55,017 nt of DNA from Sphingobacteriales bacterium. GTDB taxonomy: Bacteria; Bacteroidota; Bacteroidia; UKL13-3. A program made the translations under genes and the position numbers. Below the pieces are notes generated by a model, which did not search any database, was not told the DNA's origin, and saw only the letters and a list, made by a program, of their open reading frames with translations. Shown piece after piece: positions 1-55,017 of the stretch (its first letter is position 1; each line of letters starts with the position of its first letter). Where the stretch lies: NCBI GenBank assembly GCA_021298155.1, contig JAJTEN010000016.1, positions 1-55,017 on the forward strand, written 5' to 3'.

Positions 1-91
1 TGTTGTAATCTGTCAGTTGTTCAAGTTGTCTTTTTTGTTTGCAGTTAGCAAAAAGAAGGCAGATTGAAATTAGAAGTAGAATGTTTTTCAT
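1..91 (-). CDS. Small lipoprotein of cassette 4 (N-terminal 30 residues only, cut by window edge)
   Basis: An ATG at 91-89 opens a reading frame that runs off the window after 30 codons. It begins MKNILLLISICLLFANCKQK, a short lysine-containing start, a hydrophobic stretch and a lipobox-like FANC with Cys at residue 17, so the product should be an exported lipoprotein. The ATG lies only 15 nt after the recombination-type box at 98-106, as in other cassettes here and in integron cassettes generally. Function cannot be told from 30 residues. It is too short for a usual ORF cut-off. Confidence 0.7.
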   Translation of the reverse strand, partial: MKNILLLISICLLFANCKQKRQLEQLTDYN

Positions 92-97
92 AAAATT

Positions 98-235
98 ACG
101 CATAACGTTTTGCACATTTGCGATGGGCGTGCGTTTGAACTCAAATGTAGCTTAGGGAAACGAATATTCCAACCACGAAAATCCCGTCAAACGGAGACGA
201 ATTGCACGCCTATTGCAAATGTGCTGTTATAGGGC
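98..235 (-). repeat. attC-like imperfect palindrome A (closes cassette 3)
   Basis: Plus-strand arms 112-132 and 204-224 pair over 21 positions with two G-T wobbles. Outside them lie the boxes ACGCATAAC (98-106) and GTTATAGGGC (226-235). Between box and stem there are five bases (GTTTT, 107-111) on one side and a single T (225) on the other. On the minus strand the first box GCCCTATAAC is the complement of the start of cassette 3 (box at 945-954); the last box GTTATGCGT belongs to cassette 4. The stop of the upstream lipoprotein gene is 7 nt away. Confidence 0.75.
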
Positions 236-241
236 GTTTTT

Positions 242-922
242 CTAGTCATGGTCAAATAGTTCTACTAATTTATTTTGATTCTTTGAAAAGCCGATTATCG
301 AAGCTCCTTCGTCACAATCGAAACAAGGAATGTCAATTAGTTGGATAGTTGTGTCTTTATAATACTCGTTTAAAAAGTCGTTGTCATTTATGTCACCGCC
401 AAATTCTTTTAATTCTTCAAATTTGGTTTTATCTAAAAAATTGAATGCTTCAAAAAAACTGTCAACTTCCTTTTTAAAATAAGTTTCATACTGTTTTGGA
501 GTAATTGATTTTGCGTAATTATCTAAATAATCTTCGTATTCATTTTGTCCAATATTTTTTGGAATGGTTTGCGGGTCGTAAATCCATTTTACAAAATAAT
601 ACGTGTCAAATGATTGAGAGTAAATTAGTTTGTTGTCACCAGTAATTATTTGCAATAAAGATTTTGAATTTTTAACCATTCCTGGTTCTATTGTCAATAG
701 AAATAAGTCCTTAGTTTGCGAATTAGAAAAAAAGTAATAAGCGGATTTCTTTATCGTGTCAGCGATAGAAAGTTTTAAGTTTTCTGTCCTGTCATAGTAA
801 ACCTTTTCTGTTGTTAACTCCAATGAGTCTTTGTTACTAGTGCTAGTTTTTTTTTCAGTCCTTGAGTCACAAGATTGAAAGGTCGTCAAAATTGATAATG
901 CTAAAATTAGATATATTTTCAT
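242..922 (-). CDS. Cassette 3: hypothetical lipoprotein, 226 aa
   Basis: The protein starts MKIYLILALSILTTFQSCDS: a signal peptide with a lipobox-like FQSC, Cys at residue 18, predicting a lipid-anchored envelope protein. The mature part is Asp, Lys and Tyr rich without a family I recognise; near the C-terminus is a CFDC motif (residues about 199-202). The ATG at 922 is 32 nt from the cassette boundary and the stop 7 nt from palindrome A, so the gene fills the cassette. Five of its last six Asp codons are GAC, whereas core genes of the window mostly use GAT, which suits foreign origin. No function is assigned. Confidence 0.8.
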   Translation of the reverse strand: MKIYLILALSILTTFQSCDSRTEKKTSTSNKDSLELTTEKVYYDRTENLKLSIADTIKKSAYYFFSNSQTKDLFLLTIEPGMVKNSKSLLQIITGDNKLIYSQSFDTYYFVKWIYDPQTIPKNIGQNEYEDYLDNYAKSITPKQYETYFKKEVDSFFEAFNFLDKTKFEELKEFGGDINDNDFLNEYYKDTTIQLIDIPCFDCDEGASIIGFSKNQNKLVELFDHD

Positions 923-944
923 TGTTAATGTCTGTCTCTAAAAT

Positions 945-1083
945 GCCCTATAACGTTTTGGTGCCTTGCGCAGTTGCCGCATAAGGAGGCGTCAACATGA
1001 AGCAAGATAAAAACATTCTGGGCAAAAACAAAATAGCCAATTAGAACTAAGTCGGCAATTGCGCAAGACACCTGTTATAGGGC
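945..1083 (-). repeat. attC-like imperfect palindrome B (closes cassette 2)
   Basis: The outer boxes GCCCTATAAC (945-954) and GTTATAGGGC (1074-1083) are perfect complements. Inside, 960-979 pairs with 1053-1072 at 18 of 20 positions. The spacer is GTTTT (955-959) on one side and one T (1073) on the other, the same 5/1 asymmetry as in palindromes A and C. The central 73 nt (980-1052) shows no long pairing and would be the apical loop or variable region. The length, 139 bp, is close to A and C and to long chromosomal attC sites. Confidence 0.78.
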
Positions 1084-1093
1084 GTTTTTCTTT

Positions 1094-1636
1094 TCATTTG
1101 TCTGCTTTTGTTGTGTCACGTCTTACAAAAATTTTCTTTCTAAAATTATATCCTTCCATTGCGTCAAGTGGATTAAAGTCACCAGAAAGCCACATTCCAC
1201 CAAAGTCAATTGTCAAATGGTCACAGGAAATGCTATCAATGTAGTATGTTCTCTTGTATCCTTTAATTTCCAATTGCAATTCATTGTTTAATTGTCTAAG
1301 TAGTCCGCTGAATTGATAAGTCAAAGAGTCGCCACTATTTAAAAAATACTTCTGATAGTCGTGTCTCTTGTTTTTAGGATTTTCAACGTCATACTTTATA
1401 AATTGGTCGTTGCATTTAAAGTCAAGATTGAAAAAAACAGATTTTTGAACTGTATCGTCAATTGTAAATTTCATTTCATTCAAACTGTCATTGCGTAAAA
1501 TAAGTCTGAAGTCAAAAGGTTTGTTTACAACAATTGTATCTTGTATGTCAATAATTTTGGTAACGGAATAAAAGTCGTCTTGTCTAATGCAACTTGATAA
1601 AAAGATTATTGTCAATATGTAAATTAGTTGTCTCAA
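1094..1636 (-). CDS. Cassette 2: hypothetical lipoprotein, 180 aa, TTG start
   Basis: The frame begins at a TTG (1636-1634) giving MRQLIYILTIIFLSSCIRQD, a convincing signal peptide with lipobox LSSC (Cys 16). No in-frame ATG precedes it before the cassette boundary at 1662, so the TTG start is the best choice. The mature part has beta-rich character, with an NDSLNEMKFTIDDTVQKSVFFNLDF-like stretch shortened here, and no recognised domain. The stop is 11 nt from palindrome B. Like the gene of cassette 3 it is a single-gene cassette for an exported protein; the function is unknown. Confidence 0.75.
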   Translation of the reverse strand: MRQLIYILTIIFLSSCIRQDDFYSVTKIIDIQDTIVVNKPFDFRLILRNDSLNEMKFTIDDTVQKSVFFNLDFKCNDQFIKYDVENPKNKRHDYQKYFLNSGDSLTYQFSGLLRQLNNELQLEIKGYKRTYYIDSISCDHLTIDFGGMWLSGDFNPLDAMEGYNFRKKIFVRRDTTKADK

Positions 1637-1652
1637 TGTCGTCTTTTAAAAT

Positions 1653-1793
1653 GCCCTATAACGGTTTGCGGCTTTGCGTTCGGGCGGGATTTTTATTACT
1701 AAACTCGATACGAAGAACCTAGGTTCAAATATAGCAAAAAGCGTCAAACGAAGCACCTAACCCCGCCTGACGCAAAACCGCTGTTAGCGGTAC
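1653..1793 (-). repeat. attC-like imperfect palindrome C (closes cassette 1)
   Basis: Boxes are GCCCTATAAC (1653-1662) and GTTAGCGGTAC (1783-1793). Arms 1668-1689 and 1761-1781 pair through GCGG, TTTGCG and GGCGGG blocks with a mismatch and a one-base bulge, features that orient attC folding in known integrons. The spacer is GGTTT (1663-1667) against a single T (1782). The two outer boxes are not complements of each other: GTTAGCGGT instead matches the box at 3779-3787 at the far end of cassette 1, as expected if R'' records the start of its own cassette. Confidence 0.75.
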
Positions 1794-1821
1794 GTTGCTT
1801 TTCTTTTAGTGATAGGTTTTG

Positions 1822-2601
1822 TTACTTCGATGCCATAACTTTTGCAGCCATATTTAAACGTAGTTTGCTTGATGGAGTGATACTAGAAAAGAATGCCAAA
1901 ATTCTATTTTTAAAACCCGGAATCACATGCAGCTTTCCTTTCATCATACCCTTGAAGCCTACTTCTGCAACTTCTTTAGCTGACATTACACCACTGTCAT
2001 AAAGTTTAGCATTATTCATATCCGCTCGTTCCATAAACTCTGTTTTTGTAGCACCTGGCGACAAAACTGTTGCAGTAACGCCAGTCTTCTCAAACTCTTT
2101 ATGAATCGCCTCTGTCAAACTTATTACATAAGCTTTTGATGCACCATAAACCGCAAAATAAGGGTCAGGTTGTATGCCTGCGGTAGAGGCTACATTTAAA
2201 ATTTTTCCTTTACCGTTTTTAATCATTTGTTTCGCATAGTAATAGGTCAGTTCTGTTAAGCTAAATACATTTAAACCTAACATTTCGGAATATTTTTCCA
2301 TGCTACGTTCCGTAAAAAAACCATAGTCACCAAAACCTGCGTTATTCACTAAATAAGTTACAGAAAGGTTATTGGATTTAACACAATTATCAATATCAAC
2401 AAGTCCATCACTTATTGATAAATCTGTTGCAACGCAATAAACATTAATTTTGAATTGTTGCTCAATTTCCAATTTAATGTCATTTAATTTTTGCTTGTTT
2501 CTTGCAACAATTAATACATCAATTTTTCGTTTGGCAAATAATAAGGCTATTTCATAACCAATGCCACCCGATGCACCAGTTATTATTGCTACTTCTTTCA
2601 T
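1822..2601 (-). CDS. Short-chain dehydrogenase/reductase (SDR), 259 aa
   Basis: A classical SDR with the Rossmann glycine motif TGASGGIG (residues 8-15), NNAG (86-89), catalytic Asn 111, Ser 139, Tyr 152 and Lys 156 (YGASK). A basic Arg 34 after beta-2 suggests NADP(H) preference. It resembles the DltE/YqjQ-like cytosolic SDR group; the substrate cannot be deduced. It is the last gene of the three-gene cassette 1: DUF2141 ends 2 nt upstream, so the two are probably co-transcribed, with the Crp-like regulator first. The stop is 29 nt from palindrome C. Confidence 0.9.
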   Translation of the reverse strand: MKEVAIITGASGGIGYEIALLFAKRKIDVLIVARNKQKLNDIKLEIEQQFKINVYCVATDLSISDGLVDIDNCVKSNNLSVTYLVNNAGFGDYGFFTERSMEKYSEMLGLNVFSLTELTYYYAKQMIKNGKGKILNVASTAGIQPDPYFAVYGASKAYVISLTEAIHKEFEKTGVTATVLSPGATKTEFMERADMNNAKLYDSGVMSAKEVAEVGFKGMMKGKLHVIPGFKNRILAFFSSITPSSKLRLNMAAKVMASK

Positions 2602-2603
2602 AA

Positions 2604-3044
2604 TTAGTCAATGAGTTTGATTGTTAAAGAATTATTTTGTTGCGTAAACGAAAACTTACAATCGGAAAAATCAGGGCTTGAAAGTGTTGGTTTATAATTA
2701 TTTGAAAATCCAAAAGGTTCATTTGGATATCCAAAGAAATTTTTGTCAAGTTTGCCATTTCCGTTTAAATCATGGGAAACCGCAATGGCATAATCTCCAT
2801 ACGGAACATCAAACTCAACTGTTGTTTCTTTTGTTGTAGTATTAATTTTTAGGTTTTTCCAAAATTTACTAAACTCTGGAAACTCATCGCTGGATCGGTA
2901 AATTCCTACATAAAGCGTTTTGCCTTTGTTTTGAATATTAGTAATTTTCACTTTTAATTTTTGAGTATTCACATTTTGTTGTCCGCGAACCCCAAAGGCT
3001 ATAAGTAGCCCAAATACGATTGATAAAATTTTGAACTTTTGCAT
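2604..3044 (-). CDS. DUF2141 family secreted protein, 146 aa
   Basis: The signal peptide is residues 1-21 (hydrophobic core ILSIVFGLLIAFGV, cleavage near GQQ). The mature domain has the DUF2141 pattern: VKITNIQNKGKTLYVGIYRS, then VPYGDYAIAVSHDLNGNGKLDKNFFG and PNEPFGFSNN. The DLNGNGKLD segment looks like an Asp-rich metal-binding loop. DUF2141 proteins are small periplasmic or outer-surface proteins of unknown role, common in Bacteroidota and Proteobacteria. It sits between the Crp regulator (86 nt) and the SDR (2 nt) inside cassette 1. Confidence 0.85.
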   Translation of the reverse strand: MQKFKILSIVFGLLIAFGVRGQQNVNTQKLKVKITNIQNKGKTLYVGIYRSSDEFPEFSKFWKNLKINTTTKETTVEFDVPYGDYAIAVSHDLNGNGKLDKNFFGYPNEPFGFSNNYKPTLSSPDFSDCKFSFTQQNNSLTIKLID

Positions 3045-3129
3045 TTTTTAGTTTTTAAATTGTTGAACAATTATGCAAAAGTGGACAGAATGAAAAGCAC
3101 ATTCATTCACATTTGTGAAGAAATGAATT

Positions 3130-3726
3130 TTATGACTTTATTATTTCCTTTCTCAACCTGCTTAGGCTTTGTGGAGCTACACCCAAATAAGAGGCTATGA
3201 GATAGTGTTGAAATTTGTTTAGTAAATAGGGTTCTTCTTTTAAAAGTTGTAAATATCTTTCCTTCGCATTAAGGGTTAAAAGTGTAAATGCTCTTTTATG
3301 AACATTCTGATAGGCAGTTCCCGACATTTTACTGGCAACCTTCTCGAGAACGAGGGAGTTTGATGTTAGTTTTTGAATGCTGTCGTAACTTAGCATTACA
3401 ACTTCTATATCTTCAAGTGCTTGAAAAGACAAAAATGTAGGCGTTTGTGTAAGGAAGCTATTATAATCAACCAAAAAATAATTTTCAAATTTTGATTCGG
3501 TGTCATTAAAATGGAAATTCCAAGTAAAGTCTTGTCCTTCATGATTTATAAAGAATGACCTTGCTTTGCCAGAAATAACAAATAGAATATTTTTGCAGAT
3601 ACTACCTTCTTGGAGAATCTTGTCGCCAGCCTTGAACTTTTTATATGTCAGCTCGTTTTCTAACAAATCAATATCATGGTCAGAAAGCAAAACGAAACGT
3701 AATATGAAATTTACAAAAGGGTTCAT
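3130..3726 (-). CDS. Crp/Fnr family transcriptional regulator, 198 aa
   Basis: Residues about 20-115 form a cyclic-nucleotide-binding beta-roll (FKAGDKILQEGSICKNILFVISG); the C-terminus is a helix-turn-helix (YLIASYLGVAPQSLSRLRKEI, about 175-195), here quoted at the 20-residue limit as YLIASYLGVAPQSLSRLRKE. It is of the short Bacteroidota Crp/Fnr type, which often lacks clear cAMP-binding residues, so the ligand is unknown. As first gene of cassette 1 it may control the DUF2141 and SDR genes behind it. The start codon lies 61 nt after the attI-like junction, further than in the other cassettes, leaving room for its own leader. Confidence 0.88.
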   Translation of the reverse strand: MNPFVNFILRFVLLSDHDIDLLENELTYKKFKAGDKILQEGSICKNILFVISGKARSFFINHEGQDFTWNFHFNDTESKFENYFLVDYNSFLTQTPTFLSFQALEDIEVVMLSYDSIQKLTSNSLVLEKVASKMSGTAYQNVHKRAFTLLTLNAKERYLQLLKEEPYLLNKFQHYLIASYLGVAPQSLSRLRKEIIKS

Positions 3727-3753
3727 TTTTATATTTAGCCGTTAATGTTCGTG

Positions 3754-3838
3754 AACTCAGTGTGGTTGCCTTGCAATGACCGCTAACGTCTTTATATCCG
3801 ATGTCCCATCACTGGTATTAAACAACTCAGGGTGGTGG
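3754..3838 (-). other. attI-like junction between recombinase and first cassette
   Basis: On the minus strand the sequence AAGACGTTAGCGGT (3792-3779) carries the same core as the palindromes (AAAAC or AAACC followed by GTTA) but has no matching hairpin arm. Its GTTAGCGGT is the complement of the box that opens palindrome C, so it marks the left boundary of cassette 1. Two direct repeats, AACTCAGTGTGGTTG (3754-3768) and AACTCAGGGTGGTGG (3824-3838), 13 of 15 identical, lie on either side. Known attI sites are non-palindromic and contain integrase-binding direct repeats. Identification as attI is inference. No gene is seen in 3727-3975. Confidence 0.55.
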
Positions 3839-3975
3839 ATATGCGAGTATGTATTTCGGAATATTTATTTAGAGAATGAGTTGGTATTTGGGGTGTTTTC
3901 ATGGCTCATAATTATTTGGTTCTGCTAATTTAAGGAATGTGAGATTGATTTGCAAATTTCTTGCTCCTTAACAAT

Positions 3976-5067
3976 CTATAAAGTATCAAATGGAGAAATA
4001 ATGTTCTTTAAATCTCTATTGCTTACATGGGTATAAATTTCTGTAGTTCTGCTGCTTTTATGTCCCAATAACTCTTGTATATACCTGAGGTCGGTGCCAG
4101 CATCTAATAAGTGCGTGGCATAGCTGTGTCTTAACCAATGTAAGGTGGCTGGTTTGTTTATGTTGGCTGTTTTTAACGTCTTTTTTAAAACCAATTGAAA
4201 ACTTCTTTCGTCGTATTTGCTGCCTTTTTTAATTCCTTCAAACAAATATTTAAGGGGTTTGTATGCCATATAATAATTGCGTAATAAGATAATTAATTTT
4301 TCACTAATAGGTACCACTCTGTCTTTTCCGCCTTTGGCGTCTCTTATATACAATAACATCCTGCGCGAATCCACGTCTTTTAATGTTAAATTTAATACTT
4401 CACCACAACGCAACCCACAGGCATACGCTAAACTCAACATGCTTTTGTGTTTAATATTGCGCTCCATATCCAATAGTTTTTTTATTTCTTCTTTGCTTAG
4501 CACATTTGGGTTTTTCTGACTTCTCCTAGGTCTATGTATTTGCGCTATCTCCAAGTTCTTTTTGGTTATCGTAGAGAAATATAATTTTACCGCATTTACT
4601 ACTTGGTTCTGATAAGAGGCAGAGCGTTTATTTTTAATAATATACTCATTGTTAAATAGGATAAAATCTTGTAAGTTTATATCCTCAGGTTTTTTCGGCG
4701 ATAAGAATTTCAAGAATATCAGCAAAGCCTCTTTGTAGCTTTTAACTGTGTTGTTGCGGTATCGCCTCGATTGTAAAAAATAATTAAACTGATTTAAAGC
4801 CTCTGCCACATGAGCAGGTACTTCACTAGATTGCATTAATGCCTCTCTTTCAGAAAAATCAACCTCCTTTAGCGTTGCTGTTGGGTCAAATAGGTTTAGT
4901 TGCATCCTATTGCTGGGAGTGTCTGCCACATGCCAGGCCCTTAACCCCGCACTCCACAATGCGCCATCTATGGCTCTAATTTTTTTGTTTAGTATGGGGT
5001 TATTGGTAAACTCAATCTTAAGGCGCGCGTGGCCTTTGTGTTTAATGGGGGTAATTTTCCAGCTCAT
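3976..5067 (-). CDS. Tyrosine recombinase, IntI/Xer-like with extra N-terminal domain, 363 aa
   Basis: Catalytic residues are all visible: Arg 220 (GLRCGE), Lys 245 or 248 (AKGGKDR), His 310 and Arg 313 (HWLRHSYATH), His 336 (LLGHKSS), Tyr 345 (IYTHV). Residues about 85-180 are the SAM-like core-binding domain. The block KPATLHWLRHSYATHLL and the ending SPFDTL recall integron integrases, but only about 62 residues separate the Lys and His, as in XerD; IntI proteins are about 35 longer there. Residues 1-60 form an additional domain with a WSAGLRAWHV motif seen in Bacteroidota integrases. It is transcribed toward the cassettes and oriented with them. Role inferred: cassette integration and excision. 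Confidence 0.88.
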   Translation of the reverse strand: MSWKITPIKHKGHARLKIEFTNNPILNKKIRAIDGALWSAGLRAWHVADTPSNRMQLNLFDPTATLKEVDFSEREALMQSSEVPAHVAEALNQFNYFLQSRRYRNNTVKSYKEALLIFLKFLSPKKPEDINLQDFILFNNEYIIKNKRSASYQNQVVNAVKLYFSTITKKNLEIAQIHRPRRSQKNPNVLSKEEIKKLLDMERNIKHKSMLSLAYACGLRCGEVLNLTLKDVDSRRMLLYIRDAKGGKDRVVPISEKLIILLRNYYMAYKPLKYLFEGIKKGSKYDERSFQLVLKKTLKTANINKPATLHWLRHSYATHLLDAGTDLRYIQELLGHKSSRTTEIYTHVSNRDLKNIISPFDTL

Positions 5068-5359
5068 AGACTTTTTTCGAGCAATATTAGTGGCTTTAGT
5101 TTATTTCGGTCTGAACCTAAACCCATAACCTATTTCATTTGCGCAAAAATGCCTCAGAAGTATTGCTATTTATGGATAAAGATAAATCAGGTAAGTAGGA
5201 TAAATTTTTCTTCTTCCCTTTTTTGGTATTTGGTTCAGGTCTACTGTTACTATGTAATTTTTAATACAATAAAATTTAACCCATGAGTATGCAATTCTAT
5301 GCATCATACCTGCCCTCTCCTTAGGGCTTTTAAGAGGCCTGAAAAATGCTTTTTAGCCA
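5068..5359. other. Gene-free stretch between the recombinase start and the GT-C gene end
   Basis: No coding frame is convincing here. It holds the upstream region of the recombinase on the minus strand and the 3' side of the membrane protein gene. A small hairpin GCCCT-CTCCTT-AGGGC (5312-5327) followed by four T could be a weak terminator on the plus strand, but no plus-strand gene ends there. The stretch marks the edge between the accessory cassette region and core genes. Confidence 0.5.
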
Positions 5360-6646
5360 TTACTTAGTTGGTGAGCTCAGGAAGTTCCAAAAAATTTGTG
5401 CGTCTGATTTTGCAAGGTCAACAGGCCAACAAGAATCATAGGTATAAATGTATTTTAAATTAAATAAGATGCCTGCAAACAGAAATAACATAGTTAAGTT
5501 TCTAATATAATTGTTGTTTTTGTTGAGCAGTTGCTTAATGGCCATAGCAAGGGGAAGAGATAAAAAGGGATAGATATCTACAAATCCTCTATGCCCATAT
5601 GAACACCCTAATTTGTAGGCCCACCATGAGGCATAAATGTATGCGCAACTTATGAGAATACACAACAGTAAAAGGGCCGTTTTCTTTTGCGTTTTAAACA
5701 CATAAATAAATCCTAAACTACTTAACACAAAAATAGGGTTGGTGCTAAGCCATCCATTTTCAAAACCAAGTATTACCTCTCTCCATTTTGGATTTAGCCA
5801 ATAGGTAAAACCCTCATTTTGGTAGCTGTAAGTAAATGGTGTTTGGGTTAAGTAAACATTGTATATTATTTGAGGTGAAAGTATGCTTATTGACATTCCA
5901 ATTGCCTTGAGCCAATTTAATAATCCTTTGCCAAAAAGTAGGGTATGAAAGGAAGAAAATAAACCCAGTGAAAGTAAAATAAAGACCACATTTATTTGGC
6001 GAACCAAAATAATACAAGCCGCAATAGCAAATAGGCTAAGCCAATAGTTATTATTTTTAGTTTCTTCAAATTTTTTCAAATAATATAACCAAGCAGAAAA
6101 GAGGAAAAAGGTATATACATGTGAATATCCGCTTTCAAAAATTGCGTAATAATAGAGGTTGCTACCCAAGAAAATACTGGCTAAACTAAGCCATACCACT
6201 TTTTGATGGCAATAATAAAGGAGAAACTGATGTAGAAAATATAAACCCAGCAGCAAATAAAATACGCCCGCAAAATCAATGGCATTTTGATAAGGCATAC
6301 TAAAGCCATCGGATACTTGATGGCTTAAAACAGCATAGCCATGGGCTATTACAAAAAACGGGGAAATGAATACGGCTACACCAACAGGATATTTTGATTG
6401 AATCTTATTGTTTGATGGGTCTAAATAAAATCCGTAACCTGTGAGTGAATCAGTTTTATGGGGGAATTTACTGCTGTTAAAATCATATAAAAATAAAGCT
6501 GGTAAGTAGACATAATACCCCGCTTTATCAGACATAATTTGACTGCTGTAATGAAAGGGTTTCGAGCGAGAATGTCTATTTAAGGCAGCAAAAACACATA
6601 TACTGAATAAAAATACCCATATGAAGTAATTTTTTTTGTTCTGCAT
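5360..6646 (-). CDS. Polytopic membrane protein, GT-C glycosyltransferase-like, 428 aa
   Basis: About ten hydrophobic segments are visible from the first (IWVFLFSICVFAAL) to the last (LTMLFLFAGILFNLKYIYTY). A long extracytoplasmic loop follows the first segment with MSDKAGYYVYLPALFLYDF and KYPVGVAVFISPF, a layout typical of Bacteroidota GT-C fold (dolichyl-phosphate-mannose transferase-like) proteins, where an acidic residue in the first loop is catalytic; Asp 40 would be the candidate. Substrate unknown. It follows the HlyD gene by 34 nt on the same strand and may be co-transcribed. The enzymatic assignment is inference from fold pattern. Confidence 0.6.
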   Translation of the reverse strand: MQNKKNYFIWVFLFSICVFAALNRHSRSKPFHYSSQIMSDKAGYYVYLPALFLYDFNSSKFPHKTDSLTGYGFYLDPSNNKIQSKYPVGVAVFISPFFVIAHGYAVLSHQVSDGFSMPYQNAIDFAGVFYLLLGLYFLHQFLLYYCHQKVVWLSLASIFLGSNLYYYAIFESGYSHVYTFFLFSAWLYYLKKFEETKNNNYWLSLFAIAACIILVRQINVVFILLSLGLFSSFHTLLFGKGLLNWLKAIGMSISILSPQIIYNVYLTQTPFTYSYQNEGFTYWLNPKWREVILGFENGWLSTNPIFVLSSLGFIYVFKTQKKTALLLLCILISCAYIYASWWAYKLGCSYGHRGFVDIYPFLSLPLAMAIKQLLNKNNNYIRNLTMLFLFAGILFNLKYIYTYDSCWPVDLAKSDAQIFWNFLSSPTK

Positions 6647-6680
6647 ACCTTAAGTCATGTTGTTCTACCAGTGCTAAAAA

Positions 6681-8051
6681 CTATTCTTTTGTTTTGCTAT
6701 TAAACAACTCTTCTTTGCTTACAACTTTAATAATATCGTTGTGCTTTATAAATTTAGACACAGCGCTGTAAGGACCCGTAATTACCGTTTCGCCGGCACT
6801 TATGCCCTGAATTATTTGAATATACTTATCGTCTTGTATGCCTGTTTTTACCGACCTAATTTTTGCTTTATTATCTGTTTTTACAAATACTACTTCAATA
6901 TCTTCTTTAGGTTCAGTAGCTTTTAATTGATTAGATTTTGATTCATCCTTTTCTTTTTCTAAAGTGTCTAATGCGGTGGCAGGTCGCATGCTCACCGCTT
7001 CTATAGGTAAGGTTAAAACATTTTCAGTTCTTTCTGTTTGAATGTCAACACTGGCACTCATGCCTGGCCTAAAAACAGATTTACGTTTCCCAAATTTAGC
7101 TGTTAAATCTGCATAACTGCTTCTCAAAATTCTAATTTTAACAATAAAATTGGTTACCTGATCGCTGGTAGTTTGGTTAGATGTGGTAGCGCTATTCGCA
7201 ATTTCGGTAACGGTACCTTTAAATTTCCTATTTGGGTATGCATCTACTTCAATTTCTGCTGTGTCGCCCAAACCAACCTTAATAATATCATTTTCATTTA
7301 CATCTACACTTACCTCCATATCGTTTAAATTGGCAATGCGCATCATTTCTGTTCCTGCCATTTGTGAGGTTCCAACAACACGTTCTCCTTGCTCTACACT
7401 TAACCTTGATACAATACCGCTTACGGGGGCATAAATATTGGTTCTACTTAAATTTTTTCTGGCTTCTTTTAAGCTTGCTTCAAAACTTTTTACATTAAAT
7501 TCTGCAGATAAAACACTCTGTTTGGCAGCTTCTACTTCTGCTTTCGCATTTACATAAGTGCTTTTAGCCGTTTCAAATTCGCCATCTGAAATTAATTTTT
7601 GTTGGTACATTTTTTGATTTCTATTGTAGGCGGCATTAATTTCTTGGAATCTGGCCTCGGCTTGGGCTAACCTGGCTTTGGAAGTTGCCATGCCTGCTTT
7701 AGTATTGTTTAAAGAGGCCTCAGATCTATCTAAGGCAGATTGGTATAATTCTGGGTCTATTCTGGCCATTAAAGTTCCTGCAATTACAGAATCTCCTTCC
7801 TTTACAAATAATGCCCTAATTTCACCAGATACATCAGAGCTAATTTTTATCTCTTGTTCAGGTTGAACCCTACCGTTAGCCGATACAGTTTCAATGATGG
7901 TTCTTAATTCTACCTCGGCAACACTCACAGAAATGCCATCTTTTTGTCCGATCCAGCCAAGTTGCTTGCCAATGATTGCAACAACAATTAATACACCTAC
8001 ACCAATAAGTAGGTATTTCATGGTTTTATTTTTCTTTTTCTCCGTTTGCAT
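6681..8051 (-). CDS. HlyD/MacA-type periplasmic adaptor of an efflux system, 456 aa
   Basis: One N-terminal membrane anchor (residues 12-28), split lipoyl halves (about 64-98 and 203-225, with SDVSGEIRALFVKEGDSV and IYAPVSGIVSRLSVEQGE), a coiled-coil hairpin between (100-200), and a beta-barrel region after (DAYPNRKFKGTVTEIA). This is the MacA-like group of RND/ABC adaptors linking an inner-membrane pump to TolC. The C-terminal part has a charged insert (about 365-390). The TolC gene ends 8 nt upstream, so the pair forms an operon, but no inner-membrane transporter gene is adjacent in the window; GT-C follows instead. Confidence 0.9.
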   Translation of the reverse strand: MQTEKKKNKTMKYLLIGVGVLIVVAIIGKQLGWIGQKDGISVSVAEVELRTIIETVSANGRVQPEQEIKISSDVSGEIRALFVKEGDSVIAGTLMARIDPELYQSALDRSEASLNNTKAGMATSKARLAQAEARFQEINAAYNRNQKMYQQKLISDGEFETAKSTYVNAKAEVEAAKQSVLSAEFNVKSFEASLKEARKNLSRTNIYAPVSGIVSRLSVEQGERVVGTSQMAGTEMMRIANLNDMEVSVDVNENDIIKVGLGDTAEIEVDAYPNRKFKGTVTEIANSATTSNQTTSDQVTNFIVKIRILRSSYADLTAKFGKRKSVFRPGMSASVDIQTERTENVLTLPIEAVSMRPATALDTLEKEKDESKSNQLKATEPKEDIEVVFVKTDNKAKIRSVKTGIQDDKYIQIIQGISAGETVITGPYSAVSKFIKHNDIIKVVSKEELFNSKTKE

Positions 8052-8059
8052 AGTAGTAA

Positions 8060-9508
8060 TTAATATAATGGTTTTCCTAGGTAAAAATCGAGCACTTTTC
8101 TTCTAAATACCAATTCGTATTTTGCTTGCGTAAAATCAGCCTCTGCGCGAATGTATGCGTTTTTGGCATTGAGGTAATCGGCCATATTTAAACCGCCCAA
8201 TTCAAATTGCTTTTCCGAAACATCAAATGCTTCTTTATTGGCTTCTAGATTTATGGTATTGGCATCAAATCGTTTAAATGCAGCTTTAAAATCTACATAA
8301 GATTGCGCAATGCTTCTGTATACATTATTTTTGGTAAGTTTTTCGCTTAACTTATTACTCTGATAGCCAATTTGAGATTTCTGAACATTGTTCTGAATGG
8401 ATCCTCCATTAAATACTGGAATACTTAAGTTGATTCCAATATTGCTTCCTAAATTTCTGTTGAATTGTGTATTAAATGGCGTTACAATATACGTGTCGTA
8501 ACCAATTGGTCTATTTGTATACACAGGAATAGGTGTGCCATTATATTCTCCTGCACCAATTAAACTATTGGTAAACCTGAGATCGCCAACGCCGGTCTGA
8601 CTTTGGGTAGTATAAAATGAGTTTAAGTTGCCATTTAAAGTAAGCCTAGGTGAGCGCGCACCCTTGGCTATTTGCTGTTGAATTGTTGCACTTTTGCTGC
8701 GTAATTCTGCTGCGGCAATATCCGGACTTTTACCCGTAAACAAGGTGAAAATATCATCAATACTGCGCGGCTCATCTTCAATAGATAGCGATTGGGTATT
8801 GGGTTTTTCTATGCTAAAATTAGGTTCAGGTTTAATTTCTATGAGTAACCACAATTCTAAATAAGCTTGGTTCAGCGTATTTTGAGCATTTACCATAGCG
8901 AGTTCTTCATTTGATAATTGGGCTTTTAACTGTAAATATCTGCTTTTATTGCTACTTCCTAATTCAAACATTTTTTGCTGTCTGTCTACCTGGGCTTTGG
9001 TAGCTTGAATGCGATCTATCGCGCTTTGATAGAGTTCTATGCTCTGCAATACACGCAAATATGCATTGCAAACATTTAGGGTAATGGTATTTTTACTTTG
9101 CTCTAAATCTTTCAAAGAAGCTTTTAAAAGCGCCTCCTTTACCCTCACATTGTTTATATTTTGGAAGCCAGCAAACAGCGGCATGCTGCCTCCTAAGCCC
9201 AATGAATTGGTTCTGAACGATACATTTTCTTGGGCATCATTGGTAGTGGGATTAATGGCAAAACCAGTTTGCCAATTGTTATTGGCATTTAGGTTAAGTG
9301 TTGGCAATAGGGCCAATTTACTCTGCGTTAAATCGTATTGGGCAGATTTAGTGCTGAGTATTTGCTGCTGAACAGTAATATTATTGCTGAGTGCTTGGTT
9401 TACACAATCTGCTAAACTCCAAACTTCTTTTTGCTGACCCGTGGCCGAAATAAATAACAGCAAACAAATTGCTAAAAGGCTCGTATTTTTTTTGAATATT
9501 TGAAGCAT
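8060..9508 (-). CDS. TolC family outer-membrane efflux channel, 482 aa
   Basis: A signal peptide (hydrophobic LLAICLLLFISATGQ, cleavage near GQQ) is followed by two TolC-type repeats with long helices (NQALSNNITVQQQILSTKSA at the start; NIGINLSIPVFNGGSIQNNV opening the second repeat). Length suits the family. It forms a trimeric channel for efflux or type I export with the HlyD protein encoded 8 nt downstream. On the minus strand a -7-like box TATTTTTG lies at 9545-9538, overlapping the start of the divergent deacetylase gene. Confidence 0.92.
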   Translation of the reverse strand: MLQIFKKNTSLLAICLLLFISATGQQKEVWSLADCVNQALSNNITVQQQILSTKSAQYDLTQSKLALLPTLNLNANNNWQTGFAINPTTNDAQENVSFRTNSLGLGGSMPLFAGFQNINNVRVKEALLKASLKDLEQSKNTITLNVCNAYLRVLQSIELYQSAIDRIQATKAQVDRQQKMFELGSSNKSRYLQLKAQLSNEELAMVNAQNTLNQAYLELWLLIEIKPEPNFSIEKPNTQSLSIEDEPRSIDDIFTLFTGKSPDIAAAELRSKSATIQQQIAKGARSPRLTLNGNLNSFYTTQSQTGVGDLRFTNSLIGAGEYNGTPIPVYTNRPIGYDTYIVTPFNTQFNRNLGSNIGINLSIPVFNGGSIQNNVQKSQIGYQSNKLSEKLTKNNVYRSIAQSYVDFKAAFKRFDANTINLEANKEAFDVSEKQFELGGLNMADYLNAKNAYIRAEADFTQAKYELVFRRKVLDFYLGKPLY

Positions 9509-9545
9509 TGTTTATTTATGGTTAAAAAGCTTGCAGGCAAAAATA

Positions 9546-10175
9546 ATGTTTAAATACAGAATACCCTCATTTATTCAAAAGCTCTTTTTAAGCTATACTT
9601 GGAAGGTAAATACGGCTGATAAACTGCTTTTTTTAAGCTTTGATGATGGTCCACACCCAGAAATTACACCCTGGGTTATGTCTCTACTGGCAAAATATGA
9701 GGCGAAAGCTAGTTTTTTTTGTGTGGCAGATAATGTGCGTAAATTCCCCGCCGTTTACAATCAAATTTTAGCTGAGGGGCATGCGGTAGGTAATCATACC
9801 TATCACCATAAAAATGGTTGGCATACAGCTGTTTCACCCTACTTAGAAGATGTGGCATTGGCCGAAAAGTATATTCAAAGTCAGTTATTCCGCCCACCTT
9901 ACGGAAAGATAAAAAGTACACAAGCCAAACACTTGCTGAACCAATATGCTATTGTTATGTGGAGTCACCTAAGTGGCGATTACGACCCCAAATTAGACAT
10001 AAACAAAAGTTTACAGGCGATGAAAACAGTTGCAAATGGGAGTATTGTGGTCTTTCACGACAGTGAGAAAGCTTGGCAAAATTTAGAAAAATTATTGCCA
10101 GAATTATTGCATTATTACCACAGCAAAGGCTTTAAAATGATGGCTTTAACCAAGGAGATGTGCGAATGGAAATAG
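9546..10175 (+). CDS. Polysaccharide deacetylase (NodB domain), 209 aa
   Basis: NodB motifs are intact: metal-binding FDDGP (motif 1), HAVGNHTYHH with two His ligands (motif 2), RPPYGK (motif 3), SHLSGDYD (motif 4) and VVFHDS (motif 5). No clear signal peptide is present; the first hydrophobic residues are few, so a cytoplasmic or peripheral location is possible. I place the start at the ATG at 9546; five extra codons upstream (from 9531) are less natural. It overlaps the next glycosyltransferase gene by 10 nt, so the two are translationally coupled and probably act on the same glycan or glycolipid. Confidence 0.9.
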   Translation: MFKYRIPSFIQKLFLSYTWKVNTADKLLFLSFDDGPHPEITPWVMSLLAKYEAKASFFCVADNVRKFPAVYNQILAEGHAVGNHTYHHKNGWHTAVSPYLEDVALAEKYIQSQLFRPPYGKIKSTQAKHLLNQYAIVMWSHLSGDYDPKLDINKSLQAMKTVANGSIVVFHDSEKAWQNLEKLLPELLHYYHSKGFKMMALTKEMCEWK

Positions 10176-11194
10176 CGATCATTTTGCTGCTGTGGCTTTT
10201 TATCAATATGCCCCATATTGCTATTTTGGTTCCAGCAAGAAATGAAGAAGAAAATGTGGCATCGTGTTTATCGTCATTATTAGCACTTAATTACCCAACA
10301 GATAAAATAGAAATTTGGGTTGGAAACGACCAATCAACAGATGGTACTGCTCAAATTGTTGACACTTTTGCTAAAAAGCATCCCCATATTCACTTATTTC
10401 AGCTTACAGGCGAAATGGGTAAAGCCAAAGCAAAGGCCAATGTGTTGGCGCAATTGGTAAGAAAATGTTCCGCAGATTACATTTTTGTAACAGATGCAGA
10501 TATTACGGTAGGTAAGAATTGGATTCAGGGACTTTTGCCGCATTTACAAACCTCCAATATGGGTATGGTAAGTGGTACCACCTTGGTAAAGGGCTCTGGA
10601 TTTTTACAGGCGGGGCAATCCATTGATTGGACAATAGGAAATGGGTATTTAATTGGGTTGAACCAATTGGGAATGCCTAGCACAGCGGTTGGAAACAATA
10701 TGGCGTTTACCCGAGAAGCCTATCTGGCAACCGGTGGTTATGAGACCATGGATTTTTCTGTAACAGAAGATTTTCAGTTGTTTACTGCCATTAGAAAGTG
10801 CGGCTATCAAACAACTAATGTAATGGAAAAGCTGAGTTTAAATTATTCAAAACCTCAGATACAATTAGAGAAATTATTACATCAGCGAAAAAGGTGGATG
10901 ATGGGTGCGCAAGATTTACCTTGGTATTGGGGAATTATTTTTGGTGTTCAAGCCTTTTTTTATATTGGTTTAATTTTACTGTTTTACATTAACCCAGCAG
11001 TAGCCTGGCGTATTTGGTTGATAAAATGGGTTTTGCAACAAACTTTTGTTTTACTTATACATGCCAGGCTGCGCGAACCATTGCCCTGGAAAGCCTTCTT
11101 GGGCTATGAATTTTATTCTGTTGGAATGCACTTGGCCATGATTACTTTTTTTATTTCCCCAACAAAAATGGATTGGAAAGGACGAAAGTATTAG
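10166..11194 (+). CDS. Membrane glycosyltransferase family 2, 342 aa
   Basis: A GT-A domain starts almost at the N-terminus (HIAILVPARNEEENVASCL), with nucleotide-sugar motif GNDQSTDGT, the DAD metal site (TDADITVG, about residues 110-112) and QRKRW, the QxxRW motif of processive family 2 enzymes. Two or three membrane helices follow at the C-terminus. The start ATG at 10166 follows an AAGGAG ribosome site about 9 nt away; a GTG at 10160 is the alternative. Coupled to the deacetylase gene, it probably makes the glycan the deacetylase modifies. Acceptor unknown. Confidence 0.9.
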   Translation: MEIAIILLLWLFINMPHIAILVPARNEEENVASCLSSLLALNYPTDKIEIWVGNDQSTDGTAQIVDTFAKKHPHIHLFQLTGEMGKAKAKANVLAQLVRKCSADYIFVTDADITVGKNWIQGLLPHLQTSNMGMVSGTTLVKGSGFLQAGQSIDWTIGNGYLIGLNQLGMPSTAVGNNMAFTREAYLATGGYETMDFSVTEDFQLFTAIRKCGYQTTNVMEKLSLNYSKPQIQLEKLLHQRKRWMMGAQDLPWYWGIIFGVQAFFYIGLILLFYINPAVAWRIWLIKWVLQQTFVLLIHARLREPLPWKAFLGYEFYSVGMHLAMITFFISPTKMDWKGRKY

Positions 11195-11234
11195 GCATTT
11201 TACGGAAATTATTTACCTGAATGATAAATGCGTA

Positions 11235-11262
11235 TTGTAATGTGCAAATTATAATATCTTTG
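11235..11262 (+). promoter_or_regulatory. Bacteroidota-type promoter for the second GT2 gene
   Basis: TTG at 11235-11237 and TATCTTTG at 11255-11262, separated by 17 bp, match the -33 TTG and -7 TAnnTTTG boxes of Bacteroidota sigma-ABfr promoters. The ATG of the downstream gene is at 11274, so the leader would be very short. Confidence 0.6.
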
Positions 11263-11273
11263 GTTTACAATAT

Positions 11274-12065
11274 ATGGCGCAAACAAAAGTTAGTTTAATA
11301 ATTTCTGTCTACAATGATTTGGCTGCATTGGCTCTCATTCTTAAGAGTATTTGCAAACAATCCTACAAAGGAACTATTGAAGTTATTATTGCAGAAGATA
11401 AACAATGCTTGAACATGCAAGATCAAGTTCAACAGTGGCGCAATCAATATATTTTTCCTATTAAACATATTCACCAAGAAGATATTGGATTTAGAAAATG
11501 TAAGATTTTAAATCAGGCCATTCGAGAGGCCAGTGCCGATTATTTAATTTTTATTGATGGAGATTGTATTTTACACAAACATTTTATTCGAGAACATGTG
11601 CAATTTGCCCAAAAAGGGCGTGTGGTATACGGACGCAGAGTGATGTTATCAGCCCTGTTAACGAGAAAGCTTATGGCTACTCAAAACTTATATTTGCTTC
11701 ATTTTTTCATACTTTTTCTCACTACTTGTAAAAGATTAGATGCTGCCTTGTTTTTGCCATTTTCTGAACCCAAAGAGAAAATTGGTTTTTGGGGACATAA
11801 TTGGAGCATTCATGCCAGTGATATTAAATTAGTGTCGGGTTTCGACGAAGCATATAATCAAGCCGGTATTGGTGAAGATACAGATATTGAATGGCGATTG
11901 CAGCAAAAAGGAATTCGCTTTCTTAGAATTAAAAACCGGGCCATTCAATACCATTTGTATCATAAAAGTAATTATCCAGACACCAAAAAGGTAGAAGAAA
12001 TACTTGCAAACAAAAAAAATCGCTTTCAATCTGGAGATTATTCCGTTTTAATGGGAAGTTTATAA
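11274..12065 (+). CDS. Glycosyltransferase family 2, 263 aa
   Basis: GT-A fold: KVSLIISVYNDLAALALILK at the N-terminus, DGDC metal motif (FIDGDCILH, about residues 95-98), then a galactosyltransferase-like C-terminal half with GFWGHNWSIHASDIKLVSGF and GEDTDIEWRLQQKG (ED acidic catalytic pair). No membrane helices of note. It differs from the preceding membrane GT2 and has its own promoter, but its position suggests the same envelope glycan pathway. The substrate is unknown. Confidence 0.88.
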   Translation: MAQTKVSLIISVYNDLAALALILKSICKQSYKGTIEVIIAEDKQCLNMQDQVQQWRNQYIFPIKHIHQEDIGFRKCKILNQAIREASADYLIFIDGDCILHKHFIREHVQFAQKGRVVYGRRVMLSALLTRKLMATQNLYLLHFFILFLTTCKRLDAALFLPFSEPKEKIGFWGHNWSIHASDIKLVSGFDEAYNQAGIGEDTDIEWRLQQKGIRFLRIKNRAIQYHLYHKSNYPDTKKVEEILANKKNRFQSGDYSVLMGSL

Positions 12066-12117
12066 TCACTATTCCCACAAATTTTTGTGTTTAATTTGCA
12101 TACTTAAATTTATACCT

Positions 12118-12885
12118 GTGCAATTAATAGATACGCATACGCATTTATACGCCTCCGAATTTGATGCTGATAGAGCTGCAATCATAGAAAAGGCAATCCA
12201 TAACGGAATAACGCATTTTTTTCTTCCAAATATCGACATACATTCCATTCAACCCATGTTAGATTTGTGTTGGAGTTTTCCCAACAACTGTTTTCCAATG
12301 ATGGGCCTGCATCCGTGTTCAGTTGATATGCATGTAGATGCTCATTTGTTTCAAATTCAAAAATGGTTTAAGAAAAGGAAATTTTACGCAGTTGGGGAAA
12401 TAGGCTTAGATTATTATTGGAGTACCGAATTTAAAACAGAGCAGATAAAAGCATTTCGCATGCAAATTCAGTGGGCCATTCAACAAAATTTGCCTGTGGT
12501 TATTCATTCAAGAAATAGTAACGAAGATGTAATTGCTATCTTAAAAGAAATGAAACATCCTCGGCTACGTGGCATTTTTCATTGTTTTGGGGGAGATGCA
12601 ACACAAGCAGCTGAGGTGGTTGATTTAGGGTTTTTACTCGGAATTGGTGGAGTGCTTACCTTTAAAAATGGCGGTTTAGATAAAGCCATTGAGGATATTC
12701 CCATTCAACATTTAGTGTTAGAAACAGATTCACCTTATTTGGCACCTGTTCCACACAGAGGTAAACGGAATGAAAGTTTTTATATCATTGAAATAGCGCG
12801 CAAATTAGCTGAATTAAAAAAACTCGGTTTGAGCCAAGTAGCAGAAATAACCACCCAAAATGCGTTAAAGGTATTTGAGCAGTGA
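12118..12885 (+). CDS. tatD: TatD family metal-dependent hydrolase, 255 aa
   Basis: A TIM-barrel amidohydrolase-like nuclease with all metal ligands: DTHTHLY (HxH), GEIGLDYYW (Glu), VIHSRN (His), GIFHCFGG (His) and ETDSPYLAPVPHRGKRNE (Asp). TatD proteins are 3'-5' DNases or DNA-quality-control enzymes. I place the start at the GTG at 12118 (MQLIDTHTH), because the 11 codons upstream (from 12085) would add a Cys-rich extension that the family lacks. Single gene with the glycosyltransferase gene 52 nt upstream. Confidence 0.9.
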   Translation: MQLIDTHTHLYASEFDADRAAIIEKAIHNGITHFFLPNIDIHSIQPMLDLCWSFPNNCFPMMGLHPCSVDMHVDAHLFQIQKWFKKRKFYAVGEIGLDYYWSTEFKTEQIKAFRMQIQWAIQQNLPVVIHSRNSNEDVIAILKEMKHPRLRGIFHCFGGDATQAAEVVDLGFLLGIGGVLTFKNGGLDKAIEDIPIQHLVLETDSPYLAPVPHRGKRNESFYIIEIARKLAELKKLGLSQVAEITTQNALKVFEQ

Positions 12886-13238
12886 GAACGCTAAAAGAGC
12901 AATAAAAAATCGAACCTAAACGACAACCATCAGATCTCTTCGATTTCGGCAAAGCAGAAATATCCACCTTTATTTGAACTCAAATCTACTGTGGGAGCAA
13001 CCTCAAATATACCTGAAGCCACTCCTGCATTGGGGTAGTGATTTTAGAAGAACAAATTTACAATTCATCTTTTATCTTGCACTGAACCTTAGTTTTTGAA
13101 TATTATTTAAAAAGCTATACTGCATACTGCGTTGCGGTGAATAGTTTTTTTGGAGAACTTTTAAGACTCTTTGCAAGTTTTGCAAATGATTTAGGAAATT
13201 TCAATAATATCCTTAATATTGGTGCCAAATTGATTGCT
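12886..13238. other. Region without a convincing gene before the TonB receptor
   Basis: 353 bp. On the minus strand a start-less frame, about 13027 to 12925, reads NAGVASGIFEVAP and further to GGYFCFAEIEEI before a stop; the plus strand is open across the same part, ending at a TAG near 13038. This could be a decayed gene fragment or a non-coding element; I recognise no family. The 3' part (from 13050) is AT-rich and likely contains the receptor's promoter and leader; no clear TAnnTTTG box was found. Confidence 0.4.
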
Positions 13239-16007
13239 TTGAAAAAAATTATACAAGCCTGTTTTATGATTTTTTCTTTGTTGTGGCTAGAGGCTAGTGC
13301 ACAACAAACCTATGTTTTAAAAGGGATAGTAAAAGATGCCAAAACATCTGAATCTCTCATTGGCGCTACCATTTCAGTTAAAGGAACAAATACTGGGGTT
13401 AGCACTGATTTTGAAGGAGCATTTTCCATTAAAACTACCCTGGCTCCGCCTATTGTGCTGGTTGTTACCTATGTTGGTTACATTAAAACTGAAATTACCG
13501 TAAATGTGCCGAGTAAACCTATTGAAATTAGGTTAAAAGAAAATTCACGTGAGTTAAAAGAAGTTGCCATCAAAGATTCTCGCATTACAGCGCGTCAAAA
13601 ACAAGCTCCATTAACCATTGAAACAATGGATGCCATTGCCATAAAAGAAACCCCTGCAGCTAATTTTTATGAAGGTTTGGCATTGCTCAAAGGTGTAGAT
13701 ATGACAAGTGCCAGTATTGGTTTTAAGATTATAAATACACGCGGTTTTAATAGTACATCACCAGTAAGGAGTTTGCAGTTAATTGATGGCGTTGATAATC
13801 AAAGTCCGGGTTTAAATTTTTCGCTTGGAAATTTTTTAGGAGCCTCGGAATTAGACGTTCAAAAAGTTGACTTAATTGTGGGAGCAAGTGGCGCCTATTA
13901 TGGTCCAAATGCCTTTAACGGCGTTATTAATATGCAAACAAAAAGTCCGTTTCAGTTCCCAGGATTATCTGTGAGTATGAAACTTGGTGAACGCCGCCTA
14001 ACCGAAGTAGCAGTGCGGTATGCAGAGGTGTTTAAAAATAAAAAAGGAGAAGATAAACTAGCCTATAAGTTTAATCTCTACGCCATGAGCGCTTACGATT
14101 GGGAAGCCACTAACTACGAAAAAACTGCGCAAAGTCCAACCGGAGAAAATAGCCCAGGAGGTTATGATGCTGTGAATGTATATGGCGACGAGTATTCAAC
14201 CAATAGATTTAGGCAAACAGGTATACCTTATTTGGGATATGGCTATGCCTTACGAACAGGATATAAAGAAATTGATTTAGTAGATTATAATTCTCGTAAT
14301 ATTAAAGCAAATATGGCCTTTCATTACATGCTTAAAAAGGATGTAGAGGTGATAGTGAATACCAGTTTTGGTACAGGTACAACGGTGTATCAGGGCGATA
14401 ATAGGTTCAGCTTAAAAGATATTTTATTTAATCAAAATCGCATTGAGATTCGCAAAGAAAATAGTTTTTTCATACGCGCTTACAATACGCAGGAAGATGC
14501 AGGTAACAGCTTTGATGCTTATGCTACTGCGTTATTGCTTCAGAATTATGCTAAATCAGATAATAATTGGGCGATTGATTATTCAGAGAATTGGAATGCG
14601 ATGGCATATAATACTATGATCGGACTTAGGCCTGCGCCCAATAGTGTTCCGCCAGGCGTTGTTTATGAGCGCTATGCCAATCATTTTTTAAATAATTTTT
14701 ATTATGATTCACTTACCAAATATCACCAAATGGTTAGGGGTGAAACCGATAAAAATCCAGATAATTTGCGTGGTGGATTGGCTCGATTTGAGCCAGGAAC
14801 GTCTCGATTCGATTCTGCGTATAGGGAAATTATTTCGCTAACAAACAGAGAGGGTGGTTCGCGGTTTTTCGACCAATCTGCACTTTACCATTTTATGGGA
14901 GAAAAGCAATTTAAGGTAAAAGACATAGATGTGAAATTGGGTGGAAACTATCGCTTATATGCCCCGTATAGCAGAGGAACAATCTTCTTGGATACTGCAG
15001 GTATGGATAGAATTTATAACCAAGAATTTGGATCATACATTGGCTTAGAGCAAAAGTTTATTGATAATAAATTAAAAATTAGTTTTACCAATAGGTTAGA
15101 TAAAAATCAAAATTTCAATTTTTTATGGTCGCCTGCAGCCAGTGCTGTTTTTACGCAGGGCCAGCATGTTTTTAGATTCTCAGCAAGCAGTGCCATAAGA
15201 AACCCTACGCTTACCGATCAATATATAAACTTAAATGTAGGAAGAGCAACCCTATTGGGTAATTTGCAAGGGTTTGATAGCTTGGTTACGGTAGAAAGTT
15301 TGGTTGATGCATTTAATAACGGCAAAGGGAAATTACAGTATTTTAATGTGGCGCCAATTAGGCCTGAAAGGGTTAAAACAATAGAATTTGGCTATCGGGG
15401 TAACCTAGGAGAAAAATTATTTGTAGATCTTAATTATTATTACTCTTGGTACGATGATTTTATTGGGTTTAAAATTGGTGCCGATTTAGATTGGCCAGAT
15501 TTATATCCAAGTTCAGTTAAAATATATCGCATTAGCGCAAATGCAGTTGACCAAGTTACTACGCAAGGATTTACAATTGGCGCGAATTACTATTATCAAA
15601 CCTATTTAAGTTTTTCTGGGAATTACTCTTGGAACAAATTGGATAGACAAGGTTCAACGGATCCATTAATACCTGCTTTTAATACGCCAGAGCATAAATA
15701 TAATGTAGGAATAAACGGGCGAAATATAAATTCGAAAATAGGTGATTTTGAAATTTCAGATTGGGGTTATGCCATCAATTGGAAATGGCAACAAGGTTTT
15801 ACTTTTGAAGGTTCTCCCCAGTTTACGGGTGTTGTACCTGCTTATGGGATGATGGATGTGCAAGTGAATAAAGTTTTTGCCGCTGAAAAGCTGAGCGTAA
15901 AATTAGGTGCCAGTAACGTGCTTAATAATCAGGTTATACAGGTGTATGGCGGACCAAGAATAGGGCGGATGGCCTATTTTTCTTTGTTGTTTGATTTTGG
16001 AAAATAA
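13239..16007 (+). CDS. TonB-dependent outer-membrane receptor, 922 aa from a TTG start
   Basis: Signal peptide KKIIQACFMIFSLLWLEASAQ region, carboxypeptidase-regulatory-like domain (VLKGIVKDAKTSESLIGATI), plug domain (FYEGLALLKGVDM, NTRGFNSTS, LIDGVDNQSPG, GASGAYYGPNAFNGVINM) and a 22-strand barrel ending in YFSLLFDFGK. The frame extends to a GTG at 13137, but the signal peptide only makes sense from the TTG at 13239 (34 codons later). No SusD partner follows, so it is not a standard SusCD pair; ligand unknown. The next gene, a T9SS-exported protein, is 94 nt downstream and may be functionally linked. Confidence 0.92.
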   Translation: MKKIIQACFMIFSLLWLEASAQQTYVLKGIVKDAKTSESLIGATISVKGTNTGVSTDFEGAFSIKTTLAPPIVLVVTYVGYIKTEITVNVPSKPIEIRLKENSRELKEVAIKDSRITARQKQAPLTIETMDAIAIKETPAANFYEGLALLKGVDMTSASIGFKIINTRGFNSTSPVRSLQLIDGVDNQSPGLNFSLGNFLGASELDVQKVDLIVGASGAYYGPNAFNGVINMQTKSPFQFPGLSVSMKLGERRLTEVAVRYAEVFKNKKGEDKLAYKFNLYAMSAYDWEATNYEKTAQSPTGENSPGGYDAVNVYGDEYSTNRFRQTGIPYLGYGYALRTGYKEIDLVDYNSRNIKANMAFHYMLKKDVEVIVNTSFGTGTTVYQGDNRFSLKDILFNQNRIEIRKENSFFIRAYNTQEDAGNSFDAYATALLLQNYAKSDNNWAIDYSENWNAMAYNTMIGLRPAPNSVPPGVVYERYANHFLNNFYYDSLTKYHQMVRGETDKNPDNLRGGLARFEPGTSRFDSAYREIISLTNREGGSRFFDQSALYHFMGEKQFKVKDIDVKLGGNYRLYAPYSRGTIFLDTAGMDRIYNQEFGSYIGLEQKFIDNKLKISFTNRLDKNQNFNFLWSPAASAVFTQGQHVFRFSASSAIRNPTLTDQYINLNVGRATLLGNLQGFDSLVTVESLVDAFNNGKGKLQYFNVAPIRPERVKTIEFGYRGNLGEKLFVDLNYYYSWYDDFIGFKIGADLDWPDLYPSSVKIYRISANAVDQVTTQGFTIGANYYYQTYLSFSGNYSWNKLDRQGSTDPLIPAFNTPEHKYNVGINGRNINSKIGDFEISDWGYAINWKWQQGFTFEGSPQFTGVVPAYGMMDVQVNKVFAAEKLSVKLGASNVLNNQVIQVYGGPRIGRMAYFSLLFDFGK

Positions 16008-16101
16008 AGATGACAAAGGAATTGTTTGGAATATTCAAATTAAAATCTATTTTAGCTACTTGATTGTTAACTATAAAACAACCATAAATTAAATATACAG
16101 T

Positions 16102-18027
16102 ATGAAGAAAAATCTCCTAAAATCAATTGCAATTGTGGCAACTATGTTTGCTATAAATGCAAACGCGCAGGTGACGTTTATCGACAAGGTAAGTTCGGTA
16201 AATGTAACCACCAACATTTTGTACGATTCAAATGCAGCCGTGAATATCTTGGCTGGTCAGGTACCTGGGTTACCTCCTTTGTTTTCGAACAAATTAAGAT
16301 GTGATGTATACTCACCAGCTACTGTGAGTGGTAAAAAGCCATTAGTTATTTTGGCTCATACCGGTAGTTATTTGCCAGGTATTGTAAACAAGCAAACCAC
16401 AGGAACTCGCAAAGATAGCAGTATTGTGTTTTTAGCAAACGAATTAGCTGCAAGAGGCTATGTAGTAGCTGCAATTGATTATCGTTCTGGTTGGAATCCA
16501 ACTACTACCAATCAATCTGCTGCAACCGAACAATTATTAAAGGCAACTTACAGAGGTTTACAAGATGTAGGTAATGCAGTTCGTTTCTTTAGAGCGAATC
16601 AAAATACCTATGATATTGATACTGCTAAAATCATTATTGGTGGTCAAGGTACTGGTGGTTATATTTCATACGCTGCTGCTACTGTTAGCACAAGAGCTGA
16701 TATTGAAAGTAACTTAAAGTTCTTACGTAACGATTTATCTCCAATGGTAAGCATGGATACGTTGGGCGATTGGACTGGTTTAGGCGGTCTTCCAATGTTA
16801 AACTTTGGGGCAGATGCAAGTGTATCGAGCAAAGCACATATGACCTTCAATTTTGGTGGTGCAATGGGCGATACAGCTTGGATGAAAGCTACAAGTCTTC
16901 CAATTGTAAGCTTACAATGTACTAAAGATCCTTTTGCTCCATACAGAACAGGTAACGTTATTGTTCCTACAACTGGTATTACTGTAATTCCAAATGCAAG
17001 CGGAGCCGGACATGTTATCCCGAAAGCAAATGCTTCAGGTATTAACAATAAGCTAAATAGCGTATTGTACAACGACGCAATTAGTCAGCGTGCATTAACT
17101 GTTTCTAACAACGAAAACAACTTATTTGGTTTTGAATCATCTTTCCCATTTGAAAATTCTCCGTGGGAATGGTGGAATAGAGCTATTGTACAAGGAATTA
17201 CTGCAGTTCCTTATGCAGGTTCTCCAGCTTCTGCTCCATTTTTTGGTTTTATCCCTGCTAATGGTCGCGAAGCAGATTCATTATCTATGTTAACCAATCC
17301 TAATATGTCTGATGTAAAAGCAAAAGCCTACATCGATACGATTGCAAAATTTGTTGCGCCACGTATGGCAGTTCAATTTAACCTAGCTGGTTCTGCTACC
17401 TTAAACAATTTTGATTTAATTTCACCTGCAAGTGGCGCGTCTGTAACTATCTACGACAGTGCTGCTTTATTGGTAAATATTCGTTGGGCACATGCAAAGG
17501 TAGCCGGAGCTTCAGCTACATATAAATTCCAATTAGATTTAGCAACAGGTGATTTTAGTGATCCTGCTGTTGAAGTACCAGTAGGAGATTCTGATTCACT
17601 TGTACTTGATCAAGCTACAATTTGGGGATTATTAGATGATTTAGGAGCACCAGACAATACACCACTTCCATTGAAGTGGAGAGTTGTTGCCAATAATAGT
17701 TATTTTGGTAAAGTATCTAATACTGCATTCCCAATTAACTTAACTAAAAATGCACCTACTGGTGTGAGAGAGTTAAACTTACAAAACTTTGTAAAGGTAT
17801 TCCCTAACCCAGCAAAAGAATTGGTTAAGGTAAGCATGGATAATAGCAAAGCACCTATCCAATCTGTAGTAATCATGGATTTAATGGGTCGTGAAATTGC
17901 TGTTTTCAATAACATCAATGCACACCAAACAGAGTTAAACACTTCAAACTTAAACACTGGTATTTACATAATGAACATTGTAAACAACCAAGGTTCAGTT
18001 GCAAGTAAGCGTTTATCTATAAACTAA
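16102..18027 (+). CDS. Secreted alpha/beta-hydrolase-like protein with T9SS sorting domain, 641 aa
   Basis: Signal peptide (1-22, cleavage after NANA). Residues about 65-200 look like an esterase core: VILAHTGSYLPG (oxyanion region), AARGYVVAAIDYRSGW and IIIGGQGTGGYISY. In the last motif the GxSxG nucleophile position is Gly 183 (codon 16648-16650), so esterase activity is unlikely by the usual mechanism. Residues about 560-641 are a type A T9SS C-terminal domain (VFPNPAKELVKVSMDN, MDLMGREI, LNTGIYIMNI), directing export and surface anchoring. It has a strong terminator behind it. Role unknown; it could be a binding or structural pseudoenzyme. Confidence 0.85.
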   Translation: MKKNLLKSIAIVATMFAINANAQVTFIDKVSSVNVTTNILYDSNAAVNILAGQVPGLPPLFSNKLRCDVYSPATVSGKKPLVILAHTGSYLPGIVNKQTTGTRKDSSIVFLANELAARGYVVAAIDYRSGWNPTTTNQSAATEQLLKATYRGLQDVGNAVRFFRANQNTYDIDTAKIIIGGQGTGGYISYAAATVSTRADIESNLKFLRNDLSPMVSMDTLGDWTGLGGLPMLNFGADASVSSKAHMTFNFGGAMGDTAWMKATSLPIVSLQCTKDPFAPYRTGNVIVPTTGITVIPNASGAGHVIPKANASGINNKLNSVLYNDAISQRALTVSNNENNLFGFESSFPFENSPWEWWNRAIVQGITAVPYAGSPASAPFFGFIPANGREADSLSMLTNPNMSDVKAKAYIDTIAKFVAPRMAVQFNLAGSATLNNFDLISPASGASVTIYDSAALLVNIRWAHAKVAGASATYKFQLDLATGDFSDPAVEVPVGDSDSLVLDQATIWGLLDDLGAPDNTPLPLKWRVVANNSYFGKVSNTAFPINLTKNAPTGVRELNLQNFVKVFPNPAKELVKVSMDNSKAPIQSVVIMDLMGREIAVFNNINAHQTELNTSNLNTGIYIMNIVNNQGSVASKRLSIN

Positions 18028-18046
18028 TTAATTGTATTAATTGTAA

Positions 18047-18078
18047 AAGCCCTTCCCAAATCTGGGAAGGGCTTTTTT
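18047..18078 (+). terminator. Rho-independent terminator after the T9SS protein gene
   Basis: An 11-bp stem, AAGCCCTTCCC (18047-18057) with GGGAAGGGC and following T (18064-18074), loop AAATCT, then a run of six T to 18078. It lies 20 nt behind the stop codon of the T9SS protein and ends that transcript before the pterin dehydratase gene. Confidence 0.9.
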
Positions 18079-18099
18079 GTATCATTTATCCAACATTAT

Positions 18100-18339
18100 A
18101 TGACTCATACGAATTGGGAAATTATTGAAAACAAGCTCTGTAAAACCTATGTGTTTGAAGATTTTGCACATGCCATTTCTTGGATGGTAAAAGCTTCTTT
18201 TATGATAGAAAAAATAAATCATCATCCAGAATGGAGTAATGTATACAATAGGGTAGAAGTAAAACTGTGTACACATGATGCAGGAAATAAGATAACAGAA
18301 AAAGACAATCAGTTAGCTGAAATGTTGGATTTGATTTAA
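18100..18339 (+). CDS. 4a-hydroxytetrahydrobiopterin dehydratase (pterin carbinolamine dehydratase), 79 aa
   Basis: A short PCD/DCoH fold protein. The signature is EKINHHPEWSNVYNRVEVKL followed by THDAGNKITEKD: paired His for the active site, the N-V-x-V-x-L-x-T-H pattern and the closing D. It dehydrates 4a-hydroxytetrahydropterin made by aromatic amino acid hydroxylases. No hydroxylase is in the window. Somewhat shorter than the usual 95-110 aa at the N-terminus. The aat gene starts 4 nt after its stop, so the two are probably co-transcribed. Confidence 0.88.
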   Translation: MTHTNWEIIENKLCKTYVFEDFAHAISWMVKASFMIEKINHHPEWSNVYNRVEVKLCTHDAGNKITEKDNQLAEMLDLI

Positions 18340-18343
18340 TCAT

Positions 18344-18985
18344 ATGCATTTTGTGTTTGATGGTGTATTTCCTCATCCTGAGTTGGCCGATGAGGATGGA
18401 TTATTGGCTGTAGGCGGCGATTTATTGCCGCAAACCTTAGTGAATGCCTATCGCATAGGTGCTTATCCTTGGTTTAATGAGGAAGACCCCATTTTATGGT
18501 GGAATCCAGACCCAAGATTGGTTCTGTTTCCTGAGGAAATAAAGGTGAGTAAGAGTATGAAGCAGGTATTGAAAAAAGGCACCTTTTCCTATAGCATGAA
18601 TCAGCAATTTGAAGAGGTAATTCAGCAATGCAGAGATATCAGATTGTTGCAAGACGGCACTTGGATCAGCCATGAAATTGTTGATGCTTATACCAGAATG
18701 CATCATTTGGGCTTAGCACATTCTGTAGAGGTATGGGAAGCAAATGAGTTAGTTGGCGGATTTTACGGCATACAATTAGGGAAGGTGTTTTATGGTGAAA
18801 GTATGTTTAGTAAAGTAAGTAATGCCAGCAAAGCAGCCTTAATTTATTTCTGTTTACACGCCATGCAAGAAGGAATTAAGCTAATAGATTGCCAACAAAC
18901 CACTGCGCATTTACTGAGTATGGGAGCTAGAGAGATTACCAGAGCAGAGTTCTTGTTATTGCTAAATCAATATACAAGTGCTTAA
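18344..18985 (+). CDS. aat: Leucyl/phenylalanyl-tRNA--protein transferase, 213 aa
   Basis: Family motifs run through the protein: FPHPELADEDGLLAVGGDL, YRIGAYPWFNEEDPILWWNP, the HxLGLAHSVEVW block, GGFYGIQLGKVFYGESMFS and DCQQTTAHLLSMGAREI. Full family length. It transfers Leu or Phe to N-terminal Arg or Lys of proteins, making them ClpS/ClpAP substrates (N-degron pathway). It ends overlapping the convergent rodA stop by 4 nt. Confidence 0.95.
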   Translation: MHFVFDGVFPHPELADEDGLLAVGGDLLPQTLVNAYRIGAYPWFNEEDPILWWNPDPRLVLFPEEIKVSKSMKQVLKKGTFSYSMNQQFEEVIQQCRDIRLLQDGTWISHEIVDAYTRMHHLGLAHSVEVWEANELVGGFYGIQLGKVFYGESMFSKVSNASKAALIYFCLHAMQEGIKLIDCQQTTAHLLSMGAREITRAEFLLLLNQYTSA

Positions 18986-20256
18986 GAAAAGTTGCGCAAT
19001 TCATTTACACGGTTGGCATCAAGCCTAATAAAAATAAACAATAAAATTGTAAAGCTTAATAATGCTGAACCTCCATAGCTTATAAATGGCAAAGGGATAC
19101 CAATTACAGGCATTATACCTAGGGTCATACCAACATTGATTAAAAAGTGAAAGAATAAAATACTCACAACGCTATAGCCATATATTCTATTAAATTTTTG
19201 TCGCTGCCGTTCAGCCATCATGAGTAGCCGATAGAGCAAATAGATATAAAGCGAAACAAAAATAAGTGAACCCATAAATCCAAATTCTTCGCCAATGGTA
19301 CAGAAAATAAAATCTGTACTTTGTTCTGGAACAAACCTAAATTTATTTTGGGTTCCTTGTAAAAATCCCTTACCCCAAAAACCACCGCTACCTATGGCAA
19401 TTTTAGATTGTTGAACATTATATCCAGCCCCTTTTATATCTACCTCATTGCCCAATAATACATTAATTCTGGTTCGCTGATGTGCTTGCATCACATTTTC
19501 AAAAACATAATCAATACTGCTTACCATGGCACTAGCCAATATAACTACACCAATGGTTATTAAAATTAGTTGTTTGGTTCTACGCACAAAAAATAGGAAT
19601 AAACCAGCCAGTATAGTCAAGCCAACAATAATGTAAACTGGAGGAACGAGTAAGGCTAAAATAGAGATAACAATTAACATAAAACCTGCAGATAAGATCC
19701 AACCTGGCAGTCCTTCACGGTATAAAACAAAAATAAAAGAAGTAAATACAAGGGTTGATCCAGTTTCATTTTGAAGTAAAATGATGATCATCGGCAACAA
19801 AATTATCCCTGCCGAGAGGAGTTGTATTTTCCTGTCTTTTTCATAGTTAACATTATAGCCACTTAAATAGCGGGCTAATGCAAGTGCAGTTCCAAACTTT
19901 GCAAATTCTGCCGGTTGCATTCTAAAACTACCAATTTCAATCCAACTTGAGGAACCCTTTACGGTTGTACCGGCTGCCAATACAGCAATAAGAAGGAGTA
20001 TACTTATTCCGTAAATGGGGTAAGCAAAAGCGTAGAAAAATTTTTCATCTACCAAGAGAATCATTAACCCAACAAAAGACGAAATGCCAATCCAAATTAA
20101 TTGTTTACCGTAGTTTTCAGATGTGTCCCAGATATTGGGATTGGTTTCTTTGAATACAGAGGCATACACGCACAATAGACCTACTATTACCAAAAAATAA
20201 TAGAGTGCTAAAGTTATCCAATCAATTCTACTTGGTTTTGAATCTGGCGCTATCAT
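18982..20256 (-). CDS. rodA: Rod-shape peptidoglycan polymerase RodA, 424 aa
   Basis: A SEDS family membrane protein with about ten helices. Visible hallmarks: the WIEIGSFRMQPAEFAKFGTA block, the large periplasmic loop with GSGGFWGKGFLQGTQNKF and VPEQSTDFIFCTIGEEFG, and the C-terminal GIPLPFISYGGSALLSF. It polymerises glycan strands together with PBP2, whose gene (mrdA) overlaps its start by 29 nt on the same strand. Last gene of the mre/mrd cluster. Confidence 0.95.
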   Translation of the reverse strand: MIAPDSKPSRIDWITLALYYFLVIVGLLCVYASVFKETNPNIWDTSENYGKQLIWIGISSFVGLMILLVDEKFFYAFAYPIYGISILLLIAVLAAGTTVKGSSSWIEIGSFRMQPAEFAKFGTALALARYLSGYNVNYEKDRKIQLLSAGIILLPMIIILLQNETGSTLVFTSFIFVLYREGLPGWILSAGFMLIVISILALLVPPVYIIVGLTILAGLFLFFVRRTKQLILITIGVVILASAMVSSIDYVFENVMQAHQRTRINVLLGNEVDIKGAGYNVQQSKIAIGSGGFWGKGFLQGTQNKFRFVPEQSTDFIFCTIGEEFGFMGSLIFVSLYIYLLYRLLMMAERQRQKFNRIYGYSVVSILFFHFLINVGMTLGIMPVIGIPLPFISYGGSALLSFTILLFIFIRLDANRVNELRNFS

Positions 20257-22066
20257 TTCTGTGGGTTAAGTTTCCGTTCAACATTCTTTCCAATAAGGCT
20301 TTGCGGGTATCATGTTTTCCTGTAAGGTATTGTTCCATCATTAAGCTGGCAATAGGAGCAGCCCATGTAGCGCCAAATCCAGAATTTTCTACTACAACGG
20401 CAATAGCAATTTTAGGATTATGTTTTGGGGCAAAGGCAAAGAAAATAGAGTGGTCTTTTCCGTGCGGGTTTTGAGCTGTACCTGTTTTACCACAAATCTC
20501 AATTCCAGGAATTTTCGCAATTCTAGCTGTACCATTTTCTATTACATCTTGCATTCCATCAATTACCACAGGGAAGTAGCTGGTGTCTATTGTTGTCCAG
20601 TTTTTAGTAGTATACTTGGGATTTGGGTTGGCGCGGTGATTGATTTTTTTAACTATGTGTGGGGTATAAAAATATCCTCTATTGGCAATTGCAGCTGTTG
20701 CATTAGCCATTTGAAGGGGTGTAATACCCAACTCTCCTTGTCCGATACCCATTGAAATTGTTGTTAAAGCTTGCCAACGATACCTGCCATAAATTTTATC
20801 AAAGTAGGTTGCTTTTTTTAGTACACCTTGTCCCTCACCAAATAAATCTATCCCTAAGGCTTGACCCATTCCAAAACTATAGGCGTGTTTGTAGAACGAT
20901 GTGTAGGCATCTTCAACATGCTTATATTTTGGATTGTTTATGATTGAACGGTAAACCTGACAAAAATAGGCATTACAACTAACGGCTATAGCACCTCTGA
21001 GCGCCAAAGGTGAGCTATGCGGATGGCAACCTACAAAAAGGTATCCATGGTTACACCCATAAGTAGTATTTGAGTTCAATACTTTTTCTTGCTGCCCCAT
21101 TAAACTAACAATTACCTTAAAAATGGATCCTGGCGGGTATGGGGCAGAAATAGGCCTATTAAATAAAGGTTTACTTGGGTCCTTCAATAGCTCCATATAT
21201 CTGTTACCACGTTCTCTTCCCACCATTAAATTGGGGTCGTATGAAGGAGAACTTACCAGTGCCAATACTTCACCTGTTCTTGGTTCAATGGCAACTACAC
21301 TTCCTGTTTTATTTTGAAGTAGGGCCTCACCCAAGGCTTGTAACTCTTGATCAATACTTAAATGTATGTCTTTACCAGCGGTGGCTGCCGTATCAAATTC
21401 TCCGTTTTTATAGCGCCCCTGAGTTCTATTTTTACTGTCTACCAAAACATAGCGTGTACCTTTTATACCACCTAAATCTTTTTCATAGATTCGCTCTACA
21501 CCGCTAATTCCAATAAAATCACCCATTCGGTAATAGCCATCACTTTTTTCAATATCCTTATCAGTAACCTCGCCAATATACCCCATAACATGAGCAGCAT
21601 TGTTGTGCTTATATTTTCTGTCGGTTCTTACTTCAACAAAGAATCCTTGAAAATCGAATAGTTTTTCTTGAAATGCCGCATAAGTGGGAATGGTAATTTG
21701 CCTTTGAAACACAATTGGCTTCCATTTGCTATAGCCTTTTTGCCTTTTTAACCGGGCGAAGGTGGCAATAAATTCTTCTTTACTAATATTGAGTACCTTG
21801 CAAAATTCAAGGGTATCTAAGTTTTTAACCTGATCTGGAATAACAGATAAATCATAGATGGCATCATTGTATACCAAAAGCTCTCCATTTCTATCGTATA
21901 TAAGTCCACGTGCAGGGTAAATGGTTTGCTCTTGTAATACATTGTTTTGGGCATAAAAAACATAGCTAGAATCTACAACTTGAAGATAGAATAGCCTCAC
22001 AATATATATCAGCGCTACACTAATAAAAATAATGAGCAAAGTTTTTTGTTTGATACTACTATTCAT
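20228..22066 (-). CDS. mrdA: Penicillin-binding protein 2, elongasome transpeptidase, 612 aa
   Basis: A single N-terminal membrane anchor (about 9-28), pedestal/dimerisation region beginning PARGLIYDRNGELLVYNDA, and a transpeptidase domain with SxxK at Ser 314-Lys 317 (PPGSIFK), SCN at 363-365 and KTGT at 527-530. It cross-links lateral wall peptidoglycan in the Rod complex with RodA and MreBCD. MreD ends immediately upstream (stop and start adjacent at 22066/22067). Bacteroidota length and domain order are normal. Confidence 0.96.
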   Translation of the reverse strand: MNSSIKQKTLLIIFISVALIYIVRLFYLQVVDSSYVFYAQNNVLQEQTIYPARGLIYDRNGELLVYNDAIYDLSVIPDQVKNLDTLEFCKVLNISKEEFIATFARLKRQKGYSKWKPIVFQRQITIPTYAAFQEKLFDFQGFFVEVRTDRKYKHNNAAHVMGYIGEVTDKDIEKSDGYYRMGDFIGISGVERIYEKDLGGIKGTRYVLVDSKNRTQGRYKNGEFDTAATAGKDIHLSIDQELQALGEALLQNKTGSVVAIEPRTGEVLALVSSPSYDPNLMVGRERGNRYMELLKDPSKPLFNRPISAPYPPGSIFKVIVSLMGQQEKVLNSNTTYGCNHGYLFVGCHPHSSPLALRGAIAVSCNAYFCQVYRSIINNPKYKHVEDAYTSFYKHAYSFGMGQALGIDLFGEGQGVLKKATYFDKIYGRYRWQALTTISMGIGQGELGITPLQMANATAAIANRGYFYTPHIVKKINHRANPNPKYTTKNWTTIDTSYFPVVIDGMQDVIENGTARIAKIPGIEICGKTGTAQNPHGKDHSIFFAFAPKHNPKIAIAVVVENSGFGATWAAPIASLMMEQYLTGKHDTRKALLERMLNGNLTHRNDSARFKTK

Positions 22067-22585
22067 TTATCTGCTTTCTTTATTTCGGTAGAATAAAAGC
22101 TGACTAATCACAATAATAAGCACACTAAATAAAGTGCTTGATAATATTCTGAAAAATGTTCTAAAGAATTCACTCAAGCTATAAATTTCTAAGTAAAACA
22201 AAACGGTATGGTGCAACAAGGTAAGCAGCAAGGTATAAAATGTGAACCAAGCGAATCCTTTTTTTGCCAATGATGGAGCAATTTGTTTTTCAAAATCTTC
22301 TTTACTACAAGCAAAGGATAGATAGAAACTTCTAAAATATCCAACAAATCCTGAAGCAGCCATGTGTAGTCCGGGTGTGCTGCTAAAAGTATCCATAAGT
22401 AATCCAATGAAAAAGGATAAGATTACCACTAGCCATGGTTTCATGGTAACTGGCAAGGTTAAAATGAAGATGATATAAATATATGGATTGATATAGGTGT
22501 TCAATTCAATATTATTGATCACCAATAATTGGATCAAAATAATGAATATTAGTTTTGCGATATATTTAAAAAAATCAATGATCAC
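22067..22585 (-). CDS. mreD: Rod shape-determining protein MreD, 172 aa
   Basis: A small polytopic membrane protein with five or so helices (IIDFFKYIAKLIFIILIQLL at the start), with the conserved GLLMDTFSSTPGLHMAASGF segment. Position between mreC (11-nt overlap) and mrdA is the decisive evidence, since MreD sequences are poorly conserved. It couples MreC and MreB to the wall synthesis enzymes. Confidence 0.92.
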   Translation of the reverse strand: MIIDFFKYIAKLIFIILIQLLVINNIELNTYINPYIYIIFILTLPVTMKPWLVVILSFFIGLLMDTFSSTPGLHMAASGFVGYFRSFYLSFACSKEDFEKQIAPSLAKKGFAWFTFYTLLLTLLHHTVLFYLEIYSLSEFFRTFFRILSSTLFSVLIIVISQLLFYRNKESR

Positions 22586-23408
22586 CTTTTAAATTATTTT
22601 GAAGCATTTCTTGCTCCCCTTTAAAAATATTGCGTATAACATAAACGTTTTTAAGTGTAGAAAAATCTGTATATAATTCAACCTTTATAGCATGAAAATT
22701 ATCACCGGCATCTATGCTATGCGCATATACTTTTCCAACAGGTAATCCTTGTGGAAAGAGCATAGAAAAATTACTTGTTACAACTTCGTCATTGGTGCTG
22801 AGTGGTACATGTTTATTTACATACTTTAAGCTTGAAAATTTAGGATTATCTCCATTCCATTCTAAAGAACCAAAAGCATTGTTCTTTTGAATCATACAAC
22901 TAATTTTTGTATTGGCATTTAAAGCAGAGCGTATGGTTGAGAAATGTTCGGAAACACTTGTTACAATTCCAACAATGCCGTTGCTACTAATTACACCCAT
23001 ATCTGGTTTTATGCCATGTAATCTACCTTTATCTATGGTTATATAATTATTTCTTTTGCCTACAGAGTTATTTACCACATTGGCAGAGATGTATTCATAC
23101 TGTTGCTTGTATAGCGTATCGTTAATAGATGTTTGGGTAAATCCATTTTGGTAATAGGCATTTAACATTTGCGAGCGTAAGCGAGCATTTTCTGCCATCA
23201 AGCTATCGTTAATATTGCGTAATCCAAAGTAATTGGTGGTGCTATTAACGGTTTCATAAAAACCACTAGCAAATCCTCCCGTAACATTTAAAAAGCTAGC
23301 GCGTTGGTAATGGTTGTATTGATATAAAACTACAAATGAAAACAGTTCAAGTGTAAAGAAGAGAATGAAGGTATAATACTTGTAAAAAAAGAATATCAGG
23401 TTTCTCAT
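22575..23408 (-). CDS. mreC: Rod shape-determining protein MreC, 277 aa
   Basis: One N-terminal membrane helix (FILFFTLELFSFVVLYQY), a coiled-coil segment (INDSLMAENARLRSQML) and the beta-rich periplasmic domain with NYITIDKGRLHGIKPDMGVI and GIVGIVTSVSEHFSTIRSAL. It scaffolds the elongasome and activates PBP2. It overlaps mreD by 11 nt and follows mreB by 47 nt on the same strand. Confidence 0.95.
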   Translation of the reverse strand: MRNLIFFFYKYYTFILFFTLELFSFVVLYQYNHYQRASFLNVTGGFASGFYETVNSTTNYFGLRNINDSLMAENARLRSQMLNAYYQNGFTQTSINDTLYKQQYEYISANVVNNSVGKRNNYITIDKGRLHGIKPDMGVISSNGIVGIVTSVSEHFSTIRSALNANTKISCMIQKNNAFGSLEWNGDNPKFSSLKYVNKHVPLSTNDEVVTSNFSMLFPQGLPVGKVYAHSIDAGDNFHAIKVELYTDFSTLKNVYVIRNIFKGEQEMLQNNLKGDH

Positions 23409-23455
23409 GTCTTCTTTTAATTCCTATGCGTTTTGGTTTGAACCAAAATTTGGTT

Positions 23456-24478
23456 TTATGTCATTAAGAATTTATGATTGCTCAAATTCTTCAAGGCCAT
23501 GCCTGTTCCCCTAACTACAGCTCTGAGCGGATCTTCTGCTACGTGAACAGGTAATTTAGTTTTGGTTGCGATGCGTTTATCTAGGCCCCTTAACAATGCT
23601 CCTCCACCTGTTAAGTATAATCCAGTTGAATAAATATCAGCCGATAATTCTGGAGGGGTAAGTTCAAGTGCCCTTAAAATAGCTTCTTCAATTTTTGAGA
23701 TAGATTTATCTAATGCAGAAGCAATTTCAGAGTAACTCACTGTTATTTGTTTTGGAATACCTGTCATCAAATCTCGCCCATTAACAGCAAAATCTGGTGG
23801 TGGATTATCTAACTCTGGAAGCGCGGCACCTACTTCAATTTTTATTCTTTCAGCAGTGCGTTCCCCAACTAATAAATTATGTTGTCTGCGCATATAATCC
23901 AAAATATCTTCTGTAAATTCATCACCAGCAACACGAATAGATTGGTCGCACACGATACCTGCTAAGGCAATAACTGCAATTTCTGTAGTACCACCTCCAA
24001 TATCAATAATCATATTACCCATTGGTTCAAACACATCAATACCAATACCAATAGCGGCGGCCATGGGCTCATGAATCAGGTATACTTCTTTTGCGCCAGC
24101 TCTTTCTGCAGAATCTTTTACTGCACGTTTTTCAACTTCTGTAATACCAGATGGGATACAGATAACCATTCGCTGTTGCGGTTTAATTAATTTACTTGTT
24201 TTAGGGATCATGTCTATCATTCCCCTAATCATATGCTCTGCGGCTTGAAAATCGGCAATTACTCCGTCTTTTAACGGACGAATGGTTTTGATATCTTCAT
24301 GCACTTTACCATGCATTTGTTGAGCCTGACTCCCCACTGCAATTACGTTGCCGTTTCTGCGATTGATAGCAATAATAGATGGTTCATCTACAACTACTTG
24401 ATCTTTATGTATAATTAGCGTGTTGGCCGTTCCTAGGTCAATGGCTAAGTCTTGTGTTAAAAAGCTAAATGCGCCCAT
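23456..24478 (-). CDS. mreB: Actin-like cell-shape protein MreB, 340 aa
   Basis: Actin/Hsp70 ATPase fold with phosphate loop 1 DLGTANTLI, IPSGITEVEKRAVKDSAERA, phosphate loop 2 NMIIDIGGGTTEIAVI, and TGGGALLRGLDKRI. Membrane-associated filaments orient lateral wall growth. It heads the minus-strand group mreB-mreC-mreD-mrdA-rodA, with purH 79 nt upstream, an order common in Bacteroidota. Presence of the whole set implies a rod-shaped cell. Confidence 0.97.
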   Translation of the reverse strand: MGAFSFLTQDLAIDLGTANTLIIHKDQVVVDEPSIIAINRRNGNVIAVGSQAQQMHGKVHEDIKTIRPLKDGVIADFQAAEHMIRGMIDMIPKTSKLIKPQQRMVICIPSGITEVEKRAVKDSAERAGAKEVYLIHEPMAAAIGIGIDVFEPMGNMIIDIGGGTTEIAVIALAGIVCDQSIRVAGDEFTEDILDYMRRQHNLLVGERTAERIKIEVGAALPELDNPPPDFAVNGRDLMTGIPKQITVSYSEIASALDKSISKIEEAILRALELTPPELSADIYSTGLYLTGGGALLRGLDKRIATKTKLPVHVAEDPLRAVVRGTGMALKNLSNHKFLMT

Positions 24479-24557
24479 GAAATTCTTATTCTCTTAAACA
24501 AAGTTGTTTCTCATGCAAAATAATAATATTTTGAATAAAAGAAGGTATTGTTTATAA

Positions 24558-26084
24558 TTAATGTTTAAAATGTCTTATTCCACTAAAATACATTGGTATT
24601 TGATGTGCTTCACAATAGGCAATTGATGCATCATCTTTTATTGATCCACCTGGTTGTATAACGTTCGAAATGCCTGCATGATGGGCAATTTCAACACAAT
24701 CTGGGAAAGGGAAAAAGGCATCACTAGCCATGCTTGCGCCCGTTAAATTAAAGCCAAATGCTTGTGCTTTGGCAATGGCTTGTTTTAGGGCATCTACCCT
24801 TGATGTTTGTCCACATCCAATGCCCAAGAGCTGTTTGTTTTTTACTAAAACGATGGTATTTGATTTGGTATGTTTTGCAATTTTGTTGGCAAATAAAAGG
24901 TCTTCAAGCTCTTTCTCACTGGCTGCCTGGCTGGTTACTAGCTTTAAATCAGTTAGGGAAACAACCTTTAAATCTCTGTCTTGAACCAATACGCCATTGA
25001 GCACAGACCTAATGGTTTGGGTGGTAGGCAGTATGCCATTTTGTTGCAGTATTATGCGATTTTTCTTTCCTTTAAGTAAGTTTAGGGCTTCTGGATCATA
25101 AGCTGGTGCTATCAAAACTTCAAGAAAAATTTTATCCATCTCTTGAGCTAAATCCATTGTTACGGTTTGGTTCAGTATGATTATACCCCCAAATGCAGAA
25201 ACAGGATCACCTGCCAACGCATCTTTCCATGCATCTAAAATACTTGATCTTGATGCAATTCCACAAGGATTATTGTGTTTAATAATGGCAACAGTAGGTT
25301 CAGTAAAATCTGCCATTAAATTGGCTGCTGCATCTACGTCTAGCAAGTTATTATAGGAAAGTTCTTTCCCATGTAATATGCTTAAAAAATCATTGAGTTG
25401 GCCAAAATAAAATCCTTTTTGATGTGGATTTTCTCCATATCTCAAGCTTGTTCCGTGATCAAAACTAACTTTAAATGCAGATTGGTTCTGACCCGATTGA
25501 AAATAATGAGCAATGGCCGTATCGTATTCCGAAGTAACACCAAATGCCAAGGATGCAAATGATTTACGTGTTTCTACATTGGTTTCGCCTGCCTGTTCTG
25601 ATAAAATTACCTGAAGTTTTGGATATTGAGTAACATGAGAAATGATAAGGCTGTGCTTAAAATTTTTCGCGGCTGCTCTGATTAACGAAACACCGCCAAT
25701 ATCAATTTTTTCGATAATAGCAGACTCATCATTGGTGTTAGCCAATGTTTCTTCGAAAGGATATAAGTCTACCATTACTAGGTCGAACAAGGGAATTTCA
25801 TACGCAGCAATTTCTTCCATATCTTGCTTGAGTTCTCTTCTGGCTAAAATTCCCCCAAAAACTTTTGGGTGCAATGTTTTTACCCGACCCCCTAAAATAC
25901 TTGGATATCCTGTTATTTTTTCAACGGGTATAACCGGTATTCCTAAATCTTCAATAAATGTTTGTGTGCCACCGGTAGAATAAATGTGTACACCAAGTTG
26001 ATGTAATGATTGTACAATGGGTGCAAGGCCATCTTTGTAAAAAACTGAAATTAAGGCGTTTGAGATTTTTTGTTGCGTATGCAT
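24558..26084 (-). CDS. purH: Bifunctional AICAR formyltransferase / IMP cyclohydrolase, 508 aa
   Basis: The N-terminal MGS-like IMP cyclohydrolase domain (STGGTQTFIEDLGIPV, GGRVKTLHPKVFGGILARR) is followed by the AICAR transformylase domain with the catalytic KHNNPCG motif and SAFGGIIILN. It catalyses the last two steps of de novo IMP synthesis. Length is normal. A -7 box TACCTTTG lies on the minus strand at 26112-26105, 21 nt before the start. purN is the next gene upstream. Confidence 0.97.
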   Translation of the reverse strand: MHTQQKISNALISVFYKDGLAPIVQSLHQLGVHIYSTGGTQTFIEDLGIPVIPVEKITGYPSILGGRVKTLHPKVFGGILARRELKQDMEEIAAYEIPLFDLVMVDLYPFEETLANTNDESAIIEKIDIGGVSLIRAAAKNFKHSLIISHVTQYPKLQVILSEQAGETNVETRKSFASLAFGVTSEYDTAIAHYFQSGQNQSAFKVSFDHGTSLRYGENPHQKGFYFGQLNDFLSILHGKELSYNNLLDVDAAANLMADFTEPTVAIIKHNNPCGIASRSSILDAWKDALAGDPVSAFGGIIILNQTVTMDLAQEMDKIFLEVLIAPAYDPEALNLLKGKKNRIILQQNGILPTTQTIRSVLNGVLVQDRDLKVVSLTDLKLVTSQAASEKELEDLLFANKIAKHTKSNTIVLVKNKQLLGIGCGQTSRVDALKQAIAKAQAFGFNLTGASMASDAFFPFPDCVEIAHHAGISNVIQPGGSIKDDASIAYCEAHQIPMYFSGIRHFKH

Positions 26085-26104
26085 GTAGTGAGGTTTAACG
26101 GCTG

Positions 26105-26112
26105 CAAAGGTA
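26105..26112 (-). promoter_or_regulatory. Candidate -7 promoter box for purH
   Basis: On the minus strand TACCTTTG (26112-26105) matches TAnnTTTG and lies 21 nt before the purH ATG. A TTG occurs only 14 bp upstream, shorter than the usual 17-23, so the -33 box is uncertain. Confidence 0.45.
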
Positions 26113-26158
26113 GTAAACCTAAGCTACAAAAAATCACATAGCAACAGAAAAAATTAAA

Positions 26159-26743
26159 TTATTCTGTATTGCTCAAATTCTTTAAAACATTTTCGATTAC
26201 ACTTGGAACGTGCAATTGTTCTAATAGATGAATCTTTTCGGCTATATTACTTACCGAATCTTCTTTTTGGATTTCGCATTCAAATTGAGCAATTATTTCA
26301 CCTTCATCGTATTGACTATTTACCCAATGAATGCTTATGCCAGTTTTTGTCTCGTTTGCTGCTTTAACTGCTTCATGTACATAGTGGCCATACATGCCTT
26401 TGCCACCAAATTTTGGCAGCAGTGCAGGGTGTAAATTAACTATTTTGTGTGGATAATAATGGACCAAATAATCGGGCATTTTCCAGAGAAATCCGAGTAA
26501 CGCAATAACAGTTGGTTTGAATCGATTGAGAGATTCTATGAATTCTTCTTCTTTATTAAATTCTGATTTATTGAAGAGTACCAGTGGTATTTGAAATGGC
26601 TTTATTTTCTCAATAATACCCGCATTCGGATTATTGCAAAATATAGCACTTACAGAAATGGTTGAATGGTTTTGAAAATAGCGGCAAACATTTAGGGCGT
26701 TGCTACCACTTCCGCTGGCAAAAATGACAATATTTTGCTTCAT
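26159..26743 (-). CDS. purN: Phosphoribosylglycinamide formyltransferase, 194 aa
   Basis: A formyltransferase fold with FASGSGSNALN near the start (phosphate binding), the catalytic Asn-His pair in NLHPALLPKFGGKGMYG, and GISIHWVNSQYDEGEIIAQ with the catalytic Asp. It transfers formyl from 10-formyl-THF to GAR in purine synthesis. It overlaps the preceding 500-aa lipoprotein gene by 1 nt and lies 74 nt before purH, consistent with purine-gene linkage, though purH has its own promoter box. Confidence 0.95.
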   Translation of the reverse strand: MKQNIVIFASGSGSNALNVCRYFQNHSTISVSAIFCNNPNAGIIEKIKPFQIPLVLFNKSEFNKEEEFIESLNRFKPTVIALLGFLWKMPDYLVHYYPHKIVNLHPALLPKFGGKGMYGHYVHEAVKAANETKTGISIHWVNSQYDEGEIIAQFECEIQKEDSVSNIAEKIHLLEQLHVPSVIENVLKNLSNTE

Positions 26744-28245
26744 TAAAAACTTAGCTCTTCTTTAAAAATTCTGATAAAAAGACTGTCAATATTATTGTTG
26801 CCATTAAAGCGTTCTAATGGTAAGCTACTTATAATAAAGTTGGTTTTATTATTACCGCTGTTAAATCTTCGCGCCATTACGGCTGATTTGCCTTTCCACT
26901 CTATGGGAGATTGACCAGATTTGCTTTCAATTATTCCACCAAAATACAATGAGTCGAATCCAATACTTCCTGTGTTTTCTTGGATTTCAAACGGACGTGC
27001 ACTGGCTATAATTGCGCTCGATTTTATGATTGGCCAGTTGCTTAATACAGGTTTAACCAATGCATTGGTGTTTACCCTAAATACACTTGCTGGCGGCGGA
27101 TTCACTAAGTTTTTTATGGGTGTCCAATCTAAAAAGTTTGATAATGGATCAAAATTAGAATTAATAGCTACTGCCATGAATAACTGTCCACCATTGTTAA
27201 AAAAATCACTACTGGTTCTTTGGCCATAAGAAAAGGAGAAGCTGGCATCGTCTCCAAACCACAAGATTTTTTTGAAAAATGCAAAGGCTTTGTTTTGTGC
27301 CTGAAAATCGGGTTGTAATTGGGTAAAATTATTATCAATTACCTCAGTAGCTTGCAGGGTATCGAAGCGGTTAATTCCAATTTTTGCCAAATTATTTGTG
27401 TAAAAATTTTGAACAAAAATTTTATTACTCGTATATGCATTCACAATAAGTATATCACTGCTAACTTTTTTTACCCATATGGTTGGACTTGCTATGTAGT
27501 TTGATTTTGATAAGGCTTTATCTACCGCTCTTATATATACTGTATTTTTCGATTGATGTAATAATCCTGGTACTGAAATGCTCAATGGGTTATTGCTGCC
27601 ATTAATAAATACCTTACAATCGCTGCTGTCGGCTTTGGGGTTATTAGAAACCAATAATATTGAATTGGTATTGGCAGGCAGAATATAAGGCTGGCGGAGG
27701 GTATCGTTTAAATATAGTTCATAGTTAAGTATGTCATCTTCTCCATCTGGATCTTCACCAAAGAGCGTGTATTTGAGCACTGGAAAAACATTGATTGGAT
27801 TTTGTGAGGGGATGCCTGCTATAGATGCAGAAAAAACAAATCGTACACTGGGTTTTGAATTTTTGATGGGGAATAGGGTAGAGGCCGGACTTGCATCTGA
27901 TTGGTTCAAATGGTCTATTGCACGCACATAAATAGCAATATCAGCGCTGTCTTTCCCTGGTGGAATTTTAAGCAAGAAGCTGCTATCCTGACGGGTAGTA
28001 TAATGCCAAGTAACTTGGTTATCTGTTGAAATCTCGAATCCTTTGATGATACCACCTTCAGAAACGCCCCACCAATGTGCTTCAACTAAGGTGGTTAGTC
28101 TGTTTTCTCCACTTCTTTCGATTTTATCAACCACCATAAATGTTTGTGGCGGATTTGGCCTGTTAGCATTTCCATCAAAGCCTTTTTTACAGGCTGTAAC
28201 GACTAATGTAAAAAGTATAAAACCAATGTAATTTTTGATGTTCAT
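26743..28245 (-). CDS. Large lipoprotein with FN3-like N-terminal part, 500 aa, function unknown
   Basis: The signal peptide ends in a lipobox VTAC (Cys 19), predicting an envelope lipoprotein. Residues about 30-130 resemble a fibronectin type III-like repeat (GGIIKGFEISTDNQVTWHYT, IAIYVRAIDHLNQSD), and a second such pattern occurs about 140-250 (NTVYIRAVDKALSKSN). The C-terminal half (DILIVNAYTSNKIFVQNFYT, WFGDDASFSFSYGQRTSSDF) looks like a flavodoxin-like or GATase-like fold reading a time-ordered event; I do not recognise it. Translationally coupled to purN by a 1-nt overlap. Confidence 0.75.
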   Translation of the reverse strand: MNIKNYIGFILFTLVVTACKKGFDGNANRPNPPQTFMVVDKIERSGENRLTTLVEAHWWGVSEGGIIKGFEISTDNQVTWHYTTRQDSSFLLKIPPGKDSADIAIYVRAIDHLNQSDASPASTLFPIKNSKPSVRFVFSASIAGIPSQNPINVFPVLKYTLFGEDPDGEDDILNYELYLNDTLRQPYILPANTNSILLVSNNPKADSSDCKVFINGSNNPLSISVPGLLHQSKNTVYIRAVDKALSKSNYIASPTIWVKKVSSDILIVNAYTSNKIFVQNFYTNNLAKIGINRFDTLQATEVIDNNFTQLQPDFQAQNKAFAFFKKILWFGDDASFSFSYGQRTSSDFFNNGGQLFMAVAINSNFDPLSNFLDWTPIKNLVNPPPASVFRVNTNALVKPVLSNWPIIKSSAIIASARPFEIQENTGSIGFDSLYFGGIIESKSGQSPIEWKGKSAVMARRFNSGNNKTNFIISSLPLERFNGNNNIDSLFIRIFKEELSF

Positions 28246-28284
28246 CTAATTTTTATTGAGTCAAACATACGTTAAACCTAATTT

Positions 28285-28776
28285 TTAACAAACGTTTTCG
28301 CGTAATAGTAACATTTTTAATGCTGTCTCTGCTGCTTCAATTCCTTTATTACCATGCTTACCCCCAGCTCTGTCTTGGGCCTGTTCGATGGTGTTTGTGG
28401 TTAATACGCCAAATATTATGGGTTTGTTGTGTTTAAGTCCAACCTCCGTTATACCATTAGCACAGGCTTCACAGATAAAATCAAAATGGCGGGTTTCTCC
28501 CTGAATTACACAGCCAATGGTAATTACGGCATCTATTTTAGTATTGGCTGCTAAATATTGTGCGCCGAGTGGGAGTTCAAATGTGCCAGGCACGCTATGA
28601 ACGTGGATGTTTCCGTTTTTAATGCCTTTTTCTTTTAAAAATGCAATGGCGGCATCACGCATGGTATACGTAATACTTGGATTCCAATCGGCAACAACCA
28701 AAGCAATATGCCATTTTTTGAAAACATTGCTTTTATTTAGGTTGGTTTCAGATAAGTTTTTGAGTTTGGTTGCCAT
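28285..28776 (-). CDS. ribH: 6,7-dimethyl-8-ribityllumazine synthase, 163 aa
   Basis: Lumazine synthase motifs: VADWNPSITYTM (substrate aromatic pocket), VPGTFELPLGAQYLA, and the catalytic His block GCVIQGETRHFDFICEACANG. It condenses 5-amino-6-ribitylaminouracil with dihydroxybutanone phosphate in riboflavin synthesis, usually as a 60-mer capsid or pentamer. It is set apart from the TPR gene upstream by a strong terminator and has its own -7 box. Confidence 0.97.
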   Translation of the reverse strand: MATKLKNLSETNLNKSNVFKKWHIALVVADWNPSITYTMRDAAIAFLKEKGIKNGNIHVHSVPGTFELPLGAQYLAANTKIDAVITIGCVIQGETRHFDFICEACANGITEVGLKHNKPIIFGVLTTNTIEQAQDRAGGKHGNKGIEAAETALKMLLLRENVC

Positions 28777-28791
28777 GTGATTTATTTACTG

Positions 28792-28799
28792 CAAACATA
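28792..28799 (-). promoter_or_regulatory. Candidate -7 promoter box for ribH
   Basis: TATGTTTG on the minus strand (28799-28792) fits TAnnTTTG, 15 nt before the ribH ATG and after the terminator of the upstream gene. No TTG at ideal distance was found. No FMN riboswitch-like leader can fit in this short space. Confidence 0.5.
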
Positions 28800-28836
28800 G
28801 TAAAACCATTTAGGATATGCTAAAACAATAGACATT

Positions 28837-28867
28837 AAAAAAGCGCATAAATTCAATTTATGCGCTT
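28837..28867 (-). terminator. Rho-independent terminator after the TPR gene
   Basis: A 12-bp perfect stem (28841-28852 with 28856-28867, AAGCGCATAAAT on the plus strand) with a three-base loop; on the minus strand it is followed by a run of T (28842-28837 region). It lies 27 nt after the stop of the TPR protein and closes the pdhA-TPR transcript. Confidence 0.9.
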
Positions 28868-28893
28868 CTTTATGTAAAGTATTTTTAAAGAAT

Positions 28894-29571
28894 TTATTCT
28901 GCACTACCTGCTTGAGCACGTGCAATATATTTATCAATATCTTGTGCCTCTTGGGCATCTGCATATTCTTTTTTAAGTTTTTCGTATGCTGAGGCGGCTT
29001 CGTTAAATTCTTTCATTTCTTCATACGCTAAACCTGCCTTTTTTAAGAAGATAGGAGCTGTTAATTTATTTTTGCTGGCATTGGCAGCTTTCATATATAA
29101 ACTAGCACCTTTACTTAAGTCGTTCAATTCTACGTAGGCATCTCCTTTGAGTCCAATCGCAAGCGGTGCAACCAATTCGTTATCTGTACTAAATTTATCT
29201 AATTGATCAATGGCATTTTGGAACTCACCTTTACGCATGTAACAAACGCCAGCATAGTAATGAGATAAGTTTCCGGCCTTGGTTAAGCTGTAATCGTTTG
29301 CAACAGATTCAAAGATGGCTAATGCAGCATCAATACTATCTTTTTCAAATAAACTTTGTCCAGGGAATATAGCCGCTTGAGCTTCCTTTTCCTGTGGTTC
29401 AAGGTATAATTTTGTAAAACCAAAATAACCAGCTACGGCTAGCAACGCAATCAATATTCCCATATTGATTTGTTTTTTGTAGGTGCTATAGATTGTTTCT
29501 ACCTTACTTGTTGTTTCTATTAAGGCAGAGTCTAAATCTAGGCCTGTGTTTTTTTCTTCTTTGTTCTCCAT
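28894..29571 (-). CDS. Membrane-anchored tetratricopeptide repeat protein (YfgM-like), 225 aa
   Basis: A cytoplasmic N-terminus (about 1-34), one membrane helix (INMGILIALLAVAGYFGF), then TPR-type helix pairs: SLFEKDSIDAALAIFESVAN, AGNLSHYYAGVCYMRKGEFQ, LAIGLKGDAYVELNDLSKGA and LKKAGLAYEEMKEFNEAASA. This is the YfgM/TPR_21-like architecture common in Bacteroidota, where the protein is thought to assist envelope protein folding or complex assembly. It follows pdhA by 14 nt on the same strand, so it is likely co-transcribed, and is closed by the terminator at 28837-28867. Confidence 0.88.
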   Translation of the reverse strand: MENKEEKNTGLDLDSALIETTSKVETIYSTYKKQINMGILIALLAVAGYFGFTKLYLEPQEKEAQAAIFPGQSLFEKDSIDAALAIFESVANDYSLTKAGNLSHYYAGVCYMRKGEFQNAIDQLDKFSTDNELVAPLAIGLKGDAYVELNDLSKGASLYMKAANASKNKLTAPIFLKKAGLAYEEMKEFNEAASAYEKLKKEYADAQEAQDIDKYIARAQAGSAE

Positions 29572-29585
29572 CTGGATTCGCTTTC

Positions 29586-30581
29586 TTATTCTTTAATAAA
29601 CGGATAATTCGGTTCAAAATATACATCTTCATACAATTCAGATGCATCTGGGTATGGAGAGTTTTCACTAAAGGTAACTGAATCGTTAACCACCTCCATA
29701 ATATGTTCTTCTATTTTTTCTAATTCAGCCTCGGTAGCATATTTTTTCTTTAAAATAGTTGCCTTCACCTGCTCAATGGGATCTTGATTTTTATATTCTT
29801 CTACTTCCTCTTTTGTGCGGTATTTAGCTGGATCGCTCATACTGTGACCGCGGTATCTGTAGGTTCTAATTTCTAATAAGGTTGGGCCTTCGCCTTTTCT
29901 ACCTCTTTCTGCAGCTTTGGCTATTGCTTTGTGCACTTCTTCGGCTTTCATCCCATCTACTGATTCTGATGGCATTTCGTAGCTTTCGCCAATTTTATAC
30001 ATTTCTTGTACATTGGTCGTTCTACCTACAGATGTACCCATTGCATACCCATTGTTTTCTATCACAAATATTACGGGAAGTTTCCATAACATGGCCATGT
30101 TAAAGGTTTCATGCAGGGCTCCTTGACGTGCGGCCCCATCGCCGAAATAACAAACGGTAACTTGATCGCCACCTCTATATTGATCTGCAAAGGCAATTCC
30201 AGCGCCCAATGGGATTTGTCCCCCAACAATTCCATGTCCCCCAAAGAAGTTATGTTCTTTGCTAAACATGTGCATGGAGCCACCTTTCCCTTTAGAGCAA
30301 CCTGTTGCTTTTCCGTAAAGTTCTGCCATAACTTCTCTTGCAGGAATACCGCAAGCCAATGCATGGGCATGATCTCTGTACGCAGTAATTAACCTATCTT
30401 CCTTTTTAAGCGCGCTCATGGTTCCTGCCACAACCGCTTCTTGCCCAATATAAAGATGACAAAAGCCTTTAATCTTTTGCTGACCATATAATTGGGCCGC
30501 TTTTTCTTCAAACCTGCGCATGAGCATCATTTGCTCATACCATGCTAGGTAAGTTTCTTTGGTGAAATTATTTGTTGCCAT
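29586..30581 (-). CDS. pdhA: Pyruvate dehydrogenase E1 component alpha subunit, 331 aa
   Basis: The thiamine diphosphate motif runs from GDGAARQGALHETFNMAMLW to ENNGYAMGTSVGR. Other hallmarks are MRRFEEKAAQLYGQQKIKGF and YRYRGHSMSDPAKYRTKEEV (phosphorylation-loop region of E1 alpha). It decarboxylates pyruvate together with the beta subunit. The beta subunit and E2 genes are not next to it in this window, so the complex is encoded at several loci. A good promoter lies at 30595-30624. Confidence 0.94.
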   Translation of the reverse strand: MATNNFTKETYLAWYEQMMLMRRFEEKAAQLYGQQKIKGFCHLYIGQEAVVAGTMSALKKEDRLITAYRDHAHALACGIPAREVMAELYGKATGCSKGKGGSMHMFSKEHNFFGGHGIVGGQIPLGAGIAFADQYRGGDQVTVCYFGDGAARQGALHETFNMAMLWKLPVIFVIENNGYAMGTSVGRTTNVQEMYKIGESYEMPSESVDGMKAEEVHKAIAKAAERGRKGEGPTLLEIRTYRYRGHSMSDPAKYRTKEEVEEYKNQDPIEQVKATILKKKYATEAELEKIEEHIMEVVNDSVTFSENSPYPDASELYEDVYFEPNYPFIKE

Positions 30582-30594
30582 TTTTTGAGAAATG

Positions 30595-30624
30595 CAAAAG
30601 TATACAAAATATTACTTTTGGCAA
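30595..30624 (-). promoter_or_regulatory. Bacteroidota-type promoter for pdhA
   Basis: On the minus strand TTG (30624-30622), 19 bp, then TACTTTTG (30602-30595) match the -33 and -7 consensus with ideal spacing. The pdhA ATG is 14 nt downstream. Confidence 0.7.
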
Positions 30625-30747
30625 GTATTCTTTAAACTTTGATTATCAATGTTTTTTATTAAAATAGCGTAGATTTCAATTTTTTTTTGCCATTAAATTA
30701 ACCTTTCATGCATGTGACTTCCCATCCCTATTTAATTTTGCGCCTGC

Positions 30748-30781
30748 TTGTATCAGATATTCAATAGCAATGATATATTTG
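30748..30781 (+). promoter_or_regulatory. Candidate promoter for recF
   Basis: TTG (30748-30750), 23 bp, TATATTTG (30774-30781), matching the -33 and -7 pattern at the long end of spacing; the recF ATG is at 30821. A second -7-like box TAATTTTG lies at 30733-30740. The divergent pdhA promoter is in the same 239-bp intergenic region. Confidence 0.5.
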
Positions 30782-30820
30782 CCCAAGACCATTATCATGG
30801 TGTAAACATTAATTCATTAC

Positions 30821-31927
30821 ATGCATTTAAACCAACTTTCACTCACCCATTTTAAAAATTACACTGAAGCAAGCTTTAGGTTCAGCCCGTTTGTGAATGT
30901 ATTTTTTGGGAAAAATGGTGCGGGTAAAACGAACGTGTTGGATGCCATTTATTACCTAGCCATTACCAGAAGTTATTTTAACGTAATAGATCAACAGCAA
31001 GTTCAGCATGGGGAACAATTTTTTGCCTTGCAAGCTAACTTAATGAGGGAGGACCAAGAGATTGCTTTGCGCTTGTTTTTTCAGCGCGGTTTGGGTAAAA
31101 GATTATTGGTTCAACAAAAAGAAGTAGAAAAATTTTCTGAACACATTGGTCAAATGCCTGTGGTAATGATAGCTCCGGGTGATATTCAATTAATTTATGA
31201 AGGGAGTGAAGAGCGAAGAAAATTCATAGACTTGCTCATTAGTCAGTGTAACCGAATGTATTTGCATGAGTTGCAATCATACCAACGCAGCTTAGACCAA
31301 CGCAATAAACTCTTAAAAGATTTTTATGAAAACCGATATTTTGATAGAGATTTATTGGGTGTGTACAACGAGCAGTTAATTGCCACTGGATCATACATAC
31401 ACAGAATTAGGCATGCCTTTTTAGACGATTTTAGGCCTTTGTTTTTGAGTAATTATGTGCGACTAGCGGGTGCAAATGAACAGGTGAGTTTGCAATACGA
31501 ATCGGACTTAAATAAAATTACTTTTCCAGATTTGTTAAGGCAATCTGAATCGGCTGATATTGATTTATTGCGCACAACAAAGGGTATTCATAAAGATGAT
31601 TGGTCTTTTGGTATTGACCAGCAAGCGCTCAAGAAATTTGGTTCTCAAGGGCAACAAAAAACCTATATCATTGCCTTAAAATTAGCTCAATTTCAATACC
31701 TACATATTCAAAAGGGAATTAAGCCAATATTATTGTTAGATGATATATTTGAAAAGCTCGACCAACTGAGGTTAGCCGAGCTTTTCAAATGGATGTCTGA
31801 AGGATTATTCGGACAAATATTTATTACCGATACACAAGAGAAAAGGCTAAGAGAAATGTTGGTTCAAACCGATTTGCCTTGTGAATTTTTTGCGATTGAA
31901 AATGGATCGGTAATTACCCATTCATAG
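30821..31927 (+). CDS. recF: DNA replication and repair protein RecF, 368 aa
   Basis: An SMC-like ATPase with Walker [21 protein letters not shown], the D-loop/signature region [18 protein letters not shown] and Walker [17 protein letters not shown]-terminal [18 protein letters not shown] is typical. It loads RecA at gapped DNA with RecO and RecR. Length is normal. The 3' end overlaps the convergent rho gene by 14 nt. Confidence 0.96.
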
Positions 31928-33509
31928 AGGCCAAAAACTCTTCATTGTTTTTGGTTGATCGCATGTTTTTTAGCATTAAATCCATTGCCTCATCTGGGTT
32001 CATATCTGCAAGGTGATTGCGTAAAACCCAAATTCTTTGAAGCGCAGTTTTTTCTAGTAATAAATCATCTCGGCGGGTGCTAGATGCAATAATATCTATG
32101 GCAGGGAAAACGCGTTTATTGGCCAATTTCCTGTCTAGTTGTAATTCCATATTACCGGTTCCTTTGAATTCTTCAAAAATAACCTCATCCATTTTAGAGC
32201 CAGTTTCAGTTAATGCTGTTGCAATAATAGTAAGAGAACCGCCATCTTCAATTTTTCGAGCTGCACCAAAAAAGCGTTTAGGTTTATGTAAGGCATTTGC
32301 ATCTACACCACCCGATAAAATTTTTCCAGAGGCTGGTTGTGCGGTATTAAAAGCTCGCGCCATGCGGGTAATTGAGTCTAATAAAATAACTACATCATGA
32401 CCACATTCAACTAAACGCTTCGCTTTTTCTAATACGATATTTGCTAATTTTACATGCTTTTCGGCAGGCTCATCAAAGGTAGAAGCAACAACCTCTGCAC
32501 GCACACTGCGCTGCATATCTGTTACTTCTTCTGGTCTTTCATCTATTAATAGGATCAATAAATAAACCTCTGGGTGATTTTTTGCAATGGCATTGGCAAT
32601 ATCCTTTAACAAAATGGTTTTTCCTGTTTTAGGTTGCGCAACAATTAATCCTCTTTGACCTTTTCCAATAGGTGCTAATAAATCTATTATTCTGGTAGAA
32701 TATGTGCTTGCATTATCGGCTAAACGTAATTTTTCGTCGGGGAAAAGGGGTGTTAAGTGTTCAAAGGCAACTCTATCGCGCACTTCAGAAGGAATTCTTC
32801 CATTGATTGATTCTACCTTTACTAAGGCAAAATATTTTTCTCCCTCTTTTGGCGGACGAATGGTTCCGTAGCACGTATCACCTGTTTTTAATCCAAATAA
32901 TTTAATTTGGGATGGCGAAACATATACATCATCAGGAGAAGGCATATAGTTGTAATCTGAACTTCTTAAAAATCCATATCCATCTGCCATCATTTCTAAT
33001 ACACCCTCAGAACTTACAATGGCATCGAGTTCTTGATAAGATACTTTTTCTGGCCTGTTTTCTTGCGTTGAGCGATTTTCGTTCTGCTGATTTGGGTTGC
33101 CGTTTCCATTTTCTGGTCTGGGTGTGCGGTTTTGATTTCTTTCATTGCGCTCGTTGCGCCATTTATTATCTTTACGCTCGCCAGTTTGGGCGTTTGGGTT
33201 CGTATGAGGCGGTTTAACAAAAGCAGGTTTGTCTAAACCAACAATTATTTTTTCGCCGGAGTTATTTTCTGTACTTTCAACTTTGTTCGTTGGTTCAGTT
33301 GAAACTTCTTGTTTGGCTTCAATAACTGTTACTTCTTCCTTTGGTTTCTCAGATATTTCTGTTTGAACGGGAGTTGCTTCTTCGGTATTTTTTGCCGATT
33401 TAGTGGTAAGTTTCTCTGCTTTGGCTACACGAGGTCTGCCACGTTTTTTAGGAGCTTCTGATCCTTCATCAGACGGATTTTGGTTGATTGTGTTTTGATT
33501 TTCCAACAT
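31914..33509 (-). CDS. rho: Transcription termination factor Rho with long disordered N-terminus, 531 aa
   Basis: Residues about 1-155 are low-complexity: an AT-hook-like KKRGRPR (21-27), Glu/Lys/Thr-rich stretch, then an Asn/Arg/Gln-rich part. The RNA-binding cold-shock-like domain follows (about 165-235, [20 protein letters not shown]) and the RecA-like motor with Walker A QPKTGKT (292-298), [14 protein letters not shown] and [12 protein letters not shown]. Disordered N-terminal inserts are known in Bacteroidota Rho. The 5' leader (33510-33741) contains two inverted repeats that may allow autoregulation. Confidence 0.97.
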
Positions 33510-33541
33510 AGCGGTGATTAAGCTTTGTTTGCCTTGATTAG

Positions 33542-33589
33542 TGGCACTAGTGCCAAATGTTAATAATATTGTTCAGCTCTGAGCAGAGC
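33542..33589 (-). promoter_or_regulatory. Inverted repeats in the rho leader
   Basis: The region before rho (33510-33741, no gene) carries a perfect 14-bp palindrome TGGCACTAGTGCCA (33542-33555) and a second hairpin GCTCTG-AG-CAGAGC (33576-33589), 33 and 67 nt before the rho ATG. Both would lie in the untranslated leader. E. coli rho is autoregulated in its leader; here a similar role, or a repressor operator, is inference. Confidence 0.45.
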
Positions 33590-33741
33590 AGCTTGTTAAA
33601 CGAATTTAAATCGAACATGTAAATAAGTAAAAATGAAAACAATCTGCGTGGAAGTAGCTTATAGGTAATAACCGGTAAATCCTTGGCAGTGCTGATTGAT
33701 AATGCAATACTAGGGATTATTATACAAAATGCAAATTTTTT

Positions 33742-35067
33742 TTAACTCAGTGCTTTTTTATATGTACTTAGGCACCTGTTTCTAGCAAAGGTATGCTCGA
33801 TGATGGGCTTTGGGTACTGGTTACTTCCATATTCTGGAACCCATTTTTTTATATATTGTAGTTGTTTGTCAAATTTTTCGGTTTGTAATTGGGGGTTAAA
33901 TACCCTAAAATAAGGTGCCGCATCTGTGCCACTTCCTGCGGCCCACTGCCATCCACCATTGTTAGCGCTTAAGTCGAAATCTAATAATTTTTCTGCAAAG
34001 TATTGCTCTCCCCAATGGTAATCAATAAGTAAATGTTTGCATAAAAAACTGGCTACAATCATGCGTACTCGGTTGTGCATAAATCCTGTGGCATTTAATT
34101 CGCGCATACCGGCATCTACAATAGGATAGCCCGTATTTCCCGAACACCATGCCTCAAAATCTGTTTCGTTATTGAGCCATTCAATTCGATCATATGTTGG
34201 TTTAAATGCAGATTTAGCCACATGTGGGAAATGCCATAAAATTTGCATGTAAAAGTCTCTCCAAATTAATTCATTCAAATAAGTTTCATTTAGTTGAATG
34301 GCTTTTCTGGCTTTTTCTCTCACACTAATGGTTCCAAATCTAAAATGTATCCCTAGTTGTGAGGTGCCGTGAATGGCCGGGAAATTTCTATTTTGGGTAT
34401 AGTTTTTTATAATGTCTTGTGGCACTATTTTACTTGGAAAGGCAAAGTTGTTGGCAGTAAAGCCCATTTGTTCTAGGCTTGGTATAGGGTCAAACTGAAA
34501 ATTTGTGCAACAGTTGCGCAATAATTGTTCGCTTGGGAAAGATTTAAAGGCTATTGGATCACCATTTTCTTTGTTGGTTTGAATGGCTAACTTCCATTTT
34601 TTACTGTACGGGGTAAAAACAGTATAGGGTTTGCCATCTTCTTTGGTTATTTCATCTTTTTCAAAAATACATTGGTCTTTAAACGACTTGAATTCAATCC
34701 CATGCAATTTACCCCAATTTAGAATAGACTCATCACGCTTGGTGGCATATGGTTCATAGTCGTGATTGCAATAAATACTATCAAATTGAAATGTTGTATG
34801 GAGTTCTTGGAAAACTGTTTCAGGTTTTCCATAAAATACTTGTAATCCAGAACCAAGCTCACGCAGTTGCTTGTGAATTTCTGTTATTTGTTGATGTATA
34901 AAATTAACCCGTAAATCCCTTTTGTTACCTAGCTTTTCTAAAATAGCAACATCAAAAATAAAAACAGGTAAAACCTTAAAGCCGGAGCTCAGGGCATGAA
35001 ATAATCCGGTATTGTCTGTTAGTCTTAAATCCCGTCTGAACCAAAATACACATTTTCTTTCCATCAC
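33742..35067 (-). CDS. phrB: Deoxyribodipyrimidine photolyase (cryptochrome/photolyase family), 441 aa
   Basis: N-terminal antenna domain (CVFWFRRDLRLTDNTGLFHA, FIFDVAIL), linker, then FAD-binding helical domain with GTSQLGIHFRFGTISVREKA, ELIWRDFYMQILWHFP, WCSGNTGYPIVDAGMRELNA, FMHNRVRMIVASFLCKHLLI and NNGGWQWAAGSGTDAAPYFR. This is the class I CPD photolyase pattern, repairing UV-induced pyrimidine dimers with light. Length (441) is slightly short for the family but the C-terminus is complete. Single gene. Confidence 0.94.
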   Translation of the reverse strand: MMERKCVFWFRRDLRLTDNTGLFHALSSGFKVLPVFIFDVAILEKLGNKRDLRVNFIHQQITEIHKQLRELGSGLQVFYGKPETVFQELHTTFQFDSIYCNHDYEPYATKRDESILNWGKLHGIEFKSFKDQCIFEKDEITKEDGKPYTVFTPYSKKWKLAIQTNKENGDPIAFKSFPSEQLLRNCCTNFQFDPIPSLEQMGFTANNFAFPSKIVPQDIIKNYTQNRNFPAIHGTSQLGIHFRFGTISVREKARKAIQLNETYLNELIWRDFYMQILWHFPHVAKSAFKPTYDRIEWLNNETDFEAWCSGNTGYPIVDAGMRELNATGFMHNRVRMIVASFLCKHLLIDYHWGEQYFAEKLLDFDLSANNGGWQWAAGSGTDAAPYFRVFNPQLQTEKFDKQLQYIKKWVPEYGSNQYPKPIIEHTFARNRCLSTYKKALS

Positions 35068-35133
35068 AACACTTAACCTTCTTGAGGCCAGATTGTTTTA
35101 AATGGAAGATGGTAAAATTGATATAATGTCTAA

Positions 35134-36252
35134 TTAATCAATACATTGAATTAACTTAAGCATTAATTTATATGAATTTTCTGGGTTTTTTAATTGGTTA
35201 ACGGTGCCAGATAGAAATAGGTTTTTCTCTGGGCAATAAAAGCTAAATGCACCAGATAAACCAGAGTGGCCAATTAAAACCGGACTCTTTTTAAATGGCG
35301 AAAAAATAGCAGGTAACTTAAATTTCATTATTCCAACGCCATATTGTAAAGGAAAGAAAATGTTATTCCATTCTTTTTGCATCTCTATTAAATCTGATGT
35401 TGGAAATAATGTGCCGTTTACAAAAGCTTTTAAGAAAATGGCACTTTCTTCTGCCGTTGAAACTATTCCGCCATCTGCACCAAATGAACTCATCGCCTTC
35501 GGAATAGACAATGGTGCACTTCCATAGTATATGTTTACAGGACTTTGATCAGTTGGATTTAAGTAAACATAGGTTTTGTTCAACCCCAACGGTATGCAGA
35601 TGCGCTCTTTGATGATATGATGTAATTTGTCGTTTAAAATGTGGGTGATTATTTTTCCTAATAATTGAAAATTGGTATCAGAATAGGCTGCTTTCTTTTT
35701 GGTTCCGGGTCTAAAATAGGGTTTCATGGTTTTAGACAGTGCAATCGCTTCTTCAAAAGTCCAAGCTTGATCCTGGCCTCCGCTCAATTCAGAGAGCAGC
35801 GATTTGCCATTTTGTTTTTTGCCTTGAAAATAATCGGGAATGCCAGAAGTGTGTGCCAACAAGTGTTCAATGGTAATTTCTCTGCTATAATCTACCCCTT
35901 TGTATATGTGTAAGCCGTTTAAAACGGTCTCTGATAAATAATTAGAAATGGGGTCAGACAGCTGCAAACGACCCTCTGCGCGTAGTTGAAAAATAATAGC
36001 AGTGATATAGAGTTTAGTAGTGCTTGCAATAAAGAACGGACTCTTAGGAATAAGATTTCCGGCCGAACCAACCCATGTATCGGAACCCTTGGTAACAGAC
36101 ACGACAGTTCCAAAAATTGTTTTATTGTTGATGGTTTGGTTTAGTAGGATTTGCAGTTTTTCTCTCGGGAGTTTTCGGTTTTGTGCAAGCGCGCCTGAGG
36201 TAAACGCAATTAAAATGAAGGCGAATAAGCAAGGTGATTTTTTTAATTTCAT
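35134..36252 (-). CDS. Secreted serine hydrolase of the beta-lactamase/DD-peptidase class C type, 372 aa
   Basis: Signal peptide (LFAFILIAFTSGALAQ). Catalytic motifs: SxxK in IASTTKLYITAI, YxN in YSDTNFQLLG and HxG in GHSGLSGAFSFY. It belongs to the beta-lactamase superfamily of D-aminopeptidases, esterases and DD-peptidases; whether it acts on peptidoglycan, beta-lactams or esters is not decided by sequence. It overlaps the DUF1456 gene upstream by 4 nt (ATGA), so the two are co-translated. Confidence 0.88.
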   Translation of the reverse strand: MKLKKSPCLFAFILIAFTSGALAQNRKLPREKLQILLNQTINNKTIFGTVVSVTKGSDTWVGSAGNLIPKSPFFIASTTKLYITAIIFQLRAEGRLQLSDPISNYLSETVLNGLHIYKGVDYSREITIEHLLAHTSGIPDYFQGKKQNGKSLLSELSGGQDQAWTFEEAIALSKTMKPYFRPGTKKKAAYSDTNFQLLGKIITHILNDKLHHIIKERICIPLGLNKTYVYLNPTDQSPVNIYYGSAPLSIPKAMSSFGADGGIVSTAEESAIFLKAFVNGTLFPTSDLIEMQKEWNNIFFPLQYGVGIMKFKLPAIFSPFKKSPVLIGHSGLSGAFSFYCPEKNLFLSGTVNQLKNPENSYKLMLKLIQCID

Positions 36253-36731
36253 AAGGAGTTTGTATCTAAATTATTTTTTCTATAGCTTAATTGTAAGCCC
36301 ATTAAAAAATTCCGAAGAACTTGGTCTTTACACAGGCGATATTGCTCTTGGTCTGGTTTTCTGAAAAGGGCACTTAGTTCGTGTCTACTAAATTTAAAAT
36401 CGGCCAAATTTAAAATATGCAATATATCGTCGTCCTTTAATTGCAGTGCAATTTTAAGTTTACGCAAGATTATATTGTTGTTTAAACTTTTTTCTGGCTT
36501 CGGATTTTCACCCTCCTTCTTTCCTCTTTTTTGAATAATTAACCCATTTAAAAATGCAGCTAAGTCAATATCATAAATAGATACAAAATCTGAATCATCT
36601 TCTTTTTTTAGCCAATTGCTAATGGTTTCTCTATTGGCAACGCAGCCTCCTAATGCAAAGAGCTCCATCATATGTGTATCTGTAAGGTGAAAGGTATAAC
36701 GTAACCTTCTTAAAATGTCATTATTTTGCAT
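36249..36731 (-). CDS. DUF1456 family protein (YehS-like), 160 aa
   Basis: Two tandem copies of a helical unit: NNDILRRLRYTFHLTDTHMM (about 3-70) and NNIILRKLKIALQLKDDDIL (about 84-150), joined by a charged linker (RGKKEGENPKPEKS). This is the DUF1456 duplicated domain, whose function is unknown; many members are small cytoplasmic proteins. The stop overlaps the serine hydrolase start by 4 nt. Confidence 0.88.
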   Translation of the reverse strand: MQNNDILRRLRYTFHLTDTHMMELFALGGCVANRETISNWLKKEDDSDFVSIYDIDLAAFLNGLIIQKRGKKEGENPKPEKSLNNNIILRKLKIALQLKDDDILHILNLADFKFSRHELSALFRKPDQEQYRLCKDQVLRNFLMGLQLSYRKNNLDTNSL

Positions 36732-36867
36732 GGCCTGTTGTAATGGTTCGCAAGTTAAGTTTAATTCTTCAAAGCTTTAGGTTCAGCAGTAAATCTCTAA
36801 AATATTCTTTTTCAATTAATTTTGTATTAGTAATGCTTATTGCATAATTTGCTTTAAATTTATATCT

Positions 36868-37557
36868 ATGAAAATACTCATTTCGCGTAAAATAAGTTAT
36901 TCCCAACTGGCTCTCTTGTTTATTTGGGTTTTCTTAATTGGCGCTTGCGCACCTTCTCGTATGGTGAAGCCTTTAGCAAAAGGAGAGCAAGCTCTTGGTG
37001 GAAATTTCGGTGGTCCGCTTATTTTGTTTGCAGGTGCGCCAATCCCTGTGCCCTATACCAGCGGTTTTTATGCAAAAGGATTTACAAATAAAACTACAGG
37101 TTTTGCCTCTGTGCATTTAACTGCCTTAGCTTTTGGTGTTTTTCAAACAGATATTGGGGTTTGCCACGAGTTATATTCAAATGAAAAATTACAATGGGGT
37201 GTTAGTGTAAATCCTGCTGTAAATATTGCCATAGATCGATGGGAATGGAATACCAAAATCTGGCCGCAACTAGACGTAAATGTATACAAAAACTGGGGTA
37301 ATAAAAGAATGGTTTATATGGGTGTTAACAATTGGTTCGAACCAAGTGCAAGCAGAGCGCATAATGAAAAACAGGAGAAGTTTGTTTATGTAAATCCCCA
37401 TATCGGATTTATGTATACACCCAAAAAATGGACCTATGGAATTGAATCGAAATGGGTGGCTCCAGGGCTTAGCAATATTCCAAACGTTGCAGATTATTTG
37501 GGTATTAATAAAAAGGGCGCTATTGGTATTTATGTTCAATTAATAAGGAGGTTTTAA
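36868..37557 (+). CDS. Lipoprotein with beta-barrel-like body, 229 aa, function unknown
   Basis: The signal ends in a lipobox LIGAC (Cys 27). The rest has alternating aromatic/polar strands (GFYAKGFTNKTTGFASVHLT, KLQWGVSVNPAVNIAIDRWE, KRMVYMGVNNWFEPS, GAIGIYVQLIRRF ending in Phe), resembling a small outer-membrane barrel or beta-sandwich. No family recognised. The stop TAA overlaps the ATG of the next gene by one base (37557), so it is coupled to the alpha/beta hydrolase lipoprotein. The exact palindrome TTGGTTCGAACCAA falls inside the gene (37332-37345). Confidence 0.78.
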   Translation: MKILISRKISYSQLALLFIWVFLIGACAPSRMVKPLAKGEQALGGNFGGPLILFAGAPIPVPYTSGFYAKGFTNKTTGFASVHLTALAFGVFQTDIGVCHELYSNEKLQWGVSVNPAVNIAIDRWEWNTKIWPQLDVNVYKNWGNKRMVYMGVNNWFEPSASRAHNEKQEKFVYVNPHIGFMYTPKKWTYGIESKWVAPGLSNIPNVADYLGINKKGAIGIYVQLIRRF

Positions 37558-38471
37558 TGAAACAGAGAATGAACTTTTCTTTTACCTATATTTTTCTATC
37601 ACTTATTGTTTTTGCCTTTAGTTCTTGCTTGCGTTTAGACAGTAATTTGTACAATACCAGTGATAAAATTACCGAGTATAAATGGGATAATTATACCGGA
37701 TTGCAAGATTTTAAATTAGATGATTCATACAATATTCACGATAGTATGCACCACGTTTTTACCCTAAATTCTCGTGGAGCAGGAGATGATAAATCGTATA
37801 AAATTTATGCAACCTATTTAGGTGACATAAGCAAAATCGCAACAGATACAGTTATCTTATATTGTCATGGGAACAAATGGCATATGGATTTTTATTGGCA
37901 ACGTGCCAAATTGCTTGCCCATGTAGGAAATAAGCATCGTTTTGGCGTGATGATGTTAGATTATAGAGGTTATGGCTTATCTGATGGTCCACCTTCTGAA
38001 TCTGGATTATATGCAGATGTTGATGCCGCCATTCAATGGTTACAAAGTAATGGGTTAACCGGAAATCGATTTATCATTTATGGATTTAGTATGGGGTCTG
38101 CACCAACTTGCGAGCTATCTGCAAACCCCAGAACACTTCGTCCGCATAAGCTAATTCTTGAAGCACCATTTGCCAGCGCTGCAGTGATGGCCGCCGATGG
38201 ATCTGGCTTAGATTTGCCGGGTTCTTTTGTAACAAATTTGAAAATTGATAATGCCGAAGAAATTAAAAAAGTAAAGCAAGATTTCTGTTGGATTCACGGA
38301 ACCGTAGACAACTTTTTGAGCATTAAAACACATGGAGAGCTTGTCTTTAAAAATCATGGTGGATTGTATAAAGAGGCGCATAGGGTAAGTGGTGCCGATC
38401 ATGGCAACGTACCTATTGCTTTGGGTTATGCCAAATACACACAAATTTTAGAGAAGTTTATTGCCAAATAG
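37557..38471 (+). CDS. Alpha/beta hydrolase lipoprotein, 304 aa
   Basis: Lipoprotein signal with FSSC (Cys 22). Hydrolase core: VILYCHGNKWHMDFYWQRA (oxyanion HG), MMLDYRGYGLSDGPPSESG, and the nucleophile elbow GFSMGS (Ser in IIYGFSMGSAPTCELSANP). The acid is likely in KQDFCWIHGTVDNFLS (Asp) and the His in SGADHGNVP. It resembles the BEM46/FrsA-like group of peptidase S9-fold hydrolases. Coupled to the barrel-like lipoprotein by a 1-nt overlap, so both act at the envelope. Substrate unknown. Confidence 0.88.
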   Translation: MKQRMNFSFTYIFLSLIVFAFSSCLRLDSNLYNTSDKITEYKWDNYTGLQDFKLDDSYNIHDSMHHVFTLNSRGAGDDKSYKIYATYLGDISKIATDTVILYCHGNKWHMDFYWQRAKLLAHVGNKHRFGVMMLDYRGYGLSDGPPSESGLYADVDAAIQWLQSNGLTGNRFIIYGFSMGSAPTCELSANPRTLRPHKLILEAPFASAAVMAADGSGLDLPGSFVTNLKIDNAEEIKKVKQDFCWIHGTVDNFLSIKTHGELVFKNHGGLYKEAHRVSGADHGNVPIALGYAKYTQILEKFIAK

Positions 38472-38580
38472 TTTATTTTTTTGATTGAAAAGCATCATTT
38501 TAGATTTTATAAAAACTAAATCTATTTATTTTGATGCACAAATGCTTTTTCCTTTGTATTCACTATCCATAAAAAATGTG

Positions 38581-39903
38581 ATGAAATATATTCAATTTCT
38601 TTTGTTGGTCTGCATCATGAATACGGGTGTTTTGGCTCAAGATTCCACTGGTTTTAGTTCTAGCGCACAATTGGTTATTACATCTTTTCAAAACCGACAA
38701 TTTGACAAATTAAACCCAATGTTAGATTATGAAATGAATCGCATTTTGGGAACAAACGGATTAGAAGAATTGTGGGATGCCTGCATCATGCAATTTGGCC
38801 CTCTCCTAAAAATTCATGAGAGTAAAGCCGAGCAAATAGATACCTTGTTTATTACCCGAACAAAGGTTGAATTTGAAAAAAAATCTTGGATATTAAAGAT
38901 CGTTTTTAATGCGCAAAAAAGCATCAGTGGGATTTTTATTGAGCCCCTTAAAATGCCCTATGAATCGCCTGCATACGCCGATGAGTCTTTGTTTTATGAG
39001 TATAAAAAAACCTTGCCTGATCCTAAGTTTCCAGTTGATGGCTTATTGAGTATTCCTAAAAAAGGCAAACAAATTCCTGCTATCATTATTTTGGCGGGGT
39101 CTGGACCCAATGACAAAGATTTAGTTATTGGTTCAAAACGTATTTATAAAGATTTAGCTTGGGGAATAGCGAGCCAAGGAGTGGCTGTTTTTAGGTTCGA
39201 TAAACGAACTTTTACCTATAGAAATACATTGGCAAATGATCCCAATGTAAGCATTGATGATGAGTATAGCAAAGATGTTTTGTTGGCGGTAAATATGTTG
39301 AAAGCGCAAGCAGAAATAGATCCCAAACAAATATATCTGTTTGGGCATAGTTTGGGCGGACATATTCTTCCGTATCTTGCGGCAAATGTAAAAGGGATTC
39401 GTGGTTTTATTGGCTTTGGAGCCAATTATAGCAGCTTACCTGAACTTATGGCTTATCAAGCAGATTTTTTAGCCCAAGATTTGCCTGCCCATCAACAAAA
39501 GGCGTATTTAGATTTAAAACAAAAAGCCTTGTATGCCCGCGATAGGTTGAGCTTAAACAGTTGTGCCGATTCACTACCCGATGGCTTGAGTCCGATTTAC
39601 CTCTTAAGCCTGAACCAAGCCGCTCCACAAAATCATTTGAAAAGTTTGGGTAAAAAACCTTTTTTATTTATTCAAGGTACTAAAGATTATCAGGTTCCAA
39701 CCAGTGAATTAGCTAAATGGCAGGAGGCAGTTTTAAAGGTAAAAAACGCGCAGGTTAAATATGTAAGTTTAGAGAATATAAATCATATTGGTGCAGAAGA
39801 AACAGGAAAAATGGGTCCAGCTTCTTATGAAAAACCTGGTAATGTTTCACCACTCCTTATTCACGAAATTGTGAAATTTGTAAAAGCTCAAAAAGCGAAT
39901 TAA
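38581..39903 (+). CDS. Secreted alpha/beta hydrolase with DUF3887-like N-terminal domain, 440 aa
   Basis: I take ATG 38581 as the start because it begins a clean signal peptide (MKYIQFLLLVCIMNTGVLAQ); a frame from 38485 would add an implausible tail. Residues about 22-125 match the DUF3887-type domain (SFQNRQFDKLNPMLDYEMNR) found ahead of many secreted hydrolases. The hydrolase part has IILAGSGPNDKDLVIGSKRI, GVAVFRFDKRTFTYRN and nucleophile GHSLGGHILPYLA, with Asp in GTKDYQVP and His in NINHIGAEETG. Substrate unknown. The 3' end overlaps the convergent dusB by 4 nt. Confidence 0.87.
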   Translation: MKYIQFLLLVCIMNTGVLAQDSTGFSSSAQLVITSFQNRQFDKLNPMLDYEMNRILGTNGLEELWDACIMQFGPLLKIHESKAEQIDTLFITRTKVEFEKKSWILKIVFNAQKSISGIFIEPLKMPYESPAYADESLFYEYKKTLPDPKFPVDGLLSIPKKGKQIPAIIILAGSGPNDKDLVIGSKRIYKDLAWGIASQGVAVFRFDKRTFTYRNTLANDPNVSIDDEYSKDVLLAVNMLKAQAEIDPKQIYLFGHSLGGHILPYLAANVKGIRGFIGFGANYSSLPELMAYQADFLAQDLPAHQQKAYLDLKQKALYARDRLSLNSCADSLPDGLSPIYLLSLNQAAPQNHLKSLGKKPFLFIQGTKDYQVPTSELAKWQEAVLKVKNAQVKYVSLENINHIGAEETGKMGPASYEKPGNVSPLLIHEIVKFVKAQKAN

Positions 39904-40895
39904 TGTGCAATTGCCTCACTTTGGTAATGGGCAGCAACCTGCTCTAAAACAAATAAAATTTCTTCCAAATGATCGGCCTGAACCAATTGTGTTCTGAACT
40001 CTTTAAAATGATCTAAGCCTTTGAAATACGGTGCATAATGTCGACGCATTTCATAAATACCAGCTCGTGTACCTTTCCATGCTACTGATTTTACCAAATG
40101 TGTTTTGCATACTTCTATCCGCTGAGCAATGCTAGGTGGAGGCAAATGCTTACCTGTTTCAAAAAAATACTTAATTTCATTAAATATCCATGGATACCCA
40201 ATGGCAGCTCTTCCAATCATTATTCCATCTACGCCATAGGTGTTTTTGTATTCAAGTGCTTTTTCTGGAGAGTCAATGTCTCCATTTCCGAAGATTGGAA
40301 TATGAATTCTTGGATTATTTTTTATTTTAGCAATGAGTGTCCAATCTGCTTCGCCCTTGTATAGTTGGGCTCGGGTTCTACCATGCACCGTTAAAGCCTG
40401 GATGCCCACATCTTGTAATCGCTCTGCTACTTCTTCCACATTTTTTGAATTTTCATCCCATCCTAAACGGGTTTTAACGGTAACAGGCAAATGGGTTGCT
40501 TTTACTACCGAATCAGTGAGCTTTACCATTTTAGGCAAATCTTTTAAAATAGCCGCTCCGGCTCCTTTACAAACTACTTTTTTTACTGGGCATCCAAAAT
40601 TAATATCCACTAAATCTGGTTCGGCAACCGAAACAATTTGGGTAGCTAAAGCCATGGCTTCCTCATCGCCACCAAAAATTTGGATGCCAATAGGGCGTTC
40701 ATAATCAAAAATATCAAGTTTTTGCTTGCTTTTAATGGCATCTCTAATTAAGCCTTCAGAAGAAATAAATTCTGTGTACATTAAATCTGCGCCATTGGCT
40801 TTACAAACGGCCCTAAAGGGAGGGTCGCTAACGTCTTCCATGGGAGCCAATAATAATGGGAAATCTCCTAAATCTATCTTGCCAATTTTTGCCAC
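39900..40895 (-). CDS. dusB: tRNA-dihydrouridine synthase (DusB-like), 331 aa
   Basis: TIM-barrel FMN enzyme with APMEDVSDPPFRAVCK, the active-site Cys in VDINFGCPVKKVVCKGAGAA, VKTRLGWDENS, LTVHGRTRAQLYKGEADW and FGNGDIDSPEKA. It reduces uridines in the tRNA D-loop. The frame extends to 40955, but homologues start near MAKIGKIDLG; I place the start at the GTG at 40895. It diverges from the CPBP gene with 51 nt between. Confidence 0.93.
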   Translation of the reverse strand: MAKIGKIDLGDFPLLLAPMEDVSDPPFRAVCKANGADLMYTEFISSEGLIRDAIKSKQKLDIFDYERPIGIQIFGGDEEAMALATQIVSVAEPDLVDINFGCPVKKVVCKGAGAAILKDLPKMVKLTDSVVKATHLPVTVKTRLGWDENSKNVEEVAERLQDVGIQALTVHGRTRAQLYKGEADWTLIAKIKNNPRIHIPIFGNGDIDSPEKALEYKNTYGVDGIMIGRAAIGYPWIFNEIKYFFETGKHLPPPSIAQRIEVCKTHLVKSVAWKGTRAGIYEMRRHYAPYFKGLDHFKEFRTQLVQADHLEEILFVLEQVAAHYQSEAIAH

Positions 40896-40946
40896 ACGCT
40901 TTTCTTTAATATATTGCGTACGAAAGTAAAGAAAATGGAGGTAAGT

Positions 40947-41885
40947 ATGGATCAAATTGGCGGAAGGTTCTTTGGATATTTCGGTAAAATTTTAATTTTA
41001 TCAGGAATGGTGCTTGTTTTCGGGAGTATTGGCGTACTAATTAGTCATTTTTTAGCTAAGCTATTTTTTGGGGTTGATCTATCGGTCATTTCTTTTCAAT
41101 CCATTAAAAAAGAAGATTTACAAATTATTGCTGCTTTAAAATTATATCAAACCATTGGTGGAGGTATTGGTATGTTTTTAATACCTGCCTTCATTTTTCC
41201 TGCCGCAGTAAATTATCGCATTCGGGTATTTCCTTTTCATCAACAGCAGGTTTCTGTGCTCCCTTTTATGATTGGTGTTTTCTCTATTCTTATTGTTGCG
41301 CCTGCTATTTCTTGGTTGTACCAAATAAACCAGCAAATGCACTTTCCTGCAGCATGGCAGGCTTGGGAAACTAGCATAAAAGAAATGGAAGATCAGGCAG
41401 CTATGCTCACCAAGTTGTTTGTTGCTGCAGATTCCTATTCCATGTTATTACTTAATATCTTTGTGGTGGCTTTGGTACCTGCTATTTGCGAAGAGTTTTT
41501 TTTTAGAGGTATTTTGCTCCAATACACCCGTTTTGTTTTTACTAAAAAATGGATTGCCGTTTTGGTTTCTGCTCTTGTATTTAGTGGATTTCACGGACAA
41601 TTCTACGGATTTTTACCTCGTTTTGCTTTAGGGGTTTTATTGGGGTATCTGTTTCTATTTTCTGGAAATTTAGTATTGCCTATTGTAGCTCATTTTATAA
41701 ATAATGCCATAGCTGTTTTGCTTGTTTTTTACGAAAAAGAACTCTCGGTATATGCGATCTTTAGTTCTACGTATGAATTTGCCTGGTATTGGGCTGTTTT
41801 GTCTGCTGCATTGTGTATTATGGCTCTATTAATGTTAAAGAATAGCGCAAACAAACATGGCTTAACCGACATAGAAATTGAATAA
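40947..41885 (+). CDS. CPBP family intramembrane metalloprotease, 312 aa
   Basis: Several membrane helices and the CPBP/Abi motifs: EEFFFRGILLQYTRF (paired Glu and Arg), FHGQFYGFLPRFALGVLLG and HFINNAIAV (His). Proteases of this family are Rce1-like; bacterial substrates are mostly unknown. Start at ATG 40947 because GGAGG (40937-40941) lies 5 nt upstream, an unusually good ribosome site for this genome; earlier codons (40914 on) fall under dusB's promoter region. It heads the plus-strand set with DUF2007 and cdsA. Confidence 0.85.
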   Translation: MDQIGGRFFGYFGKILILSGMVLVFGSIGVLISHFLAKLFFGVDLSVISFQSIKKEDLQIIAALKLYQTIGGGIGMFLIPAFIFPAAVNYRIRVFPFHQQQVSVLPFMIGVFSILIVAPAISWLYQINQQMHFPAAWQAWETSIKEMEDQAAMLTKLFVAADSYSMLLLNIFVVALVPAICEEFFFRGILLQYTRFVFTKKWIAVLVSALVFSGFHGQFYGFLPRFALGVLLGYLFLFSGNLVLPIVAHFINNAIAVLLVFYEKELSVYAIFSSTYEFAWYWAVLSAALCIMALLMLKNSANKHGLTDIEIE

Positions 41886-41899
41886 AATAAATAAATAAA

Positions 41900-42112
41900 A
41901 TGGAAAATTGGGTAAAGGTTTTTAAATCTTCAAATGCAATTGAAGCAGAAATGGTAAAGGATATGTTGATGGAGAATGAGCTAGAAGCAGTGGTAGTAAA
42001 TAAAATAGACAGTTCTTTGTATTTTGGGGAGGCTTCAGTATTGGTTTTTCATACAAATGAGCAAGCGGCTAAAGACTTAATTCAATCTAATTTAATACAT
42101 AACAATGAGTAA
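41900..42112 (+). CDS. DUF2007 domain protein (putative signal-transducing), 70 aa
   Basis: MENWVKVFKSSNAIEAEMVK, then MLMENELEAVVVNKIDSS and VLVFHTNEQAAKDLI: a small ferredoxin-like alpha/beta domain of the DUF2007 (PII-like, often annotated putative signal-transducing) family. Function unknown. It lies 14 nt after the CPBP gene and overlaps cdsA by 8 nt, so it is translated with it; position next to cdsA is common in Bacteroidota. Confidence 0.88.
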   Translation: MENWVKVFKSSNAIEAEMVKDMLMENELEAVVVNKIDSSLYFGEASVLVFHTNEQAAKDLIQSNLIHNNE

Positions 42113-42917
42113 TTTTTGGCAACGAGCCATCACAGGTTCATTATTTGTGATCGCCTTAGTGGCTTGCACACTATTGGGAGAATGGAGCTTTTTCATTTTA
42201 CTATTTGCAGTTAATTTTTTATGTCTACTAGAGTTTTTTGAACTGGTTTTGCCAGATAAAAATTGGATCGAAAAGTATTTGGGGGTTATAGTGGGCAGTA
42301 TCCTAAATATCATGTTCGTTTTTATTATTCGTGGAAATTTGGCTCAGGGTTGGTATTATCATTTAATACCGGTATTTATGTTACTCATCCTTGTTAAAAT
42401 ATTTGAAAATACGGGTAGAGAGTTTGATACACTCGCATACCAATTTATGGGTATCATTTATATTAGTTTGCCATTAAGTATGTTGGCAGATTTTGGCTAT
42501 TTCAATGCTATTACATATAGTTATGCTTTGCCATTGGGTTTTTTTATACTGCAATGGAGTAGCGATACTTTTGCCTATTTAGTAGGTAGAAAATTAGGTA
42601 AACACAAGCTTTTTGAACGTATTAGTCCGAAAAAAACCATTGAAGGATTTATAGGAGCCATCGTTTTAACGGCACTAGTAGCTTATGTTTTGAGTAGGTT
42701 TTGGGATGATATTAGCACCAGAGATTGGATGTTGATATCTGTAATTGTGGTGGTATTTGGCACTTTAGGAGATTTGGTAGAGTCTTTGTTAAAAAGAAAT
42801 TTGGGCATTAAAGATAGTGGGGCAATTTTACCCGGACATGGCGGTGTGCTTGATAGATTCGACGGGGTTTTTATTTCAGCACCAGCGGTTTATTTTTATT
42901 TGTTACTGAGTAATTAG
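42105..42917 (+). CDS. cdsA: Phosphatidate cytidylyltransferase, 270 aa
   Basis: Polytopic membrane protein with the CDP-alcohol transferase signature region WSSDTFAYLVGRKLGKHKLF, SPKKTIEGFIGA and KDSGAILPGHGGVLDRFDGV. It makes CDP-diacylglycerol from phosphatidic acid and CTP, the precursor of all phospholipids. Length normal. A palindrome TTGGTTCGAACCAA follows at 42931. The phosphatidylserine decarboxylase gene comes two genes on, with a glutamate dehydrogenase between. Confidence 0.95.
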   Translation: MSNFWQRAITGSLFVIALVACTLLGEWSFFILLFAVNFLCLLEFFELVLPDKNWIEKYLGVIVGSILNIMFVFIIRGNLAQGWYYHLIPVFMLLILVKIFENTGREFDTLAYQFMGIIYISLPLSMLADFGYFNAITYSYALPLGFFILQWSSDTFAYLVGRKLGKHKLFERISPKKTIEGFIGAIVLTALVAYVLSRFWDDISTRDWMLISVIVVVFGTLGDLVESLLKRNLGIKDSGAILPGHGGVLDRFDGVFISAPAVYFYLLLSN

Positions 42918-42930
42918 TTTTGCGCACATT

Positions 42931-42944
42931 TTGGTTCGAACCAA
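42931..42944. repeat. 14-bp perfect palindrome TTGGTTCGAACCAA
   Basis: A perfect palindrome in the gap between cdsA and the glutamate dehydrogenase gene. The identical 14-mer occurs inside the barrel-like lipoprotein gene (37332-37345), and a longer variant with 8-bp arms TTTTGGTT/AACCAAAA lies before mreB's 3' gap at 23431-23448. It may be an operator or chance; no regulator is tied to it. Confidence 0.35.
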
Positions 42945-43026
42945 CACCTAAAAGATTTCTACACTAAAGCGGGAAAGTACGTTCATAATTTTTTTACAAT
43001 GAGCCTTTTTTTTGTAAAAAAATAGT

Positions 43027-43034
43027 TACGTTTG
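43027..43034 (+). promoter_or_regulatory. Candidate -7 box for the glutamate dehydrogenase gene
   Basis: TACGTTTG fits TAnnTTTG and lies 27 nt before the ATG at 43062. It overlaps the longer reading frame from 43032, which supports the later start. A TTG lies 12 bp upstream (43012-43014), closer than usual. Confidence 0.5.
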
Positions 43035-43061
43035 CCGCACCTTACAAATAATAAAAAACCT

Positions 43062-44342
43062 ATGTCAGGCAAAGAAAATGTAATTAAACACAGCTCGGAA
43101 AATCCTTTCGAGTCAATGATGTCTAGATTTGACGAAGCAGCACGTATAATTGGCTTAGATGAAAGCGATTATAATGTGCTCAAAGCACCGCAAAAAGCAG
43201 TAATTGTTAACATTCCAGTTATGATGGATAATGGGAAAGTTCGTGTATTCGAAGGTTTCCGCGTGGTTCATAATGCTAACTTAGGCCCTTCAAAAGGTGG
43301 TATTAGGTATAGTATGGATGTGCATTTAGATGAAGTAAAGGCCCTTGCCGCTTGGATGACCTGGAAATGTGCCGTGGTTGGAATTCCATACGGCGGTGGA
43401 AAGGGTGGTATTAAGTGCGATCCAAGATCAATGAGCAAAGGTGAGTTAGAGCGTTTAACGCGCGCTTATACAGACTTAATGGTTGATGTTTTTGGTCCAG
43501 ATAGAGACATTCCTGCACCAGATATGGGAACTGGCCAACAAGAAATGGCTTGGATAATGGACGAGTATTCAAAATTAAAAGGATATAGTTCTCCAGCAGT
43601 AGTTACAGGTAAACCACTTGTATTAGGTGGTTCTTTGGGTAGAGTAGAGGCAACAGGAAGAGGGGTAATGGTTTCTACTAGATCTGCCTTGTCTAAATTG
43701 AAGATTAATCCGGTTGGTGCAACTACTGCCGTGCAAGGATTTGGAAATGTGGGCTCTATATCGGCTAAACTATTGGCTTCTCAAGGTATGAAGGTATTAG
43801 CCATTAGTGATGTGAGCGGCGCTTACCACAACCCAGATGGCATAGATGTAGAGGCTGCTATTGCATATAGAGACAGTAATAATGGTACCTTAGAAGGTTA
43901 TACAGGCGGCTCTAAAATTACAAATAGTGATTTATTGGAATTAGAAGTTGATGTTTTGGTACCTGCTGCCATGGAAGATCAAATTACGGCAGAAAATGCG
44001 GATAGAATAAAAGCTAAAGTAATTGTTGAAGGAGCTAATGGGCCAACTTCTGCAAGTGCTGATACCATTTTGAATAAAAAAGGTATTATGGTGGTGCCAG
44101 ACATTCTTGCAAATGCAGGAGGTGTTACCGTGAGTTATTTTGAGTGGGTTCAAAACCGTTTGGGTTATTTCTGGACAGAAGAGCGTGTATACCGCAGGGC
44201 TGATAGGGTTATGAAAACTGCATTTGAAGCGGTTTACCAAGCAAGTATTGAACATAATTGTAGCCTTAGAATTGCAGCTTATGTAGTAGCCATTGGAAAA
44301 GTTGCCGAAGTAGAAAAATTACGCGGTAAATTTGGATTATAA
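43062..44342 (+). CDS. Glu/Leu/Phe/Val dehydrogenase (glutamate dehydrogenase), 426 aa
   Basis: The glutamate dehydrogenase dimerisation domain with active-site Lys in PYGGGKGGIKCDP, PDMGTGQQEMAWIMDEYS, then the NAD-binding Rossmann domain (TAVQGFGNVGSISAKLLASQ) and NAGGVTVSYFEWVQN near the end. Length and motifs match the NAD-linked GudB/RocG-type 420-440 aa subfamily. It links glutamate and 2-oxoglutarate. Start at ATG 43062 (MSGKENVIKH); the ten earlier codons overlap the promoter box. A hairpin terminator follows. Confidence 0.93.
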   Translation: MSGKENVIKHSSENPFESMMSRFDEAARIIGLDESDYNVLKAPQKAVIVNIPVMMDNGKVRVFEGFRVVHNANLGPSKGGIRYSMDVHLDEVKALAAWMTWKCAVVGIPYGGGKGGIKCDPRSMSKGELERLTRAYTDLMVDVFGPDRDIPAPDMGTGQQEMAWIMDEYSKLKGYSSPAVVTGKPLVLGGSLGRVEATGRGVMVSTRSALSKLKINPVGATTAVQGFGNVGSISAKLLASQGMKVLAISDVSGAYHNPDGIDVEAAIAYRDSNNGTLEGYTGGSKITNSDLLELEVDVLVPAAMEDQITAENADRIKAKVIVEGANGPTSASADTILNKKGIMVVPDILANAGGVTVSYFEWVQNRLGYFWTEERVYRRADRVMKTAFEAVYQASIEHNCSLRIAAYVVAIGKVAEVEKLRGKFGL

Positions 44343-44363
44343 TTAAATGATACATTAGCCTCG

Positions 44364-44405
44364 AAAGGCACGCTGATTCTGGATTCCCAGGCTCTCGTGC
44401 CTTTT
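44364..44405 (+). terminator. Probable terminator hairpin between glutamate dehydrogenase and psd
   Basis: AAAGGCACG (44364-44372) pairs with CGTGCCTTT (44396-44404); the loop itself holds an inner CTGG-attc-CCAG hairpin. The following T run is short (TTTTG). It lies 22 nt after the dehydrogenase stop and 22 nt before psd. Confidence 0.55.
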
Positions 44406-44426
44406 GTGGTATAAAAGCAATAAATT

Positions 44427-45083
44427 ATGTTACACAGAGAAGGTAAAGCAACCATTTTTATTTCATTGATTGTGCTAAGTGCGCTTAATGCCTTGGTTTT
44501 TTGGTTGGCACCAAATGTTGTTTGGTTACAGAATAGTATTATTTTTATTTCAATCATCCTGCTGGGAATTGTACTTCAGTTTTTTAGAAATCCCGCTATA
44601 CAAGTTAATTATGGTGAAAACTTTGTGCTTTCTCCTGCCGATGGTAAAGTAGTGGTGATAGAAGAAGTGGAAGAACCAGAGTTTTTTAAGGGTAAACGAA
44701 TCCAAGTTTCTGTTTTTATGAACCCTTTTAATGTGCATGTAAACCGCAATCCCATTGCAGGTGTAGTTAAATATTTTAAATATCATCCAGGGAAGTATTT
44801 GGTTGCTTGGCATCCTAAAAGTTCTACCGAAAATGAAAGAACAACTACCGTTATTCAACATGCTAATGGCACACAAGTATTATTCAGACAAATTGCTGGA
44901 GCGCTTGCCAAGCGTATCTGTTGGTATGTTAAAGAAGGCATGCCTGTAAAGCAAGGTGGTGAAATGGGATTCATCAAATTTGGTTCTCGGGTAGATTTAT
45001 TTTTGCCCTTAGATGCTAAAATTTCAGTTGAATTGAACCAAGTGGTAAAGGGAGGCAAAACCGTTTTAGCAGAAATAAATTAA
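44427..45083 (+). CDS. psd: Phosphatidylserine decarboxylase (short, archaeal-type), 218 aa
   Basis: Two N-terminal membrane helices (IFISLIVLSALNALVFWLAP, IIFISIILLGIVLQFF), the SPADGKVVVIEEVEEPEFFK block, VFMNPFNVHVNRNPIAG, ERTTTVIQHANGTQVLFRQI and the autocleavage region GFIKFGSRVDLFLPLD; the GSR serine becomes the pyruvoyl group. It makes phosphatidylethanolamine from phosphatidylserine. The short length marks the PSD-A/archaetidylserine-like family typical of Bacteroidota. Confidence 0.93.
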   Translation: MLHREGKATIFISLIVLSALNALVFWLAPNVVWLQNSIIFISIILLGIVLQFFRNPAIQVNYGENFVLSPADGKVVVIEEVEEPEFFKGKRIQVSVFMNPFNVHVNRNPIAGVVKYFKYHPGKYLVAWHPKSSTENERTTTVIQHANGTQVLFRQIAGALAKRICWYVKEGMPVKQGGEMGFIKFGSRVDLFLPLDAKISVELNQVVKGGKTVLAEIN

Positions 45084-45136
45084 TTCTTTTTTAAGAATAA
45101 ATTCGTTAACTTCGTTTCACTAAATAAATAAAAATC

Positions 45137-45430
45137 ATGAAAAAATTAATCGTATTAAGTGCCTTTGTAGCTTTAGGATATTTTAGTGCAAGCGCACAAG
45201 CTGTTTCTTCAAGTGTGCCTACTTCAAATGCTGTAGTAATGCATGAAACAAGTAGCGAGAATCCAAGTAAAGCAGATAAGAAAAAGAAGAAAAAAATGGG
45301 CAAAGAGTGTAGCTCAGAAAAAGCAAAATCTTGTGGTTCTGATGCAGCTGCTTCTGGCGAAAAGAAAGCGTGTTGCAGTCACAAAAAAGCTGAAGCAGTT
45401 GCTCCAGCTGAGGTTGCACCAGCAAAGTAA
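45137..45430 (+). CDS. Small secreted Lys/Cys-rich protein, 97 aa
   Basis: Signal peptide (MKKLIVLSAFVALGYFSASA, cleavage after ASA). The mature part is low-complexity: poly-Lys (KADKKKKKKMG), four or five Cys (ECSSEKAKSCGSD, ACCSHKKAE) and an Ala/Pro/Glu tail (APAEVAPAK). Cys and His could bind metal; no family recognised. It stands alone with a strong terminator behind, and codes as a short transcript, suggesting notable expression. Function unknown. Confidence 0.8.
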   Translation: MKKLIVLSAFVALGYFSASAQAVSSSVPTSNAVVMHETSSENPSKADKKKKKKMGKECSSEKAKSCGSDAAASGEKKACCSHKKAEAVAPAEVAPAK

Positions 45431-45450
45431 TATATTGTTCTATCCAAACA

Positions 45451-45486
45451 AAAAAAAGCCGAACACATGTGTTCGGCTTTTTTTTT
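45451..45486. terminator. Strong bidirectional terminator after the small secreted protein
   Basis: A 20-bp palindrome GCCGAACACA/TGTGTTCGGC (45458-45477) flanked by seven A before and nine T after (45478-45486), so it can terminate both the small secreted protein (plus strand) and icd (minus strand), whose stop is at 45509. Confidence 0.92.
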
Positions 45487-45508
45487 GTGTAAACAGAATC
45501 GCTAATTA

Positions 45509-46738
45509 TTAATTGCTTAACCTGGCTTTTAAACCTTGGTCTATAGCGTCTAAAAACTCTTCAGTATACAAATAGTGTTCTCCGTGACTTACTTTATTAC
45601 CATAAATACAAACTGCTAAATCTTTAGTCATTTTGCCGCTTTCTACTGTAGCCACGCAAACTTCTTCCAATGCAGTACAAAAGTTAATAAGCGCCTGATT
45701 ATTGTCTAATTTACCTCTAAAAGCCAAACCTCTTGTCCAGGCAAAAATACTCGCAATAGGATTGGTAGAAGTTGGTTTGCCATTCTGGTGATCGCGGTAA
45801 TGGCGCGTAACGGTTCCATGTGCCGCCTCTGATTCCATGGTTTGGCCGTCTGGCGTAACCAATACAGAAGTCATTAAACCCAATGAGCCAAAACCTTGTG
45901 CCACTGTATCAGATTGTACATCGCCATCGTAGTTTTTACATGCCCATACAAAATTACCATTCCATTTTAAAGCAGATGCCACCATATCATCAATCAAACG
46001 ATGTTCGTATACAATGCCTGCTGCTTTAAATTTAGCTTCATAATCGGCCGCATAAATTTCTTGAAAAATATCTTTGAATCTACCATCGTATTTCTTTAAA
46101 ATGGTATTTTTAGTTGAAAGGTACAAAGGCCAACCTTTGCTTAATGCCATATTAAAGCATGAATGTGCAAAGCCTTTAATGCTCTCATCTGTATTGTACA
46201 TGGTTAAGGCAACGCCATCTCCTTTAAAGTTGTATACTTCAAATTCCTGAACCGATCCATCTTCACCTTCAAACTTTACGGTAAGTTTTCCTTTTCCTTT
46301 GGTAACAAAATCGGTTGCGCGGTATTGGTCGCCAAAAGCATGGCGGCCAATCATGATAGGGGCTGTCCAGTTTGGTACTAAACGCGGTACGTTTGAACAA
46401 ACGATAGGCTCACGAAAAACAGTACCATCTAAAATGTTTCTGATGGTTCCATTCGGACTCTTCCACATTTGTTTCAAGTTAAATTCTTTTACACGTGCTT
46501 CATCTGGTGTAATGGTGGCACATTTAATACCAACACTGTATTTTTTTATAGCCTCTGCCGCATCTACCGTAACTTGATCGTTTGTTTGTTCGCGGTATTC
46601 CATACCTAAATCGTAATACTTAATGTCTAAATCTAGGTAAGGTAATATCAATTTATCTTTAATAAATTTCCAGATAATGCGGGTCATCTCATCGCCATCT
46701 AGCTCTACAACCGGATTGGCTACTTTAATTTTGTTCAT
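45509..46738 (-). CDS. icd: NADP-dependent isocitrate dehydrogenase (eukaryotic-like type), 409 aa
   Basis: [40 protein letters not shown] (substrate loop), [40 protein letters not shown] (metal Asp) and [20 protein letters not shown] mark the homodimeric NADP type II enzyme, the form shared with eukaryotes and several Bacteroidota, rather than E. coli Icd. It yields 2-oxoglutarate, the substrate of the glutamate dehydrogenase encoded 1.2 kb away. Single gene, closed by the terminator at 45451-45486. Confidence 0.96.
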
Positions 46739-46826
46739 TTTTTAATAATTATGTGAGTATAAAATTATGCTTCAATATTACTTAAAAAATGCCAATAATA
46801 AAATGAATGAACCCCAAGAATTATGT

Positions 46827-47756
46827 CTATTTAAACTCGAATGAGTTTGGATTTACTTTTATGCGACTACCTGTGTAATTGAATACAGCGTTTATATTTC
46901 GTGGATTTACATTTTCAAAAAGTGCTTTTCCATCAACATCAAAGGCAGAAATAAGTATGTCGGCTTTGTTAGCTGGCCAATGTAGCATTCCTGTTTTCAG
47001 ATTTAATACATTAAATGTGCCTCCTTTATAGTAGTAAATAGGGTATGAGTAGGCTTTTTCTTTTATCACTACTTTGCCTTTTACTGTTTCCTTTTTGGCA
47101 GGTACCTTTACAATAGAATCAGTTAATACTCCACCTTCATTTAATAGCAAATAATCGCCAAACACCATAAGTTCTAATGCCTCTGGCTTTCTGCTCAGTT
47201 TGTCAAAATAACTTGGAAATTGATTTTCTTTTATAATGGGGGTAAGGCCTGCGTCAACAAGCGAATACTGCGGGCCTTTTTGCATCAATAGTAAAGGCTT
47301 TTGCGCAGCATTTTGATACCCAACTAATTCAATTGAAGGTAAAATTCTGCTGTATTCAAAAGCCATTATGATACTACCTTCTTGGGTTAGTAGTCCGTAT
47401 TTGCCATCTTTTTTCGCAATAATTGGCTTACCCACATGATAGGCTCTTTGCAGGTTAACAATTGTGTCTACTCTAATACGTTCAAGATCGTTTGGGTCTA
47501 TGGGAACCTCCACAAATTCCGAATCCATCCAATTTCTGCTCTCAATATATCCTTCTCCTAAATATATGCCGCCAATCTGATTGCTAACATATACTTCCAA
47601 TGCCTCATAAATGGGTTCTATGCGATTGGTTTCTTTTCCGTTTTCATCAAAAAAGATGGCACCTGTTAATTTGCCTTTATGCAATCCTTGAACAGTTTGA
47701 GACTGTGCGCTCCAAGTGGCCAAAAACAGCAGAAGCAAAGGGATATATTTTTTCAT
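46827..47756 (-). CDS. Secreted protein with WG-repeat-like segments, 309 aa
   Basis: Signal peptide (YIPLLLLFLATWSAQS). A segment reads KPIIAKKDGKYGLLTQEGSI followed by IMAFEYSRI, the WG-repeat pattern (KxGKYGLIxxxGxxxxPxxY); the later KPLLLMQKGPQYSLVDAG may be a degenerate copy. WG repeats are common in Bacteroidota exported proteins and their role is unclear, probably binding. Nothing else in the protein is recognised. It stands alone, between icd and the thiolase gene on the same strand. Confidence 0.75.
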   Translation of the reverse strand: MKKYIPLLLLFLATWSAQSQTVQGLHKGKLTGAIFFDENGKETNRIEPIYEALEVYVSNQIGGIYLGEGYIESRNWMDSEFVEVPIDPNDLERIRVDTIVNLQRAYHVGKPIIAKKDGKYGLLTQEGSIIMAFEYSRILPSIELVGYQNAAQKPLLLMQKGPQYSLVDAGLTPIIKENQFPSYFDKLSRKPEALELMVFGDYLLLNEGGVLTDSIVKVPAKKETVKGKVVIKEKAYSYPIYYYKGGTFNVLNLKTGMLHWPANKADILISAFDVDGKALFENVNPRNINAVFNYTGSRIKVNPNSFEFK

Positions 47757-47820
47757 TTTTTTATACTTTTAATTCAAACGCAAGCGGTTCTGTCTTATTG
47801 TAGATTATCCTATCACACGC

Positions 47821-49017
47821 TTACAATGCTTCGTATACAATTGCCGCTCCTTGTCCAACACCAATGCACATGGTTGCTACGCCATATTTTACTTTACGTT
47901 TGCGCATTTCATGTATCAGTGTGGCACTAATTCTAGAGCCGCTGGCGCCTAATGGGTGACCCAAAGCAATAGCGCCACCGTTTACGTTTACAATGTTTGG
48001 GTTCAGGCCCAATTCTTGCATACAGGCTAATCCTTGCGAGGCAAAGGCTTCATTGAGTTCCCATAAGCCAATATCTGCTACGCTTAAGCCAGCGCGTTTT
48101 AATGCTTTTTGTGAGGCGGGTACCGGACCAATTCCCATAACGGCTGGGTCTACACCGGCAATAGATTTAGAAACAATGCGGGCAATGGGTTGCAGGTTAA
48201 AACGTTTTACAGCCTCTTCGCTAGCCAATAAAAGCATGGCCGAACCATCGTTTATGCCACTGGCATTTCCAGCTGTTACAGAGCCCTCTTTTTTAAAGGC
48301 AGGCTTAAGCTGAGCCAATTCTTGAAGGGTACTTAAACGCGGGTGTTCATCTTTGCTAAAAATCTTGGCTTCTCCTTTTTTCTGAGGTATGGCAACAGAA
48401 ATAAGCTCCTCTGCAAAACGATTGGCCTCGTGTGCGGCCTGGTATCTTTGCTGAGATTCGGCCGCAAAAGCATCTTGTGCCTCGCGCGAAATATTCCATT
48501 TGGTGGCCACGTTTTCGGCAGTTTCGCCCATGCTGTATGGGTGATACAAGGCGCTTAAAGCCTTATTGGTAAAACGCCAGCCAATAGTAGTATCATATAT
48601 TTCTGGAACCCTAGAAAATGCGGTATCTGCCTTAGCCATTACAAAAGGCGCTCTGCTCATGCTTTCAACGCCACCGGCAATATATATATCACCATCTCCA
48701 GATTGAATGGCGCGTGCTGCGTCCATAATGCTTTGCAATCCGCTTGCGCATAATCTATTTACGGTATTACCGCCAATATGAGTGGGCAAGCCTGCTAGTA
48801 ACAAGGCCATACGCGCCACGTTTCTGTTGTCTTCTCCGGCTTGGTTGGCCGCACCAAGAATCACATCTTCAATCTCGTTTACATCTACAGAAGGGTTTCG
48901 TTCTATGAGTGCTTTAATGGCTATAGCAGCTAAATCATCGGGCCTAATAGAACTTAAAGAACCGGCATACTTGCCTATGGGTGTGCGCAAGGCATCAATT
49001 ACAAAAACGTCTTTCAT
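47821..49017 (-). CDS. Acetyl-CoA acyltransferase (thiolase), PcaF/PaaJ-like, 398 aa
   Basis: Thiolase with the acyl-accepting Cys in NRLCASGLQSIMD, the GHPLGASGSR His motif and the second catalytic Cys in ATMCIGVGQG. The stretches EDNRNVARMALLLAGLP and GGVESMSRAPFVMAKADTAF and DTTIGWRF are typical of 3-oxoadipyl-CoA thiolases (PcaF/PaaJ); general beta-oxidation use is equally possible. The frame runs to 49185, but family proteins start at MKDVFVIDALRTPIG (ATG 49017), so I drop the 56-codon extension. Not next to other beta-oxidation genes. Confidence 0.93.
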   Translation of the reverse strand: MKDVFVIDALRTPIGKYAGSLSSIRPDDLAAIAIKALIERNPSVDVNEIEDVILGAANQAGEDNRNVARMALLLAGLPTHIGGNTVNRLCASGLQSIMDAARAIQSGDGDIYIAGGVESMSRAPFVMAKADTAFSRVPEIYDTTIGWRFTNKALSALYHPYSMGETAENVATKWNISREAQDAFAAESQQRYQAAHEANRFAEELISVAIPQKKGEAKIFSKDEHPRLSTLQELAQLKPAFKKEGSVTAGNASGINDGSAMLLLASEEAVKRFNLQPIARIVSKSIAGVDPAVMGIGPVPASQKALKRAGLSVADIGLWELNEAFASQGLACMQELGLNPNIVNVNGGAIALGHPLGASGSRISATLIHEMRKRKVKYGVATMCIGVGQGAAIVYEAL

Positions 49018-49222
49018 GTTACTTTTTATTACTTGCAATGATACAGATTGTTTGGTAAAAAAGGAATTTAGAAGCGAGCTTATACACAGTATCATCCAAA
49101 TTAGCGAAGGCATTTGTTGCATAGCTATTTGCCTATCGCTTAATTTATGAGGGTAGCGAATTTCAAATTTCAATGGAGCTAACACTATGGGCTATGCTTT
49201 ATCGAGTCTAGACTCTTTTCCC

Positions 49223-49230
49223 TACCTTTG
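49223..49230 (+). promoter_or_regulatory. -7 box just upstream of the GreA-like gene
   Basis: TACCTTTG matches TAnnTTTG and lies only 5 nt before the ATG at 49235, supporting that start and a near-leaderless message. No TTG is seen at -33. Confidence 0.55.
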
Positions 49231-49234
49231 TTGC

Positions 49235-49681
49235 ATGAAAAAATCAGAACTGGCAGCGGTTTGCTTGGCACTTTTGCAGCAAAAAATGCAAGAGGCAGAA
49301 ACTGCCATGAAAGCGGCCCAAGAATCTGCAAATAGCAATGAGAAAAGTAGTATGGGCGATAAATATGAAACGGGCAGGGCAATGGGACAATTAGATAGAG
49401 ACATGCATGCCAAACGTTTGGCCGCTTTGCAGGTAGATTATAGAAATGTATTGAAAATAGATACCCAAGTTAAATCAAACCAAATTGAATTAGGCGCTTT
49501 GGTTCAAACCGATACTTTTTGGTATTGGATAGCAGTGGCTTTAGGTCCTGTTTTACACCAGCAAAACAAGGTGATGGTTCTATCGCAACAATCGCCCATA
49601 GCACAAGTTTTAGTGGGCAAAAGGCCTGGAGACTCTTTTGAATTTAATGGTAAAAAAAATGTGATTTTAGAGGTATACTAA
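49235..49681 (+). CDS. GreA/GreB-like small protein (often mislabelled 3-oxoacyl-ACP synthase), 148 aa
   Basis: An N-terminal coiled coil (LQQKMQEAETAMKAAQESA, KSSMGDKYETGRAMGQLDRD), then a beta domain with SPIAQVLVGKRPGDSFEFNG, resembling the FKBP-like C-terminal domain of GreA. Bacteroidota have this standalone family; a transcription elongation or RNA polymerase-binding role is inference. I use ATG 49235, not 49187, because of the promoter box and the start MKKSELAAV. The stop overlaps the convergent CBS gene by 4 nt. Confidence 0.75.
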   Translation: MKKSELAAVCLALLQQKMQEAETAMKAAQESANSNEKSSMGDKYETGRAMGQLDRDMHAKRLAALQVDYRNVLKIDTQVKSNQIELGALVQTDTFWYWIAVALGPVLHQQNKVMVLSQQSPIAQVLVGKRPGDSFEFNGKKNVILEVY

Positions 49682-50949
49682 GTATTCCCTTTGTTGATAA
49701 GCCGAAGGGTAATGATCTCAATTCTGGCATTTTTAATTTGTTCAATCGTAAGCTCAAAATTGTCGAGTAAAATCTTTTCCCCTGCACTTGGGATATTCTC
49801 GTGACGTGTTAAAATATACCCACCCAAAGTATGGTAATCGCCTTCCGGAATATGTAAGTTGTACGTGTTGTTTAAATAATCAATTTCCAGACGCGCCGAG
49901 AACCTAAATTCAGTTGCGGTGATTTGTTCTTCCAATAAATCCTCCACATCGTGTTCATCTTCAATTTCACCAAAAACCTCTTCCAAAATGTCTTCAATGG
50001 TTATAATTCCGGCGGTACTTCCAAGCTCATCAACTACCAATGCCAAGCTTTTGCGATTGCGAATAAACTTATTTAATAGATCCATGATACTCATGGTTTC
50101 AGTTGCAATCTCTATTGGGATAATTATGCTTTGGGTTGTTTGTGGTTTTTTAAACATTTCTTTTTGATGTACATAACCAATAATTTGATCGGGGTCTTCT
50201 TTGTATATCAAAATTTTACTTAATCCTGTTTCAATAAACTTTTGGTACAATTGTTCAATGCTAGATTGCATGTCCATTGCTACCAATTCTGTACGAGGTA
50301 CCAAACATTCGCGCACTTTAATATTGCTAAAATCAAGGGCATTTTTAAAAATTTCGGTATCTACTTCCGCATCATTTGGTAAATCTTGATCATTTATTTG
50401 ATCAATGTATTGGTCTAAATCTACCTTGCTAAATGCAGGTGTATTTTCTTTAAACTGCACCCCACTTAATTTGCTTAATATACCTTTAGAAAGCCAAGTG
50501 ATAAAGGCTACTACTGGCCAAAATAAATAGTAGAAAATCATGAAAGGAAATACCAATAATTTTAACAAATTATCTGGGTTGATCCTAAATAAAACCTTGG
50601 GTAAAAACTCGGCAGTAACCAATACAATAAGGGTGGAAATAATGGTTTGTAAGGTTAATAATAGAATAAGGCTATTGCCCAAGGCTGGAATCCAATAGAG
50701 TAAAAATGGATTCAATAATTTTGCCATATAAATTCCGTAAACCACCAAACCTATATTGTTTCCAATAAGGGTGGTGCTTATAAATTTAGAAGGGTTAGCA
50801 ACGAAGGGAGAAAGGAGTGAAGCGTAGGCACTACCTTGTTTATGCTTAAGTTCTATTAATAATTTATTTGCAGAAATAAAGGCAATTTCCATTCCTGCAA
50901 AGAATGCTGAAAAAAGTATGCTACAGATAATAATAATCCAAATTTCCAT
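49678..50949 (-). CDS. CNNM/CorC-type membrane protein with CBS domains (GldE-like), 423 aa
   Basis: Three membrane segments of a DUF21/CNNM domain (IIIICSILFSAFFAGMEIAF, and the KLLNPFLLYWIPALGNSLIL region), a CBS pair (about 200-320: VRECLVPRTELVAMDMQSS, LALVVDELGSTAGIITIEDI) and a C-terminal CorC/HlyC domain (FRFSARLEIDYLNNTYNL). This is the hemolysin C-like family, putative Mg/Co transport. In Bacteroidota the gliding-associated GldE belongs here; the nearby gldA/F/G cluster makes GldE possible, not proven. A -7 box TACATTTG lies before the start (50964-50957). Confidence 0.85.
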   Translation of the reverse strand: MEIWIIIICSILFSAFFAGMEIAFISANKLLIELKHKQGSAYASLLSPFVANPSKFISTTLIGNNIGLVVYGIYMAKLLNPFLLYWIPALGNSLILLLTLQTIISTLIVLVTAEFLPKVLFRINPDNLLKLLVFPFMIFYYLFWPVVAFITWLSKGILSKLSGVQFKENTPAFSKVDLDQYIDQINDQDLPNDAEVDTEIFKNALDFSNIKVRECLVPRTELVAMDMQSSIEQLYQKFIETGLSKILIYKEDPDQIIGYVHQKEMFKKPQTTQSIIIPIEIATETMSIMDLLNKFIRNRKSLALVVDELGSTAGIITIEDILEEVFGEIEDEHDVEDLLEEQITATEFRFSARLEIDYLNNTYNLHIPEGDYHTLGGYILTRHENIPSAGEKILLDNFELTIEQIKNARIEIITLRLINKGNT

Positions 50950-51001
50950 GGTGTTGCAAATGTATGGCTAATTCATATCATTTTTATACTTGAGATGCTT
51001 A

Positions 51002-52021
51002 CTAATGTTTTTGCAAGCGATTCAATGTAGTTAAAATATTTCTAAAAACATATTCCTGTATAGAAGCAATTTGTTCAATTCCATCTATGCGTACAAAGAA
51101 TTTTTCTGGATCAGCAGCCAACTCATTTCCTTGCGCATCATATCTTTCTTTGGTTCTATCGCCAATGGGTTTTTCATAAAAGGTTAATACTTGGCTTTTG
51201 CCTTGAACCAATTGTATTTGTATTTCGCAAAAGGGCTCTCGTTTAAACAAGGAATCTCTTTCGGTGGGAGTAAATGTGCTATCGTCGTAAAAGCCTTCTA
51301 CGAATTTATTATGAAAAGCGCTTAAAAAAACTTTTACTTGTTGGGTGTCTGCTTGTACCAAATTTCCTGCAGCATTCTTTAGCACATGTTGCTCTTCAAA
51401 AAGGTCTTTTTGATAACTAAAAGATTGGGAATTGTCTTGAAAATAGTTAATTTTAAATTGCTTAATCTCTTGGGGCTGATAGTTAAACACCAATTTGTTT
51501 CGCCATTTTATTTCGCTCATGAAAAAGCGGGGAGTAAGGTAACCTACAAAACCTGGAATGTGCACAGAATAGGCTTCGTCTTCACCTTCGAGTAGCATAA
51601 ATGTGCCTGTTTTATCTGGTGTTTCACTGCCTACATAAATGGTTTTTACAAGCTTATCGCCAGCATAAATTTCTGTTTTTATTCCCCTTGAAGCCAATAT
51701 GGCTATGGCTGTATTGTGCATAGATGCCGGAATGGGCATTTGTATTTGCATTTGCTTAAGCGTACTCAATAGTAATTGAATTTTCTGAAAATCAGCAGGA
51801 ACTTTCCCATTAACCAACCATTCATTAGTCAACATTCTTTCCAGTAATACTTTCTCGCCTCTTTTGTTGGCCATAAAAATTTTACTAATACCAGCTGTAT
51901 CTTGCACAGCAAAGGCATCTGCTGCTTTTTCTGCATTTCGCCAAGGTTTCTGAGAAATCATAAAGTAGGCCGAACCCAGCAACAGCAAAACCAACAACAA
52001 TATTTTCGTTTGTTTATTCAT
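51002..52021 (-). CDS. DUF4340 domain protein, 339 aa
   Basis: An N-terminal membrane helix (ILLLVLLLLGSAYFMIS), then a DUF4340 pattern: DTAGISKIFMANKRGEKVLL, ERMLTNEWLVNGKVPADFQK and KTIYVGSETPDKTGTFMLL. The domain occurs beside GldG-type ABC genes in many bacteria; function unknown. It starts 7 nt after gldG's stop on the same strand, so it is the last gene of the gldA-gldF-gldG operon. Confidence 0.88.
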   Translation of the reverse strand: MNKQTKILLLVLLLLGSAYFMISQKPWRNAEKAADAFAVQDTAGISKIFMANKRGEKVLLERMLTNEWLVNGKVPADFQKIQLLLSTLKQMQIQMPIPASMHNTAIAILASRGIKTEIYAGDKLVKTIYVGSETPDKTGTFMLLEGEDEAYSVHIPGFVGYLTPRFFMSEIKWRNKLVFNYQPQEIKQFKINYFQDNSQSFSYQKDLFEEQHVLKNAAGNLVQADTQQVKVFLSAFHNKFVEGFYDDSTFTPTERDSLFKREPFCEIQIQLVQGKSQVLTFYEKPIGDRTKERYDAQGNELAADPEKFFVRIDGIEQIASIQEYVFRNILTTLNRLQKH

Positions 52022-52028
52022 GAATAAT

Positions 52029-55017: not shown

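Follow-up and report, generated by a model that had tools for sequence, protein, structure and literature searches.

A candidate integron-like cassette platform in Bacteroidia beside a tyrosine recombinase lacking the IntI additional domain

The locus and its recombinase

The DNA analysed here (the window, 55,017 nucleotides) is the whole of contig C26, a piece of a 2.5-Mb Bacteroidia genome. At its left end, read along the minus strand, a tyrosine recombinase gene (5067-3976) is followed by a junction at 3787, three cassettes and part of a fourth, which is incomplete because the window is the entire contig. The features are as follows.

3976..5067, minus strand: tyrosine recombinase, 363 aa (Pfam Phage_integrase, 1.4e-38)
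4873..5067, minus strand: N-terminal extra domain of the recombinase, residues ~1-65, with a WSxxxKxWHxP-type motif (AlphaFold pLDDT 84.8)
3788..3835, minus strand: putative attI, left side of the junction, ending ...GGATATAAAGAC directly before GTT
1662..3786, minus strand: cassette 1, between attI and the site at 1651-1794 (ORFs and Pfam)
3130-3726, minus strand: CRP-like regulator in cassette 1 (Pfam)
2604-3044, minus strand: DUF2141 protein in cassette 1 (Pfam)
1822-2601, minus strand: short-chain dehydrogenase in cassette 1 (Pfam)
1651..1794, minus strand: attC-like site 1, closing cassette 1 (model R1, 109 bits; included in alignment A1)
954..1661, minus strand: cassette 2, a single ORF (1094-1636) without known family (ORF list, Pfam, NCBIfam)
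943..1085, minus strand: attC-like site 2, closing cassette 2 (model R1, 98 bits)
106..953, minus strand: cassette 3, a single ORF (242-922) without known family (ORF list, Pfam)
95..237, minus strand: attC-like site 3, closing cassette 3 (model R1, 92 bits)
1..105, minus strand: start of cassette 4, incomplete, beginning GTTATGCGTAAT after site 3 (sequence)

The initial annotation had described three imperfect palindromes parting minus-strand cassettes, with a recombinase bearing IntI-like C-terminal motifs at the head of the array, and this description was borne out: the palindromes measure 143-144 bp when the R-box flanks are counted, and the recombinase carries SPFDTL in addition to a tyrosine-recombinase catalytic domain (Phage_integrase, 1.4e-38). 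The cassette bounds it gave (106-953, 954-1661 and 1662-3786) are exact when GTT is divided after its G, and the partial fourth cassette had also been recognised correctly; the three genes of cassette 1 are an addition. A search of window positions 1-6000 against Rfam returned chance matches only.

In NCBIfam the recombinase scored 200 bits against the integron integrase model TIGR02249 (in two stretches; cut-off 265), while its highest score in that collection was to XerA (210 bits). Its C-terminal SPFDTL is IntI-like, and the best Foldseek match of the whole model was the VchIntIA-attC structure 2A3V (E 1.3e-16). The interval between KGGKDR and HxLRH was 63-65 aa in all 48 aligned family members, compared to 105-106 aa in 15 IntI together with VchIntIA and IntI1, and 71 aa in the Xer group; the earlier remark that the recombinase does not have IntI spacing was thus correct. 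The additional domain of IntI (~40 aa, containing the I2 helix) was present in 0/48 of the aligned family members. In a tree of 83 proteins, in which few other tyrosine recombinases were sampled, the recombinase family grouped with IntI (100/97) and was separate from XerC/D and XerA; canonical IntI formed a clade of their own (100/100) and the core of the recombinase family another (99/98). Monophyly of the entire family was neither rejected nor required by the AU test (p-AU 0.33). The suggestion of a distinct recombinase lineage is upheld, as the family groups with IntI yet uniformly lacks the IntI additional domain.

The first 65 aa of the recombinase are predicted to adopt a beta-beta-alpha-beta-beta-alpha arrangement (AlphaFold model); across the family the N-terminal extension is typically 70-125 aa. 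The best PDB profile match of this domain was 4O66, the HARP domain of SMARCAL1 (E 0.12), which also took ranks 1 and 2 in Foldseek (E 1.5). A finer structure aligner (VIA) gave Z 3.1 against HARP, and Pfam PF07443 (HARP) reached 0.0047 at best (13-17 bits, cut-off 25). The modelled domain is possibly HARP-like, a likeness below significance which is offered as a lead only.

Hairpin sites and cassette units

With a palindrome scanner, these three palindromes were the only ones found at a stem score of 12 in the 55-kb window, compared to ~14 matches when the full 364 kb of loci was shuffled. On the plus strand the window hairpins had z-scores from -2.3 to -5.1. The window palindromes are beyond chance. 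Covariance model R1 was built from 38 sites, and the scores of the window sites (92-109 bits) are not independent because these sites belonged to the training set. Stem covariation across the 38 sites was 0.622, compared to ~0.10 when slid, and 0/500 shuffles reached the observed value; AACA and CGTT were the sole invariant letters. Site length was fairly uniform (~132 bp) and the spacer differed between the two sides (1 nt and about 5 nt). Covariation and folding together identify R and L inverted repeats that can fold to a hairpin, as canonical integron sites do.

Pairing along the L stem was continuous and without a bulge, and bulged extrahelical bases, a canonical attC feature, were not found in the 38 sites; as these sites came from a scanner which rewards continuous, well-paired stems and so favoured unbulged ones, rare bulged sites may have escaped. 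At stem position 14 an A stood opposite a C in 31/38 sites, corresponding to a T-G wobble in the bottom strand; this strand was the better folded of the two in 30/38 sites (p 2e-5).

Sites in an integron array are mosaics: the left end (R'') comes from the preceding cassette and the right end (R') from the following one. If a cassette was once circular, its start should therefore complement its own R'' and not the R'' of the same site. Among 36 cassettes from related loci, cassette start and own end matched at a mean of 6.92/9 variable positions, a value reached in 0/20,000 permutations, whereas the two ends within one site matched at 3.68/9 and random pairs at 3.48/9. The start matched the own end at 8/9 positions in both internal window cassettes; in cassette 2 the start GTTATAGGGCAT is complementary to its own R'' ACGCCCTATAAC (8/9). 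Cassettes were compact (median 1054 bp), 91/96 ORFs ran in the array direction, and the ORF began ~38 nt past GTT and stopped ~6 nt ahead of attC. One attC per cassette, a shared orientation and the circle signature, all features of canonical integrons, are thus apparent at the level of sequence. Cassette content is largely without known function and includes defence genes.

Two observations concern individual cassettes of the window. The cassette 3 gene was present in 1/59 relatives, so that the three gene blocks are not all fixed among them; in the sole match (48% identity, genome G003) no model R1 site was found in the stretch covered. From these comparisons the gene appears patchy across relatives, and the G003 match does not imply cassette-borne transfer. 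The final 40 nt of site 2 were repeated exactly at the end of another contig of the same genome (C35), where the copy departs from the window directly past GTTA and another cassette follows.

attI, cassette turnover and distribution in Bacteroidia

The start of the first cassette, as predicted from its own R'', was sought downstream of the recombinase gene. For most loci this placed attI 70-105 nt past the recombinase stop codon, within a family motif in which TATAA(A/G)nnA directly precedes GTTA, the junction lying between the two. The window attI is atypical, being 189 nt past the stop codon and having C, not A, ahead of GTT; the start of cassette 1 (GTTAGCGGTCAT) is complementary to its own R'' (CGTACCGCTAAC) at 6/9 positions. 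As judged from these positions, attI adjoins the integrase gene, as it does in canonical integrons.

Related isolates were compared at this point. The sequences of Tenacibaculum larymnensis and T. gallaicum share 99.3% identity over 1435 bp, and those of Cecembia rubra and C. lonarensis share 96.5% over 1212 bp; in both pairs the likeness stops at attI, and the cassettes past it are unrelated and different. A contig end was found less than 1 kb from the recombinase gene in 18/34 cases on the 3' side and 1/27 on the 5' side, an indirect sign consistent with repeats or a mixture of cassettes past attI. The initial annotation had read the gene blocks as integron-type cassettes, and the circle signature, the fixed attI and the different cassettes past the same attI in two pairs of sister isolates all agree with that reading. 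The possibility it had raised of scattered repeats was not matched by the data, as sites formed oriented arrays on the downstream side of the recombinase in 41/42 cases and co-occurred with it across genomes.

A survey of 149 Bacteroidia genomes was carried out with thresholds of 1e-40 for the recombinase and 1e-6 for sites (model R1). The recombinase was detected in 84/149 genomes and sites in 109/149; 81 genomes had both, 3 the recombinase only, 28 sites only and 37 neither (Fisher p 6e-14, in a test that ignores the relatedness of genomes). Sites were present in 28/65 genomes without a detected recombinase, many sites were scattered away from the recombinase and some were isolated; in site-only genomes the recombinase may be unassembled, diverged or lost. 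Recombinase fragments were seen beside some arrays, and in some diverged members the array lies on the other side of the recombinase gene and is divergently read. A search of 60 relatives at a strict 1e-60 had suggested no link between sites and recombinase; lower recombinase thresholds found diverged or fragmentary copies beside arrays, and it was the class survey at 1e-40 that gave the association.

Across the phylum, canonical IntI exceeded the cut-off in 105/395 genomes; nearly all of these belong to other classes, and one Bacteroidia genome is among the matches listed for the phylum sample. TIGR02249 at 1e-60 found nothing in 60 sampled Bacteroidia, a blank that is expected because the model rests on I2-bearing proteins. 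At true IntI loci of sister classes the sites look different, are on the opposite side at several loci and are matched only weakly by model R1, locus L172 excepted. In IntegronFinder 2.0 the Salinibacter integron is the only complete case in Bacteroidetes proper (PMC9024848), a report with which the earlier statement that integrons are rarely described in Bacteroidota agrees.

Interpretation and relation to known systems

The locus is best explained, with a probability of about 0.85, as an integron-like cassette-capture platform. The recombinase would join attC-like hairpin sites to an attI just behind its own gene; circular cassettes, usually of one gene and one attC, would enter at attI, and the array would extend away from the recombinase with its cassettes read in the recombinase direction. 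Sequence comparison establishes the cassette units, the position of attI, exchange at GTT, turnover between related genomes and co-occurrence with the recombinase. The neighbouring recombinase itself probably carries out the exchange, and the folded bottom strand of attC is its likely substrate. The system thus appears to work like an integron, and it is from sequence that we infer both enzyme activity and recombination by way of single strands. We do not class it among canonical integrons, since the I2 domain and extrahelical bulges were sought and neither was found.

The simplest alternative, that the palindromes are REP-like or terminator-like dispersed repeats unlinked to cassettes, can draw on the isolated sites seen in some genomes, but it is contradicted by the match between cassette starts and their own ends, as well as by attI, the oriented arrays and the isolate pairs, and is virtually excluded. 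A canonical integron with an integrase that simply falls under the tools' cut-off is highly improbable: the score of 200 bits against 265, the grouping of the family with IntI and the AU result (p-AU 0.33) would all suit such a reading, but the ~40-aa additional domain is missing in 48/48 aligned members, and true IntI sites in sister classes differ, model R1 being weak there save at L172. Sites in genomes without the recombinase, and the fragmentary state of some neighbouring recombinases, would be accounted for if XerC/XerD or a canonical IntI mobilised the sites in trans and the neighbouring recombinase were incidental or a remnant. This too is improbable, as arrays begin at a fixed spot behind the recombinase gene, sites occur in 81/84 recombinase-bearing genomes, and canonical IntI was found in 0/60 sampled Bacteroidia and in one Bacteroidia genome among the phylum matches listed.

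A different view accepts the cassettes as real and holds that the neighbouring recombinase uses the palindromes double-stranded, in the manner of Xer, and not as folded single strands. The recombinase has no I2 helix and the sites no extrahelical bulges, other simple tyrosine recombinases act on double-stranded sites, and the NCBIfam score is a little higher for XerA than for the integron model (210 compared to 200 bits). I2 is, moreover, held to be what enabled single-strand recombination of attC, which counts against the cassette-capture explanation preferred here (PMC7790495). Covariation, however, keeps the stem while the sequence varies freely, and a double-stranded site needs no such stem; AACA and CGTT alone are fixed, and folding is biased to the bottom strand. 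On balance we regard double-stranded use as rather unlikely.

Canonical extrahelical bases are docked by I2 (PMC7790495) and govern strand choice (PMC2727003). Within the cassette-capture explanation, the missing I2 helix and the missing extrahelical bases may be one linked difference in the mutual recognition of enzyme and site, with strand choice and hairpin recognition taken over by the A-C wobble, the unequal spacer and perhaps the HARP-like N-terminal domain. We tentatively propose, at somewhat short of even odds, a sister lineage of the integron integrases, widespread in Bacteroidia, which recombines folded attC hairpins without I2 and has solved strand choice and recognition otherwise, through a wobble-coded bottom strand and an N-terminal structure-specific domain. 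Integrons have been proposed to have arisen through acquisition of the I2 helix (PMC7790495); a natural system with cassettes yet without I2 makes this model testable and, if the sister-lineage reading is true, integrons would be older, or would have been adapted more than once, than that scenario holds. Should the lineage be active, over half of the Bacteroidia genomes sampled have a cassette platform likely to escape searches based on IntI. Given that the cassettes are mostly without known function and include defence genes, they form a gene reservoir worth reading. The Bacteroidia system may represent a second way of doing the integron job, without a protein part deemed essential.

A search that covered the open-access literature yielded no earlier description of this system. 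An 'integron-like' subgroup of tyrosine recombinases appears in Smyshlyaev et al. 2021, in which the insertion is tied to integron function; that paper does not appear to describe cassette arrays for insertion-less members, which sets the Bacteroidia system apart (PMC8138268). Like archaeal and bacterial XerA and XerC/XerD, the recombinase is of the simple tyrosine type and has no additional domain, but it is separate from these in the tree, and Xer proteins have a 71-aa interval and are not linked to cassette arrays. Reverse integrons, which occur in Treponema and some other phyla, have co-directional integrase and cassettes, and their integrase is a canonical IntI that includes the additional domain. 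The Bacteroidia system resembles them in the direction shared by integrase and cassettes and differs in its recombinase, which lacks that domain. Compared to canonical integrons (IntI1, VchIntIA; TIGR02249), the Bacteroidia recombinase has an extra N-terminal domain and no additional domain with I2 helix, its sites have a fairly uniform length of ~132 bp, a spacer of 1 versus about 5 nt and no extrahelical bulges, and its array is usually 3' of the integrase gene. It shares with them an integrase beside attI and a co-oriented cassette array, hairpin sites built of R and L inverted repeats, exchange at GTT, the C-terminal SPxDxL of the integrase and, in 2A3V, its closest fold.

Cassette proteins and attC-like sites

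The majority of the 86 cassette proteins in alignment A4 were without a strong family assignment; among the cassette proteins, PADLOC matched some to components of Zorya and others to type II restriction-modification genes. Homologous cassettes were observed at two loci (L066 in genome G055 and L073 in genome G035), with 75% DNA identity across 1178 bp; the two host genomes belong to different families.

Across the 38 attC-like sites of alignment A1, the Bacteroidota-type -7 motif TAnnTTTG was found in the cassette direction in 8 loops and on the opposite strand in 1, with approximately 2 in shuffles, the count being post hoc. Judged from this motif, a subset of the sites may supply the cassette that follows with a promoter. 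Further sites, which are probably more of the window's array, were located in its own genome (G000):

C35:106014-107096, end of contig C35: an additional site and a truncated site

Canonical IntI in the phylum

Canonical IntI scored above its cut-off in 105 of the 395 genomes in the Bacteroidota phylum sample, nearly all outside Bacteroidia; among the matches listed, one Bacteroidia genome (G127) carried it. Four attC-like sites of the Bacteroidia type were observed at L172:2832-5513 (G097, of another class), approximately 4 kb from a canonical IntI gene, and the family recombinase was not found in this stretch.

Placement of the arrays

At locus L049 (1-8697), the recombinase is a C-terminal fragment and the sites lie upstream of it in the same orientation, an arrangement which differs from the other loci. 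Four diverged family members (36-47% identity) had the array 5' of the recombinase gene, on the opposite strand:

L173 (G497)
L174 (G522)
L175 (G076)
L179 (G070)

The layout at these four loci is the divergent one typical of canonical integrons.
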